Source: Chrysophaeum taylorii (lineage: Eukaryota > Sar > Pelagophyceae > Pelagomonadales > Pelagomonadaceae). From it: DNA of 64,000 bases. The notes under the pieces were generated by a model, which had not been told where the DNA came from, searched no databases, and saw nothing but the letters and a program-made list of their open reading frames with translations. The stretch lies in NCBI GenBank assembly GCA_029834535.1, contig JAQMWT010000309.1, positions 1-64,000 of the forward strand. The letters are read 5' to 3'. Positions 1 to 64,000 of this stretch are shown one piece after another; the first letter of the stretch is position 1; the number at the start of each line of letters is the position of its first letter. A program made the position numbers and the translations under genes.

Positions 1-331
1 TGTGGCGTAAGGAGAATTTAGGGGCTACCTGGCGTGCCTTCGAATCCTGGCTCGCCGATCGCGTCCGTGCCCTTGGTGGGATCACTGGACGAGGATGGCC
101 GTTCTCCCGCCACGCGACCACAAACAACTTCCGTGCCTGGTCCTCAACTTGAGGATCGGCTGTTGCTTTATGATCAAGGATAATCGAAAAACAGAAATCA
201 GGGTGACACATGTCACGGAAAAGGAAGATGATGTCATAGAAAACTGACACATCATCGGAACGGAGTAGGTGCCCCTGATAAGGGGGGCCCTAGAAGGGGG
301 TAAGCCTTAGGAGGCGGGAGTTGCCGCCACA
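1..331 (-). repeat. 3' LTR of the Ty3/gypsy element
   Basis: Direct-repeat partner of 9949-10283. It runs from TGTGGCGTAAGG to GCCGCCACA. On the minus strand a short purine-rich stretch (AGGGGAGTCC) lies just before it at about 332-341 and is a weak polypurine-tract candidate. The window opens exactly at the TG, so whether the repeat truly starts here was judged only by alignment with its partner. Confidence 0.88.
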
Positions 332-379
332 GGACTCCCCTGGTAAGAATTCGAGCTGCCCCAGCGAGGCTAGCGCGAG

Positions 380-1000
380 GAGCGCGGCTTCGCCTTACGA
401 GCATCTCGTGAATCTTCTGGTAAACGCGGGTGATGATCGGTTCAGGAACTCGACCACTGCGTAAAGTAAACTTGGGGACCAACACATCAATCTCGTGCGG
501 AGCGAAATCCGTGACACAAGGAGTTGTGTTGGAGGAAATTCGGGACTTGTCGGTGAAACTTCGACCTTCAACGTCCTTGAATTCGGGCTTGAGCTTGCGG
601 TGCGAAAGGTGAGAGGTCGGCTTGAAATAAGCGACATCGTTCGGACCCAAATCGGAATAGAAATGTAGAGCAACACGATCATTTTGGTAATCGTAAGGCT
701 CGTAAACTTCGGCAACATAAATCTTCTTGCGCCAATCAGAGCGCTTCCGGTCAGGAATTCGGAAAACAACAAACTTACCGTGCTGATAATCATCACGGAA
801 GGTTTCTTCGGGTTTGCGGATGGTTTGATCAACGATCGGAGGTACCATCACGGGCGTGATCTGACTGACATGAACACGTCGTTCTTCGGGCGGAGAGTCG
901 AGAGACTCAATCCTAGGTGACCGGGGAGAGGCGTTCCTTGATAATAAACGGCCCTCGCCATTCCGGTCGAAGTTTGTTCTGAAGGAAAGGGATGTAGAGC
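380..1000 (-). other. C-terminal extension after the integrase of the Ty3/gypsy element
   Basis: An open stretch after the integrase barrel contains HGKFVVFRIPDRKRSDWRKK and IYVAEVYEPYDYQNDRVALHFYSD, aromatic-rich beta-strand patterns reminiscent of small SH3-like or chromo/Tudor-type barrels. Gypsy elements often have a chromodomain here. I cannot assign this one and give only position and composition. Confidence 0.4.
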
Positions 1001-2080
1001 AAAACGTGCGATCCTTCCTTGTATTCAACATCAACATGATCAGCATTGTAAGCCAATCGCTGTTTCTTCAAAGCTTTATCACGAGCCTCGCGGACGATCT
1101 TTGTATAATATTTCAATCGTTCGCGAGTCTCGGCGACTGCATCAGAGCGAGTCTTCGGCAATAATCGTGTATCAAAATCCATGAGCGTGTAGTCAGTCGG
1201 CAGCATCGGCTGACGGTTCAGGCGCAGCATAAAGGGAGAAATCTGCGTGCCTGGAATAAACTTGCGGTTGTAGCAAAACGCAATATAATGAGCAAAGTCA
1301 GGCCAATCCGTGATGTTCCGGCCTTGAAGGCAAGCACGGAGGAAGGCCTTGATAAATCGGTTGACACGCTCAGCCGGGTTCGACTGGGCATGATAAGGAA
1401 TCGTAGTTTGGTATCGTGTGTTAAAGAGATGGCAAAACTCGCGCATCAACTTGTTCACGAACTCTTTACCGTTGTCGGTACGAATCATCTGGGGCAAGTA
1501 GCCCTTGAGGAGAATGTTAATGACAAAAGACTCGAGGACAGACTCAGCAGTCTTATCGTTCAAAACATCCAGAATCAAGAAATGCGAGAACGGATCAAAA
1601 ATACTAGAAGATACGTCTCGGGACCAGCGCTGGGCAAGGGTCCAAATAAATCCATGCAAAGAACAGCACCATCACCATCGTAGACGGGCTGCTGCAAGAG
1701 TCCAGCTCGTTTCGGCTCAGGCGTACGAGCTTTCTGGCAAACTAAGCATTCAGCAATGAAGACTCCAACTTCGTTCGACATGTGAGGCCACCAAAATCGT
1801 TCTTGGATAGCCTGGACGGTACTGTGACGTCCCATATGACCACCGTTAACCGGAGTGTGTATAGAGTCGAATAATGCGCTTGCGCAACGTAGCAGGTGCA
1901 ACAATCATCGGGTGCGAATCAGCAGAAATGCGGTAAAGAACATCTTTAACGACTTCGAATCGTTCGTTCGCTCGGGAACGTCGCGGCGTCTGACCTTGGG
2001 CCATTCGGTAGCGAATATCCTCGCAAGTAGCATCAGATTCTTGCTCACGTGCGATCTCAGCGAGCGTCATATTATCGGGT
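913..2080 (-). CDS. Integrase region of the Ty3/gypsy element
   Basis: An HHCC zinc-binding segment is visible (GGHMGRHSTVQAIQERFWWP...CLVCQK). The catalytic core follows, with IRTDNGKEFVN and PYHAQSNPAERVNRFIK, the usual D...N and P.h.q.n...E signatures. A GPFIIKERLSPVT-like stretch follows, as in the C-terminal beta-barrel of gypsy integrases. It lies downstream of RNase H, as in Ty3/gypsy. Confidence 0.8.
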
Positions 2081-2399
2081 ATCTTATCGATATAATCTTT
2101 GTAAGCGGCTGCGTCCTTGAAGATCTGTCATCACGCGCACGGTTCTTCCGACGTTGTCTCGTAGCGTGAGACGTAGCCAATTTCATCGGATCCTTTTCAG
2201 GGTCTTCGTCTCCGTCTTCCGGCAGTTCGGTCGTAATAAACGACATTATGAAGTGGCAGCCAGAGACGGGAACTCCTCGGTCATCAACAGGTCGGGAAGC
2301 TCTTGGAACACTAGATACGCGTGGTTCAAAGGTTCTCCAAACTCGTCAGTCTCGATGACATGATCTATCGGGTTGCGGGAGAGACAGTCAGGGATACTC

Positions 2400-3600
2400 A
2401 TTCCCGGTGACTTTCCCGCTTGTAACCAAGTTCAGGGTCAAAATTGGCGAGGCGCATCGCCCAACGAGCAAGCTGCCCAGACGAGTTCGCCTTACGTAAA
2501 AACGTCAAATTTCGGTGATCGGTCTCCAAAACAGTACGGTGCCCTTCGATGTAGGCTCGAAAGTGCTCTAGAGAAAGTATAACTGCCAGCAGCTCTAGCC
2601 GACGGGGCTCATAATTCCGCATCTCCTTCGGCACAGCTCGGCTCCAGTATTCAATTACTCGTTCTTCTCGAGTCACTCTTCCGGCATCGTCCTTGACTTC
2701 GACAATCTGGAAGAGATATGCTCCAAGTCCATCCTTGGAAGCATCGGATCGGATCTGAAAAGGCAGATCATAATCGGCGTGGTAGAATCAACTAAAGCTT
2801 CAATAATCGTATCCCAAGCTTTCTGACACTCGGGCGTCCACTCGAACTTTACACCTTCGAGGCATAATCGTCTCAACGGTTCCACAATCTTCGAGTAGCC
2901 CTTCACATATCGCCGGCAGTAATTACTCATGCCGATGAAAGAGCGTATCTGGGTCTTCGGGGAAGTATTCGGTAAAGTACCTGGAATCGGCATCTTCTGC
3001 AGTGCTTCCAGCGTCTTCGGATTCGGCTTCAAGCCTTCTGGGGTAGAAATGTGTCCCAGAAATTCTATATCATCCTTGAGAAGGTGGAACTTCGCGGTTC
3101 GACCGCTGTACCCTCTCTGTGCCAAATGACACATCACTTCGATCAAAACTTGTAAATGTCGATGAAGATCGTCGGATCCCATCATAATATCGTCAACAAA
3201 CGCAACCAAGTCTTGATACATCCATTTCGAAAGGTCGCTCGCCATTTGCTTGCAGAAAAGAGCTCCGGCCGTCTTCACACCTAGAGGTAATCGCAAGAAA
3301 CTATGAGCGCCAAGTGGGCTAACCATCATGACAGCGTCCTGCGCTGCCGGATCCAGACGAAGGTCGTGGTATCCCCATCTAATATCAATGCATGTCCGCC
3401 ATCGTCTCATCGCGAGAAAGGCTAAAGCATCATCTTGTCGAATGTTTGGCCAACTGTCATTGACCAATTGATCGTTGAGCTGACGTAAGTCAACTGCAGC
3501 ACGGAACGCGTTTGACGTTCCAATCTCAGCTCCTTTCTTCGGAAGCATCAACACAGGAAAGCCCCAAGGTGAGTTGGCCGGACGAATGACTCCATCCCGA
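2400..3600 (-). CDS. Reverse transcriptase and RNase H region of the Ty3/gypsy element
   Basis: The RT part shows SPWGFPVLMLPKK, AVDLRQLND, FLRLPLGVKTAGALF and FVDDIMMGS (the YxDD box in its VDD form), in family order, followed by the thumb/connection motif FIGMSNYCRRYVKGYSKI. RNase H follows near 2400-2680, with VIEYWSRAVPKEMRNYEPRRLELLA and TVLETDHRNLTFL, typical of gypsy RNase H. The region is a fossil in several frames. Family placement in Ty3/gypsy is secure from these motifs and from the RT-before-integrase order. Confidence 0.85.
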
Positions 3601-4379
3601 CCACTCACCACTCGCTGATCTGCTTGCGGAGACAATCGAGCTTCGCAGGCGTCAATCGGTAGGGCGTCATCTTAATCGGTCGCGGATTCGCGTCTTTGAA
3701 TCGTAGAGACACAGGAGGCGAGTCCACAGGTCTCATAATCGGGTCGAAAAAGGCCCAAGAATATTGCACACAGTGACGGAGCATCAGTTTCGCCTCGTCA
3801 TCTAAGTGCGGATTGTCAGGAATTCCCAGCTCCTGCACACCTTGTCAACTTCTTCCTTTGTAGGAATTTTAACTTTCATTGCTTCGTTGTCCTTGACATG
3901 CTCAGGAGTCTGCGGCAGTGGTGCACCCTCGGCATCGCGCGGCGCATCTTTCCATGGCACATCGAACTTTTTCTCGTATTTTAGTTTCACTTCCGGGTGG
4001 CTTTTGTTGATCCTCTCGCCTTTGACACGAACACTCGGCTCGCTCTTAATCTTCGGTTCCCGATCTCGCTCAGGATCTGGCGGAACGTCTAAATTTGGTT
4101 GTCGGGGGGCCAGCAGAAGAAGCATGAGACGTCCCCGGCTCATCTGTTGCAGGCGGAATCAACGGTACCTCTGGAGGTTTCCATTTGGTGCGATCTTGAA
4201 GATCATCAGTCGACACCCATCTTATGACACGTGTGCGCGTGTTTAACAGCGGAACTTGTACGTGACGAAGGGTGGTTTCATCAATTTGTAAATAATAATC
4301 AAACGGTCGGTCTGCAGGACTCAACGCTGACGGCAAAGCTTCGCCGCTCAGGTGAAATTCCTTGGTCACAGAGTTGTGC

Positions 4380-5210
4380 AGATCGAGCATTAATAAGGCT
4401 ATCGTGTCAGGTGGCACGACGGACGCCAAGTGTTTCAACGAGGTCGTCCTGGAGAAGCCGGCCCAATCAAAATCAGGGGGCATCGTCAGCAACTCCGAAG
4501 TCATTTCCAGATTCAGAGATCTGTAATCGGAACGGTGCGGTCCTACGCGAAGCGGGACACGCGTAACAGTATAAGCTGCGTCTGTCGCGGCTCGTGATGA
4601 TCCTAAATTGTTCATCTGAAGTAAATGTCGTTCGTCGGCGTAGCCAAGTGCGGCGGCGAACTTGTGCTGCATATTCTTGCAAGTCTTGGGAACTGCGCGC
4701 AAATGGAGCGGATGGCTGGAAACCAACAATCGCACGCGACAGCTCATCAAACTAGGAGTTATGTCGTAAAAATTGACGACGTAAACGTAAGGGTGCAAAC
4801 GTGCAACGTAAGAAATAATCGAAGCCTCCTGCTCTATCAACCACATGAAGAAACCAGCCATCTTGCATAATTTCATCGTCCAGTGGGTAGCGGTGACTCC
4901 CTTCCCAACATCTCGGAAGTCAAGTTGCACAGAGCGGAGTGTACGCAGGGTGGCGACGCGACACATCGACGACGACCATTCCGCGTAGGGTAAATAAGAT
5001 TCGATCAACCGTAAGGTTGTAACATAGCGACCACACAATGTGTGCTGCACCACAGGAATATTCGGAAAGTTCTTGTGGTGGATCTGGTTGGCGGTGTCCG
5101 ACGCATCGAGTGCTAGCACGACTCGAAACGACGTCCCACACGTTTCGTTGGCTCGTTGGAGACCTAAAGTACTGCCTCCGGCTCCACTGAACAGCATCAC
5201 CACCTTGCGA
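4380..5210 (-). CDS. C5-cytosine DNA methyltransferase-like domain inside the Ty3/gypsy element
   Basis: C5-cytosine methyltransferases transfer a methyl group from S-adenosylmethionine to cytosine in DNA. Here a segment opens with VVMLFSGAGGSTLGLQRAN, the FSGxGG motif I that binds the cofactor. About 20 residues on comes ALDASDTANQIHHKNFPN, matching motif II and the H..NFP stretch after it. Near the end, SLNLEMTSELLTMPPDF and ASVVPPDTI resemble the family's late motifs (E...l.gFPd and GNAVPP). The ordered motifs over about 275 residues make the family call firm by eye. It lies between protease and RT on the same strand, so it is a part of the element rather than a neighbouring host gene. Cytosine methyltransferases captured by eukaryotic retrotransposons have been reported, and this seems another case. 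Confidence 0.75.
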
Positions 5211-5899
5211 TAAGTGATTGGAAGCCATTGAACCTTTTCATATCGGCGGCGGATCTCCGCTTCGGTGATCTCGCGGCATTTCTTTTCATCTTCTTCTGAC
5301 CTTCGAGCGAAATCGTCGCTGCCTCCAGGTCGTTTGAGGGTGGACTTGTCCGCCATAGCGGTCGTAGCGTCCTTCTGCACCGTGCTCAGCAGCATCGGCA
5401 GGGAGATTCGTCGCATCGCGTCAAGTGACTAGCGACAGAAACGGTGAAAGAAAGGTTCCCCTTGTCGTATCCTTCTTCACATTCTTTCGTAAGTTCGTTG
5501 ATCGTAGAGACGTTCAACTCATCTTCGTACCTAACGATATCACCAATCGCAAGGGCTTCGCCTTGAGTGACGATCGTCGGCACTTCTTCCGTGGCAGTAA
5601 CCGCCACCCGAGCAGCGGACCGGTCGCGCTCTTCGCAAGAAGAACATTCCTTCGACAACTCCCAACTGCTCGTTCTCAGCAAACGTAGCGACGAAAACCT
5701 GTCCTTTTCCATAGGCTTCGACAAAATAACCGGTAGATTGTACGTTCGACCGGGCTCGATTTGAAGCGTGCGCGCAGCATAAGCGATTACTTCTCGCGCG
5801 TCTTCTCCCGGAGCTGGGGAGAATTTGGTCGTAGCATGTCCCCGCGTAGCCATGGCTACCTTACGTTCCGGCGGCGGGCTTCGGAGATCTTTAATCGTG

Positions 5900-6510
5900 C
5901 TCAAACGAGCATAAACTCGAGTCTTGACCAGGTCGAGACTCTGCCGAAAGGCATCGTGTCGATGATTGTAAATCGGTACGGTTATCGGATTTCGATCGTA
6001 AATAGACCGAAAGGTCACGATTGGTGCATCGACTCGTTCATCCTTAACTTTAATCTTCTTGCGCCCGTAGACGACTTGGGTTCGACAAAAACAGATCCGA
6101 TCATGGGGAAAATCCACGATGGCGCCTAAAATTCGTATATCGCGCCCTCCCAACAGGAACAGGCAATTCGTATCGGCTACAATAGCGACAATGGGGGCAG
6201 CGAAGTCGTCGGCGAAAGCGACCCGAAGGGCGATCCAACGATGGATCGTCGTCGTATTCAATCCTGATCCGTACAGCTTGCGCTTAATCGGAAGTTCGCC
6301 TTCATCGAAAATCAACTGATCTTTGGTCAACTTTTTGACCATTTCTCGGCAAATATAAGAAACATCGCCATTCCATCGACACCGATGGTCGTCGAGAATT
6401 TCGGACCGTCACGATTCCTGTAGATGTGACAGGCCATAAACGTTAGAGAACCCGTATCTAAACAACTGAGGGTAATCAAATCATCTTCGATCGTCTTGCC
6501 GTCTCGCGGC
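5900..6510 (-). other. Retropepsin-like protease region of the Ty3/gypsy element
   Basis: Two protease hallmarks lie in this stretch: an LDTGS-type active-site motif and, downstream, a LLGGRDIRILGAIVDFP-type segment matching the usual 'LLG-D-hydrophobic-DFP' end of gypsy proteases. Position between gag and the methyltransferase-like domain agrees with a protease. Confidence 0.6.
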
Positions 6511-9482
6511 GTCAACGAAGTGTGAGCACATCGGGCTCTGATTCGCTCATCTCCGGGGTTGGGCATCGATACCGCGGCTTGAGCTGTCGTATTATCTGTT
6601 GTTGGCGTCCTCGCCATAACGCTCGCGGCAGCCTCTTTATCTGGCGGCTTCCGCTCTTCCTCCAAGACAATCTCAGAGGGAATCAGTGTTGGTAGGGGAT
6701 CCTGGTCTTCGTGGTTCACGGAAGCAAAGGACCCCTCCCATAAATCATTCATTTCGTCTTTCCAGAATGCATCTGTAAATCCATTCGTCGCCTGCTGATC
6801 CTCATCAGCATCGGCGATCGGTTCCGTGTCAGCTGCGGCTTTGAGTCTGCAGCTGCGCGGTTGTTCTGGTGGCTTCTTTAGCAAGAAATTCCGAGCTTTC
6901 GTCCACCAATCCTGCAGGTTCCACGTCTGCTCGTCTTCGTCACACTTGAGAACGCTGCTAATCTTCTTCATAAATCTATCCTTTTCTTCCGGCGGCGTAT
7001 CCGTGTCTCGATCCGTAGTAATCGAAACCGTTTCGGGGGGGTCCGCAGGAAAAGATGGCGTCGTCCCCGACGTCAACTCTGTCGTAAAATCGTCGTCTGC
7101 AATACTCGCGCTTGTCATCGTCTCGTCAGTCGAATGCACGCACGAGCTAGCACTGCAGAAATTCATGTCTGGCTCACAGCCAGTTCGGTCGCCAGCGGTC
7201 GTCTCTGGAGGGTCCAAAGATAAGCCGATGGCATCGAGGGCTTCCTCATCAAAAATAAACGGTGGGTCGTCCATGGACGACTCGTCAAATAACGTTATCG
7301 CGGACACTGGTTCACAAAGTGTAGCTTCTTCATCTTCCGAATCTGAATCGCCTTCCCAGTATCGTGGAGCTTCAAGTTCCTCGCTCGAATCTTCGAGCTC
7401 ATCGCTCGACATCTGCTCATAAATCTGTGCCAAAGACCGACGATTGGTCAGCACGTCGTTGGGTGGCTCGTCCATCAGTGGGCGAGCAAGATCTTCGAAT
7501 GCGGCCGCGGCAAGGGCGTCGGCTGCGTCGTCGGTGCGGGTGTCCATGTTCGGGTACACCGTCACTCCTAATGGTAACTGTTGACCGCAAGGGGTCGTAA
7601 ATGTGAGCGTTGCGCTCAAAAAACTCGAATTATATTGGTGTCGGCCTCCGTCGTATTCGTCGTCGCGCGATCGGCGTCCTCTGTGCCGGCGCGAACTTCG
7701 ACTGGGGCTCTTGTTATCTTTGTCTCTCTCTGGCGTCAGTTCGGCAGGTCCTAGTACCTCTGGATCGTCCCTGTAGGCGACTGGTGCTCCCAAGTCTATC
7801 CGAACCGGCTCAATCGTCTCGTCTATCGAAACATCGACGCATTCGTTGTCTTTTTGCCAAAACTCCGACCAAACGTAAATTAAATCTCGGTTGGCCAATA
7901 AATCCGTGCCTCGGGGTCGGAATTGTACTTCTTTCCGCTCTGGCGGTTTCTTCCTCAGGAAACATTGAGCTCGTATCCTTATCGTCGGTACGCTCATCTT
8001 CCTATTATCCATGCTGATCGTCCCATCAAAATTCGGTTCCGGGCGGCAGCTATACTCATCCCTCATAGTATGTTCGGGATCTTTCTTTATCACGTAGCCA
8101 TCATCATATGCAGGCTGAAAATCTTTGAACTCTTCGTTCGTGAGTAATACGCCAGGGCTTTTACTGAGCTCCAAAGGCAGTTCATGCGTTATAAGATTCT
8201 TCATCTCTTCCGCTTTCGTATTCATTTTCTCGGCCGTTTCACTCGGCCTCTCATCCACTCCATCGCTTCGAATATCGGCAATCGCCTCGTCACTAAAAAT
8301 GTCGGCACACGAATTGTCTGCCATCGTCAAAGGGAATAAAACATCTGCAAAAACGTCTGCAGTCGGTTCGTACGAACCGACTGCAAAAACGTCTGCAGTC
8401 GGTTCGTCGGGGGGGGCTGCAAAAGAAGAAGGCGTCGTCCCCGACGTCATATCTGTCAAAAACTGGCCACCAAAGGGCACGTGACGTTCGATGGGTGTGT
8501 ACTCAGGTGCGCGCTTATCATTCGAGGTAATCCTCTGCGACGCATCGTCGATCGATCGTGGAGGCGACGTGCCATCCACTTGAATGTTCGGAGGTAAACT
8601 CATAGCATCGAGCGTAGCAGCGGCGGGTCCCTTACTTTGGGCGTCATCGGCTGCACGGGGCTCGTAAATCGGATTCACACATAACTCCGGCGCGTCGTCA
8701 AGACCGAGGGTTGTGTCAGCTGACGACAAATCATATCGTGCCACCAACGGTGACACCGGGTTAGAAGCGATTGTCGGCTTCGACCCGTAGTTTAACGACG
8801 TTTCGGTCAAATTCTTCGATTCTGTGGGGATTTTGGTTTGGGTGAGCTCCTTCGACTTGGATTGCTCTTGATCGTAGTTTAACGACGTTTCGGTCATCTC
8901 GGACGACTCGTCGTCGTCGTCGCGCGGCTTCCTAACTTTCGCTCGCGTTCGCGTGGGCGGCAGTACCTCCGAAGGTCGGAATTCTCCCTCGAGACTGTTC
9001 GCTCGCCTCGGGCGATTCGGCATACGCAATTCATCTCTTTCACGTGTCAACGCGCTTGCTTGATCTTGGAGGGCGTCTGCTCGAGCATTGGCCATACGCA
9101 GTTGCTCTCGCACTATTTTTATCTCCTTCCGGTGTAGCCGTTCTTTTCGTTCGTTCTCTTCCCCTATTTGTTTTAAAAGTCGTTCTTGCGCGCGTTCGTT
9201 CTCTTCGCGTAATGCCCGCAAGTGAGCCTCGTAGAACTCATTCATTTTCATTGCATCCGGGGGTTCAGCACGCGTTGACGGAGCTGTCGATCGTCCTCCC
9301 GCCGGTCTCTCCGTGGGCTTGCCGTCGTTGTAGTTTAGCTCTTCATCCTCGTCAACTTCTGTATCGTGCTCTTCTTCATCATCATCATTATCATCATCGT
9401 CATGCCGCTCGTTCGTCTCATCCTGACGGCTTGGCGGTTCTTCATATCGTAGCTGCTCGGCGGCAGCATCATCGTCTTCCAT
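6327..9482 (-). CDS. Gag-like ORF1 of the Ty3/gypsy element
   Basis: A 1051-residue open frame, the first after the primer-binding site. It opens with a very acidic segment (runs of D and E, residues about 25-55), followed by a charged helical segment (about 90-160, with repeated EENER/KERL/REQLRMANARADAL patterns) that reads as a coiled coil. The middle is long, acidic and low in complexity, with a short internal duplication (EPTADVFA twice). I see no CCHC zinc knuckle. Near its C-terminus is an LDTGS motif like the active site of retropepsins, so the protease region starts inside or beside this frame. Gag identity rests on position and composition; no capsid fold could be recognised by eye. 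Confidence 0.6.
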   Translation of the reverse strand: MEDDDAAAEQLRYEEPPSRQDETNERHDDDDNDDDEEEHDTEVDEDEELNYNDGKPTERPAGGRSTAPSTRAEPPDAMKMNEFYEAHLRALREENERAQERLLKQIGEENERKERLHRKEIKIVREQLRMANARADALQDQASALTRERDELRMPNRPRRANSLEGEFRPSEVLPPTRTRAKVRKPRDDDDESSEMTETSLNYDQEQSKSKELTQTKIPTESKNLTETSLNYGSKPTIASNPVSPLVARYDLSSADTTLGLDDAPELCVNPIYEPRAADDAQSKGPAAATLDAMSLPPNIQVDGTSPPRSIDDASQRITSNDKRAPEYTPIERHVPFGGQFLTDMTSGTTPSSFAAPPDEPTADVFAVGSYEPTADVFADVLFPLTMADNSCADIFSDEAIADIRSDGVDERPSETAEKMNTKAEEMKNLITHELPLELSKSPGVLLTNEEFKDFQPAYDDGYVIKKDPEHTMRDEYSCRPEPNFDGTISMDNRKMSVPTIRIRAQCFLRKKPPERKEVQFRPRGTDLLANRDLIYVWSEFWQKDNECVDVSIDETIEPVRIDLGAPVAYRDDPEVLGPAELTPERDKDNKSPSRSSRRHRGRRSRDDEYDGGRHQYNSSFLSATLTFTTPCGQQLPLGVTVYPNMDTRTDDAADALAAAAFEDLARPLMDEPPNDVLTNRRSLAQIYEQMSSDELEDSSEELEAPRYWEGDSDSEDEEATLCEPVSAITLFDESSMDDPPFIFDEEALDAIGLSLDPPETTAGDRTGCEPDMNFCSASSCVHSTDETMTSASIADDDFTTELTSGTTPSFPADPPETVSITTDRDTDTPPEEKDRFMKKISSVLKCDEDEQTWNLQDWWTKARNFLLKKPPEQPRSCRLKAAADTEPIADADEDQQATNGFTDAFWKDEMNDLWEGSFASVNHEDQDPLPTLIPSEIVLEEERKPPDKEAAASVMARTPTTDNTTAQAAVSMPNPGDERIRARCAHTSLTPRDGKTIEDDLITLSCLDTGSLTFMACHIYRNRDGPKFSTTIGVDGMAMFLIFAEKWSKS
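8359..8384. repeat. Perfect 26-bp palindrome inside the gag-like frame
   Basis: GCAGTCGGTTCGT and its reverse complement ACGAACCGACTGC abut exactly. The left half is repeated again just downstream (to about 8407), as part of a short direct duplication in the frame. Confidence 0.7.
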
Positions 9483-9928
9483 ATCGGCTCTGGCTCGTTC
9501 TAGTCGGCCGAGGTCAGAGCGGGTCCAAAATGGTTGAGTCGTCGTCGTTCTCGTGCTCCTTCGGCTCCGGAACTTCTAATCGTCCACGACACGCGTAATA
9601 TCGTCGTTGCGTGCGTCTTCCACCGACAAATCTATCCGTACGGTGGGCGGCAGAACTCGTCTCTGCCCGGCAAACAATGCCTTATCCGTGAGTTGCGATC
9701 TCACTCCGCTCGCCTGCGGCAGCGGTACCCGGGTTGCGCGTCGGTTAGCACCAAATCGCGCGTCGTCACTTCCGACGACAAACGTATCCGGCCGGGGAAC
9801 TTTTCCCACGGCAATGGTCCTTCTGGAATTCCTTGTCGGCGCGCTTGATCAGGGCGCGCACGGCTTGTCCGGACCGTGTAGAGAATGCAAGATGCACTAG
9901 TTCGCTGCGACCGATATAGTCGCTCGAA

Positions 9929-9946
9929 TCTCGTATTCCTCCACCA
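9929..9946 (-). other. Candidate primer-binding site of the Ty3/gypsy element
   Basis: On the minus strand two bases (GG) follow the 5' LTR, then TGGTGGAGGAATACGAG. A primer-binding site is expected to begin TGG, complementary to a tRNA CCA end, close to the LTR, and this one does. The complementary strand resembles a tRNA 3' end, with a TCGAATC loop-like stretch followed by an acceptor strand and CCA. I could not assign the tRNA. Confidence 0.5.
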
Positions 9947-9948
9947 CC

Positions 9949-10283
9949 TGTGGCGTAAGGGGAGTTTTAGGGGCTACCTGGCGTGCCTTCGAATCCTGGC
10001 TCGCCGATCGCGTCCGTGCCCTTGGTGGGATCACTGGACGAGGATGGCCGTTCTCCCGCCACGCGACCACAAACAACTTCCGTGCCTGGTCCCTCAACTT
10101 GAGGATCGGCTGTTTCTTTATGATCAAGGATAATCGAAAAACAGAAATCAGGGTGACACATGTCACGGAAAAGGAAGATGATGTCATAGAAAACTCTGAC
10201 ATCATCGGAACGGAGTAGGGTGCCCCTGATAAGGGGGGCCCTAGAAGAGGGGTAAGCCTTAGGGGGCGGGAGTTGCCGCCACA
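9949..10283 (-). repeat. 5' LTR of the Ty3/gypsy element
   Basis: Matches 1-331 over its whole length with few differences and has TG...CA ends. As the coding strand is minus, this right-hand copy is the 5' LTR and should hold the promoter. No clear TATA box was picked out. Confidence 0.88.
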
Positions 10284-10485
10284 GCAGACGCCCCCCAATG
10301 TCGGCGTCCTCTTGCCCAAGCCGTCTTCTGCCACGTCCAGCTCTACGTGGCTCTCTGTCGAGTCGGCAACCCCGATGATATCCTCTTCTGGGTCGACGAC
10401 TCCACCCTACCCCACACGTGCTACGCAATACCGATAAGCCCCCTCCCGGCGTCTGCACGCGCACTGTGGGTGAACTTACTGGGGC
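10284..10485 (+). pseudogene. Pif1/Helitron-type helicase C-terminal fragment
   Basis: This plus-strand segment is the reverse-oriented relative of the helicase remnants at 58.7-62.3 kb. It matches from the VGVLLAKPVF-type region through SATPRISSS and on to the GVYTRT-type tail. In Pif1/Helitron helicases the stretch SQGQT...VGV...PVF...QLYVALCR is motif VI. Here the sequence starts immediately after the retrotransposon LTR, in the middle of that motif, so the upstream part of the helicase should lie left of base 1. The fragment carries indels relative to the array copies and is not a working gene. Confidence 0.65.
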
Positions 10486-11152
10486 CAGGTGAACTTACTG
10501 GGTTTAGAGATTGGGACTAGGTGAACTTAGTGGAGAGATTTGACCCTCTCTGGGTACATGGTAGAGACTGCGTGCAGTCTTAGGCGTGTACAGACCATTC
10601 CGCTTGCCACATGCTACTACACAAGGTAGGGATTTAAGCCCTAACTCCTCAAGGACATTAGGTCCCATAGAAGCGTTTACACTGACAACGAGGAACGAAG
10701 CCTCTGTTAATTAAACAGACAACCCCGTACCTGACGGTACGCACCTGGAGGCCTACTCCATGTTGGAAAAGAGCTTCAGACTGGGTTCTTCATAGTCATG
10801 AAATATAATTGCGGAAGGGTAAGGAAGGAAGGAGAGAGGGAAAGCCGTATTACGGAGAGAAAACCCTCGTGTAGAGATAGGTGTGAAAATGCTCCAGTGT
10901 CGCACACATAATAGTGTAGCTCTCTGGACTTAGTGACCAGGCGAACTTACTGAGACCAAGTGAGCTTACTGGGGCTTTAGAGTAAACTCAAAGCTTAGCG
11001 GCGTGTGCGGATCAAAGCAGCTTAGATTGGCGGGGGTGAGAGCGACGAGCTCAAAGGAGAGTGGGTGAGTGGATGTGAGCACGAGTGGCTTTACGCCGAA
11101 CTTACTGGGGTTAGAGATTGGGACTAGGTGAACTTACTGGCGAACTTACTTG
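10470..11152 (+). repeat. Satellite block (GTGAACTTACTGG-type) next to the helicase fragment
   Basis: Spaced copies of the motif GTGAACTTACTGG occur at about 10470-10535 and 10925-11150, plus a block at about 10980-11060 shared in reverse with the 58-62 kb array (the stretch around CAAAGCAGCTTAGATTGGCGG). Between them, about 10545-10925 is unique within the window and has no gene I can recognise. As a whole, 10284-11152 is one inverted unit of the distant array. Confidence 0.7.
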
Positions 11153-11240
11153 TGAGGAAGCGATGACACTTATCCCTGCACCACGTATCAAGTATCCCTA
11201 CGTCATTCCCATATCGCTAGTTTAACGCCCCATTCCAGTT
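11153..11240 (+). repeat. 5' LTR of the copia element
   Basis: Direct-repeat partner of 16050-16131, starting TGTGAGGAAGC. The right edge is unsure (11237 to 11246). A TGGTACAGGTGC stretch beginning near 11247 could be the primer-binding site, but it does not match the usual initiator-tRNA type. Confidence 0.6.
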
Positions 11241-12514
11241 GTCCCATGGTACAGGTGCTCGTTCACGATCGAACCTGTGCTTGACTTCGCGGCGACTCCT
11301 CCTCGGCTTCAGTTCGTTGCTCCGTGTTCGGTTCGTTGTCGTCTAACATGTCCTCGATCGAAATTCAAGCTAGCAAGCTTTCGCAAACACTTAATGCCTT
11401 CAGCGGTGAGCGACATTTTTTTTTTTACACCAATGGGCACGTCGTCTTGAGAACATGATCATCCCCACCGGCGATCACATTATCTTGACCAACGATACTT
11501 GGACTAGCATCTCAGCATCTACCTGCTAAGAAGAAGAATTTCGCATCAAGCAACAACGTTGATATCCGTGAAAACCGCGACATGAACTTCACGCGCCCTT
11601 AAAAGCGCATTACCGATGTCTACATGGGCCACGGGGACCGCGTAGCTCCATCCGCTATTGCTTCACTGCATTCACTGGTGTGCAACCATATTGATGATCT
11701 TGCGAACTTCCTCAACAAGTTCATCACCGCAGTTCAAGTTGGTCGGCATTGTACCTGATCCGACGTACCCTCGAGTGTGTCCTCGCATTTGACTACGTGC
11801 ATCGTGCTTCAACCCTTACTGGCTTTGTTTTATCGTCTCGCGTTTCGTACCGACGACTGTGGTTGTACCCTTGAGAAGTTCAACAACAAACAATTTAGAT
11901 GGCATGCACAACCACTACCGTCGCGCTATGCGCCGCGTCGTCAGCCACAACCCCCGACTTCAGACTCTTCCAACTGACCTACCCTAGACGCTCCCCTTTC
12001 CCAACAACCTGGCTCTACTCGATTCCGACGCACTACCCAATGTCATTTTGGCGGCTGCAAGGATCACTTTAAGAGGGACTGCCGCAAGTTTCAAAGTTCC
12101 TAGCTATTCCACGACAACGCCCTACCCACCATCGCCGTTCTTCTCAACAGCGCAACACTTCCAATGACTCCAAAAACACCCAACAACACCAACCCACCAA
12201 AACCACCACCACTAACACTACCTTTTCTGCTCCTATGCCTACTCCAACCTTGACTGATTCTAGTTCCACTCCGCCGCTTTTCTTAATATCACCATCTACT
12301 ATACCCCCTTCACCACCTTAAACGGCCACACCCAACGTCTCACATCCCCCCCCCGATACTCTGTCTTATCATATTTGCACCTTTCTGCCAATCAAGATAA
12401 TTCCAAGTCAACGTGTGTACCGCCGATTGTCTGACGCAAGCACATCAACAACCCCATCCCACGGAAGCCCCTCGTTGTGGATTTTTTTTTAGCTCCCATT
12501 GCACAGGCGCCCTT

Positions 12515-12810
12515 CGTACTGTATTTTCCGCTATTCGTTGCTCCTCTCCTCGTTCTGTATTTTCATCTAGTCGTTGCTCCCCTCCTCGTTCTGTATTTTC
12601 ATCTAGTCGTTGCTGCCCTCCTCGTTCTGTATTTCGCCTATTCGTTGATCCATTCCTCGTTCTATATTTTCAGCTATTCGTTGATCCACTCCCCGTTGCG
12701 CTTTTTCAGCTAATCGTTGATCCACTCCCCGTTCTACATTTTCTGCTATTCGTTGATCCACTCCCCGTTGTGCATTTTCACCTATTCGTTGATCCACTCC
12801 TCGTTGTGCT
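12515..12810 (+). repeat. 36-bp minisatellite inside the copia element
   Basis: About eight tandem copies of a 36-bp unit of the form TATTTTC(A/T)GCTATTCGTTGAT followed by CCACTCCCCGTT, diverging gradually along the array. As the period is a multiple of three, it leaves long open frames on both strands (a 12-residue repeat such as RGVDQRIAENVE on the minus strand), which explains apparent coding here. Confidence 0.75.
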
Positions 12811-15800
12811 TGTCGGTTTTGGTAAAACCAGCGAATCACGTTCCATCGCGCATTTCACCCGCCACAACTAAGCTGTGCCTGTCCATTTTTCGCGTGCGCA
12901 ACTTTCATGCTTCCTATGTGGTTGGATCGCTCATCTTCGGGATCCTGGACCGACGCTTCTTTGCTGTGTGATTCGGCTTCTTCATATCCGGTATCAACAC
13001 AATGTTGTGGCTCTTCTTCGCGCACTATCGCCTTTTCGCCGCTTTTCTGACCTTTAAAATTCGGTTTTGCTATAGAGGTGAATTCCGTTCTCCGCACCCG
13101 CGACGCTATCTGCACTGTTCTTCCGTGTCACTGCGACGCTATCTGCAACGTTCTTACGTGCCACCACTGTTTTGCCACTATCACCAACTTCTACCGCAGT
13201 CTATTCGAGTATGCCGAACCAAGATCGCCGCTTGCTCCTCCAAAGTTGGCCCATATATGGCCACTTCGTTCTTGCGAATGCGAAAAAGGGCCACTTTCTT
13301 ATCTGCCACAGCTGGCTGGCATACAGCTGCCTGGTCTACCCGTCTTCGTTCCTTACAACGCTGGCGCGTCAGAAGTCTTCCATCTTCGCGTACAGGACGC
13401 GGTCATGAACATGGCAACTTGCTCGTGCCACAACGACCAAACACCCACGTTCGCATCAAACCTGTGTACGCCTGTTTTTGATTCTGCCGACTCCGACCGT
13501 CGTCATAACCTGGTCACCATGCAACATATCCGCCCAAAGGCAACGTTCTCATCGGACGTCTGGTACACTGCCGTCATATACACCAGCCTGTGTTCCCGCT
13601 ATCTTTGCCCCGCTGCGATTCTCAGTGGCAACAATCGCCTAACGCAAGTCTTCCCAGGCACCTTTGTCGCTATTGTTCTTCAGACCTCGATTTTGCTGAC
13701 AGTTTCGCTTATCAGATTTCCTGCAGTGTCAACCACCGAAGGAACTTCAACGTTGTTCCGACTTTCTCGAATCACGCTTCCAAGCTATCGTCTACTGTTG
13801 CCCCATTGTCAGCTGTTCCTGCTGTTGCCCGATTGTCACCTGTTCTTCCGCTGTTGCCCCCTTGTCCCCTGTGTTTGATGAGAATGCGAATGCGCCGGTT
13901 TCACTGGGACTGATCACCCCATCACGTGAACCGACCATTCTACGAGCTCCTGAGTCGAGCAAACCAGAGCCGACAAATCCAAAGAGCCCAAAACCTCCTG
14001 AGGAAAGTGCAAAACAAAGTCGAGCCAAACAGAGCCGACCGCGCCAAGTCGACAAAAGCGCACATTATTCAGAAACAACTGGAGAAACAAGATTCTGTGT
14101 CATCTCGTGTCGATTCTGTGTCATCTTGTCATTCCCTTCGATTCTGTGTCATCTTGTCATTCCCTGTACGTTAATTATGCTAGCTTTCGTTTGTTACTTC
14201 ATTATGCCTTCCTTCCCCTTTGTCTAGCTCATACCCTTGTTGATCCCCAACTTGTCCACGCTTATTACTCTGCTTCCGAAGAAGCATCTCAACATTCTTA
14301 TATTGATGACGGCGCTATCACTTCCACTCATTTACGCGAAGCTTTAGCTCATACAAATCCTGAACGCCCTGGCTGGTTACAAGCCATCGCCAAAGAATAT
14401 CATTCCCTCGGTCAGCTCGGTTGCTGGGATGTCGTTCGCGTTCCTTCTACTTTTTCTGGCAACATCTGCACTTTAAAGTGGGTCCTCCGCAAGAAGTCTG
14501 AATCTGGCCGCTTCAAATCGTGCACGTCGTCTCGTTGTCCGCGGTTACACCCAGGTTCACGGCATTGATTACCACGACACGTACAGTCCTGTAGCCAACC
14601 TATACGCTTCTTTCTCACCTTCGTTGCCGTTCATGACTGGGATTTGCATAAGTTGGATGTCAGCTCTGCTTTCATACAAGCCCCTGTCTGGCCACCCGAC
14701 GGCTATGCTCCCAGCCAACCCAAAGATACCTCCAAACTCATTTCCAAACTCTGTCGCTCTTGGGTACGGTTGCAAGCAAGCTTGTCGCCACTGGTGGCTT
14801 TACTTAGAACGGCGCTTCCTTGTCAACGATTGTGGCTTCGTCCGCGGATCTGGTGACACTTGCAGTTACAAGCTGTTGCTTAATTCCACTGTCGTTCTGC
14901 GTCTTGTTCTTGTCGTCGATGATCTTCTTGTGGCGCACCCTCGTCATTGCCTTGGCCATTACCAAGCCTTCTTTCTACGTTTTAAAGCCTTCACTGATGT
15001 CAACGAACTCGATCTTCACCCTTACCTCGGTCTCCGCATTATGCGTGATCGCGCACGTCGCACGCTCGCTATCGACCAATCCCATGCTCTAGGCGAAATA
15101 CTCACCGAACATCGCTTTATCCACAATAAACCAGAATTGACTCCCGCTCCCAAAGGTCTTCATCCTGCACCTGGCTCCCCCGATCACGTCTTCATGTCAC
15201 GTATCCATTTTTCGTCGTATTGTCGGTTGTGTCTTGTTTATTTCTGTTATGACTCGCCCTGATATCACTTGGACCGTCAATCAGTGTGCGCGTTTTACAG
15301 ACAATCCTGGTAAACCCCACTGGCACGCCTTATCTCATACCCTCCGTTATCTCACCGGTACTCAAGATCTTGCCCTTGTTCTTGGTCGCGATTCTACCCT
15401 TCGTCTCTGTGGTTATTCCGACTCCAGCTGGGCCGACGACCCTGATGACCGCCACTCCACCACTGGCTATTGATTTCTGCTTGGTGGCTCTATGATCTCC
15501 TACTGCTCCCGCTCGCAGTACCTCCTCGCCCGCTCATCTTTTAAAGCCGAATTGCTCGCTCTTTACGCCGCTACTGCTGAGCTCACTTGGCTTCTCAAAC
15601 TTTTTGACGACTTTGATCTCCCTCGTCACACGGTACCTATGTATGTCGATAACAGCACCACCGTCACCCAAGTCCGTCTCCAGTGTCTCACGAGGCGCAC
15701 CCGCCACATTGACATTCGGTTTTACAGAACCGCCGAATATCATCGCAATCACATCAATGATCTCCAACACATTTCCCGCCTTGACAATCTCAGCGATATC

Positions 15801-16049
15801 TTCACCCGGAGTACGGAAGCTACTCCCTTCCTTCGGCTTCGTGCTCGTTACCTCACCTCGTGACTTCGCATTGCATCTCCTGTCTTATTATGCCACAACG
15901 CCTCTCATGACGTCCTTTTCCACCTTAAAGCTTCTACGCTTCTCCTCTGTGAGCGCCTCACTTACCCCTTTTTCCCTTTTCTTTCTTTTCTAGCACCTGT
16001 GCGAAGGCTCACTTACCCCTTTTTCCTATTCTTTCTTTTCCAGCACCTG

Positions 16050-16131
16050 TGTGAGGAAGCTATGACATTTACCCTTGCATATCCAGTATCCCTACGTCAT
16101 TCCCTAGTCGCTAGAGGAACGCCCCATTCCA
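16050..16131 (+). repeat. 3' LTR of the copia element
   Basis: Second copy of the short terminal repeat. Just before it a segment of about 50 bp (ACTTACCCCTTTTTCC...CAGCACCTGTG) is present twice in tandem (about 15959-16050). No clear target-site duplication could be matched at the two ends. Confidence 0.6.
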
Positions 16132-16231
16132 GTTTGGAGTCTCCACGTAAAGACGACAGGTTGATCTCTCGTCACATCGCGGCGACGTCGCGCGTCCATG
16201 CCTCAAACACGGCACAGACGTCAACCAGGCC

Positions 16232-17978
16232 ATGAAGAACGATGAGTTGGCGCTCTTGAATGCGAGCAAGAACGGTCAAGTCGATGTCGCACGCATTCTG
16301 CTCGAGCACGGGGCCAACGTCAACCATGTCGCGAACCGCGGCTTCTCGTCTCTTATGATTGCGAGCCACAACGGTCACGTTGATGTTGCACGCCGTCTGC
16401 TCGAGCGCGGGGCCAACGTAAACCAGGTCACGAACGACGGCATCTCGTCTCTTTACATTGCGAGCAAGAACGGTCACGATGATGTCGCTCGCCTTCTACT
16501 CGAGCGCGGGGCAAACGTGAACCAGGCCACGAACGTCGGCGTGTCGTCTCTTATTATTGCGAGCGATAACGGTCACGTTGATGTCACACGCATTCTGCTC
16601 GAGCACGGGGCCAACGTCAACCAGGTCAATCGACTAGGCGGTTCGGCACGCTGCTTCGCGAGCGATAACGGTCACGTTGATGTCGCACGCATTCTGCTCG
16701 AGCACGGGGCCAACGTCAACCAGGTCAATCGACTAGGCGGTTCGGCACTCTGCTTCGCGAGCCAGAACGGCCACGTTGATGTCGCACGCCTTCTGCTCGA
16801 GCGCGGGGCCAACGTCAACCAGGTCACGACCGACGGCATCTCGTCTCTTTACGTTGCGAGCAAGAACGGTCACGTTGATGTCGCACGCCTTCTGCTCGAG
16901 CGCGGGACCAACGTAAACCTGGTTACGAACAGCGGCTTCTCGTCTCTTTGTACTGCGAGCGATAACGGTCACGTTGATGTCGCACGCATTCTGCTCGAGC
17001 ACGGGGCCAACGTCAACCATGTCACGAATCGCGGCCTCTCGTCTCTTATGATTGCGAGCCACAACGGTCACGTTGATGTCGCACGCCTTCTGCTCGAGCG
17101 CGGGACCATCGTCAACCGGGTCACGAACGGCGGCCTCTCGTCTCTTATGATTGCGAGCGATAACGGTCACGTTGATGTCGCACGCATTCTGCTCGAGCAC
17201 GGGGCCGACGTCAACCATGACACGAACGACGGCGTCTCGTCTCTATGCGTTGCGAGCGAGAACGGTCGCGTTGATGTCGCTCGCCTTCTGCTCGAGCACG
17301 GGGCCAATGTCAACCAGGTCAGGAACGACGGCGTCTCGTCTCTTATGATTGCGAGCCACAACGGTCACGTTGATGTCGCACGCCTTCTGCTCGAGCGCGG
17401 GGCCAACGTAAACCAGACCAACGAATATGGTGTCTCGTCTCTTATGATTGCGAGCGAGAACGGCCACGTTGATGTCGCACGCCTTCTGCTCGAGCGCGGG
17501 GCCAACGCCAACCAGACCAACGAATATGGTGTCTCGTCTCTTTACATTGCGAGCGAGAACGGCCACTTTGATGTCGCACGCCTTCTGCTCGAGCGCGGGG
17601 CCAACGCCAACCAGACCAACGAATATGGTGTCTCGTCTCTTCACATCGCGAGCGGCGAAGGTCATCACGATGTCGCGCGTATTCTTCTTGAGCACAATGC
17701 GACGGCGAACCGCCCGGATGATAAGGGGTTCACACCTCTTGCGCACGCTTGCATGAATGGCCGGGTCGAGACCGTGAGAGTTCTTCTCGCTCACCGGCGC
17801 GACATTCGGCACGAGGCGATGACGAACGTCAGGTCGATTCTTTACGTTGTGCACATGCGCGGGTTTTTGCGGGGTTTGCCGTGGCTGCCGTACGCCGACA
17901 CGACGCATGTGGTTTTCAGTCAAAAAGGTCAGAGGGTTCGGGAGTTGGCGTCGAATCACCCTGCTGTGGTCCAACTTC

Positions 17979-18010
<32 letters not shown>

Positions 18011-18049
18011 CTAGTCGCCCGCCCCTCCAAGCGCGCCCGGCGACAATAG
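16232..18049 (+). CDS. Ankyrin-repeat protein with acidic, basic-tailed C-terminus
   Basis: 605 residues from the ATG at 16232. About 16 consecutive 33-residue ankyrin repeats of the form GHVDVARLLLERGANVNQ...SSLMIASHN fill residues 1 to about 530. Ankyrin repeats bind other proteins, so a scaffold or targeting role is likely; no enzyme domain is present. The C-terminus has a short non-repeat region, ten aspartates in a row (from a GAC run) and KRARRQ, which could serve nuclear import. The 99-bp DNA repeats are very alike, pointing to recent internal expansion. The same frame continues upstream of the ATG with a partial repeat (GDVARPCLKHGTDVNQ) to a stop near 16147, just inside the end of the copia LTR, so the original 5' end may have been lost or lie in an upstream exon. 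Confidence 0.8.
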
Positions 18050-18681
18050 AGGGAGTCTCGCGGCAGGACTCCATGATCTCCACCTCAGAATGTTTGTCGC
18101 CGGCATTGGAACACGCTGACTTCCGGCGATCGAATTCGATGATGTTCCCCCAATTGCAACAAACAAAAAGCACAACCTTGTCGCTGCGAGGCCAGCCCGT
18201 CCCCGACTAGGCAGTAGACCGAAGGTGGTGGGACCGAATCGCGAAAATAAATAGCCATTACTATTGACATGATAGTCCTTTGGTCCTTTGGTCCAAGCAT
18301 CAGATCGTTAGATTCACAGGGGTATATATAGCCCCGGTCCTGGTGTGTGCGAGTGCCCGGGGCTATCAAAAGGAAGGGTAGGAATGCCGGTCCTGGTGTG
18401 TGCGAGTGCCCGGGGCTATATATACCCCTGTGCTTCCCCATCAAAGTGAAACGTGAACATCTGGGGCGAGTCAAGCATGTATGTGTATGCGAGACGATGG
18501 GGACCCAGCAGACGACGACGCCATCTGCTTAAGATGAACATCTGCGTCGGAGATGAACACCCGGTCCTGGTAAGTGAAAGCGCCCAGATGAGGGAGGTCT
18601 AGTGTTTGTGCTAGACGATGGGGCTCGAGCAGTTGGCTATGCCCGGGGCTATATATACCCCTGTGAGATTGCGTAAATAAA
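18050..18681. other. Intergenic region with repeats, no gene recognised
   Basis: Lies between the convergent ankyrin and bestrophin-like genes. It holds the inverted-repeat element described separately and further loose repeats of GGTCCTGGT(G/A) and GACGATGGGG(A/C)-type words. No conserved open frame. Confidence 0.6.
18315..18665. repeat. Perfect 23-bp inverted repeats with an extra arm, MITE-like
   Basis: Arm CACAGGGGTATATATAGCCC(CGG) at 18315-18337 is the exact reverse complement of 18410-18432, and the same arm recurs at 18643-18665. Between the first two arms the 31-base phrase beginning GGTCCTGGTGTGTGCGAGTG occurs twice. The arms could end a miniature inverted-repeat transposon or form a hairpin. 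No coding capacity. Confidence 0.65.
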
Positions 18682-18686
18682 TTAAA

Positions 18687-20072
18687 TTATTGTTTGAGAA
18701 TTCGAAGGGTAACGTTGGGGGTCGGGAGGTTGTGGGTGTCGTAGAGGGCGTCGTCGAAGTTCGTGACGTTGTTGTTGCTCGGGATGGCGCGCATCGCCGC
18801 CGCGACGTCGAAGTTGTCCCGGAAAACGCGAGCCTCGGAGAGGTTGGGGGCGAGGACGGCCGAGGGAACTCGGACGGCAGAAGTTGACCAGCGGCGCGTA
18901 AGGGCGTTGACCTCCTGGACGAGGGTGTCGGCCTCGAGGCGGATGCCAGAGCGACCGCCGAAGTCCTCGTTGTCGAAAGGATCCAGAAACATCTTGGCGA
19001 GGGCTAGGACGCCGGCGTAGAAGAGAGTGACGAATCCGGTGCCGGCGACGGCGCCGACCGGTCCGAGGGGACCGATAAGTGCCAAGGGCGCGGCGAGGCA
19101 CAAGGCGTCCACAAAAAGCTGGACGAGATGGGTGTAGGCGAGGGGCATGCGGCCAGAGAGTTCGTCCGACATGCGTGCGTAGCACGCGCGGAGGCGGGTC
19201 ATCACGGCCGAGCACTGGTACGACGCGGGGTTCCCGCCCACGATCGTGCCGTCGACGGCGGCCGAGGTGATCATGGTCCCGATCCAGGCCGCCACCGTCT
19301 GGTGCCAGCTGGTGGTCTTGATCAGCAGCTGGACTTCGTCCTCCAAAATAGCGCCACGTCGTCGCAGGGCGCGTAGGCCTTTGGGCGTCGCGAGCGGAGC
19401 GAACCGGCGCGTGACCGAAGCGTAGAACAGCATGTTGAAGAGCCGCGCGTACCGGGCCCACGTGTCGAGGAGGGCCTGGGCGCGCGGCGTGTACCTGCCG
19501 TCGGCGTCTCTTTCTGCATGAGTCGCGACGATCAACCCGAGGTCTCCGAGCTTGCCTTGCACTTGCCGCGAGACGGAGTACACGCTCCGCCAGACCGCGT
19601 AGGTCTGCGACAGAAAAAACGACAGCACGAAGGCGACGAGGGTTTGGGCAAGAGCCCACAAATTCTCCACGGGTTTTAAAGCCTCCGAGCACGGCGACAG
19701 CGAGGCGACCGCGACCGCCGCGATCATCACGTTCAGCTTCACCTCGCGCTGCAGCACGCTCCGCACGATCGTGCCGTGCCACTGCCGCCACAGCCACGAC
19801 CGCCGCGGGTGAAACTGCTTCATCACCGGACGACCCTTGATCGTTGCCGTCGCCGCATCCGCGAGCTCCTCGAGCTCCTCGGCCGTCACGCGCCACCCGA
19901 CCCAAGGATCGCCACCGTTGATGGCCACGGGCACCGACGGCTCCACGGCCTGCAATCGCACCGCCCCTCTCGAACTTGCTGCAGGACAAGAAGAAGAAGA
20001 AGAAGAAGAAGAAGAACCGCATACCCACGCCCTCGTCACGACGGGCGCCGCCACCGCGAACAACAACCACAT
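18687..20072 (-). CDS. Bestrophin-like chloride/bicarbonate channel
   Basis: 461 residues. Bestrophins (RFP-TM/UPF0187 family) are pentameric anion channels; in algae and plants family members sit in thylakoid or chloroplast membranes, tuning ion balance or passing bicarbonate. Here hydrophobic segments lie near residues 113-126 and 137-160, and a long hydrophobic stretch near 310-360 ends in KMFLDPFDNEDF, matching the family's DPF...D acidic signature. SQTYAVWRSV follows the second segment, as in family members. The N-terminus (MWLLFAVAAPVV...) reads as a signal peptide followed by a Ser-rich stretch, compatible with the two-part leader of secondary plastids, though the site is only inferred. 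Length fits the family. A poly-Ser run from an AAG/CTT tract is the one oddity. Confidence 0.75.
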   Translation of the reverse strand: MWLLFAVAAPVVTRAWVCGSSSSSSSSSCPAASSRGAVRLQAVEPSVPVAINGGDPWVGWRVTAEELEELADAATATIKGRPVMKQFHPRRSWLWRQWHGTIVRSVLQREVKLNVMIAAVAVASLSPCSEALKPVENLWALAQTLVAFVLSFFLSQTYAVWRSVYSVSRQVQGKLGDLGLIVATHAERDADGRYTPRAQALLDTWARYARLFNMLFYASVTRRFAPLATPKGLRALRRRGAILEDEVQLLIKTTSWHQTVAAWIGTMITSAAVDGTIVGGNPASYQCSAVMTRLRACYARMSDELSGRMPLAYTHLVQLFVDALCLAAPLALIGPLGPVGAVAGTGFVTLFYAGVLALAKMFLDPFDNEDFGGRSGIRLEADTLVQEVNALTRRWSTSAVRVPSAVLAPNLSEARVFRDNFDVAAAMRAIPSNNNVTNFDDALYDTHNLPTPNVTLRILKQ

Positions 20073-21293
20073 TCTTACTTTACCCTCCTTGAACTTCTCT
20101 ACTTCAAAAGGGGTATCCGAAAACCGAAATCCTTACACCACCACGTCATCTCATGGCCGCCAGGCCGGCGACTCCACCAACCTCACCGCCGAGATCGCGA
20201 TGAGGCTGCGGAACGAACCGCAGCCAACAACGCCAAGATGAAGCGAACCGCAGCCAACAACCCAAGCGAAGCGCAACCAACAACGACACCGAGCTCGCCG
20301 GGCGCGAAAAAAGATAAGGTGCACCACCGAAGATGCGCCGCTACGTTTAGCGCCCGCTGCTCATCGAATGGACGCTCCACGAGATCTCGAATCCATATAA
20401 GAAGACGGTAGTACTTCTTTCCTCGTGGACGATGGGTGCCGTCCCAAAGAAAACGACAACTTCAAATTGCACGGCCAAAAAGCTCGCGTTCCTGTCGCAC
20501 GCCCGGACTAAGACTTGGACGGCAATTTGCTTCGGCGTCGAGCTCAAAAAGCCAAGAAGTCGTCGAGTTTTTTATCAATCAAGATATATGGGGCCGCGAG
20601 ATCCGCGAGAAGATTCCTCCAAACTAGACATCCAGCGCGACGGCGCCACCCGTGGAGGAGCGGGCTTCTCCGTCTCGTTCGCCTCAGACTTCCTCGGAGT
20701 TCCGCAGTTGGCCGATATCAAGGAGGCCGCGCTGAAGTCAAACAAATCCTCGAGCGCGTTGTGGCACGCCGAATCGATGGCCGACGACGGATGCGCAGGA
20801 CACTGTCGGTGCGCCGGCGAGTCGCAAGCACGACGACATCGCCGTGTTTTGTTACGCAGGGCGTTTGTGAACCGACAGGGGAGGGACTGGAGCCGCGACG
20901 AGGGCTCCCAAAAAACTTTCGTGGTGCCGAAAGCAAGCGTTTTTTGTGCCCACGAGGTATATGTAACGTGGCGGCGATGTCACGCAGGACCGCCGAGACG
21001 CAAAATCTTGTCTGTTGTATCGAGATGAACGAACGTCGGAGCCCAGAAGAGATGGAGGGGCAGTCTTCTCAGGTGACGCCACCAGCACTAGTCACAACGC
21101 CGGATGGTATGGGTTGTGGTCGGCTCGGTGCTCGCGCAACAACATCCAGAGGATGTGAGTAATACATCGATCTTTGTGTGAGACATATCGCAAAGGATCG
21201 ATCGGAGATTAAAAAACTAGTAGCTGTTTTGCTCGCTAAATCGAAGTCTAATAAGGTCGTCATCATCATCATCATCCGAATAATATATTACAA
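20073..21293. other. Intergenic region, 1.2 kb, no gene recognised
   Basis: Between the start of the bestrophin-like gene and the end of the 860-residue gene. It has a short imperfect tandem repeat (GAACCGCAGCCAACAAC, about 20213-20262) and overlapping open frames at 20432-21028 and 20515-21162 on the plus strand. The most protein-like stretch is GFSVSFASDFLGVPQLADIK (about 20662), which I do not recognise. I do not call a gene. Confidence 0.4.
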
Positions 21294-23876
21294 CTAGACG
21301 ACCGCGGCTTCTTGGTTCACTCCTTCGTCGAGGGGTGCGAAGGCGAAGGAGAGTTCTTGGCCCATTTCGCCGTCGTCGTCCTTGGCGGTGGCAAGGGTGC
21401 GGCGTTTGTAGAGCCAGACTGCAACGAGCACGAGGAGAGTCGCGAAAAGTATCGCGAGGACGACGACGAGCGCGGTCGTGGTCGGGCTCAGGGTTGTGGT
21501 ACTCCTACTTTTACTGCCCTCAGGAAGAAGAGTGATGGGGAAGCAGCCGTCGCGGTAGGCTTGAAGGTAGGCCGCTTGATCTGGGGCGAGGTCGCAGGCG
21601 TAGCGCATCGGAGGCGGCGGAGCACCCTCCGTATCGGGACAGCCAGTGGTGTTGAAAACGTGGCAGGCGTGCGCGTCCCAGATCATCGAAGAGGGGCAGG
21701 CATCCACGTAGATTCCCAAATAGCCGCAATACAGAGTGTCGAGAGCATCGCAGGCTTCGTGCGCTTCGCGCAGCACTGCCTCGAATAGAGCGAGGACCGA
21801 ACATTCGGGCACGGTGCCCGCTTTCGCAACGCAGCCGCAAAATGCGGGGTTGTAGAGCATTGTTGCGAGGCGTCGGACAATTTCGTCCTGCGATTTTGTC
21901 GCAGCAGCGAGAAAACCAAAGGCTTCGCTCGGATTTTCTGAAGCTTCGAACTCGTCGAGTTCCTGCCAGTCGTAAGACTCGGACACCCAGAGCGATTCGT
22001 CAAAGGGGTCGTCGGGCTCGAAGGTGCCACAGCTGTAAAAGTCGTTCACAACTTGCATTTCCTGCTTGAGATCTTCGAAATCGCAGTCTTCTTCCTCCTT
22101 CTTGGAATAAGAATAATATTCGTAGAAGAAGAAAAAGTCGTCCTCCGCGCGCCAGTCGTCTTCGACGATGCCTTGCCTCGTGCATCCTAGGTCGCAGGTT
22201 GTTGGAGGGTCGCCGTCCCGGTAGCCTGCTGGAAGCGCAAACCCGCAGACCTCGGGGGCAGCGCCCGAGGCGATCACCAGAGGGCTCAGCCGGGGATCGG
22301 ATCGAGGGGTCGTGATTTGCCACGACACTTCGTCGTGCCATTCCCCCGCCGTTACCTCCACGGCGTAGCACGCGGGGTACTCGAGGCACCACTCGAACTC
22401 GCCGTACGAGCCTGTCTCCAAAGTCTCGTCTTTGAGGCCGTCGTTGAGGCGGATCCTGGCGCCGTTCCAGCCGTCTCCCCACGAGTCGTACAGCCTCGCC
22501 GTCACCGTTTGGTACGGACAAGAGTCGTCGTAGGACGGCGTGGGCGGGAGCGTTCGCGTCTCGCACACATTTTTTTCCGCGTCGCACCCGGCCCCGAAGT
22601 AGCAGTCTTTGGTTCCATACACGTCGCCGATCGAGAAGCTTCCTCCGCTGATCTCGAAGAGGTAGCACTCGTCTTCGGAGAGACAAGCCTGCGTCGTCTC
22701 GTCGCTGTATGTTCCGAATTCTTTATCTTCGGAAGTGATGAGGAGGGTGCCCTTGACGTCGAGCGCATAACAGCCGTACCCGCAGGTGTTGGCGCACGCG
22801 TCCTCCACGGGAAACTGGCAAGCGAAAGGGGCGCCGCCCGAGGCTATCGGTCCGACGTCCCTCCGCCCCAGCTGCCACGACACTTCCTCGGGAAACCACC
22901 CGGCCCCAACGGTGAGGGTGTAGCACCCGGGAGACAAGCACAGCGAATCGACTCCCATGTGACCGTACGCGAGAGTTCCGGTATAAGACACCGCGCCGTC
23001 CGCGATCTCGTACGTCGTACCCCAGCCGTCGTACGCGGCGTCCTTCATTATCATAAAAAAATCGCAGGTTTGAGAGGAGCACGATGTTTCGCAGGCCGAG
23101 CCAAAGTAGCACGCGGCCGGCCCGACACCCTCGACAAATCCCTCGACCTCAAACGCTTGCGCGGACCATTTTTCGTCGGGTTCGATTTCGGCCGCGTAGC
23201 AGCCGTCGGCGAGGCATACGGCATTTCTCCCGTCACCAGAAACCGGCGCGTACGCGCCGTCGACGTCGAAAATCGAGTACAACATCATGTTCCCAGAATA
23301 CCGCGTCTTCGCGCGGTCCCCGCACCCCTGGTGTTCCGGGTCGCGGCAAACAAAATCCGAACATTGTTTCGTCGGAGAATCTTCGCACGTCTCTTCGCAG
23401 CAATCGCCGCCATCGTAGCCGCACGCGGCCGTGTTGTAGCACCCAACGTCGTCGCACCACCCGTCCCCGAGCCACCACGGCTTCTCGACATCGCAGGACG
23501 AGCAGTTGGACTTTGAGACGGCGAAGTCGTCGTCGTCCAAGGCGTCCGCGCGGTAAGCGATAGCGTCGTAATAGGTTCCGCCGCCAAAACCGTCGTCGTC
23601 GTCGTCGGCGCAGGCGGCCCACACGTCGCAGACGAGATTTTGGGACACCGTCGGGAGGTCCTTGCACAGCCCCAACTCGTTGAGGAACGACATAATGTTC
23701 TCGCACGAAGCGCCGACAACAGGCAGCACGACGTCGTCGTCGTCGCCTTCGAACAACATCACCTGCGTCGCGCACGCGAAGCACCCGACGACGTCCGCCT
23801 CGCACGCCGTAAACGAGCTCCCGCAGTCCCCGCGCGACCCCCTCACTAACGAGAACAACACCAGCCACAACATCAC
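21294..23876 (-). CDS. Secreted-type single-pass membrane protein with Notch (LNR) repeat
   Basis: 860 residues. A signal peptide (MMLWLVLFSLVRGSRG) precedes a Cys-rich, acidic ectodomain. Around residues 129-165 lies a Lin12/Notch repeat (WLGDGWCDD...CNTAACGYDGGDCCEE form) with its calcium-binding Asp residues. Several repeats of a W/G-rich module follow (for example YDSWGDGWNGARI near residue 465), a module common in stramenopile surface proteins. Near residues 798-822 is one membrane segment (TTALVVVLAILFATLLVLVAVW), then KRR and a short cytoplasmic tail. This predicts a type I cell-surface protein. Ligand and role are unknown. Other, long frames on both strands here are shadows of its GC-rich codons. 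Confidence 0.8.
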   Translation of the reverse strand: MMLWLVLFSLVRGSRGDCGSSFTACEADVVGCFACATQVMLFEGDDDDVVLPVVGASCENIMSFLNELGLCKDLPTVSQNLVCDVWAACADDDDDGFGGGTYYDAIAYRADALDDDDFAVSKSNCSSCDVEKPWWLGDGWCDDVGCYNTAACGYDGGDCCEETCEDSPTKQCSDFVCRDPEHQGCGDRAKTRYSGNMMLYSIFDVDGAYAPVSGDGRNAVCLADGCYAAEIEPDEKWSAQAFEVEGFVEGVGPAACYFGSACETSCSSQTCDFFMIMKDAAYDGWGTTYEIADGAVSYTGTLAYGHMGVDSLCLSPGCYTLTVGAGWFPEEVSWQLGRRDVGPIASGGAPFACQFPVEDACANTCGYGCYALDVKGTLLITSEDKEFGTYSDETTQACLSEDECYLFEISGGSFSIGDVYGTKDCYFGAGCDAEKNVCETRTLPPTPSYDDSCPYQTVTARLYDSWGDGWNGARIRLNDGLKDETLETGSYGEFEWCLEYPACYAVEVTAGEWHDEVSWQITTPRSDPRLSPLVIASGAAPEVCGFALPAGYRDGDPPTTCDLGCTRQGIVEDDWRAEDDFFFFYEYYSYSKKEEEDCDFEDLKQEMQVVNDFYSCGTFEPDDPFDESLWVSESYDWQELDEFEASENPSEAFGFLAAATKSQDEIVRRLATMLYNPAFCGCVAKAGTVPECSVLALFEAVLREAHEACDALDTLYCGYLGIYVDACPSSMIWDAHACHVFNTTGCPDTEGAPPPPMRYACDLAPDQAAYLQAYRDGCFPITLLPEGSKSRSTTTLSPTTTALVVVLAILFATLLVLVAVWLYKRRTLATAKDDDGEMGQELSFAFAPLDEGVNQEAAVV

Positions 23877-24918
23877 CCTAAATTAATTAATTTCCAGAGT
23901 CGGGGCAATATACTAATCTCAGTCTAATCCTTTTGTGGAGTAGCGGCAAGGACGACTGCCTGCCTGCCTGCTGCTTCGAGTCGCGACGACCGTCGGGCAT
24001 AATTCACCTCTCTCCGAGGCACAGCGCTTCCATGCCGCCACCCAGCATGGATAATAGAAAAAGCTGCTGCTGCTGCTGCTGCTGCTGCTGAGAGTGTTCG
24101 TATTGCGTCGAGGAGCGCACGACGAGCAGGCCTGCTGGACGTTGGATCAATCCAAAAATGCTCCGTCGGCCGGCCGGCCCTGAGCACATTTTTTTGGCAC
24201 GGACGTTTCGCTTTGTTGGAGAGCGCAATGAATTCCCGAATTCCCGCCTCACAGGGTCTGGCCAGTGGTACCGACGATTCTGCGCGACGTCGAGTTCGGC
24301 TTCGAGCGCGAAGTAATAGGCTGCGACGGAGGTCGTCGGTTGCTCCACCCCCGACGGGATAGCCTCGGAACAAGCGTGCTTCATGCCGCGAATGACATTC
24401 GGGCGCTCTTCTCGACGAAGATGCTGCCGTCGTTGTCGCGGCTCGCTTCCTCTCTGTGCAGCAGACCCGGGCGGCGGCCCAACAGGGACCGCTTTTTGGC
24501 TCCGCGTGATTGAGAATCGGGTTTGATATGATGAGACCTCTGTCGACGACGACGAACACAAGGCTACGATACCCTCCGACGAAAAATCCGATGAAACATA
24601 GCCTAAACACACTACACTTTTCATTGCTGCACGCACTCATCCAGGCTTGGCAGTCACGCAGACAAGCAGACTCTGACAACAGCGACAAGCACGATATAAT
24701 AATAACCCGAGAGAGAAATGCGACATCCGTAGCGTGCTTGAGGACGACGTCCTCGCGCTCTAACGACACCGGCACAACAGTGAGTAGTAGGGTGTTGGTT
24801 CTAGGAAGAACTACGTCTACAGAGAACGTCCCTACAGAGTCTAGTCTATAATAAAAACCCCTTCTTCTTCTTCTCCTCAAGACCGGTGAGATCTTTAGAC
24901 GTCTCCATACCACCCCCA
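23877..24918. other. Intergenic region, about 1 kb, with a (CTG)9 tract
   Basis: No gene recognised. A CTG trinucleotide run occupies 24064-24090. A long frame on the minus strand (23924-24919) has no conserved motif, contains the translated repeat and is probably chance. Confidence 0.5.
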
Positions 24919-25533
24919 CTACGCGTCGTCGTCGTCGTCGAGGCGTTCTTGGAGCTCGTAGGTGAGACAGCCCTTGCGGCAGACGCGAAGAAGGGGTGGG
25001 GCTGCGAGGGTTGTGATGTGGTACATGTCTTTGATGATCTGGACGGGGTCGATGCCCGCCGCGCAGAGGTGAAGATGGACAGGGATGGCGTCGAGGTCAT
25101 CGTAGACCTCGGCCGGGTCCCGGCAGACGTCGCAGACTGGCGGGGGGTCGACATTTCGCGTTCTGAATACGTTGTCGTGCCTCACAACCGATACGGCGAA
25201 GGGTATCGCGCACGGGACGACTCGAGCGACTCGCCGCACGGCGCCCGGGATCTGGACCGACGGCAGGGGCTCGAGCTTGGCGATCGCGACGTCGCCGTTG
25301 TTGGCCGTCGTCACGCGGAGCGAGCCCTGCTTTATGGCGCCGGCGTTGAGGGGTAAGCTCGTTATGCGGAAACAGTAGGGCTCCGAGCGCACGGATGCGG
25401 CCTCCAGCCGCGCCGCGAGCTCCTGCTTGGTGCCGCTCACCGCGAAGCCCGCCGACCGGCACTGGGACTTGAGATCTTTCACCGTTTCGCCCCTCGCGAG
25501 CTGGGATACGGCTATGTTCGCGAGTGTGTCCAT
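24919..25533 (-). CDS. SAP-domain protein
   Basis: 204 residues. Residues about 17-50 (TVKDLKSQCRSAGFAVSGTK followed by QELAARLEA) match the SAP motif, a small helix-turn-helix that binds DNA, often AT-rich or in nuclear scaffolds. The rest is not recognised; it includes two Cys pairs (PPVCDVCRDP and a later RVCRKGC) and a C-terminal Asp run from a GTC/GAC repeat. Probably a small nuclear DNA- or RNA-associated protein. The next gene upstream on the same strand (TLDc) starts 96 bp from its ATG. Confidence 0.65.
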   Translation of the reverse strand: MDTLANIAVSQLARGETVKDLKSQCRSAGFAVSGTKQELAARLEAASVRSEPYCFRITSLPLNAGAIKQGSLRVTTANNGDVAIAKLEPLPSVQIPGAVRRVARVVPCAIPFAVSVVRHDNVFRTRNVDPPPVCDVCRDPAEVYDDLDAIPVHLHLCAAGIDPVQIIKDMYHITTLAAPPLLRVCRKGCLTYELQERLDDDDDA

Positions 25534-25629
25534 CGTGTGTAACGGGAATTATCCGAGACGTTACGAAATCCGTTTCATCGTTGAAGATTTCGGGAGCAGC
25601 CAGCCAGCCAGCAGCAGGGTCCTTACTTA

Positions 25630-26421
25630 CTAAGTGGGGATCTCGAGGGCATAGACTTCGACGTCCTGGACGTCAAAGTCGGGTTTGTGGAGCTGGGGGC
25701 TCTGGAAGAGGGGAGAAGCCTCGGTGGAGGCCGAGGAGAGATCCGAGTTGAGGCGAAGCGCAGCGCCGCCCGTCTGGGCGTTGGCAGCAACAGCAAGAAA
25801 GGCCGGGGTGCGGGCAGCGATGACGAAGGCTCCCGGGTCGTCGAAGAGGCGCTCGGGCTGGCAGGCGAAGCAGGCGTGGTCCGGTTTGTGCGTAAGAAAC
25901 TTGAACACCGACGCCTCCAAAGAAGCACCCTTCGTTTCTGCCGTTACCCTCGAGACGGTGCCAAAGGGGGCCGAGCCGAGGAAGCAGCCAACGAGATTCG
26001 TGGCGTCGACGGCCATCACAATAACCACGGGTTTGTTCGCGAGGTCTGCGCATCGGCGCGACAACGAAGCCAAATCGTAGCCGTCGAGACGTGCAGCGTA
26101 ACGTCGCCGCAACCGTCGCCCCCGGAGTCGCTCCGGCAACGCCTTGGCCACGATTTCCCGCGCCTTGTCGCTCTCGAGGAGCTGCGTCTCCTTCTCTTCG
26201 CTTATCGTTGGTATCTTCTCTTCCTCTTCCGTCTCGCTAAAGCCTTCCTCATCTTTCTTTTTCGGGAAAAAAAAACGCCGCGTCCGCCGTATCACGTGGT
26301 GCGCGCCGGTTGCCTTGGCGATCTTCTTCCGCACGGCGCGGAACTTCTTCTTCCTTCGCGGCGCCGACGCCGAATCCGTCGATTCGATGCTCCGAAGCGA
26401 CCGCATAGACCGTTGAGACAT
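25630..26421 (-). CDS. TLDc-domain protein
   Basis: 263 residues. A basic, Ser/Arg-rich N-terminus (residues 1-60) and acidic linker precede a TLDc-like domain at about 110-260. It shows the expected spacing: GYDLASLSRRC, then PVVIVMAVDATNLVGCFLGS, FKFLTHKPD, a late L.L..DLSSASTEASPLFQSPQ stretch and the closing DFDVQDVEVYALE. TLDc proteins (OXR1, TLDC1 and others) are linked to oxidative-stress resistance and to binding of the V-ATPase. The family match is by pattern and is moderately sure. Confidence 0.65.
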   Translation of the reverse strand: MSQRSMRSLRSIESTDSASAPRRKKKFRAVRKKIAKATGAHHVIRRTRRFFFPKKKDEEGFSETEEEEKIPTISEEKETQLLESDKAREIVAKALPERLRGRRLRRRYAARLDGYDLASLSRRCADLANKPVVIVMAVDATNLVGCFLGSAPFGTVSRVTAETKGASLEASVFKFLTHKPDHACFACQPERLFDDPGAFVIAARTPAFLAVAANAQTGGAALRLNSDLSSASTEASPLFQSPQLHKPDFDVQDVEVYALEIPT

Positions 26422-27633
26422 CGTCCTCCCAGGTCCGTTGAAATGATCGTCCCGTGCTCAGCGCGGCGATATCTCTCTCGAGGCTAAAATGAAATGATCT
26501 TTCCAGCGCGTGCGTGCATCTCGCTCCGCCAAGAAATCCGCAAGGAGAGAGGCCCGAGCCTTTTGGCGCTTCGTAACGCGAAAACCTCCTATTATGACGG
26601 ATGTGGCGGCGGAAGCCCCTGCCATCGAGTTTTAGGTCGTCTCGCCGCCGGTCATTTTTGACATAATTCGACTCGGACTACTACTACTTGGAATCTATCT
26701 TTTCCCTCATCATCTCGGCAGCAGCAACCAACAAGGTGTGCTCGATGAGACGGGGCGTCTCCTCATGAGCGAGAAACGAAACGTCGTCTGCGCGACGCGT
26801 CCAGTACGTCGTTGGATAGCACTTGCCGTCGTACCGACCCTGGCGAAATCAGTGAATAGGACGTGTTCGTGCTCGCGACGCTTCTTCAGGTTACTACGTC
26901 GGCAATTCCCCGTAAGTAACCATCGAGGCGTTGACGCGATCTACTCGTCGTCAACCCGCGTTGCGGCGGCCTCGAAGACCTTAACGACGAAGGCGACGAC
27001 GGTCGGGAGAGAGTATGCAGAGACGAGACTCGCTTCGTCGTTACGACGATGCAAAGACGCGAAAAACGTCAGCGCGTTTGTTCACATTCACAACCGTAGA
27101 CATTCACAACCGTAGCGATGAGGTTGTTAACTTTCGTCGTCGAAACAAGGTGGCAGCGGTGGTCAATACGTTCTTCGAAATGTGCGTCTCGAGCTAAGCG
27201 ACTACCTCATCCTCGCTCGCCTGTGCGGAATTGTGCGTCCGTGTCTTCAATAGGCTACTATTTTCACGAACGCACAATGTGTTATAGATATACGACTCGA
27301 ACCACTCGCCCCGCTACGACAATGGTGTAAAAAAAACACGTTCTGCGCGCCGTGAGACGAGCAGCCCCAGGATACTCTGGCGGTTATTCTCGGCATGGGG
27401 AGGCGAGGCGGCCAAACGAGAGCACGAGGCACACAACACACGTGCTTCGAGATCGCCCGCCTAGTCGTGTTCAAAGTTACGTTTCGTCAAGAATGCGCGT
27501 TTTGATATATAGCAAGCCACGCACTAAAAAGAGATGGCGTCGCCAAGATAATAATGGCGCGCTCGTTGTTCGTCGAAAAAAATATCAAGTCTCGACAGAA
27601 ATAGTAGTTTCACCACCCGCTTCATTTTTTTTA
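26422..27633. other. Intergenic region, 1.2 kb, nothing recognised
   Basis: Lies upstream of the TLDc gene and downstream of the secreted VOC-like gene. Open frames are short and without motifs. No RNA gene or repeat of note. Confidence 0.5.
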
Positions 27634-28776
27634 TCAAGAAGTAGAAGCTTCCGCCGACGCGCAGGTGCCGAGGTCGCAGGCCGGGTTGAAGTTTGATTTG
27701 AGGAGGGTGGCGTCGGTGCATTTGGAGGGCGCGGTGGACATGAGAAAGTTGATCTGGACCCCCCAGCCGGTCGGGTCGATGACGTAATGGAGAGCTTCCT
27801 CGCGCGCGTAGGAGTCGTACATGCAGTAATAGTCGTAGTCGGAGGCCTCGATGGCCGCGACGACGGCGTCGCCGAGAGTGGTGGTCAGCGAAGACGAGTC
27901 GATAGAAGTGTGGCAGTCGAGCCACTTGTCCAAGCCACAGAGGGGCTGGTCTCGGAGCAACTCGGCGTGCACGGCGTTGATGCCGGCCGCGAAACCGGCG
28001 ATGTCCTGGTGGAGATTAAAGCACAAGTCGACCGTCGCGTCATCGTCGAGCTTGAAGCAATGGCGCGTGGAAGAGTCTATAATCGGATCGACGCTAAACA
28101 CAGTTTTGTAAAATGTATCGATCGCGTCCATATCCGAAGTTGATCTCGAAACGCGCACGGCGGCAACGTACTCTGCGTTCAGCGACTCGTACATTTCCAA
28201 AACCTCGGTTGTCTTGGAAGCACCCATGCGCTGGAGCGGCAAAGGGTTTCGGTTGGGTGTTAGCTCGGTGCTAAAAAGCTCTATAATCATCATGGTCGTC
28301 GGGACGCGCAAGACGCAGCTGTACCAGTCATCCCACGAATACAAATGATACTCGACGCCGTCGGCGTCGAACTTGGACGTGTATGTCGTGAGATTCGGCG
28401 CGTATATGCCGATGTTGAAGTCGATATACGAGAGCGACTGGTTGTGGAAATTTTCGCCGAAAAGAGCTTCGGCTTCTTCGATTCCGAGCCCGCCGGTGGT
28501 TAATCGCTTCGACAAATTCACCAAATGCATGCCGAACCCGTCCGTCTCGCCCTGGTCGATATAGACGCGGCCCTGCTCGATACTCCACGCCCCTTCGTCC
28601 GAATAGCACGTGCAATCGCCAAAGCTGCAGTCGTCGGTCGCGATGGCGACGGGGAAGTATTTGAGGAGAAACGCTTGCCCAGCGAACGGGTCAGACGCGG
28701 CGTACGTCGACTTGGAAATTCCATAACCGGGGCCATCAGCCCAGGCGACGCCCACAACAAAGAACAACAGCATCAC
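27634..28776 (-). CDS. Secreted protein with VOC/glyoxalase-like C-terminus
   Basis: 380 residues. MMLLFFVVGVAWA is a clean signal peptide. Acidic residues, a few cysteines (CSFGDCTC) and N-glycosylation motifs suit an exported protein. Near residue 335 HYVIDPTGWGVQINF looks like the last strand of vicinal-oxygen-chelate (glyoxalase/dioxygenase) domains, where D-P-x-G-x-x-[VI]-x-[LF] is common. A matching upstream half may be LSYIDFNIGIYAP and VEYHLYSWDDW. VOC folds use metals for varied chemistry. I cannot say whether metal ligands are intact, so function is open. Confidence 0.6.
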   Translation of the reverse strand: MMLLFFVVGVAWADGPGYGISKSTYAASDPFAGQAFLLKYFPVAIATDDCSFGDCTCYSDEGAWSIEQGRVYIDQGETDGFGMHLVNLSKRLTTGGLGIEEAEALFGENFHNQSLSYIDFNIGIYAPNLTTYTSKFDADGVEYHLYSWDDWYSCVLRVPTTMMIIELFSTELTPNRNPLPLQRMGASKTTEVLEMYESLNAEYVAAVRVSRSTSDMDAIDTFYKTVFSVDPIIDSSTRHCFKLDDDATVDLCFNLHQDIAGFAAGINAVHAELLRDQPLCGLDKWLDCHTSIDSSSLTTTLGDAVVAAIEASDYDYYCMYDSYAREEALHYVIDPTGWGVQINFLMSTAPSKCTDATLLKSNFNPACDLGTCASAEASTS

Positions 28777-31700
28777 GTTTGTCTGGCAACCCGTTCAACC
28801 CTCCTCAACAACCCGTTCAACCAACCCTCCTCAAACCCTCTTGTACTACTGAGGGGAAGAAGATGATAAAACATGTCCTTTTTGCACCACACACCCACTC
28901 TCTTACAGCAGTCGGTCGACCTCTAAAAGATAAAACAAGCGAGTCGATGTGGTCCTGGGTGCCTGCCTCGAAGAGCCATACAATTTTCGATTATTGACGT
29001 GCTGTTGTTTGCGACTCGATCAGCTGGCAGACCAAACCGTCATCACTAAAAGAAAAGTACGACGACATTGTTCGTGCGATTCGACCAGCCGCCGACCATC
29101 GAAGAATTCATTCATTTAGAACACGATCAGCGCGTGGCAGGGTGACGCGAAGAAATCCACTCCCTATCTCGCGACGGCGTTAACCGTCAGTCAACGTCGA
29201 AAAGGATCACGAAAGTAAGAACCGCGAGACGAGCGTCGCGCGGATTCGAATGGATGTCTTTCGTGTCGCGGCGGACCTGCTGTGTAGCGTGTGCTACGAG
29301 AATCGCGGTAAACAACAAGACGTGAGAGCATGCGCAGGAACTTGTTGTATGCGCACGTCGTCTGGCGCGGGAAAACGCGTTGGCCGAGCCGAGGTTGTTG
29401 ACGGAGCCGAGGCTGGAAGAGGGCAACCAACCAACGCAATCGAATTCGAGGATGCGTGACATGCGGTATGAGCAGCAAGCGACCACGAAATACAGCACGA
29501 CCCAAATTTTTTGGAGTTCTGGCGTGATGATTTCAGGATCAGTGCGCGTAACCGACGAGACGCGAGGTCGGCGCGAAGATTTCCCGGGAGAAATCTCGAG
29601 AGCTGAGTCGCATCAGTGGACGAGGCGAAGCTCGAAGCAACATCGAAAAGCAGCGGCAGACTCGAGCGGCAGCCGATCGATCAACTGTGGACAAAAGATG
29701 AAACTGCTTTTGCTGGTCGCGCGATGTTCGAAGATGCTCGAGACGACGACGACGACGGTACGAGTTTATTTATTTATTTACCGCCACAATCAGAACATTG
29801 AAGCCCTCGAGTCTTGAAGTTGTCGACGACGCCTGAGCCGACAACGATGATTCTAGGTTCATATCCTCCTCGCGTCGTCTAGTTACGCGAGGTATGCCCG
29901 AAGTATCATTCGACCGTAATCACCCTCTATACGGCTGGTGCTTGATAGAAACGACCGCGGGAATCATTCATTCCCAGCACCTTGCTCGTATGCTATCAAG
30001 ATACTCCAACCAGCCATCTCATAGGCGTCAGGTACTTGCGCGCCGTTTTCTCCGCGCAGAGTCCCCGCACTTTTGAGTTGGGAATTCAACTCCAATCAGC
30101 ACCTTTCTGATGAAGAAGGATTATGTATTCCTCCTTCAGCGGTGGAGTTTGGTTCGTCGCGCGCTTGAAGGCATTACATTACTCCGCGTGGATGCTGCCG
30201 GCCCGAATATCGGGCGCCGGGTGTCATCGTTGCCTCGTGCGTGTTTGACGGCCATCCGCAGCATCATGGTTTGTCCCGAAAGCCAGCTGTTATGCGTCGT
30301 CTTCTTCCCGTGAAACGCCGTCCCCCCGCTGGCGATTTTCGTCGTCGGGAACCTTTCTCTTTGCCGCTAAGTCCCGCTGCTGCAGCGCGGAACGAAATTA
30401 CTTGTTACAATACCCGCCGCCGCCGCGCATCCAACCCTGCCTCCCATGTCCTCCACTCTCCCCCGCGACCTCGGTTCGGGGCACCTACGAGCCGCCCGGT
30501 TTCCTACCACGCCTCGCTCTGCTGCGCTTGATGGCTGTGGTACTAGACAGCCCATCGATCATTCCTACGTGGCCAGCGACGACGGACCAGTGTCCAAAGG
30601 TGAGGGTTTGAGCTGCTGCTGCTGCTGTAGCTAATTTCGATCGAGTGCCCCCCGTGCTGAGGTCATGGGCAGAGGAATCTATGCCGCCGCACAAGCTGCA
30701 CGCTTCGTGATGTAATGTTGTACTCCCTCGGAGGTGACCCGTAAAAAAGCTGTCCTTGACAATAAAGGCACTTTCCTCGCACATTCAGCAGCCTCTCGCA
30801 GCGCGTCACAGTCACATCCAGCGATATGAATAATAACTTTTGGATAATGAGATTGCGGTCTTCACTCCACGCTTAGCGACATAATAATGTGGTTCGAGTG
30901 GGTGCGAGGCCACCCGGAACGTCGCACGTCTACCTTCTTCCCAGTTCACGTTGGTCGAGTCTCTCTGCGTGGCCGGTTTTGGAGCGGGTGCGGACGACCC
31001 TTCTTGCACGCATTTCTTCTGCCGTGATGGCCGACGTTGGTTTGCTCCTGTTACCTTCTTCCAGCGGCGCCGTCTGTTTGATGGGGTATACTCCATTTTG
31101 TTGACGCAGTTTGGCATTGCGCGCCTTCGTGCTTATGATGAGCCTGCCGATGTCCATCCTCTCACTTTTTTCCACACATCTTTTGTCGGCCCGTGCAAAT
31201 CATCATTCGCGACGCTTGCCACGCGGGTGGTTAAGTTTCTCGTGGCGCAATTTAGCCACCCGACAGCGCTCTGCTGCTGCCTGCCTGCCTGCCTGCCTGC
31301 CTGGGGATTTGTTGTCCGTCCCTGATCACACGTGTCGCTGTTGTCGCCGCCCCAGTCACTTCACCATCTTCTGACTACCTGCCCGCTTTGACGACGGCGC
31401 GACAGAGTTATGTGGCTAAGCTGCTGCTCCATCCGCCTGTACTCGCCACAGCTTGACTTTAAGACTTTCCGTCTCTGCGAACATTCTCACACTGCCCTTG
31501 TACTTGATCTACGACCACGTGGCGTTCGTTCGTCCGTCCTTCCCTTCGCACACGGCAGCTTATGATGACTTTGTGCGCGATCGTCTGCCGGCGGGGGGCT
31601 TATTGAAATAAATAAATCCTAGTTGCTTCTGTCGTCGATGCGGATGACGCGTGGTTGGTTACCTTGTGTTCTCGCGCCTGTCATTTGGCCGCCTCGCCCA

Positions 31701-32061
31701 ACAAACCTGTTTTGGGAGGTTTCGTATCATGCTGCAACCGTCGTCGTTTATCTTCGTCTCTTTCTTCATCACCACCCCTGCCGCTCCTCCCTATTCTTCT
31801 TTCCCGTTGCCCTCTTTTTTTTATCTCCTTGCGTCGTGAGTCCTTCTCCCTACCTTCGCCTCTGATGAGAATTGTGTTGCTTCATCCTTGCGTGATGCAA
31901 ACCATAATAATAATAATAACCCTAATAAGCCAGTCCGACGACGGTAATGTAATAATACCGTATCTATTGAGGATACGGTGGTTCCCAAAAGAGTCCGCGA
32001 AGGGGTCGACGGAAATGTTCAACATTCGCTGGATCCCCAACGTACGCAATCGGGCGCGAGA
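28777..32061. other. Gene-poor region, 3.3 kb
   Basis: No gene is recognised. Small features: TTTA repeats near 29764, a CTGCTG run near 30613, CTGCCTGC repeats near 31280-31305. The longest plausible frame is 30951-31325 on the plus strand (RRWFAPVTFFQRRRLFDGVY, then ILLTQFGIARLRAYDEP), which looks protein-like but matches no family I know and is not bounded convincingly. Confidence 0.4.
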
Positions 32062-32946
32062 ATGATGCGTCTGAGCAACGCGCTGGGCGACCTTTTGCTG
32101 GGTGCGTCGCACGTCGTGCTGTGTTGGAAGGCGATCGGACGGGGCGAGGGGCCGCTGCGAATCCTGGTTCCTGCTTATTTTGGAGTCCTGGCGACCTTCC
32201 AGCTTTTGGGGGCGGTGTTCCACGTGTGGGACCCGGCGCACTCTCGCGCCGACGCGATATGGCTCGCCTACCTCGCCACCGGCGCTGTGAGTCCCTGTTT
32301 GTATGGCGCGGCCCTATCTCTGGCGGTCCTCGCAAAGCCGCGTCGCGCTGTGGTTGGGTGGTTTCTCGGCGCCGCTTCTTACTTGCTTTTGGCCGGTCTC
32401 CGCCTCGACTTAGCTCTAGTTTTGGGGCTCCCAAAACGACTCACCATCACGCTCCCCGCACGGGCCGCCCTCGCCCTCAAGGATATCTGGTGGATGCCCT
32501 CGGCTTTGCGCAAGAATGGGCAAAGGACGCCCGGCCAAGCGCCGTTGACTCTGACGTTCGACGGCCGAGGTTACGCCGCGACCCCAAAAGACCGCGTCTT
32601 CGACGACGCGTACGAAGACACCTTCGACCTCGTCGCCGCCTTTCCGTGCTGGCGAACCGACAGCCTTCCCTTTCTCTTTTTGTTTGTCGGCTGCATCTTT
32701 AATTCTTGTCAAGTCGTCACGTGTCTCACGGCCAAGAGTCCCGCGGCCAAGGCCCACATATGCATGGCCGTCGCGATCATGACCATGCCCCTCGCTATGT
32801 TTTTTGGGGGTGTCCCCCTCGGCATCGACTGGATGCACGCCTGCGCGGCCCCTTGCCTCTTCGCCCAAGCCAAGCTCTGCCTCGACGCCCAAGGGGGTAG
32901 GCGCCGCCACAGCAAGGAGGAGGTGCCGCCGAAAAAGGCCCTCTAG
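32062..32946 (+). CDS. Multi-pass membrane protein of unknown family
   Basis: The frame opens at 31978, but I prefer the ATG at 32062 (MMRLSNALGDLLLGASHVVL) because the preceding 28 residues are polar and unlike a leader. About 294 residues contain six or seven hydrophobic spans, for example LRILVPAYFGVLATFQLLGA, AIWLAYLATGAVSPCLYGAA, VVGWFLGAASYLLLAGLRLD, FLFLFVGCIFNSCQ and AVAIMTMPLAMFFGGVPLG. A soluble loop near the middle holds ALALKDIWWMPSALRKNG. The tail is basic (RRRHSKEEVPPKK). It is surely an integral membrane protein. I do not recognise the family and suggest no substrate. Confidence 0.6.
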   Translation: MMRLSNALGDLLLGASHVVLCWKAIGRGEGPLRILVPAYFGVLATFQLLGAVFHVWDPAHSRADAIWLAYLATGAVSPCLYGAALSLAVLAKPRRAVVGWFLGAASYLLLAGLRLDLALVLGLPKRLTITLPARAALALKDIWWMPSALRKNGQRTPGQAPLTLTFDGRGYAATPKDRVFDDAYEDTFDLVAAFPCWRTDSLPFLFLFVGCIFNSCQVVTCLTAKSPAAKAHICMAVAIMTMPLAMFFGGVPLGIDWMHACAAPCLFAQAKLCLDAQGGRRRHSKEEVPPKKAL

Positions 32947-34792
32947 ACTACTAGTCTAGGGGCCGATTTTAATTTGTACACACTTCTTTCTTTCTTTCTT
33001 TCTTTCGCACGAGGTGATCACCTCGCCCTTTTTTGGTTCGTGAGTGTGGAAGCTTTTTCGTTTAGCTAGTCTAGTCACACGACGTCAGCACCAGCCAATG
33101 AGAGGCCAGAATCAATAGCTCGTCACACGCCATCATTAATTTTGCGGCGTGCTGCTCAAGACATCTTGACACGCAAGCAACATCGACCGAACGATATGTC
33201 TCGGGGTTAGGGACCTTCCCAGCAGCGAAAGCGCCGTCGCACACCAACGCAGAGATTTTTAACGCGACAAGCGTGCTGAGGAGCAGCGGGTAGCTGAAGC
33301 AAAGGCGACGCTGCAGCGGCTCGAAGGGGGGCCTTCCTTCTTCTTCTAGCCGCGACCAGCAGCGAGGAGGAAACGAGCCAAGTCCGTCAGGGACAACGGT
33401 GAAGTGCGCGACGACGAAGACGACGTACACAATGAGGTCATGTCAAAAGCAGAGCAGGCCAACTCCTGTCAGAAGTACCGCCCCGATTGACCTCTCTACG
33501 GCGACGCGACCGATATTAAGAATCCAAGCAATTTGTGTCGTCGACTCGGCGCCTTCGACGTGCAAGAGTACAGAGCTCGAGCGTTGGGTTTCGTACCGAC
33601 AGCACTCGATCGCGAAGGCCTCGCGAGCTCCTGCGCGGATGGACAATTATTTCTCCTTCGGCTGATGGCGGTCGCTCTTGGCCCAAGGAACTGTCCTCCG
33701 TCCTGCGGAAGCCGACACGACGCTCTGTTCGCACGTGCGAATGGTCGACACGGTAGTCGACCTCTTGTTGGCCCCGTCGCACTACAGGGACGAGCTTAGT
33801 GTCGCGGCTTCGGAAAAACCGCCCGCCCCCTTGGTGGTTTTGGATCGTACGCAACGCAGATTTCGCCGACGACGTGATGCGCAGTCTTATCGTCGACGAC
33901 GAGCAAATGACGGAATGCGGACGGCAGATCACGAGAGGTGGGTGGGCGACGGGAGGACTGCGGCTACCGTACCGTAGCGTGCGGCAGGTTCTCCTGAAGC
34001 GCGGTCATTGCGTCGACTCAATCACTGCATGTCGAGATATCGCGCGATGTGGTTGCAAGAGGATTGGAGGACAGCCCTGACGTCATCGTCGAGTTGTCAC
34101 TCGACCCCAACTTTGCGGAGCACGTTGTTGAAAAAGGAGGCCGTCGGATCTTCGTGGACCACTGCACTCGGCCCTGCGACCGCCACTACTGGTTCGGCGG
34201 CACCGACTCGCTTTGGTGCGTTGGGTCTAGTGGTCTAGTCCCGTGCTGCAATGTTTACTCGACTTGTTCGCTTTTGGACGTCACTGTCCGGAGACTCAAC
34301 GCTGATGGGACCTTCTTTCGAAGACGTGCCGATCAGTTGCTGCACACCGAGAGAGTCGGGAAGACCTGGTGTTTGAGCACGACGGCAGAGTTCACTCCAC
34401 GGTCTGGGTAAGCGTCTAACTTTTGAGCAGGCTGCCACCACAGTACATAGATGATGGATGGTTACCCGGATATGCGCTCGCATCGAGCGACACTTATTAG
34501 TGCTATAATTCTCGCGCTCGCCGGCGCATATTGACTGAAGACAGATAGTGCGCGAGCTGCTATAGATAGGGCGCGGGAGAGCGAGGTCCGAGCTTGTCGA
34601 CCCATCATTGTCGAGACGAGGACGAACTTTTCCTTCTTTCGCATTATTGTACATATCCACCACAATAAAGTTTCTAGGGCTCGCGCTATAAAACCAAAGC
34701 CCTTTATTTATTTATTTATTTATTTATTTTTATATTTATAAGTTGCGCGAGATGGAGGAGGAGTTGAGAATGATAGATTTTGAGTGTTATTA
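32947..34792. other. Intergenic region, 1.8 kb, with possible decayed coding
   Basis: A CTTT microsatellite lies at about 32985-33006 and a TTTA run at about 34704-34736. Between 33533 and 34411 the plus strand has several short protein-like stretches in different frames (LGAFDVQEYRARALGFVP; WWFWIVRNADFADDVMRSLI; VIVELSLDPNFAEHVVEKGG). They may be exons or remnants of one gene, but I recognise no family and do not call one. Confidence 0.35.
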
Positions 34793-37627
34793 TTAGGAAA
34801 GCAAAAAAAAGGAGCCCGACGAGAGTAAGAAGAAGAAGAAGAAGAAAAGAAGCGTGGCGCCGCCGCTGGATGATGATGGTGATATGCGATGTGCGCCGCA
34901 GTAGGCCCAGAGGAAGGAGCAGTCCTCCCCGGCCCAGGCGTGGTAGGGCCGGGTGTTGTTGTAGGGACTGTACATCATCTCGCAGGTGCACTTGCCCGTG
35001 GTCCCGTTGCAGCGTCCGTTGGGGTAGGAGCAGTTGTTGAGGCAGTGCTGGAACTGGCAGCGGTCGCCGTAGTAACCCGGCCAGCAGATGCACCGGGATA
35101 CGGGAAATTCGACGCTACAGTAGCCGCGGCGCGTGCAGTCGTCGGGGCAGTCCTTGACGGAGCAGTCGTCGAGGACGTAGGGTGGCGCGCACTGGCAGGT
35201 GCCGAAACCGTCGCAGATCCCATTAGACTCGCCAAAAAGAGTAAGGTCCTGCTTGGATTCCAAGGAACACGGAATTTTGGGGACGTCGGGGAGGTAGCGA
35301 TCCGAATCCGTGTGGTTGTAGCCCGCCTGGCAACAGTGCTGGCATACCTGAAGATTGGTGTCTTCGTCGAGATAGCAGAAGTCGCCGGGGCAGGAGACGT
35401 TGGAACAGTCGAGGCCGTAAAACCCCGGGTAACAGCGGCAAAATCCAAAGTAACAATCGCCGCGGTCGGAGCAGTTTTTGGCGCAGTCGTGGATGCCGAG
35501 GCGCCACATGTCGCCGAGCACGGAACTCGGGTAAGTCGCGTCGGTGCCCTGCCGCCGCTCTTCCCTAAACCCGACGCCGCCGAACACGTAGACCTCGCCT
35601 CTCCGGTGACCGGGTTGGGATAGGTCTGGGACGTAGACCGCGGCGTGGTTGGCGCGCTGGTTGGGGCGAAAGTAGCTCAGCCCCCCCGCGTCCTCCTCCT
35701 CGGAAGAACACGCGATCGAATCGTCCCCCTCGTCCTCGATCAAAGCCCCAAAACACGAGTCCCTGCAGCCGTCCCAGCCCGGGGCACGGCGGCGCGGCTG
35801 CGGGATGAAGACGGGGGCGCTGGCGCGGCCGTGATTTCCGTCGAGGAGAAAATTCCTCGTTGGTTCGCCTCGAACCGACGTACACCGTCGATAATACGTT
35901 CCGCGCGTCCCTTTGACAAAATAAGAGGAGAGATCGTGCGTCGCGAGCCACGATTCGTTCCACCATCGAGGTCCCGTCACGAACTGCCTCGGCCCGGTGG
36001 CCGCGTAGGGGACTATTGGCTGGTCCGTCGCCGGTTTCGTCGGGACGTCCTCGTAGAAGTCTACGATGCCGTAGAATGGAAGCGCTTCTTTCGGGATTTC
36101 CGTATTGTTGGGATCCGGCTCGTACCAGTCGTTCCCCGGACATCCCGGCTCGCTGTCGTCTGCGCAATTGTTGTTCTTTTTCGGCCGCGTCGCGTCGAGC
36201 TCGAAGCAGTCTTCCGGAAAAGGAAAGTCGTCGGTGCAGTTTCGCGGCCACAAAGCGTAGACAGCGTGCGTCTTGTGGAGCCACCGGTCCGACGTCGTGT
36301 TGTAGAACCAGGTGTCGTCGAAGAAGTGGGACCCGTTGAGGCCGCCGAATAACACGAGCATAGACTCGGCGGCGACGAAGACCATAACCGAATTCGCTCG
36401 AGCCGCGGGGCTCGAAGAAAACTGGGTCCACGTTGAGGTAGACATATTATAAAACCACAAATCGTCCAGAAAATAGGGACCCTCCGGCGTGAAGCCGTCA
36501 TCAACCGTCGCCGCCGCCGCCGCAATGACCCCCGTCGATGCCCCCGGACCGTCGGTGGCGACGTACGGGAAGTGAGTCGCGTAACCTCCAAACACCCACA
36601 TCCCCCCCCCCACCTCCAAGGCGGCCACGTGGCCGGCGCGGGGCGATGGCCAGGGTGCGACGCACACCCTCTGGTCTCGGAGATCCCAACTATCCCCCGG
36701 CAACGCCCTACATTCCGCGCTGGCGTTCGCTTCGCTCCAATTACCCGCGGTCTTCCCAGAATTCCAAGCCGGCGTGGGTTCCATCGCTGCGAGAAGGCGC
36801 TTTTCGTACACCCACAAGTCGTCGAGAAAGCCGCCTCGCGGGAGAAGAGCCCTCGATCCCCACCGATTCTCCTCCGAATTATCGTCGGCGAATCCGTGCC
36901 ACAGCCGGAATCCGCCGAAAACCCACGCTCTCGATCCGTCCGACACCATCGAGAACTGCCATCGCTTCCCCGGCGACGTTGTGCTCTCGATTTCCATCCA
37001 CGTGTTGTCCCGGAGATCGTAGGACCACAGATCCGCACAGTAGTCTTCGCACTTCTGCGCGAATCCGCCGTACACCAACATAGTCCCGTCGTCGAATCGG
37101 GCCGCGCCGTGCTCCCACCGCTCCGCGGGGTGCGTGCACAGCTCGCGGCCCATGATTATCTTGCACCCGCCCCGAAACGCGCCGAGATTCAAGAGAGTCC
37201 AGGTCCGATCCTCGCACGCTCGGTCGCCGTAGCGGGTGCAGTTTAGGTCGAAACTCCACAAGTCGTTGAGGTACGTCCCGACGACGATCTCGTTCTCGCT
37301 GCTGCAGTTCGACGCGTTGTTTTTGCAGGGGGTCGTCACGGGGCTCTCCTCGTACGTCACGAACTCGATGGTTCCGTTGATTTCCGCGACGTCGTACGTC
37401 TTTGGAACGTGTGCGCCTTTCTTTTCGTTCGAACGCCCCCCAAACAAAATTATCTTGCTCCCGAACAAAACCATCGAATGCCCGCGCCGCGCCCCCGGCC
37501 CGTCCTCGAGCCCCCACAGCTCCTGCCACGCGGCAGTCCCGTTTTTGCGGTACCGCCACCGTTGCCAGCACTTTGCTCTTCTTACGAAAGAAGACAGTCC
37601 TACTACTATGAATAACAACGACATCAT
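34793..37627 (-). CDS. Secreted Kelch-EGF surface protein
   Basis: 944 residues. A signal peptide (MMSLLFIVVGLSSFVRRAKC) is followed by a Kelch beta-propeller of about six blades, seen from the repeated hydrophobic-GG strands: IILFGGRSN, MLVYGGFAQ, AWVFGGFRL, MWVFGGYAT, LVLFGGLNG and VYVFGGVGF. From about residue 716 to 909 come at least four EGF-like Cys-rich modules (CAKNCSDRGDCYFGFCRCYP and CICWPGYYGDRCQ types). The C-terminus is Ser-rich and ends in a hydrophobic stretch (LLFFFFFFLLSSGSFFLLS) without a cytoplasmic tail, which suggests a GPI-anchor signal. The build recalls attractin-like proteins in outline. Adhesion or environmental sensing is likely; no enzyme motif. Confidence 0.8.
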   Translation of the reverse strand: MMSLLFIVVGLSSFVRRAKCWQRWRYRKNGTAAWQELWGLEDGPGARRGHSMVLFGSKIILFGGRSNEKKGAHVPKTYDVAEINGTIEFVTYEESPVTTPCKNNASNCSSENEIVVGTYLNDLWSFDLNCTRYGDRACEDRTWTLLNLGAFRGGCKIIMGRELCTHPAERWEHGAARFDDGTMLVYGGFAQKCEDYCADLWSYDLRDNTWMEIESTTSPGKRWQFSMVSDGSRAWVFGGFRLWHGFADDNSEENRWGSRALLPRGGFLDDLWVYEKRLLAAMEPTPAWNSGKTAGNWSEANASAECRALPGDSWDLRDQRVCVAPWPSPRAGHVAALEVGGGMWVFGGYATHFPYVATDGPGASTGVIAAAAATVDDGFTPEGPYFLDDLWFYNMSTSTWTQFSSSPAARANSVMVFVAAESMLVLFGGLNGSHFFDDTWFYNTTSDRWLHKTHAVYALWPRNCTDDFPFPEDCFELDATRPKKNNNCADDSEPGCPGNDWYEPDPNNTEIPKEALPFYGIVDFYEDVPTKPATDQPIVPYAATGPRQFVTGPRWWNESWLATHDLSSYFVKGTRGTYYRRCTSVRGEPTRNFLLDGNHGRASAPVFIPQPRRRAPGWDGCRDSCFGALIEDEGDDSIACSSEEEDAGGLSYFRPNQRANHAAVYVPDLSQPGHRRGEVYVFGGVGFREERRQGTDATYPSSVLGDMWRLGIHDCAKNCSDRGDCYFGFCRCYPGFYGLDCSNVSCPGDFCYLDEDTNLQVCQHCCQAGYNHTDSDRYLPDVPKIPCSLESKQDLTLFGESNGICDGFGTCQCAPPYVLDDCSVKDCPDDCTRRGYCSVEFPVSRCICWPGYYGDRCQFQHCLNNCSYPNGRCNGTTGKCTCEMMYSPYNNTRPYHAWAGEDCSFLWAYCGAHRISPSSSSGGATLLFFFFFFLLSSGSFFLLS

Positions 37628-38989
37628 ATTATTTTTTTTATTTGTTCATAATAATAGTAAATAAACCCGCGAGTCCAGAGAATATGAATGACCCTTAGTG
37701 CGGTCGAGATCGCGACCTTGGACGGACGGACGGACGGACGGATGATGATTCTCCTCGAGGAATGCCCCCGAGAGAGGGTTCCCGAAGCCCAGTCTTGGCG
37801 CCCTCTCATAATACGCTTGGACGGGGCAGCACGGACGACGACGACCTTGTTCAGGTCGACGGTGGGGCTGGCTTTTCGTCCGAGCTCGCGAGGGTCGGTC
37901 TATTTAAGCAGCGCGTCCAGTTTTGGCTTCCTAGGCGGCGGCGCCGCCTTCTTCTTCGAGCCATGTGCCTCCTGCTCAACAAAGCACATCATGTGGGATG
38001 ACATCAGAGCGCGACAGCAACGGACCGAGACGGCAGTTAGTTAGTTACCGCGAAAGAAAGAAAGGAAGACGACACGCGGGCTGCTCTTCTCCTATCTCCA
38101 CCGCCCCGAGGACAGACATACTCCTGGAGCTTGCTGACCAAGGCTTTGCGACGGTAATGGTTGCCCTGATGGCGAGATTCTGCACGTCCGCCGGGACTGC
38201 GCGGCGTCGACTCCCTCCGTAGTGCTCCTGATGAACTCGACGAACGAGAGCTGGAGTTCAGGTCGCCGAACCGATCGGCGATCGCTTTGGCCTCGCCACC
38301 CGCGCACGGGTCGGAGATTTAGTCTGCGCCGAGTTCTCCGCCTCGCCCACGCGTTCGACGCGAACCTGGGTGGTCGCGATCTCTGTGGTGGCAAAAATTG
38401 AGACACGGATCTCTGTGGTGGCAAAAATTGAGACATCGCGAAGGACGCCCATCTTTGAGCGCATAAAGCGTTCGGACGGGAGCTCCACGTCGGCGTGCCG
38501 ACTCCATCGCCTCGAAGAGCCCCGCGGCCTCGGGAATCTCCGAAGGCGCAACAACCCGCGAGGCGAACAGTTTCGTACACAACGCCGTGACCTTGAATCC
38601 CACGACAAAAGCCCTTGCCGGACGGTTTATTTACGCAGTACCCACGCTTTGTTTTGCTTCTTTCGAGGGCGGCGACCCTCAGACGACTCCCCCAACCGCT
38701 CGATCTCTTCGGCCTGGACGACCCGGGCAGCCGCGAGCTCGATCTCCAATTGCCGGAGCTCGATCCAGACACGGATTTCGTCGCTTCTCCCGACGACATA
38801 CGGCATCCCGAAGCTCGTACGACTGCTCAGCCTCGAGACCTCACCCAAGTCCGGATCCGCGTCTCGAGGTCGCGCTGGTCGTGCGTGGTCTCATCAAAGA
38901 GAGCAGGGTAATGAATGAATGAATGAATGAATGACAGGTGGTGGAGGAAGGGAGGAGACATCGTGTTGAAGAAGAAGAAGAAGAAGAAA
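37628..38989. other. Intergenic region upstream of the GDH-like gene
   Basis: Contains a GGAC tetranucleotide run near 37719-37741, an AATG run near 38911-38933 and an AAG run near 38967-38989 directly before the chosen GDH-like start. A possible decayed gene on the minus strand is listed separately. Confidence 0.5.
38220..38890 (-). pseudogene. Possible gene remnant of unknown family
   Basis: Minus-strand stretches in three frames read like protein: WIELRQLEIELAAARVVQAE (a charged helix), VTALCTKLFASRVVAPSEIP and ELPSERFMRSKMGVLRDVSI. The frames change without convincing splice sites, so a decayed gene is more likely than an intact one. A 27-bp direct duplication at about 38381-38434 repeats VSIFATTEI. 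I do not recognise the family. Confidence 0.3.
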
Positions 38990-40444
38990 ATGATGCTGCG
39001 GGGTGCACGTCGGATGAAGTCGACGAACCTCGCGCGACTGACCCCGACGGGCGGCGTCCACGGGACGAAGCGGGTTGTCGTGAATCAGCGGCAGTGGCGC
39101 GACAAACCTTTGCTGAAGTTCGAGGGTCAGGAACGGTACTTCAAGACGGGGACAGAAGCCGTCCAGATAATCACGGACGAAGCGAAGCGGCGGGATGGCG
39201 ACAAGAAACTGTATCTCGAGCAGTTCGAAGCGATGATGCAGTCTTTGACGCCCGTGTTTGATAGGGCGCCGCGGTACGCTTGGCTCGCGAAAGCGTTTTT
39301 GGAACCGGAACGTTCGATCGAATTTCGCGTTTCTTTCCTCGACGATTCTGGATCTGTGAGGACTCACCGCGGATACCGTATCCAGTATTCGTCGACGCTC
39401 GGACCCTACGAGGGTCCGTTGCATTTTGGGGTGGACGTTACCTCGGACAAACTTAAGAGTTGCGCTCTCGGGACGTGCTTCGCCAACGCCCTCAACGGAA
39501 GCAAGCTCGGCGGCGCCGCTGGGGGAGCGAATTTTGACCCCCAGCGGTCTTCAGAATCTGAAATTCAGAGATTTTGCCAGAGCTACATGTCCGAGCTGTC
39601 GAAATATATAGGGCCGTCGACGGATCTGCCGTCGATCGGTCAGGCGGTCGGAAGGGCCGAGGTTGGTTATCTCTACGGCCATTTCAAGAGAGTATCTAAT
39701 CTGTACTCGCCCCACGGCAGCGGGTTGCTGTGGGGAGGGGCGCTCCCCCACCCCGAAGCGTACGGGTATTCGGTCGTTCACTTCGCGAAGCACGCGTTGG
39801 AAGAGCGCGGAGAAACGATAGAAGGGAAGCGGTGCGCGATCACGGGTTCGGGCAAGATCGCCCTCGCCGTGGCCGAGCGGCTGATCGCCCTCGGCGCGAT
39901 CCCGTTGACCTTCTCCGACCAATCTGGCCACGTCTACGAGCCCGACGGCATCACGGAAGCGAAATTTCAGAAGGTAAACGCGATCAAGCAAGAACGCGGC
40001 GCGAGGATCGGGAGATATATCATCGCTTCTACGACTGCCAAGTACAACGATCGAAAAAACATCTTTGACACGCCCAGCGTGGACATCGTCTTCGCGGCGG
40101 CAACCTCCTCGGAAATCGACGTCGCCGAAGCCCACAAGATCGCGGACAGCGGCTGCAAGATGGTGGTCGACGCCGCGCACGCGCCGACGACGCCCGCGGC
40201 CGCGCGCGTCTTGAAGAAGTTGGGCGTGCTCCACGCGCCCTACAAAGCGACGTTAGCGGCCGGCGTCCTCCTCGACAACGCCGAAGACATCACCAAAACA
40301 ATCGACGACATCACCGCTAAAGTGTACTTCGACGTATCCAAGACGGCCATCGACTACAACGCGCGCGGCGACCTCAACGCCGGCACCAACATCTCCTCCT
40401 TTCTCAAAATTGCCAACCTCATGGATGCCCACGGCGCTATATAA
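38990..40444 (+). CDS. Glutamate dehydrogenase homologue lacking catalytic residues
   Basis: 484 residues from the ATG at 38990. That start gives MMLRGARRMKSTNLARL, a likely mitochondrial or plastid leader; an earlier in-frame ATG at 38927 would add a lysine run. The fold is that of hexameric glutamate dehydrogenase, which interconverts glutamate and 2-oxoglutarate with ammonia: FRVSF...STLGPYEGPLHF, LGGAAGGANFDP, EIQRFCQSYMSELSKYIGP, TDLPSIGQAVGRAEVGYLYG, LLWGGALPHPEAYGY and an NAD(P) fold with ITGSGKIALAVAERL. Key positions are changed. Family PYKGG is PYEGP, the catalytic Lys of GGGKGG is Ala, the catalytic Asp of PAGD is Gly, and ATQNE is ATSSE. The frame is intact over its whole length, so this looks like a conserved pseudoenzyme rather than a dead gene. 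Confidence 0.85.
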   Translation: MMLRGARRMKSTNLARLTPTGGVHGTKRVVVNQRQWRDKPLLKFEGQERYFKTGTEAVQIITDEAKRRDGDKKLYLEQFEAMMQSLTPVFDRAPRYAWLAKAFLEPERSIEFRVSFLDDSGSVRTHRGYRIQYSSTLGPYEGPLHFGVDVTSDKLKSCALGTCFANALNGSKLGGAAGGANFDPQRSSESEIQRFCQSYMSELSKYIGPSTDLPSIGQAVGRAEVGYLYGHFKRVSNLYSPHGSGLLWGGALPHPEAYGYSVVHFAKHALEERGETIEGKRCAITGSGKIALAVAERLIALGAIPLTFSDQSGHVYEPDGITEAKFQKVNAIKQERGARIGRYIIASTTAKYNDRKNIFDTPSVDIVFAAATSSEIDVAEAHKIADSGCKMVVDAAHAPTTPAAARVLKKLGVLHAPYKATLAAGVLLDNAEDITKTIDDITAKVYFDVSKTAIDYNARGDLNAGTNISSFLKIANLMDAHGAI

Positions 40445-40451
40445 AGTCTAT

Positions 40452-41522
40452 CTAAGCGAGGGTGACCGAAAAGTCCGAGGCATCGAGCTGGGGTTTGTCA
40501 GTAAACGGGCTCCATTTCGTAGTCCCGCCGCGCGACAACGTTCGCGGGAGCGCGTTTTTCGCGACTTCGCGCTGCTCGGCCTCCTCGAGGACCATATCCG
40601 GAAACCGCTGGCGCCATCGCCGGAACACCTGGGCATCGGTCCGTCCCGGAACACACGTCGCGACGGCGGCCCACTTTCGGCACCCGTGCACCACTATAGC
40701 TTTGTCCATCAGCTCGTCCTCCTCTCTCGTCCAACCGGTTTTCTTCAACCCCGGATCCAAGCCGTTTTTGAATTTTTCTCTACATTGCGCATCTGTCCGC
40801 GGCGGGACGTGGATTTTTGCGCGTCGCCAGTCTTCGCCGTACGCCCGTACACCCAGCTCCAGCCTCCTTTCCTCCTCGTCCGTCCACTTGCCCTTCTTCT
40901 TTTGCGCGAGAGATTTCAGATATCGTTCGCGACACTGCGTTCTCGTTCTGCCCGGAACCATCGACGCCACCCTCTGCCAGTCGCTCTTGTCGACTCGCCT
41001 CAAGATTTCGTCTTCCTGCGAGGTCCAGTTCGACCTCAGGAGTCGCGGATTAAGCGATCGTTGGTAGTGTCGCAGGCATTCCAACGGCCTCTTATCGCTG
41101 CCGACGACGCTCGCGACGCTCTCCCAATGATGGCCCATGTGCGCCGAAGCGGCGACCACGAGCCTCTGCTCCTCTTCGGCGGTCCACCGCGACGCCCCTT
41201 CTTCTTTCCTCTTCTTATTCTTCTTCAAAAAAAGCGCGACCTTGGCGAGGTACGCCCTCGCTTCATCCCCACCATCGAGCCCCGGCCCGGACTCCCCGCT
41301 CAGCGTGGCCCGAGGGACTATTGTTTTTTCGACGCGCAGCACACCCTCGATCCGCGCGATCTGCGCGCGAATTTCAGCCTGGAGCACCCGGTTCGCCGCC
41401 AGTGCCTCCGCTACCATCTCCTCTTTATAGGGTTTTTCTTTATGATGATGAAACAAAACAGAAACTTTTTTTTTACGAGTTTCTTCGGCTCTTCTTCTTC
41501 TTCTTCTTCTTTCGACCATCAC
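40452..41522 (-). CDS. Four-repeat Myb/SANT DNA-binding protein (SNAPC4-like)
   Basis: 356 residues with four Myb repeats: RWTAEEEQRLVVAAS (about 111-158), NWTSQEDEILRRVDKSDW (163-210), KWTDEEERRLELGVRAYGEDW (215-262; quoted in part) and GWTREEDELMDKAIVVHG (267-315), each closing with an R..QC..R or R.DAQ helix. Four adjacent repeats are the layout of SNAP190/SNAPC4, which binds the snRNA promoter element, and of some 4R-Myb regulators. A helical region near 36-65 (ALAANRVLQAEIRAQIARIE) may pair with partners. Residues 1-27 are a basic, low-complexity stretch lying in a duplicated DNA segment, so the ATG at 41417 (MVAEALAANRV) may be the real start. The gene ends 7 bp from the convergent GDH-like gene. 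Confidence 0.75.
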   Translation of the reverse strand: MMVERRRRRRRAEETRKKKVSVLFHHHKEKPYKEEMVAEALAANRVLQAEIRAQIARIEGVLRVEKTIVPRATLSGESGPGLDGGDEARAYLAKVALFLKKNKKRKEEGASRWTAEEEQRLVVAASAHMGHHWESVASVVGSDKRPLECLRHYQRSLNPRLLRSNWTSQEDEILRRVDKSDWQRVASMVPGRTRTQCRERYLKSLAQKKKGKWTDEEERRLELGVRAYGEDWRRAKIHVPPRTDAQCREKFKNGLDPGLKKTGWTREEDELMDKAIVVHGCRKWAAVATCVPGRTDAQVFRRWRQRFPDMVLEEAEQREVAKNALPRTLSRGGTTKWSPFTDKPQLDASDFSVTLA

Positions 41523-41850
41523 GACCTGACGTGAGGACGACCGAGGGGCCTCGCTCGAGTTGGTTGTCAGTCATATCGCGGTCTCCTCGTCGCATGGCGA
41601 CAAGCTTGATGGTCACTCTCCGCCGACCGACCTTTTTTTCGGCGCTCCTCGTCTACAGGCCCGTGATTCCGGACTGGCTCCTGTCGGTCCGGCCTGTGCT
41701 CGGGAGAGGTCTGAAGTTAGTTAGTTAGTTAGTTAGTTAGTTATGATGATGAAACAAGAAAAAAACTTTTTTACGAGTTTTTCTTCGGCTCTTCTTCTTT
41801 CGACCATCACGACCTGACGCGAGGACGACCGAGGGACCTCGCTCTTCATT
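41440..41850. repeat. Duplicated segment of about 110 bp at the 5' end of the Myb gene
   Basis: 41440-41556 and 41741-41850 share TATGATGATGAAACAA, TTACGAGTTT, CTTCGGCTCTTCTTC, CGACCATCACGACCTGACG and GAGGACGACCGAGGG in the same order. The left copy covers the first 27 codons of the long Myb frame; the right copy is upstream. A TTAG tetranucleotide run (about 41717-41742) lies at the edge of the right copy. Confidence 0.75.
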
Positions 41851-42790
41851 CACCTTGAGCGGCGGCCGAAGAAGAATCCAGGGCCTCGTTCTGGCGCTGC
41901 TGCCGCGGCGCTCAGCAGCTCCCGAATGCCGCGCAATTACTACCACAGAGCCGCAACGCAGCAGTCCGGTGGTGGTGGTGGCTACGTCTCGCCGAAAAGA
42001 GTCCCCGACGGCAAACAACTGAGCGGCCGGCCCTTGGACGTCCAAAACATCTGACGCCCGCCCGCGCTGCCCAGGAGGCTGTCGCCAAAGCCACCGAGGA
42101 GAACGCACGCACGCACCTCAAAACAAGCAGGCCAAGGGGGGCTTTGAGCTAGCTGTGCAAACCACTACCTTCTGTTTGTCAAAGAAGGTATAGACTTACT
42201 GCCACCATTAGACCCCCCCTCGAAGAAATAAATTAAGTAACCGCTTTCGCGCGGAGTCTCCTCCTCGAAGTGCATCCTCCCCCCTTCAAAAGAGTCGCCA
42301 TCAAAAAAAAAAGCCACCATGATGCGGACGGAGTCTCCCCGCTTCTTTTTTTTGTTTGCGGGCACGAGTGTTGACGACGACGACGACGAACTGGTGGCTC
42401 AAAGAGCGCAGGGCGACGTCGTCGTCGAGCCTGGACCGCGTACTTGCCAAGGGCGTCGAAAACGAACCTCTCTGTTCAAACACTCTCCTCAACCGACACG
42501 CTCTGCTCGATGATGGGTGGGCGCAGTCGCTGGCGCTGAAGACGACGCATACAGATGATTACATCTTCGAGTTTCATTCTGTCTGCGGACGAGCTCTCCG
42601 CGCTTGGCCGACTGACGGGTTTGGACGTCTGGGAGATTGACGTCGGCAAGGCGGCGTCCACGTCGTCCCCCAACACCACCATCGTCACTAACATTAGGAT
42701 TGGCTTTGATTACGGGGGGGGGGTTCAAACACCACCACGAAGCACGCCCTCTTTTGGTCGCGATCTTCTTGTTTTTACCAGCCACCGACT
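41851..42790. other. Intergenic region, about 0.9 kb, no gene recognised
   Basis: Between the duplicated segment and the ARM/kinase remnant. Plus-strand stretches such as DDYIFEFHSVCGRALRAW (about 42556) and SFILSADELSALGRLTGLDV (about 42570) overlap in different frames and match no family I recognise. A GACGACGACGAC run lies near 42373 and an eight-G run near 42713. Confidence 0.4.
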
Positions 42791-44651
42791 GCCACCAGTC
42801 TGGGAGGAAAGGAGATTGGAGAGGGATCTAGGTGTCGTCGTTTTGAGAGAGATTCCCCAACGCCCCCGCCGCCGCATTCTCTCTCGCCGCATCGTTCCCT
42901 TCTTTCGCGAGTTTGGTAAGCACCGGAATCGCGCCCGCCTTCGCGATCGCTTGTTTTCATCGTTTTCAAAGGCCAAATCCTGGAACGCCCCCGCCGCCTC
43001 TTTCGATCGGTCCGTGCCGTCCCGCGCGAGGTTGACGAGCATCGGAATCGCACCCGCATCACGTGCAGCGTTTCTGTTGGGTTCATCTTTTTGGCATAAT
43101 CGTACAATCATTTCTGCAGGGATCGGTTCGACGTCCCAAATCCGAAACGGCAACATCGATCGAGTCCCTACGCGATGCGCAAGACGATGTCCAAGTAGAA
43201 GAAGGGAATGAGTGGGTTACGCTCGCGTCTCGCGTGACAACCCGCGGCTGTCCGGAGGACTGCGCAGCAGCAGCAGCGCTGCGGAGGACAGCGTCGAACT
43301 TCCGCGGGTCGCCGCCGAACGCTTCGAGGGTCGTCGCGAGTCGTCGTTGCACCGAACCGTCCGCGAGAGTCGGGCACGCGTCCGGGTCGTGCACCCACAA
43401 CTGCTCTGTGAGCTCGATCAAGTCGGGAAGCGCAGCGCGCTCGGAATCCTGGATTAAAGGACGTCGCTTTTCGACGACGACCGCCATCATAATCTGGTAC
43501 TCGTCGTGCCCATCCCAAGGAAGCGACCGTGAGCACAACGCGTACAACACCATGCCAAGAGCGAACAGGTCGCCTTGCCACCACCGCGGGGCTTCCTCGA
43601 GTCGTCGCGCTTGAAGATTCTGCACAAACAAAGAGAAGCGATCAATTCGCGCAGAAGAACACTCTCACTCTGGTGCCATCCATTGGCAGGTTCCGCGCCG
43701 TTTCGTCGACGTGGTCGCATGCGATGCCGTTGTTGTGGCGATGCCAAAATCGGAGAGCTTGAGGTTGCCGCCGCCGCATATCACCAGGTTTGGTGACTTG
43801 AGATCCCGGTGGTACACGCCGCCGCGGCTGTGCAGGAAGGCGCGACCCTCGACGATATCGCGGGCGTACGCGACGACGAGAGCGGACGAGAGCTCGGCCT
43901 TTGACACGTGAATCCTTTCGTAGAGACTGCCGCCGAACGCGCGTTCCATGACCAAGCAGCAGCTGGCCTCCAAACAGACGCCATAATACGCGAGCACGTT
44001 TGGGTGGATCAGGGCACCGTCGCTTCTTTCAGGAGCTCGTCGCGTGCTCGAGCCGAGTCGACTACGATCCTCTTCAGAGCCACTTGGCACGCGCCCCAGG
44101 TCGCAGCGCGGACCTCGCCAAACGCCCCCGTGCCTAGGATCTCGTCAGTCTCGAGAAGCTAGCTCCGCTTGATCTCGCGCGCGGACGACCCTGCTCGGCC
44201 AACATGGCTTTGAGGAGGACGTGGTTCTGCTTGAGGTCCTCGAGCACGTCGTCCTTGTCATCGTCGCGCGCGGCAAACATCGCCTCCACGCTGATCTCGA
44301 GGTGGAGGACCTCGACGTACGCGCGGAGCCGCTCGTTGACGTCCTCGAACTCGGTCTAGTGGTTTTTCCCAAGACGGCGCCGTAGGCGCGGCCGTACCAC
44401 CTTGTCTGACGAAACTTCTCGATCAGGCTCACCGCGTCGCGAACCACCCCGAGCGTCTGTTGGAGAAGTGCGCGCTCATCGCCGGTTACTTGGTTGCCAT
44501 CGCGGACGAGGGAAGCGAGCGGGCCCGCGAGCGCGCGCAGACGCTCGCCCAGCCGACGACGACACCGCACCTTGTTGGCCTTGACCTCCGACACGATGCG
44601 ATAAGCAGTCTCGGCGAGGTCGATGATCGTCACCGCGATGTCCGCCATCAA
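42790..44651 (-). pseudogene. Decayed TKL-type protein kinase with ARM-repeat C-terminus
   Basis: Kinase parts are in order but in different frames. The N-terminus (MMADIAVTIIDLAETAYRIV and following helices) is like the four-helix domain before many stramenopile TKL kinases and MLKL. The ATP loop GTGAFGEV with VALKR is near 44070-44135, then IHPNVLAYYGV, HRDLKSPN near 43800, DFG near 43745, GTCQWMAPE, and the lower lobe LFALGMVLYALCSRSLPWDG. A 49-bp intron with GTGAGA and TTTGTGCAG ends fits at 43620-43668. Downstream are ARM-type repeats (AGAIPMLVNLARDGTDRSKE, then AIAKAGAIPVLTKLAKEGND in another frame). At least four frame changes and two in-frame stops (near 44360 and 44160) are not explained by GT-AG introns, so I call a host pseudogene. 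Sequence error is the alternative. Confidence 0.65.
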
Positions 44652-44789
44652 GTAGTCCTTCTCCGTACCTCCGAATTCCAGCTTTTTATTTATTTATTTA
44701 TTTATTTATTCGAGGTCGGTCGTTCAAGGTCGAGAGTCAGACATGAGAAAGAAATCCTTGCCCATAATAGATAAATCTAGGCGCTGGAA
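44652..44789. promoter_or_regulatory. Short divergent intergenic region with TTTA repeat
   Basis: 138 bp between the start of the kinase remnant (minus) and the start of the Kelch-FN3 gene (plus). It must hold the upstream region of both. It contains a TTTA run at about 44683-44711. No specific factor site is evident. Confidence 0.4.
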
Positions 44790-46493
44790 ATGCTGACGCG
44801 ATGCATTGTGTGCACCCTGCCGCTGGGGACATGCCGTCACGAGGTGACCACGAAAGAACCGGCAGTATCCACCACCGTCTCCTCCAAGATGAGCTACACG
44901 CTGGCACTACCCGGCGGCGAAGAAGAAGAAGAAGAAGAAGAAGAAGAATGGAGCCAAGTCGCTTCCCCTGGTCCGCGAGAGGGGCACTCGCTCGTCGCCC
45001 TCGGGGATCGGCTCGTCATGTTCGGGGGAAAGGACGGGGAAAGGTATTGTGGCCTGCACGAGATGGTCGATTCGACGTGGCGCGAACTCCGTTTGGAGGG
45101 TGGTCCGGAGCCGCGCCGCGGTCACGTCGGGTTAGCGCTGGGGGACTCGATGCTCGTCTTTGGGGGGCGGGGAAGGGTTGGTTTCTTCGGGGACTCGTTT
45201 CTGCTGCTGCTGCGCGGGAAACGGTGGCAAAGGATCCAAGGGCCCGGTCCGCGCGCGCGATGCGACGCCGCGTGCGCGGCGGTCGGACGTAGAGCTTTTA
45301 TCTTTGGCGGCCGTGACTCGAAACGGTGCTTCGGCGATCTCTGGATCTACGACGAGACCTGGTCGCAGCCCCTTGTGGTCGGAAGCCCCCCGGCGCCGCG
45401 CTTCGGCCACGCGATGGTCAGAATTGGTGATCTCGTCTTGATCACGGGCGGCGAACGCTTCGACGACGAGAAAAGGAATACTCTGAGCGTTAAGGAGACC
45501 GAAATCTCGGCCCTAAACGAAGCCGAGGCTGTGTGGTTACGCCCCAAGAACGCGCGCGACGCGGCGAGGGTCGCGGCAAGAGCAGCGGATCTAGAAACGA
45601 GACGGACTTTGCCGCCGACGCGCGCTCCGGCTCGGCCTTTTATTAGCCTCGACGCTCGGCTCCTCGATGTCGAGGCAGGGGTCTGGCGGCCGGCCTCGGA
45701 CGTCGTCAAGACTTCGAACCTCGTCACCATCCACGACCGGCCGCTCGTCCTACTACAAAACGACGAACGATTACCAAACTGCTTTTGTCGGGTAGTTCCT
45801 CCGGGCGGCGGGGGGAGATTCGCGGCCGCCGTCGTTGGGAAGCGCGTCTTCGTGCACGGCTCTTGGGATGTCGTCCACCTTCTCTCGTTCGAATCGCGCA
45901 AGGAGAAAAACGAGCGAATACAACAAGAACGCGCTAGAGAGATCGAGCGATTGCGCGAAAAACGCGAACGCGGCGACGCCGAGAGAGCGCGACGTGCTGC
46001 GTTTGAGGCCGCCCGCTCGCTCGCGCGGCTCGCTGCCTCCCAAGCTACCGAGCGCACCTGGATGCGCTTCGAAGACATTCGCAGCCGCCTCCCGCCGCTC
46101 TCGACGGCGCCGCCCGTCGAGCTGTCGTGGGCGTCTTGGAACGCAGTGGCCGTCGAATGGCCTCGCGTCGCCAGAGCGACCCACGTCCTCCTCCAGATGC
46201 GGCTCTACCCAGGCGCCTGGCAGCTCGTCTACGCGGGCGACGACACGCGCTACGTCGTCCAGGGTCTCGTGCCGGAAAACGCGCCGTCCGGCATTACCGT
46301 CGTCTGCGATTTCCGCCTCTTCGCCGCCGGCACCGAGTTCGGCTGGGACGGCGCGCGCGTCGTGCGCTCCGACGACCTCAGCCTCCCGTCGCCCCTCGCC
46401 ACCTTTTCTACTCGTCCCAAGCCGCCGCCGCCGCCGCCGCCAAAAAATGCCTACTTCACCACGGCCGTCGGGACGGCGCCCCACTACCTCTAG
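44790..46493 (+). CDS. Kelch, coiled-coil and FN3-like intracellular protein
   Basis: 567 residues, no signal peptide. The N-terminus has a possible zinc site, CIVCTLPLGTCRH (CxxC...CxH), which supports the start at 44790 over the later Met at residue 34. A poly-Glu run (44-53) precedes a Kelch propeller of five or six blades: RLVMFGGKDG, SMLVFGGRGR, AFIFGGRDS, LVLITGGERF and a final RVFVHGSWDV. Residues about 372-420 form a charged coiled coil (RKEKNERIQQERAREIERLR type). Residues about 438-535 look like a fibronectin type III domain (PVELSWASWNAVAVEW, YVVQGLVPE, CDFRLFAAGTEFGWDG). A proline run follows. Likely a cytoplasmic scaffold. The gene ends 21 bp from the convergent 1755-residue gene. 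Confidence 0.75.
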   Translation: MLTRCIVCTLPLGTCRHEVTTKEPAVSTTVSSKMSYTLALPGGEEEEEEEEEEWSQVASPGPREGHSLVALGDRLVMFGGKDGERYCGLHEMVDSTWRELRLEGGPEPRRGHVGLALGDSMLVFGGRGRVGFFGDSFLLLLRGKRWQRIQGPGPRARCDAACAAVGRRAFIFGGRDSKRCFGDLWIYDETWSQPLVVGSPPAPRFGHAMVRIGDLVLITGGERFDDEKRNTLSVKETEISALNEAEAVWLRPKNARDAARVAARAADLETRRTLPPTRAPARPFISLDARLLDVEAGVWRPASDVVKTSNLVTIHDRPLVLLQNDERLPNCFCRVVPPGGGGRFAAAVVGKRVFVHGSWDVVHLLSFESRKEKNERIQQERAREIERLREKRERGDAERARRAAFEAARSLARLAASQATERTWMRFEDIRSRLPPLSTAPPVELSWASWNAVAVEWPRVARATHVLLQMRLYPGAWQLVYAGDDTRYVVQGLVPENAPSGITVVCDFRLFAAGTEFGWDGARVVRSDDLSLPSPLATFSTRPKPPPPPPPKNAYFTTAVGTAPHYL

Positions 46494-46514
46494 AATCGCT
46501 TCGGAACGAGATTA

Positions 46515-49500
46515 TTAGGTTGTCCGAAGGTAGGTGGTCTCGCGCGGGCTTGCAGGCTCTTCTTCCTTGTCGTCACCACCACCACCATCTTCTTCTTCTT
46601 CTTCTTCGTAGATGGTGGTGGTGGTGGCGGATTGGTCGAGTTCCGTGGCCGCCGTCACGATGACGACGTTTACGTCGTCGTTGGATATTTCTGGGTCGAC
46701 GATGCTTTTTCTGGTGCTGGGAGGAACAGCAGCAGGAGCAGGAGCAGGAGGTTTGGGTGTCGGGCGGAGGGGCCGCGAGGTCGCCTCGGGAACGTGCTGT
46801 CTTGGGTTCTCGATCGCGTCAGCTTTGACGCCTGCCAGGGTTTTGAGCCATAGCGGCCTGGTTAGGACGTCCAAGGTCGCGTCCCAGGCGTCGCTGCCGG
46901 ACCTCGCGTATTCGGCGAAGCGGAGCGCGATGGCGGCGAGGACGGGCTCGATCGCGGTTTTGTCGCCGGGGATTGAGAACTGGCCCTTGCGCGGGTCTCT
47001 TACGCAAGCTGAGGTCACGAGGGGGCCCGTGCCGGCGCTGGTGGGGTCGTGGTGGTACCGGAACCTGACGTTGCGGGGGCCCGGGCGGAAGTCCCCCGAG
47101 GCGAATTTTTTGGGGGTCAGAGCCGCGAGCAGCTCGAGGCGGCACCAGCCGCGCCCGAGGTACGTCTGGATTTGGCCCTCGCGTGAAATGTCTTCCCCAT
47201 ACAGATCGCGCCAGACGTCGTGGTCCCGGACGAGAGGAATGAAGCGCGAGCAGAGGTTGACGTAATAGCAGAGCGACGCGACAGCATTGTCCTTTTCGGA
47301 TGATGATGATGGTTTTTGGGGTATCGAGACGAAATCCAACCATATCCACACCTCATTCACCGTCGGCGGCAAGCAGAGGTGCGTGCGCACTCGCTTAAGC
47401 CACTCGAGTTTTGTGTTTCGAGGGTTGTCGGGGCCGCCGGGAGACTCCCAGTTATGGGAGACGAAGTAGGTCAGCGCGGGGTTTGGATTTGTCGAGGTTG
47501 GAGTGAGGCGTTCGAGGATGCCGCGCTCCAGAGCGTCCTCGTGGCAAACCAGCCGGTCCAGCGTCCTGAGCTTTGTCAGGGATACGACGTAGCACGGGTA
47601 GTGGCACGCGTCGAAGCGGTAGTAGCGCGAGGTCGACTTGATGATCGAAGCACGGCGATGATCGTCGGCAGCAGCATGTGCATGTGCAGCATGTGCAGCA
47701 TTTGCAGCAGAAATGTTGTCGTCGTCGGGCGCGACGAGGAGAGATGAGGACGAAACGGTTTTGAAGAGAAGATAGGGCTCGTACTTTGAGCGCAGGCTCA
47801 GGATGTCGGCGCGGAGCTCGATGACGTCCATGTCGGCTTCGATCTCTTTGAAGCGCATCTCGGCGAGCATTAGTTCGATTTGGCGCTCGCGGCGCTTGTC
47901 TTCGGCGCCGTATCTCACCGCCAAGCCGATGATGCCGAAATTTAAAGCGAGGAGAATCGTGCCGAGGGCGAGATGATTCAAGTCGTAAACGACGAAGTTG
48001 TCGTCGTACTTCGAGGCCACCACCTCGTTGACGGAGAGCATGTTTCCCGCCAAGTACGTGGAGAAGACGAGCCACGCGCACGCCGAGGCGAGGGAGTTGG
48101 TGTAGTCGTCGTGGAAGGGCGCGACTTCGCGGTACACGTTGATCGCGAAGAGCGATATCACGAGCGCGAGACCCGCGCGATAGGTATTCGAAGTCACGAA
48201 CGGGACGACGCCGATCAACGTAATTCTGCGAACGCATTCGAAACACTCGAACGCGTAGGCTCGCGGCTTGAATGCATCGAAGAGCGTTCGAATGGGGTCG
48301 AGGGTCGCGTCCTTGGAGCGAATCATTCTCTGGACGTACGCGTCTTTTGCCGGAGGTTGAATCCGGCGCGCGTTTTTTAGAAGAACAACAAAGTAGAAGA
48401 CGGGAAAACCGACGGGGATCAGGACGGTCATCACGCAACCGTATACTTTGAATATTTCGTGCCGGGGCGTGCCGCACCGCAGCCCGGGGTCTGCGACGAG
48501 GTGCGAAGGGTAGTGCTTGACGTGGTCGCACCGAAACACGGCGAGAATCACGCTGCTGGACATGGGGTACACCAGAAACGACGCGAGAAACGCGAGCTTC
48601 GCGCGACCGGGGAACTGATGATTGCTGCTGGTGCAAATTTTGATTTTTGAGGACAAAAGAATCGCCCCTATCAGCGCGAGCGGCGCGAGCGTCGCAGCGA
48701 GAAGCTTGCGGTAAAAATTGTACCGAGCAACAACGCAGGCGATCGGGAGTACGGAGACGTCAAAGTTCACGAAACTCGACAACGCGCGCAAAACTCGCGA
48801 GACCGGCTCGGGAAACTTTATCTCCAAGGCCGCGTCGATCGAGGTGATGATCTGGAAGGTGGACCACAAAATCTTGAACCGCGCGACGCTCGAGACGCGG
48901 TAAATCCGCGACTTGCGCAGCTTGAGAGTTGTTGCGTCGGAGAAGAAGATCGTGTTTCGAAACGCGAAAAAAACGGTCGCGACGCAAAAGACGAGCCCCA
49001 AAAAACCCGCGCCGAGCACGAGGGCGCGGTGGTTTTTTGCCTCCTCGCACTCGAGGCACTTGTTGTGGGACTTGTAGTAATCTTTCTCGCACGCGGCACA
49101 TTTCGGTCCCGCGTATCCTTTGGCGCAAATCGAATCGCCCGCGGCGGCGGTCGGGCGACACGCGCGATCGCCCATCGGGCAACGATACAAAGTTGTCGAT
49201 GTCGCGGCGCCGCGCCACCAGCCCTCCTTGAGGACGAGGGTGCGGAGGATGCGGTGTTCTATTGGGGCGATAGACGGAAAGTCGCAGGCCATTCCGACTT
49301 GGCACGCCTTGCAAGTCCCCTCGTCCCAGTATTCGTAGTCGGGACACTCGGCACACCGGGCAGTTTCGGTGACCTCGCCGGCGCGGCACTCGCGGAGCGC
49401 GACACGAAATGTGGTGGTGGTTGTTGCCTCGTATTCGGCCGTGATATGCACGGTGGACCCCGGGGCGTCCACGACGGCGACCCGCGCTTCCGCGACTCCC

Positions 49501-51782
49501 GCTTCGAGTCGGAGCTCGGTAGCGCCGTCGATTATGGACTCGCTGCTGAGTCTGACCACGCCGGTCGCGGTCGTCACGAGCTGGTTGAAGGCGTCGAGGG
49601 CACGGATGTGGATCACAAACGCCGCAGAGGCCGTCGCCGCTTCCATAGTAGTCGTCGTCGTCGTCAAAGCCGAGATCGTCGCGACGCCGGAGGCGCGGAG
49701 CGGACCGTAGGCCGCCGCGTTGTTGGTGCCAATCACGACGACACTACTACTACGACGACCGCTTTCGAAATATGCTCCGCCGCCGCCGCCTTTCGAGGCG
49801 ACGTTGTTGTTCGCGACGACGACATAATAATAAGTCTTTTTTTCGGTTGAATTTTTGGCGGCGGCGGCGGCGGCGGGCTTAAGAGCCGAACCGCGCGCCG
49901 CGTAGACGGCGCCGCCGTTGCGGCCGGCCGTGTTCGAGGCAAAAAACGTGTCTAGAGAGGACTCGACGGTTCCGTCCGCCGCACAATAGAGCGCGCCGCC
50001 GTCTCCGACGGCGGCGTTTTCTAGAAGTGAGGCGTTTTCTAACCGCAAAAGTCCCGAAGCGGCGACGCACGCGGCGCCGCCCTCCTCGGCTCTGTTCTGG
50101 GATAAGGTTGTGTGGAGGAGCGTGGCCGACGCATCCGATACCCACAACGCGCCGCCGCACGCGCCGGCGTTGTTGCGGAAAAATCTCGAATTCACGACGA
50201 AAAGCCGAGATTTTGACTCAATTTTGACGGCGGCAATTCCGTCTCGGACGATCACGTCGTCGAGCACGACCGTCGAGCCGGCGGTCGCGCGGAGGGTTGC
50301 GGAGGCTATGAGTTCCGAGCGTCGGATCGTCGCGTTGGCCGCTTCCAAAAAAATAGACGTCTCGCCCGAAGCGCGGCATACGAAGGAATCAAAAATTTCC
50401 ACGGATTTCGTAACTTTTTTCACAAAAATTGCCGACCCGTCGGAAAAAGCGAACGAGTCGACGATCAGAACACTCCGGAGCGCGAGGGATGTGACCCCCG
50501 CCGCATACACAGTCCCCGATCCGTCGGTGGAGGTCGCACCCCGAATCGTTGCGTTTCTGAGGGTTGTGGTAGAATAAACGCCGAGGAAGACGACGCCGTC
50601 GAAGATCGACGCATCGTTTTGAGAAACGATATCCGAAATCTCGACGGTCGCGGAGGGATTGACGTACAAAAACGCTCCTTGGGGAGCCACATTCCCCTCC
50701 GACTCGAGACCTTGGAGGGATGCGGTAGCCCCGGCCCCGACGCTCACCGTTGCTCTCGCGTGACCTCGAAGCTTCAACGAATACCCGACCACCGCTGCCC
50801 CGCTCGTGCGGTCGGCGATATAAAATGCCGCGCCCTCCGTGGCGACGTTGGCCTTGATCACGACGTTTCCTGCCGAGTACACTCGGCCATTTTGGACGTA
50901 CGCAAATCCGCCGCGTCCCGCCGCGTTCTCGATTCCCGTCGAATTCGCGAGCGTCGCGGTGCCGCCGGTCAACAAACCGAGCCCCCCGCCATCCGACGAG
51001 GCCGTGTTCCCGGAGATCCGCGAGTTCGTGATATCTAGAATCCCGGAGCTCGTGATCCCGCCCCCTGTCGCCGCCGCGTTTCCCTCGATCGAACACCCGC
51101 GAGCTCGAAACGTGCCGGCGTTGTGGACGCCGCCGCCAAATCGAAACGCAGTGTTGTGTGAAATTTTTGTTCCCGTGGCTTCGAAGACCCCCGTGTTGAA
51201 GACGCCCCCACCCCACCTCACGCCCACGCTGTTGCTTGCGATTATGGTTTGGTTGGCGACGAACCGGCCGGCGTTGTACGCGCCAGCTCCGTCGCCGTAC
51301 TGAGCGTAATTATCGAAAATAAATGTCCGGATTGCCGCGAAGATGCCCACGTTGTGCACGCCGCCGCCCCACTTGTTCGCTTCGTTGTGAGCGAACACCA
51401 CATTTTCGGCGACGAGTTCGCCGCCGTTGAACGCGCCGCCGCCGTATCCGTTAGGCGTCGTGCAATGAGACACCGTCGCGTGTCTCAAGAGAAGCGACCC
51501 AAAGTTCAAAATCCCTGCGCCGTCTTCCTCGGAGAACCCCCGCGTCACCGTCACGTTTTCGATGATGAGCTCGCCGTAATTTTCGATTATCCGTCTCCTG
51601 CTCCAACGCCCGTCGAGCGTTCCGCCACCCACGACGTGAAAACTCGCGTTAAAAACCAAGGTCGACTCCACCATCACGGTCCCCTCGATTATTTCTTCCT
51701 TCCAGGAGGAGGAGGAGGAGGACACCGCCGCCGCCGCCGCCACCGCCACGACGAGGGGGGCGAGGAGAAGAATGATCATCAT
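46515..51782 (-). CDS. Receptor-like protein: beta-helix ectodomain, multi-TM, TIR/HET-like effector domain
   Basis: 1755 residues. A signal peptide is followed by parallel beta-helix/POMP-type repeats (GGGVHNVG, GGAFNGGEL, GGGLGLLTGG, NTAGRNGGAVYA) to about residue 690. From about 797 comes a Cys-rich module (CRAGEVTETARCAECPDYEY...GYAGPKCAACEKDYY), then some seven to nine membrane spans between about 915 and 1290. The cytoplasmic part (about 1395-1600) has TYFVSHNWESPGGPD, VWIWLDFVSIPQ and YLGRGWCRLEL. This S-H-x-W / W-x-D-x-x-S-I-P-Q / R-x-W-C-x-x-E pattern resembles TIR- and HET-like signalling domains. The tail is acidic. I infer a surface sensor whose beta-helix contacts the outside and whose cytoplasmic domain signals. 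Whether the effector is an NADase-type TIR or HET-like is open. Confidence 0.75.
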   Translation of the reverse strand: MMIILLLAPLVVAVAAAAAVSSSSSSWKEEIIEGTVMVESTLVFNASFHVVGGGTLDGRWSRRRIIENYGELIIENVTVTRGFSEEDGAGILNFGSLLLRHATVSHCTTPNGYGGGAFNGGELVAENVVFAHNEANKWGGGVHNVGIFAAIRTFIFDNYAQYGDGAGAYNAGRFVANQTIIASNSVGVRWGGGVFNTGVFEATGTKISHNTAFRFGGGVHNAGTFRARGCSIEGNAAATGGGITSSGILDITNSRISGNTASSDGGGLGLLTGGTATLANSTGIENAAGRGGFAYVQNGRVYSAGNVVIKANVATEGAAFYIADRTSGAAVVGYSLKLRGHARATVSVGAGATASLQGLESEGNVAPQGAFLYVNPSATVEISDIVSQNDASIFDGVVFLGVYSTTTLRNATIRGATSTDGSGTVYAAGVTSLALRSVLIVDSFAFSDGSAIFVKKVTKSVEIFDSFVCRASGETSIFLEAANATIRRSELIASATLRATAGSTVVLDDVIVRDGIAAVKIESKSRLFVVNSRFFRNNAGACGGALWVSDASATLLHTTLSQNRAEEGGAACVAASGLLRLENASLLENAAVGDGGALYCAADGTVESSLDTFFASNTAGRNGGAVYAARGSALKPAAAAAAKNSTEKKTYYYVVVANNNVASKGGGGGAYFESGRRSSSVVVIGTNNAAAYGPLRASGVATISALTTTTTTMEAATASAAFVIHIRALDAFNQLVTTATGVVRLSSESIIDGATELRLEAGVAEARVAVVDAPGSTVHITAEYEATTTTTFRVALRECRAGEVTETARCAECPDYEYWDEGTCKACQVGMACDFPSIAPIEHRILRTLVLKEGWWRGAATSTTLYRCPMGDRACRPTAAAGDSICAKGYAGPKCAACEKDYYKSHNKCLECEEAKNHRALVLGAGFLGLVFCVATVFFAFRNTIFFSDATTLKLRKSRIYRVSSVARFKILWSTFQIITSIDAALEIKFPEPVSRVLRALSSFVNFDVSVLPIACVVARYNFYRKLLAATLAPLALIGAILLSSKIKICTSSNHQFPGRAKLAFLASFLVYPMSSSVILAVFRCDHVKHYPSHLVADPGLRCGTPRHEIFKVYGCVMTVLIPVGFPVFYFVVLLKNARRIQPPAKDAYVQRMIRSKDATLDPIRTLFDAFKPRAYAFECFECVRRITLIGVVPFVTSNTYRAGLALVISLFAINVYREVAPFHDDYTNSLASACAWLVFSTYLAGNMLSVNEVVASKYDDNFVVYDLNHLALGTILLALNFGIIGLAVRYGAEDKRRERQIELMLAEMRFKEIEADMDVIELRADILSLRSKYEPYLLFKTVSSSSLLVAPDDDNISAANAAHAAHAHAAADDHRRASIIKSTSRYYRFDACHYPCYVVSLTKLRTLDRLVCHEDALERGILERLTPTSTNPNPALTYFVSHNWESPGGPDNPRNTKLEWLKRVRTHLCLPPTVNEVWIWLDFVSIPQKPSSSSEKDNAVASLCYYVNLCSRFIPLVRDHDVWRDLYGEDISREGQIQTYLGRGWCRLELLAALTPKKFASGDFRPGPRNVRFRYHHDPTSAGTGPLVTSACVRDPRKGQFSIPGDKTAIEPVLAAIALRFAEYARSGSDAWDATLDVLTRPLWLKTLAGVKADAIENPRQHVPEATSRPLRPTPKPPAPAPAAVPPSTRKSIVDPEISNDDVNVVIVTAATELDQSATTTTIYEEEEEEDGGGGDDKEEEPASPRETTYLRTT

Positions 51783-51989
51783 TTCTTGTAGCGTTACTAT
51801 GACTTGTGACGTCAGGGATCTTCAGGAGCCACATCACATCTTCAACATTCGAAGATGTACCCTGCTGCCGCCGTGCCTTGACTTGACTTGACGCTCTCCA
51901 GGGTCCCCCCCACAAGTTGGGAGGAGTCTCTCGGATCGCTCGATCCACCCCCTCCTTCCTCCCCGGCGGCATACAATAGTAAAAAAATA

Positions 51990-52424
51990 TTATTTGGCGG
52001 CACCGCAGCACTTCTTGTATTTTCTGCCCGAGCTGCAGGCGCAGGAATCGTTTGGCTTTTGCTTCTTGATGACGGCAGCAGCAGCAGCGACAGCACCCTT
52101 CACCAAGGGCTTGAACCCCTTGGAGTCCTTGTGCAACACGAAGAGGTGGTCCGCCGCCTTGGCCGACAATCGCTGCTGCTTGAGAGCATTCCGGACCTTG
52201 CCGTTGCCGCCGTCCCACTCCGCGAAGCACGACTCGCAGACATCGTGGTTCCCACACCGCTTGCAGCGATAACGGTAACCCATCAACGGCGCATGCAGCC
52301 CGCATCCGTCGCACGAGATTCCGGCGTGCTCCCCAAAGTACTCCGTCTTCTGCTCGCGCTCGCGCTTGAGCGCGGCCACCTTGGCGGCGACGATATCAGC
52401 GCGTCGTCGCGAATCCTCGTCCAT
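51990..52424 (-). CDS. ZZ zinc-finger and SEC-C motif protein
   Basis: 144 residues. Residues about 35-68 (ISCDGCGLHAPLMGYRYRC followed by CGNHDVCESCF) match the ZZ zinc finger, which binds peptide ligands such as N-degrons and histone tails. Residues about 124-142 (NDSCACSSGRKYKKCCG) are a SEC-C zinc motif, known from the SecA C-terminus and from many small proteins where it binds partners. The N-terminus is a short charged helix. The pairing suggests an adaptor in protein quality control or chromatin, but no pathway is shown. The gene lies 207 bp upstream of the receptor-like gene on the same strand. Confidence 0.8.
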   Translation of the reverse strand: MDEDSRRRADIVAAKVAALKREREQKTEYFGEHAGISCDGCGLHAPLMGYRYRCKRCGNHDVCESCFAEWDGGNGKVRNALKQQRLSAKAADHLFVLHKDSKGFKPLVKGAVAAAAAVIKKQKPNDSCACSSGRKYKKCCGAAK

Positions 52425-55697
<3,273 letters not shown>

Positions 55698-56621
55698 ATG
55701 GTGAAGGTTCAAGCCGAGTTCAAGCAAAATCGATCGACCAAAATGAGCGAGGCGGATATGGTCCACGTCATGGTGCACAGCGAGGCCTTGCCCCAGGGGC
55801 TGCCGTTGCGCGTGTGCCGGTCGCGAGACGTGACCTGCGCGGGTCTGTTGTCAGCCGTGGACGCGGAGATTAAGAGGTTTGGCTCCGCGAAAGTAGTCGC
55901 GATCGCGACGCGCGGCAAGGATTCGTTCGTGCTGACGAAGGACAGCACGCTCGTGGTCGAGGCGCTCGGGGAGCAGAACGATGTGGTGCACCTCGACGCG
56001 CTGATCGAATCGCGTCGCGACGATTCGCACGTCTTCTGCGGCATCTGTTCTTCTGACGACGGAGACGAGACTCCTATCATCGTGTGCGAAGGCTGCGAAG
56101 TCGGGGCCCACATAGACTGCTACGGCCTCGCCGCGGTGCCCTCCGGGCCCTGGTTCTGCGACGCCTGCGCCTCGGGCGCGCGAAACGCGACGTGCGTGGC
56201 TTGCCCTTCGTCCAAGAGATATCTCCTGCGCGCTACCACGTCGCGCGGCGCGTTCATGCACGAGTGCTGTGCCTCCTACAATACAACCTTGCACTTCAGG
56301 GGCCGCATCGTGGTGCTCCCCGAAAGACTCAACTTCCACTCCACCAGGAAGCATCGCTGTCGACTCTGTGGATCCCCCTCGGGCTTGGCCGTGCCGTGTC
56401 GATACGGCCGCTGCGGCCGAGCCGCCCACGTAACGTGCGCCATCGACGGCCCCGTCGACTGGTACGTTGGTCCCGACGCCAGAGCCTGGTTCTGCCCCGC
56501 CCATTCCCCCGACCTTCTGGACAAACGCCACGATTCACCACTCCTCACACAACTCGACGATGACGAGGGCGTCGTCGTCGAGCACTTCGGTTCATCCTAC
56601 GTCGAAACCGCCCACCTCTAA
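55698..56621 (+). CDS. PHD and extended-PHD (PZP-type) chromatin reader
   Basis: 307 residues. A PHD finger lies at about 111-158 (FCGICSSDDGDETPIIVCEG, HIDCYGLAAVPSG, WFCDAC), then a zinc knuckle-like stretch (ATCVACP...HECC) and an extended PHD (HRCRLCGSPSGLAVPCRYGR, AAHVTCAIDG, WFCPAH). PHD-knuckle-ePHD is the PZP module of BRPF, JADE and AF10 proteins, which reads unmodified histone H3 tails. Here the protein is short and lacks bromo-, PWWP or EPL parts, so it may act as a subunit. The N-terminal 100 residues (from MVHVMVHSEALPQGLPLRVC) may be a small ubiquitin-like fold, by strand pattern only. An alternative start is the Met at 55743. Confidence 0.75.
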   Translation: MVKVQAEFKQNRSTKMSEADMVHVMVHSEALPQGLPLRVCRSRDVTCAGLLSAVDAEIKRFGSAKVVAIATRGKDSFVLTKDSTLVVEALGEQNDVVHLDALIESRRDDSHVFCGICSSDDGDETPIIVCEGCEVGAHIDCYGLAAVPSGPWFCDACASGARNATCVACPSSKRYLLRATTSRGAFMHECCASYNTTLHFRGRIVVLPERLNFHSTRKHRCRLCGSPSGLAVPCRYGRCGRAAHVTCAIDGPVDWYVGPDARAWFCPAHSPDLLDKRHDSPLLTQLDDDEGVVVEHFGSSYVETAHL

Positions 56622-58405
56622 TAGCACTCGCCGAGACCTCGTATCATCATAGTATTGACTTGTGTATCGATCGATCGAAGAAGCCAAATCATCTTTACTT
56701 ACTTTCGGTACTAAGGAGGGAGGGCCCCCACCTTCTTTTCTCTCTTCCTTACGGGGTGGCACTAACTTTCTTTAACCCTAATCCTCCTTAACCGTTTTTG
56801 CAATCCTAAAACCCTTACCAATTTCGCGCCCGACGCTTTCATTTTCAATTTCGCGGCCGTTGACAATTATTAGGGGCAGAGCGGATCGGTTCTGGTTTCG
56901 CCTGCAACGAGCGTTCTTGGAACAATTTAGAATGACTGCCACTTGATTGTTCGAGTTTGCGGCCCCCGAGGATTTAAACCGGCAAGCAGTTCGTATCGAG
57001 GTACTGTCGCCGCGTTGCTGTGGGGTGCACCTTGCTCCAAGCGGCGGCCCTGTTTCTTTCCTAGGTCGTTGTTCAAAGGTGCCAACGATGATGCCGGCGT
57101 GATATGGCAGATAAGTCGAAATTTAGGACATCCACGAGTTCTTCCCGAAGCTGGAGGTCGGCGATGCCGTCGCCGAGGAGTTAGTTCCCCCTGGGCCAAT
57201 CTGGTGAACTATTGGGCCTCATACTATTGGGCGGAGCGGCCGAGGACCTCTCACGCGACGACGCTCTCGAGGCCTTCTGCGCGCGAACCGCCACCTCTCG
57301 TCTCGACAAGGCAATGATCTCGAGGTCAAAGCCCGGGCCGGGAGACAGCCGCCGAGCCGTCAGGAAATGCGCACATGGATGCGACTCCTCCAAGTCAACC
57401 CATCGAGGCAGGCGAACGCTGTCCACCAAAAAGCCACCGACGTTGCGGTCATGGATCCTAGAGAGTCGCCGACTCTATATGGTGGCAACAACACGCCGAT
57501 GCCCAAATCCCCCGCGAGGCGTCATCGCCAGCAACATCATCGACGCCTGGCTCCGCCGCAGCCAATAGTCGAGCGTATACAAGCTGATGTCAGCGTTGAC
57601 GCCGGCGCGCCGAGCGGGCCCGGTCATCCTCTTGTTGGGCGCAACTCAAGAGGACCCTGGAGAAAGAGAGTGGATGCGGTGCCAGACTGCGACGAGTGGT
57701 GCTCAAATATATATACGCGCGCGGGGCCACGTTGGCAAACGGCAGCGGCGGGACGACGATGCTGTTGACCTCAGAGCACTACCACCGCCGTAGTACAACT
57801 ACCGCTTCCCATATTCCCAACACGCTTCAAAGCAGAACAAGTCGTCTCCTTCCGACGAGCTTGGTCCGACCACCCGAGCGGTCGACGCCGCGAAAGGTTC
57901 GAGAATCTCGCCGTCGAACGATGAGCCCGTCGTCACGCCGAACCTCAGAAACGATTACCAGTTCATCTGGTTCAACAACAACATCGCCGACGTCTGGGCC
58001 GAGCTCGATGTCTGGCAACGTGTCGCGCGATAAGACCGCAACCATCAAAAAACGGTCGTCGGCAGGGCGCCCGAACGTCGAGTTGCCCGCAGTCTTCACG
58101 CGGTGATATGCCCGCAGTATCTCCGCCCGTCAGGCACATCCCTCCTACCCCACAAACCCACCCACATCCTTCATGCTCCCCACACACACACCCGTCTTTA
58201 AAGACAAACGTCGTCACGTCACCACCCGCAGTACAACAAACTCTTCCTCATAAGTCTTACCCCTCCTTCGAGCGATGGGCCCATCGTCGCGGGCTCCCAA
58301 GTCGTTGTCGCCCCGTCGACCGACACCGAGGCCAAAAACCTCGCACGCGACTCCCAGAGCTGATTGAGCGCGCCCACCACGTATGTCAACAAATTAATTG
58401 ACTAC
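56622..58405. other. Intergenic region, 1.8 kb, with unidentified protein-like frames
   Basis: On the minus strand 57827-58099 (DRFLMVAVLSRDTLPDIELG, then DVGDVVVEPDELVIVSEVRR) and 57181-57429 (VDSVRLPRWVDLEESHPCAH) have natural-looking composition, but neither matches a family I know. They may be remnants tied to the array that follows. Confidence 0.35.
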
Positions 58406-58718
58406 AAGTGCAGGCCAGTAAGTTCACCTATCTCTAACCCCAGTAAGTTCACCTAATCCCAGTAAGTTTCATATAAGGTCACCTGGTCAGTAAGTTCACC
58501 TAGCTCTAACCAACTCCTTTGAGCTCGTCGCTCTCGCCTCCGCCAATCTAAGCTGCTTTGGTCCGCACGCGCCGCCAACCTTTGAGTTTACTCTAAAAAC
58601 CCTTTACTCTGAAAACCCCAGTATGTTCACCTGGTCCCAGTTTCACCTGGTCACTCAGCCCACCTAGTCCCAATCTTTAACCCCAGTAAGTTCACGTGGT
58701 CCCAGTAAGTTCACCTAT

Positions 58719-59350
58719 AGTGCGCGTGTAGACGCCGGGAGGGGGCTTATCGGCATTGCGCAGCACGTGTGGGGTAGGGCGGAGTCGTCGACCCAGAAGA
58801 GGATATCCTCGGGGTTGCCGATCGACAGAGAGCCACGTCGAACTGGACGTGGCAGAAGACGGGCTTCGCCAAGAGGACGCCGACCTCGCGGGACGTCTGG
58901 CCCTGGCTCTTGTTGATCGTTTGGCGTAGGCGGGCCTTAAGCGATACAGGTTGGAGAAGCCTCGGTGACAACGACACGATCGATCATGTATCTGGAGGAG
59001 CCTCGGTGACAACGACACGATCGATCATGTATCTGGTACCGTTGCAGTGGCCGTGCGACGGGTCGAGGTTGCGAAGACATTAAGCTCGCGATCAAAGTCA
59101 GCATGCCGTTGGTTGTCAGGGAGTTGAAAACTCTACTGTAAAGAGCGAGGCGTCGTCTTCCGACCCAGCCTAGTCAGCCGAAAAGAACTCCGACGCCTCG
59201 TCTCCGGGAAAAAAAGGCCGCGGTCATGCGCGCGTTGTCAGCATCGACAACATCGTTTCGACGGGGCGTGAGAATGGCGCGCTGAAAGAGCCGCCGCGGC
59301 TCGTGGAAATAGTCTGCGAGGTCGCCGTAGACGGCTTGGTGGATCACTGT
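58719..59350 (-). pseudogene. Pif1/Helitron helicase remnant, array unit 1
   Basis: Minus-strand frames show INKSQGQTSREVGVLLAKPV and FCHVQFDVALCRSATPRISS, the motif VI region of Pif1/Helitron helicases, and upstream a diverged PR-RAILTPRR region. A small internal duplication (about 58950-59030) repeats the phrase around CGATCGATCATGTATCTGG. Frames are shifted, so it is a dead copy. Confidence 0.65.
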
Positions 59351-59853
59351 CTGGCTCTCGCGCCTACCTGATCCTTACTCTCGCGCCTACCTGATCCTTA
59401 CCCTAAATCGAGGGACAAACAGACAGACAAACAGACAGACAGACAAACATCTGTCGATTAGTAGTTAGGACAAGTGCAGGCCAGTAAGTTCACCTAGTCA
59501 ATCTCTAACCCCAGCAAGTTCACCTAATCCCAATAAGTTTCATATAAGTTCACCTGGTCAGTAAGTTCACCTAGTCCAAATCTCTAACCCCAGTAAGTTC
59601 ACCTGGTCCCAGTAAGTTTCATATAAGTTCACCTGGTCAGTAAGTTTACCTAGCTCACACCCACTCCTTCGAGCTCGTCGCTCTCGCCTCCGCCAATCTA
59701 AGCTGCTTTGATCCGCACACGCCGCTAACCTTTGAGTTTACTCTAAAACCCTCAGTAAGTTCACCTGGTCCCAGTAAGTTCACCTGGTCACTCAGTTCAC
59801 CTAGTCCCAATCTCAAACCCAGTAAGCTCACCTGGCCCAGTAAGCTCACCTAC

Positions 59854-60215
59854 AGTGCGCGTGTAGACGCGGGGAGGGGGCTTATCGGTATCTGGTACCG
59901 TTGCAGTGGCCGTGCGACGGGTCGAGGTTGCGAAGACTTTAAGCTCGCGATCAAAGTCAGCATGCCGTTGGCTGTCAGGGAGTTGAAAACTCGACTGTAA
60001 AGAGCGAGGCGTCGTCTTCCGACCCAACCTAGTCGGCCGAAAAGAACTCCGACGCCTCGTCTCCGGGAAAAAAAGGCCGCGGTCATGCGCGCGTTGTCAG
60101 CATCGACAACATCGTTTCGACGGGGCGTGAGAATGGCGCGCTGAAAGCGCCGCCGCGGGTCGTGGAAATAGTCTGCGAGGTCGCCGTAGACGGCTTGGAG
60201 GATCACTGTCTGGCT
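59854..60215 (-). pseudogene. Pif1/Helitron helicase remnant, array unit 2 (deleted)
   Basis: Keeps the upstream piece, YGDLADYFHDPRRRFQRAIL-TPRRNDVVDADN, as in units 3 and 4. The stretch coding for the SQGQT to SATPRISSS region is missing: GGGCTTATCGGTA joins straight to TCTGGTACCG. Confidence 0.6.
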
Positions 60216-60300
60216 CTCGCGCTTGGAGGATCACTGTCTGGCTCTCGCGCCTACCTGATCCTTACTCTCGCGCCTACCTGATCCTTACCCTAAATCGAGG

Positions 60301-60340
<40 letters not shown>

Positions 60341-60719
60341 TCTGTCGATTAGTAGTTAGGACAAGTGCAGGCCAGTAAGTTCACCTAGTCCCAATCTCTA
60401 ACCCCAGTAAGTTCACCTGGTCCCAGTAAGTTTCTTGAATTTTTTTGAATAAGTAAGTTCACCTAGTCCAAATCTCTAACCCCAGTAAGTTCGGCGTAAA
60501 CCCACTCGTGCTCACACCCCACTCCTTCGAGCTCATCGCTCCCGCCTCCGCCAATCGAAGCTGCCTTGATCCGCACACGCCGCTAACCTTGAGTTTACTC
60601 TAAAACCCTCAGTAAGTTCATCTGGTCCCAGTAAGTTCACCTGGTCACTAAGTTCACCTAATCCCTAATCCCAATCTCAAACCCCAGTAAGTTCACCTGG
60701 TCCCAGTAAGTTCACCTAC

Positions 60720-61310
60720 AGTGCGCGTGTAGACGCCGGGAGGGGGCTTATCGGTATTGCGCAGCACGTGTGGAGTAGGGTGGAGTCGTCGACCAAGAAG
60801 AGGATATCCTCGGGGTTGCCGATCGACAGAGAGCCACGTAGAGCTGGACGTGGCAGAAGACGGGCTTCGCCAAGAGGACGCCGACCTCGCGGGGCGTCTG
60901 GCCCTGGCTCTTGGTGATCGTTTGGCGTCGGCGGGCCTTAAGGGATACAGGTTGGAGGAGCCTCGGTGACAACGACACGATCGATCATGTATCTGGTACC
61001 GTTGCAGTGGCCGTGCGACGGGTCGAGGTTGCGAAGACTTTAAGCTCGCGATCAAAGTCAGCATGCCGTTGGTTGTCAGGGAGTTCAAAACTCGACTGTA
61101 AAGAGCGAGGCGTCGTCTTCCGACCCAACCTAGTCGGCCGAAAAGAACTCCGACGACTCGTCTCCGAAAAAAAGGCCGCGGTCATGCGCGCGTTGTCAGC
61201 ATCGACAACATCGTTTCGACGGGGCGTGAGAATGGCGCGCTGAAAGAGCCGCCGCGGGTCGTGGAAATAGTCTGCGAGGTCGCCGTAGACGGCTTGGAGG
61301 ATCACTGTCT
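60720..61310 (-). pseudogene. Pif1/Helitron helicase remnant, array unit 3
   Basis: YGDLADYFHDPRRLFQRAIL and TPRRNDVVDADNARM (the RAILTPRN-like motif) are at the right end; ITKSQGQTPREVGVLLAKPV and FCHVQLYVALCRSATPRISS are at the left, in a different frame. In Pif1/Helitron helicases these lie about 150 residues apart, as here. Only the C-terminal third of a helicase is present and no Rep (HUH) domain is seen. Confidence 0.7.
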
Positions 61311-61771
61311 GGCTCTCGCGCCTACCTGATCCTTACTCTCGCGCCTACCTGATCCTTACCCTAAATCGAGGGACAAACAAACAGACAGACAGACAGACAA
61401 ACATCTGTCGATTAGTAGTTAGGACAAGTGCAGGCCAGTAAGTTCGCCAGTAAGTTCACCTGGTCCCAATCTCTTACCCCAGTAAGTTCACCTGGCCCCA
61501 GTAAGTTCACCTAGTCCCAATCTCTAACCCCAGTAAGTTCGGTGTAAGCCCACTCGTGCTCACATCCACTCACCCCACTCTCCTTCGAGCTCGTCGCTCT
61601 CACCTCCGCCAATCTAAGCTGCTTTGATCCGTACACGCCGCTCGCCTTTGCGTTCACTCTTAACACCCCTGTAAGTTCACTTGGTCTCAGTAAGTTCACC
61701 TGGTCACTAAGTTCACCTAGTCCCAATCTCAAACCCCAGTAAGTTCACCTGGTCCCAGTAAGTTTACCTAT

Positions 61772-62360
61772 AGTGCGCGTGTAGACGCTGGGAGGGGGCT
61801 TATCAGTATTGCGCAGCACGTGTGGGGTAGGGTGGAGTCGTCGACTCAGAAGAGGATATCCTCGGGGTTGCCGATCGACAGAGAGCCACGTAGAGCTGGA
61901 CGTGGCAGAAGACGGGCTTCGCCAAGAGGATGCCGACCTCGCGGGGCGTCTGGCCCTGGCTCTTGGTGATCGTTTGGCGTCGGCGGGCCTTAAGGGATAC
62001 AGGCTGGAGGAGCCTCAGTGAAAACGACACGATCGATCATGTATCTGGTACCGTTGCAGTGGCCGTGCGACGGGTCGAGGTTGCGAAGACTTTAAGCTCG
62101 CGATCAAAGTCAGCATGCCGTTGGTTGTCAGGGAGTTCAAAACTCGACTGTAAAGAGCGAGGCGTCGGCTTCCGACCCAACCTAGTCGGCCGAAAAGAAC
62201 TCCGACGCCTCGTCTCCGGGAAAAAAAGGCCGCGGTCATGCGCGCGTTGTCAGCATCGACAACATCGTTTCGACGGGGCGTGAGAATGGCGCGCTGGCTA
62301 AAAGAGCCGCCGCGGGTCGTGGAAATAGTCTGCGAGGTCGCCGTAGACGGCTTGGAGGAT
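61772..62360 (-). pseudogene. Pif1/Helitron helicase remnant, array unit 4
   Basis: Nearly the same as unit 3, with the same two conserved regions and the same split of frames. It closes the array. A unique GGCTATATATAGCC palindrome follows at 62525-62538. Confidence 0.7.
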
Positions 62361-62438
62361 CACTGTCTGGCTCTCGCGCCTACCTGATCCTTACTCTCGC
62401 GCCTACCTGATCCTTACCCTAAATCGAGGGACAAACAA

Positions 62439-62477
<39 letters not shown>

Positions 62478-62500
62478 TCTGTCGATTAGTAGTTAGGACT

Positions 62501-64000
62501 ACTACTACAGTCGTTGGTTCTGTTGGCTATATATAGCCCCGCGGCGTCCTTGGATGTTCTGCGAGGCACATATTGTTCGGTTCTGTGCGCGCACAAGTGT
62601 TTATGGCCTTAGTGCGGCCCTTAACAGATACTTCGAAATAATACGAAGTGAGTGTGGCTCTGAGAGACCCACACCTATAATAAACTCCCCGTTTTCGTTG
62701 TCCGGCTGAAAGAAAGCCCCTGTCCATAGCAGCATCTTGAGTAAAAAACACATTAGTCGTCCTTCCTTTGGCGGCGAGACGTGGTGACTTTGTTCGGGCC
62801 AATCGACTCCGCTGCTCGACACTCGATCCGAATATCGGTTGGTCGATGTGGTGCATCTGTCGCACCGCAGCTGCAACTCCTGCTGTCAGCTTTACCCTCA
62901 CCATACTACCCATTTCCACATCTGCCGTTCCAGCCCTTATTCTTGATCTGTCATCTCGCACTCGAGATGTTAGTTTCTGCGAATGAAGAGAGAAACCGCC
63001 CCCTTTCCGGCATCCACGTGCTCTACGAGGACATCAGCTTAGGCGGGGTAAAGGGGACATTTCCTTTTTCGCTTTCGTCTTCCATGCATGTTATTGACAG
63101 AAGATGGGCGTCGCCCGACGCGAGACTACCTACCAACACTCTCTCTCTGATGACGTGTCAGTGGACCGGAACATCATGATGTTCCGGTAGTGCCCTCTTG
63201 CGCGTGAAGAAATGACGCTTCTTTCACGCCGCACGTGACGTCGAGGCATGTTGTGCGGCAGCATCGTGAGAGACGATCTCGCCCAACAGCAGCGCTTTGC
63301 GAGGTGGTGCAGCACTGTTTGGGCTGCTGCGAGAAGACCACGGAGACCATGTTTCAGTGCCAGCCGCTCGCGTCTGAGAGCGACCTAAGGCATTCATTCT
63401 GGTGGCTGATTCGGCTAGATAGATGCCAGGGGGAAGTGGCTTAGTCTTTTGATTCGGCCTCGTGTGCTTGCTTTATTAGTGCCCCCCTCCTTAATTGGTA
63501 ATTTATTTATTTAGTTATCACAGAGCTCACAGCGAGGCAGCCACCCAACAACGAGACGCCTCGGACACTCAAGGCTGACGGAGATCTTTCGTCGACGCCA
63601 CCTCCTTCACTTCTCATTCCCCCTTTCCCACATGGCCCTACCGCCATTCTCCCGCGCGGGACCGATGGTGTAAGGTGGTGGCAGAGTAGAGGTATTGGTA
63701 ACGGAAAAGGAGGGGAGGGTAAAAAGAGGGCAAAGTGTTGGGCGGAAATTGAGGAATCGGAGCGGGTCCCTCTGAAACAAACAAAATTGCAAATCTCCTC
63801 TTTAAGCATCTGCTGCTTCACACTTTTTCTCATCTATCTTGTGAAATCTCGAGAAACGAGCGCTCCACGTGAACAAAACTCGAACCAGATCGACGACGTA
63901 GATAACGAAACACAGGACATAATATACAGAAACGAAGATCCCATAACTGATACTGATCTTGACGATGGGCCCCGCGATCAGCGTCTGCTCAAGGAAGTTG
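62501..64000. other. Right-end region, 1.5 kb, no gene recognised
   Basis: Includes a 14-bp palindrome at 62525-62538 and a 24-bp perfect palindrome at 63165-63188. Open frames (for example 62527-62961 minus, 63507-63833 minus) lack motifs. If a gene starts beyond the right edge it cannot be seen. Confidence 0.4.
63165..63188. repeat. Perfect 24-bp palindrome
   Basis: ACCGGAACATCATGATGTTCCGGT is self-complementary end to end (quoted in two halves: ACCGGAACATCA / TGATGTTCCGGT). It could be a binding site for a dimeric regulator or a cruciform seed. Confidence 0.7.

What the first reader, a model, noticed from the sequence alone, without database searches (positions are those of the whole stretch)
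4380..5210. A retrotransposon that carries a cytosine DNA methyltransferase-like domain between protease and RT
Seen: FSGAGG motif I, the ALD...NFP stretch and late MPPDF and VVPPDT motifs in order, on the same strand as gag and RT and inside a pair of LTRs. Known: cytosine methyltransferases captured by eukaryotic retrotransposons have been reported, but are rare. Inferred: the element may methylate its own or related copies, escaping or steering silencing. The place within pol, next to the protease, is unusual and suggests release by proteolysis.
Basis: partly seen in the sequence, partly recalled or inferred. Interest (0 to 1): 0.85.

Follow-up and report, generated by a model that had tools for sequence, protein, structure and literature searches.

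The report
Gypsy retrotransposon with built-in cytosine methyltransferase
A family of Ty3/gypsy retrotransposons in an unidentified eukaryote carries a cytosine-methyltransferase-like domain between its protease and reverse transcriptase, and a copia family in the same genome carries a different one in a similar place, which hints that methylation helps these elements.

Summary
Window 1-10283 (minus strand) is a degraded Ty3/gypsy element (LTRs 96.7% identical). The named segment matches C5 methyltransferases at motif I (Pfam E 2.4e-5); a profile of sister copies extends this to motif IV (E 2.6e-7, far above shuffles, though the reference set leaned its way). The window copy has lost the catalytic Pro-Cys by a frame shift; the other 49 of 50 copies examined keep it. 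The genome has at least 94 matches to the domain. Protease-RT spacing is 1696-1719 bp in 37 of 45 measurable copies; the one at 678 bp is an internal deletion. dN/dS between two old lineages is 0.06-0.07: the domain is selected. Unexpectedly, a Ty1/copia family in the same genome carries a dissimilar methyltransferase (PCQ, ENV), also after a protease-like stretch. Methyltransferase-bearing retrotransposons are known (SymbioDIRS, SymbioLINE, KnitGypsy-Dnmt3); this is a new variant. Methylation of the element's own cDNA is the likeliest role but untested, and CpG patterns give it no support. Proteolytic release cannot be judged. The host was not identified.

The parts
9949..10283 (-). 5' LTR of the element (element reads on the minus strand)
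   Evidence: 96.7% identical to 1-331 over 335 columns, 7 mismatches, 4 gaps; begins TGTGG and ends CCACA on the minus strand
1..331 (-). 3' LTR; the contig starts at window position 1, so the target-site duplication cannot be checked
   Evidence: one search gives the window as contig C309 from base 1
9929..9946 (-). candidate primer-binding site, TGG... two bases inside the 5' LTR
   Evidence: sequence read; assignment by eye, matching tRNA not looked up
332..343 (-). candidate purine-rich tract next to the 3' LTR
   Evidence: sequence, by eye
6327..9482 (-). long gag-like ORF (1051 aa) whose last residues hold the retropepsin-like LDTGS (about 6447-6458)
   Evidence: ORF; no significant Pfam family; gag and protease named by place and by eye
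5386..6342 (-). rest of the protease-like stretch and the linker before the methyltransferase; frame broken relative to a sister copy
   Evidence: same region in other copies found; continuous in the sister copy
4070..5416 (-). methyltransferase-like domain ORF (448 aa); core about 4381-5212
   Evidence: PF00145 E 2.4e-5; 17 of 18 stop-free sister copies also match PF00145 at E 0.01 or better
5171..5191 (-). motif I FSGAGGS (SAM binding)
   Evidence: each position kept in 46 to 50 of 50 copies
5099..5113 (-). motif II region ALDAS
   Evidence: aspartate invariant in 50 of 50 copies
4916..4960 (-). motif IV stretch read in a shifted frame in this copy; Pro-Cys lost here, kept in the other 49 of 50 copies
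4826..4840 (-). LIEQE, candidate motif VI (by eye; no profile support)
   Evidence: first glutamate invariant in 50 of 50; negative for profile support
4730..4738 (-). RVR, candidate motif VIII (by eye; no profile support)
   Evidence: first Arg 50 of 50, second 49 of 50
2673..3635 (-). reverse transcriptase, Ty3/gypsy type
   Evidence: PF00078 E 1.6e-12; in a sister copy the best PDB match is a Ty3-type RT (4ol8, E 6.1e-35; Ty3 Gag-Pol 7q5b, E 8e-34)
2398..2676 (-). RNase H
   Evidence: PF17917 E 2e-20
1575..1904 (-). integrase zinc-binding domain
   Evidence: PF17921 E 2.5e-15
913..1659 (-). integrase core
   Evidence: PF00665 E 5.2e-8
252..1046 (-). C-terminal ORF after the integrase, no Pfam match

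Best explanation
This is one degraded copy of a Ty3/gypsy family whose Pol polyprotein has permanently taken in a divergent C5-cytosine-methyltransferase domain between protease and RT. Shown: the domain is there, its SAM-binding motif I and the Pro-Cys of motif IV are conserved across the copies examined, it sits at a near-constant place, and it is kept by purifying selection over a long divergence. Inferred: it is translated within Pol, packaged with RT in the particle, and methylates cytosines on the element's own nucleic acid, most likely the new cDNA before or at integration, so that the copy enters the genome already marked. A dissimilar methyltransferase at a like place in a copia family of the same genome suggests that such marking pays in this host.
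For: 94 matches listed genome-wide, a lower bound; 71 of 94 have no internal stop and 32 of 94 are stop-free and lie in frames of 1000 aa or more (counted). Of 45 places with both protease-linker and RT hits, 37 have a spacing of 1696-1719 bp; in 16 of the 45 the domain was not in the hit list, and two of these 16 with normal spacing were fetched and have it, frameshifted. Pro-Cys in 49 of 50 copies. Between two lineages dN/dS is 0.059-0.071 in the domain core, 0.129-0.148 in protease-linker and 0.022-0.048 in RT; the half after motif IV has dN 0.12-0.13 with synonymous sites saturated. Profile match to bacterial C5 methyltransferases through motif IV. Copia family: RVT_2 E 3.6e-39; PCQ and ENV found in one reading frame in 27 of 28 loci, dN/dS 0.08-0.18 in the methyltransferase stretch. 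Precedent: SymbioDIRS DNMTs methylate CG in yeast (PMC5890265, section 10).
Against: Activity is untested. Nothing after motif IV is recognisable as a methyltransferase, so target recognition and motifs VI-X are guesses. The bacterial reference set was reached through the profile's own best hit. The best PDB matches are at noise level: unrelated GGA1 chains score nearly as well as DNMT2. No CpG depletion and no excess of CpG transitions between copies, so no footprint of stable CG methylation on these copies. In PMC5890265 (section 10) the KnitGypsy and SymbioLINE domains showed no activity in yeast (called inconclusive there). The window copy itself lacks motif IV. dS is near saturation, only two lineages were compared, copies are not independent, and among close copies the ratio is higher (0.18-0.39). 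One copy has lost the domain by an in-frame deletion. Expression and packaging are unknown.
Confidence: 0.5

Rival explanations
1. The domain is an active methyltransferase but works on RNA: the element's genomic RNA or its tRNA primer, like DNMT2.
For: Three of the four methyltransferases listed by the PDB profile searches are DNMT2 types (E 0.07 to 1.3). The profile aligns with the host's own DNMT2 (L001) over 132 columns, probability 44%, E 2.4e-4. De Mendoza et al. raise RNA methylation for SymbioLINE (PMC5890265, section 11).
Against: Those PDB scores are at noise level (GGA1 chains score alike). A four-sequence DNMT2 profile matches motif I-II only, E 5.5e-6, no better than the bacterial profile, E 2.6e-7 (the bacterial set was chosen in its favour). 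The DNMT2 signature CFT is not present (by eye).
Confidence: 0.18
2. The domain acts in trans on host chromatin or on competing elements, silencing rivals or damping its own spread.
For: Two methyltransferase-bearing families with many matches in one genome; host PF00145 proteins present (L001, L002).
Against: Selection at the element level favours acts in cis (general reasoning); CpG is not depleted in the rest of the window either.
Confidence: 0.12
3. The domain is a non-catalytic SAM- or nucleic-acid-binding piece of Pol; methyl transfer has been lost.
For: Half of the domain is unrecognisable; motifs VI and VIII are only guessed.
Against: Pro-Cys is kept in 49 of 50 copies and across two lineages with near-saturated dS, which a mere binding role would not require.
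Confidence: 0.15
4. The domain is a passive hitchhiker without function.
For: One copy with an exact in-frame deletion of 343 codons of the domain exists.
Against: dN/dS 0.06-0.07 over an old divergence and a near-constant position in the family.
Confidence: 0.05

Closest known systems
KnitGypsy-Dnmt3 of Klebsormidium nitens (PMC5890265, section 9)
   Same: LTR gypsy element with a C5-methyltransferase in the Pol ORF, several copies, under purifying selection (Ka/Ks below 0.2 there).
   Different: There the domain belongs to Dnmt3 and the repeats are arranged as in DIRS (Fig. 4 legend); here there is an ordinary LTR pair, and the domain has no database relative at E 1e-3 (best E 1.3). No Dnmt3 reference was compared, so Dnmt3 descent is not excluded.
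SymbioDIRS-Dnmt3 and SymbioLINE-Dnmt of Symbiodinium (PMC5890265, sections 6 and 10)
   Same: High-copy retrotransposons encoding C5-methyltransferases; SymbioDIRS shown to methylate CG in yeast.
   Different: DIRS and LINE classes with other integration machinery; here Ty3/gypsy and Ty1/copia.
DNMT3 in 'LTR Copia and DIRS' elements (passage in PMC12344493)
   Same: A copia association is named in print.
   Different: That passage speaks of DNMT3 in streptophytes and dinoflagellates; the copia methyltransferase here has PCQ/ENV and matches a bacterial profile; DNMT3 was not tested.
DIRS elements with Dam-like adenine methyltransferases (named in PMC5890265 section 6 and in passages of PMC6338049)
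   Same: A methyltransferase captured by a retroelement.
   Different: N6-adenine enzymes, structurally unrelated to cytosine DNMTs according to PMC5890265.

Membership tests
Ty3/gypsy LTR retrotransposon | Two LTRs in direct repeat | tested here: met
   1-331 and 9949-10283, 96.7%
Ty3/gypsy LTR retrotransposon | RT and RNase H of gypsy type, integrase downstream of RNase H | tested here: met
   RT, integrase; RNase H; Ty3 types are the best PDB matches of a sister copy
Ty3/gypsy LTR retrotransposon | Aspartic protease upstream of RT | tested here: inconclusive
   LDTGS by eye; no Pfam protease match
Ty3/gypsy LTR retrotransposon | Target-site duplication | not testable with these tools
   the contig begins at the 3' LTR end
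C5 cytosine methyltransferase (PF00145) | Motif I, SAM binding | tested here: met
C5 cytosine methyltransferase (PF00145) | Motif IV catalytic Pro-Cys | tested here: met
   49 of 50 copies; NOT met in the window copy itself
C5 cytosine methyltransferase (PF00145) | Motif VI (ENV) and motif VIII (QxRxR) | tested here: inconclusive
   LIEQE and SCRVR by eye, conserved but without profile support
C5 cytosine methyltransferase (PF00145) | Target-recognition domain and motifs IX-X | tested here: not met
   no similarity beyond shuffles after motif IV; absence of detection only
C5 cytosine methyltransferase (PF00145) | Fold | tested here: inconclusive
   single-sequence model of the window ORF, mean pLDDT 32, unusable
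C5 cytosine methyltransferase (PF00145) | Methyl transfer to cytosine | not testable with these tools
   needs an assay
KnitGypsy-Dnmt3 | Methyltransferase of the Dnmt3 clade | not tested
   no Dnmt3 reference sequences in hand
KnitGypsy-Dnmt3 | DIRS-like repeat arrangement (Fig. 4 legend, PMC5890265) | tested here: not met
   simple LTR pair found; one copy looked at
DNMT2 | CFT...GTGS signature | tested here: not met
   present in host L001 and in PDB DNMT2s; the element reads AYTVTRVPLRVGPHRS where I would place it by eye
DNMT-bearing retrotransposon (broad kind) | Domain in the element's coding frame, many copies, under purifying selection | tested here: met

The most novel reading that the evidence does not exclude
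In this host, two unrelated LTR superfamilies (gypsy and copia) independently captured different cytosine methyltransferases just downstream of the protease. That would point to a host barrier that every incoming retro-cDNA must pass by being methylated, that is, an immune check on unmethylated foreign DNA, making self-methylation a general entry pass and not a curiosity of one element.
Probability: 0.25. Interest if true: 0.88.

Novelty: new variant of a known kind. Interest (0 to 1): 0.62.

Why it matters
Why retrotransposons would encode the very kind of enzyme that hosts use to silence them is an open question. Here one genome holds two such families from different superfamilies, with dissimilar enzymes, many copies and like positions, both under purifying selection by the comparisons made here. 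That makes the question testable in one host: are the copies methylated, in which context, and does the mark come from the particle? The gypsy domain is also a methyltransferase-like protein whose second half matched nothing in the libraries and profiles I tried, yet is strongly conserved.

Tried and rejected
Protein database (three searches): the window ORF and a sister copy gave no hit at E 1e-3; an alignment of 14 cores gave one weak PF00145 protein, E 1.3. Viral contigs: no relatives of either methyltransferase. Phage records: none. Structure: single-sequence model useless, mean pLDDT 32, so no fold search was made. DNMT2 origin considered and not adopted. Common origin of the gypsy and copia domains: no profile match between them, but those profiles are shallow, so this is weak evidence for separate capture. 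A joint alignment did not place the gypsy part after motif IV credibly. Host identity: five requests for 18S rRNA did not complete; a search for '697 contigs' did not help. MT-free gypsy relatives: an RVT_1 search listed many other RTs, but no sequence could be cut out, so the pre-capture state was not found. Literature: searches found de Mendoza 2018 and works citing or neighbouring it, and in the listings and passages I saw nothing on this pair of families; the library is open-access only.

Full report
WHAT IS THERE. The first 10.3 kb of the window is one LTR retrotransposon on the minus strand. Its LTRs are 1-331 and 9949-10283, 96.7% identical. On the minus strand the order is: a gag-like 1051-aa ORF without significant Pfam match, a retropepsin-like LDTGS (by eye), a linker, the methyltransferase ORF 4070-5416, RT (PF00078, E 1.6e-12), RNase H (PF17917, E 2e-20), integrase zinc-binding domain (PF17921, E 2.5e-15) and integrase core (PF00665, E 5.2e-8). 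In a sister copy the best solved relatives of the RT are Ty3 types (4ol8, E 6.1e-35; 7q5b, E 8e-34). The window copy is split into several frames.

IS IT A METHYLTRANSFERASE. The ORF matches PF00145 only around motif I (24.3 bits, E 2.4e-5), as do 17 of 18 stop-free sister copies chosen out of 50 held. A profile of 14 sister cores against 15 bacterial C5 methyltransferases aligned motif I through motif IV with 93% probability, E 2.6e-7 for one comparison. The score, 57.3, compares with at most 26.7 in 100 column shuffles and 15.9 reversed. Caveat: those 15 references come from genomes reached through P0004, the weak best hit of the same profile, and about half are P0004-like, so the figure is flattered. 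The part after motif IV gave nothing: 4 of 60 shuffles reached the real score against a four-sequence DNMT2 profile and 56 of 60 against the bacterial profile. In the PDB the best profile matches are DNMT2 chains at E 0.07-0.1, with unrelated GGA1 chains close behind: noise level.

THE WINDOW COPY IS A BROKEN MEMBER. Among 50 copies compared (the 30 best-scoring of the 94 matches, window included, plus 20 low-ranked ones; 44 not fetched), Pro-Cys of motif IV is present in 49; the exception is the window copy, which reads about 15 codons there in a shifted frame. Whether that is mutation or assembly error cannot be told; the two further copies I looked at for another reason also have frameshifts.

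IT IS A FIXED PART OF THE FAMILY. A search of the window's own genome (70.8 Mb, 697 contigs) lists 94 matches to the domain, a lower bound; 71 have no internal stop and 32 are stop-free and in frames of at least 1000 aa (counted). Protease-linker and RT searches gave 124 and 107 matches. Leaving out four short protease fragments, 45 of 120 protease rows have an RT row on the same strand within 9 kb downstream; 37 of the 45 have a spacing of 1696-1719 bp, and the others 678, 1538, 1586, 1853, 1918, 1919, 2072 and 4955 bp. In 16 of the 45 the domain was not in the hit list. I could fetch the interval of three of these 16: two with normal spacing hold the domain with frameshifts, and the 678-bp case has an exact in-frame internal deletion of 1029 bp that leaves the start of the domain, so it is a derivative and not the state before capture. 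The other 13 were not seen. No MT-free relative with clean edges was found, but more distant gypsy elements could not be examined.

SELECTION. Between the window's lineage (sister copy L040) and a second lineage about 74% identical in the domain (L061, L066, L067), dN/dS is 0.059-0.071 in the domain core, 0.129-0.148 in protease-linker, 0.022-0.048 in RT and RNase H, and 0.262-0.286 in the tail after the core. dS is 1.26-1.86 in the first three regions, so the divergence is old and the ratios are approximate. The half after motif IV has dN 0.12-0.13 with saturated synonymous sites: it is constrained although unrecognised. Among five close copies the core's ratio is 0.18-0.39, and two of these five give RT ratios of 0.60-0.63, probably from misread frames.

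A SECOND, COPIA-TYPE FAMILY. The PF00145 search of the genome gave 57 matches; 28 of the 30 loci fetched belong to another family, with AGGLHQEGF, LPCQH and ENVPP. In one copy read in adjacent stretches (C96) the order is: LIDGGAS (protease-like, by eye), methyltransferase, integrase (rve, E 0.003, below Pfam's cut-off), RVT_2 (E 3.6e-39): a Ty1/copia element. By a string search through whole reading frames, stops passed over, PCQ and ENV occur in one frame in 27 of 28 loci (L003-L030); these loci were the best PF00145 hits, so this favours good copies. dN/dS in the methyltransferase stretch is 0.08-0.18 for five loci against one reference copy. A search with that stretch gave 156 matches, pieces of one copy counted apart, list cut. 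The copia domain aligns with the bacterial methyltransferases over 181 columns, through motif VIII (E 4.5e-10). The gypsy and copia domains do not match each other; with shallow profiles this is suggestive, not proof, of two captures. Both sit downstream of a protease-like stretch.

HOST BACKGROUND. The genome has its own DNMT2 (L001: best PDB match 1g55, E 3.9e-39, with the CFT signature) and another large PF00145 protein (L002). CpG observed/expected is 1.30 in the element, 0.81 in the 5' LTR region and 1.31 in window 12000-64000. C/T differences in 375 pairs (aligned 2 kb or more at 93% or more) of 30 copies are, per site, 0.029 before A, 0.034 before C, 0.042 before G and 0.056 before T. 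CpG is thus not the hot spot, and I see no footprint of CG methylation. The pairs are not independent, and there is no MT-free control.

HOW IT MOST LIKELY WORKS. The domain lies in the Pol frame (one copy shows protease-like stretch, methyltransferase and RT in one continuous frame), so translation as part of Pol and co-packaging with RT are the natural inference. Methylation of the element's cDNA is the role proposed for SymbioDIRS in PMC5890265 (sections 10 and 11, read) and is my first choice; RNA as substrate, trans action and a non-catalytic role are rivals. In that paper the KnitGypsy domain showed no activity in yeast, which its authors call inconclusive.

NOVELTY. Retrotransposons with C5 methyltransferases are known: PMC5890265 (sections 4, 6, 9, 10 and 11 and further passages read). 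PMC12344493 (passages) mentions DNMT3 in copia and DIRS elements; PMC6338049 (passages) reviews accessory methylases; PMC9998398, PMC12477816 and PMC3145265 (passages) gave stramenopile and TE background only. My searches (listings) showed no report of this family or of gypsy and copia captures in one genome. Hence: new variant of a known kind.

Noticed in passing
G000:C96:59500-70000 (loci L082, L017, L081) and loci L003-L030: A Ty1/copia family carrying a different C5-methyltransferase (PCQ and ENV) after a protease-like stretch; 156 matches to the domain, pieces counted apart.
   Followed up: yes
L085 (G000:C119:4580-5300): A gypsy copy with an exact in-frame 343-codon internal deletion removing most of the methyltransferase but keeping its start.
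   Followed up: yes
window 8358-8385: A perfect 28-bp palindrome inside the gag-like ORF.
   Followed up: no
window 10491-10536 and 11098-11143: A 46-bp repeat, 93% identical, just outside the element, in DNA with several copies of the phrase GTGAACTTACTGG or near it.
   Followed up: no
window 252-1046: C-terminal ORF after the integrase without Pfam match; may be a targeting module like the chromo or Tudor domains described for Ectocarpus gypsy elements (PMC12477816, passage).
   Followed up: no
G000 contigs C25 and C521; C10 and C297: Hits at nearly the same coordinates with identical scores, suggesting duplicated haplotype contigs, so copy counts may be somewhat inflated.
   Followed up: no
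G000:C696: The four strongest RVT_1 hits of the genome lie together on this contig; perhaps an organelle genome with group II introns.
   Followed up: no
L001 and L002: Host PF00145 proteins: a DNMT2 with the CFT signature, and a protein in a 2086-aa open frame with TSC in place of PPC at motif IV.
   Followed up: partly
30 gypsy copies, L031-L060: C/T differences between copies are commonest before T (CpT), not at CpG.
   Followed up: no
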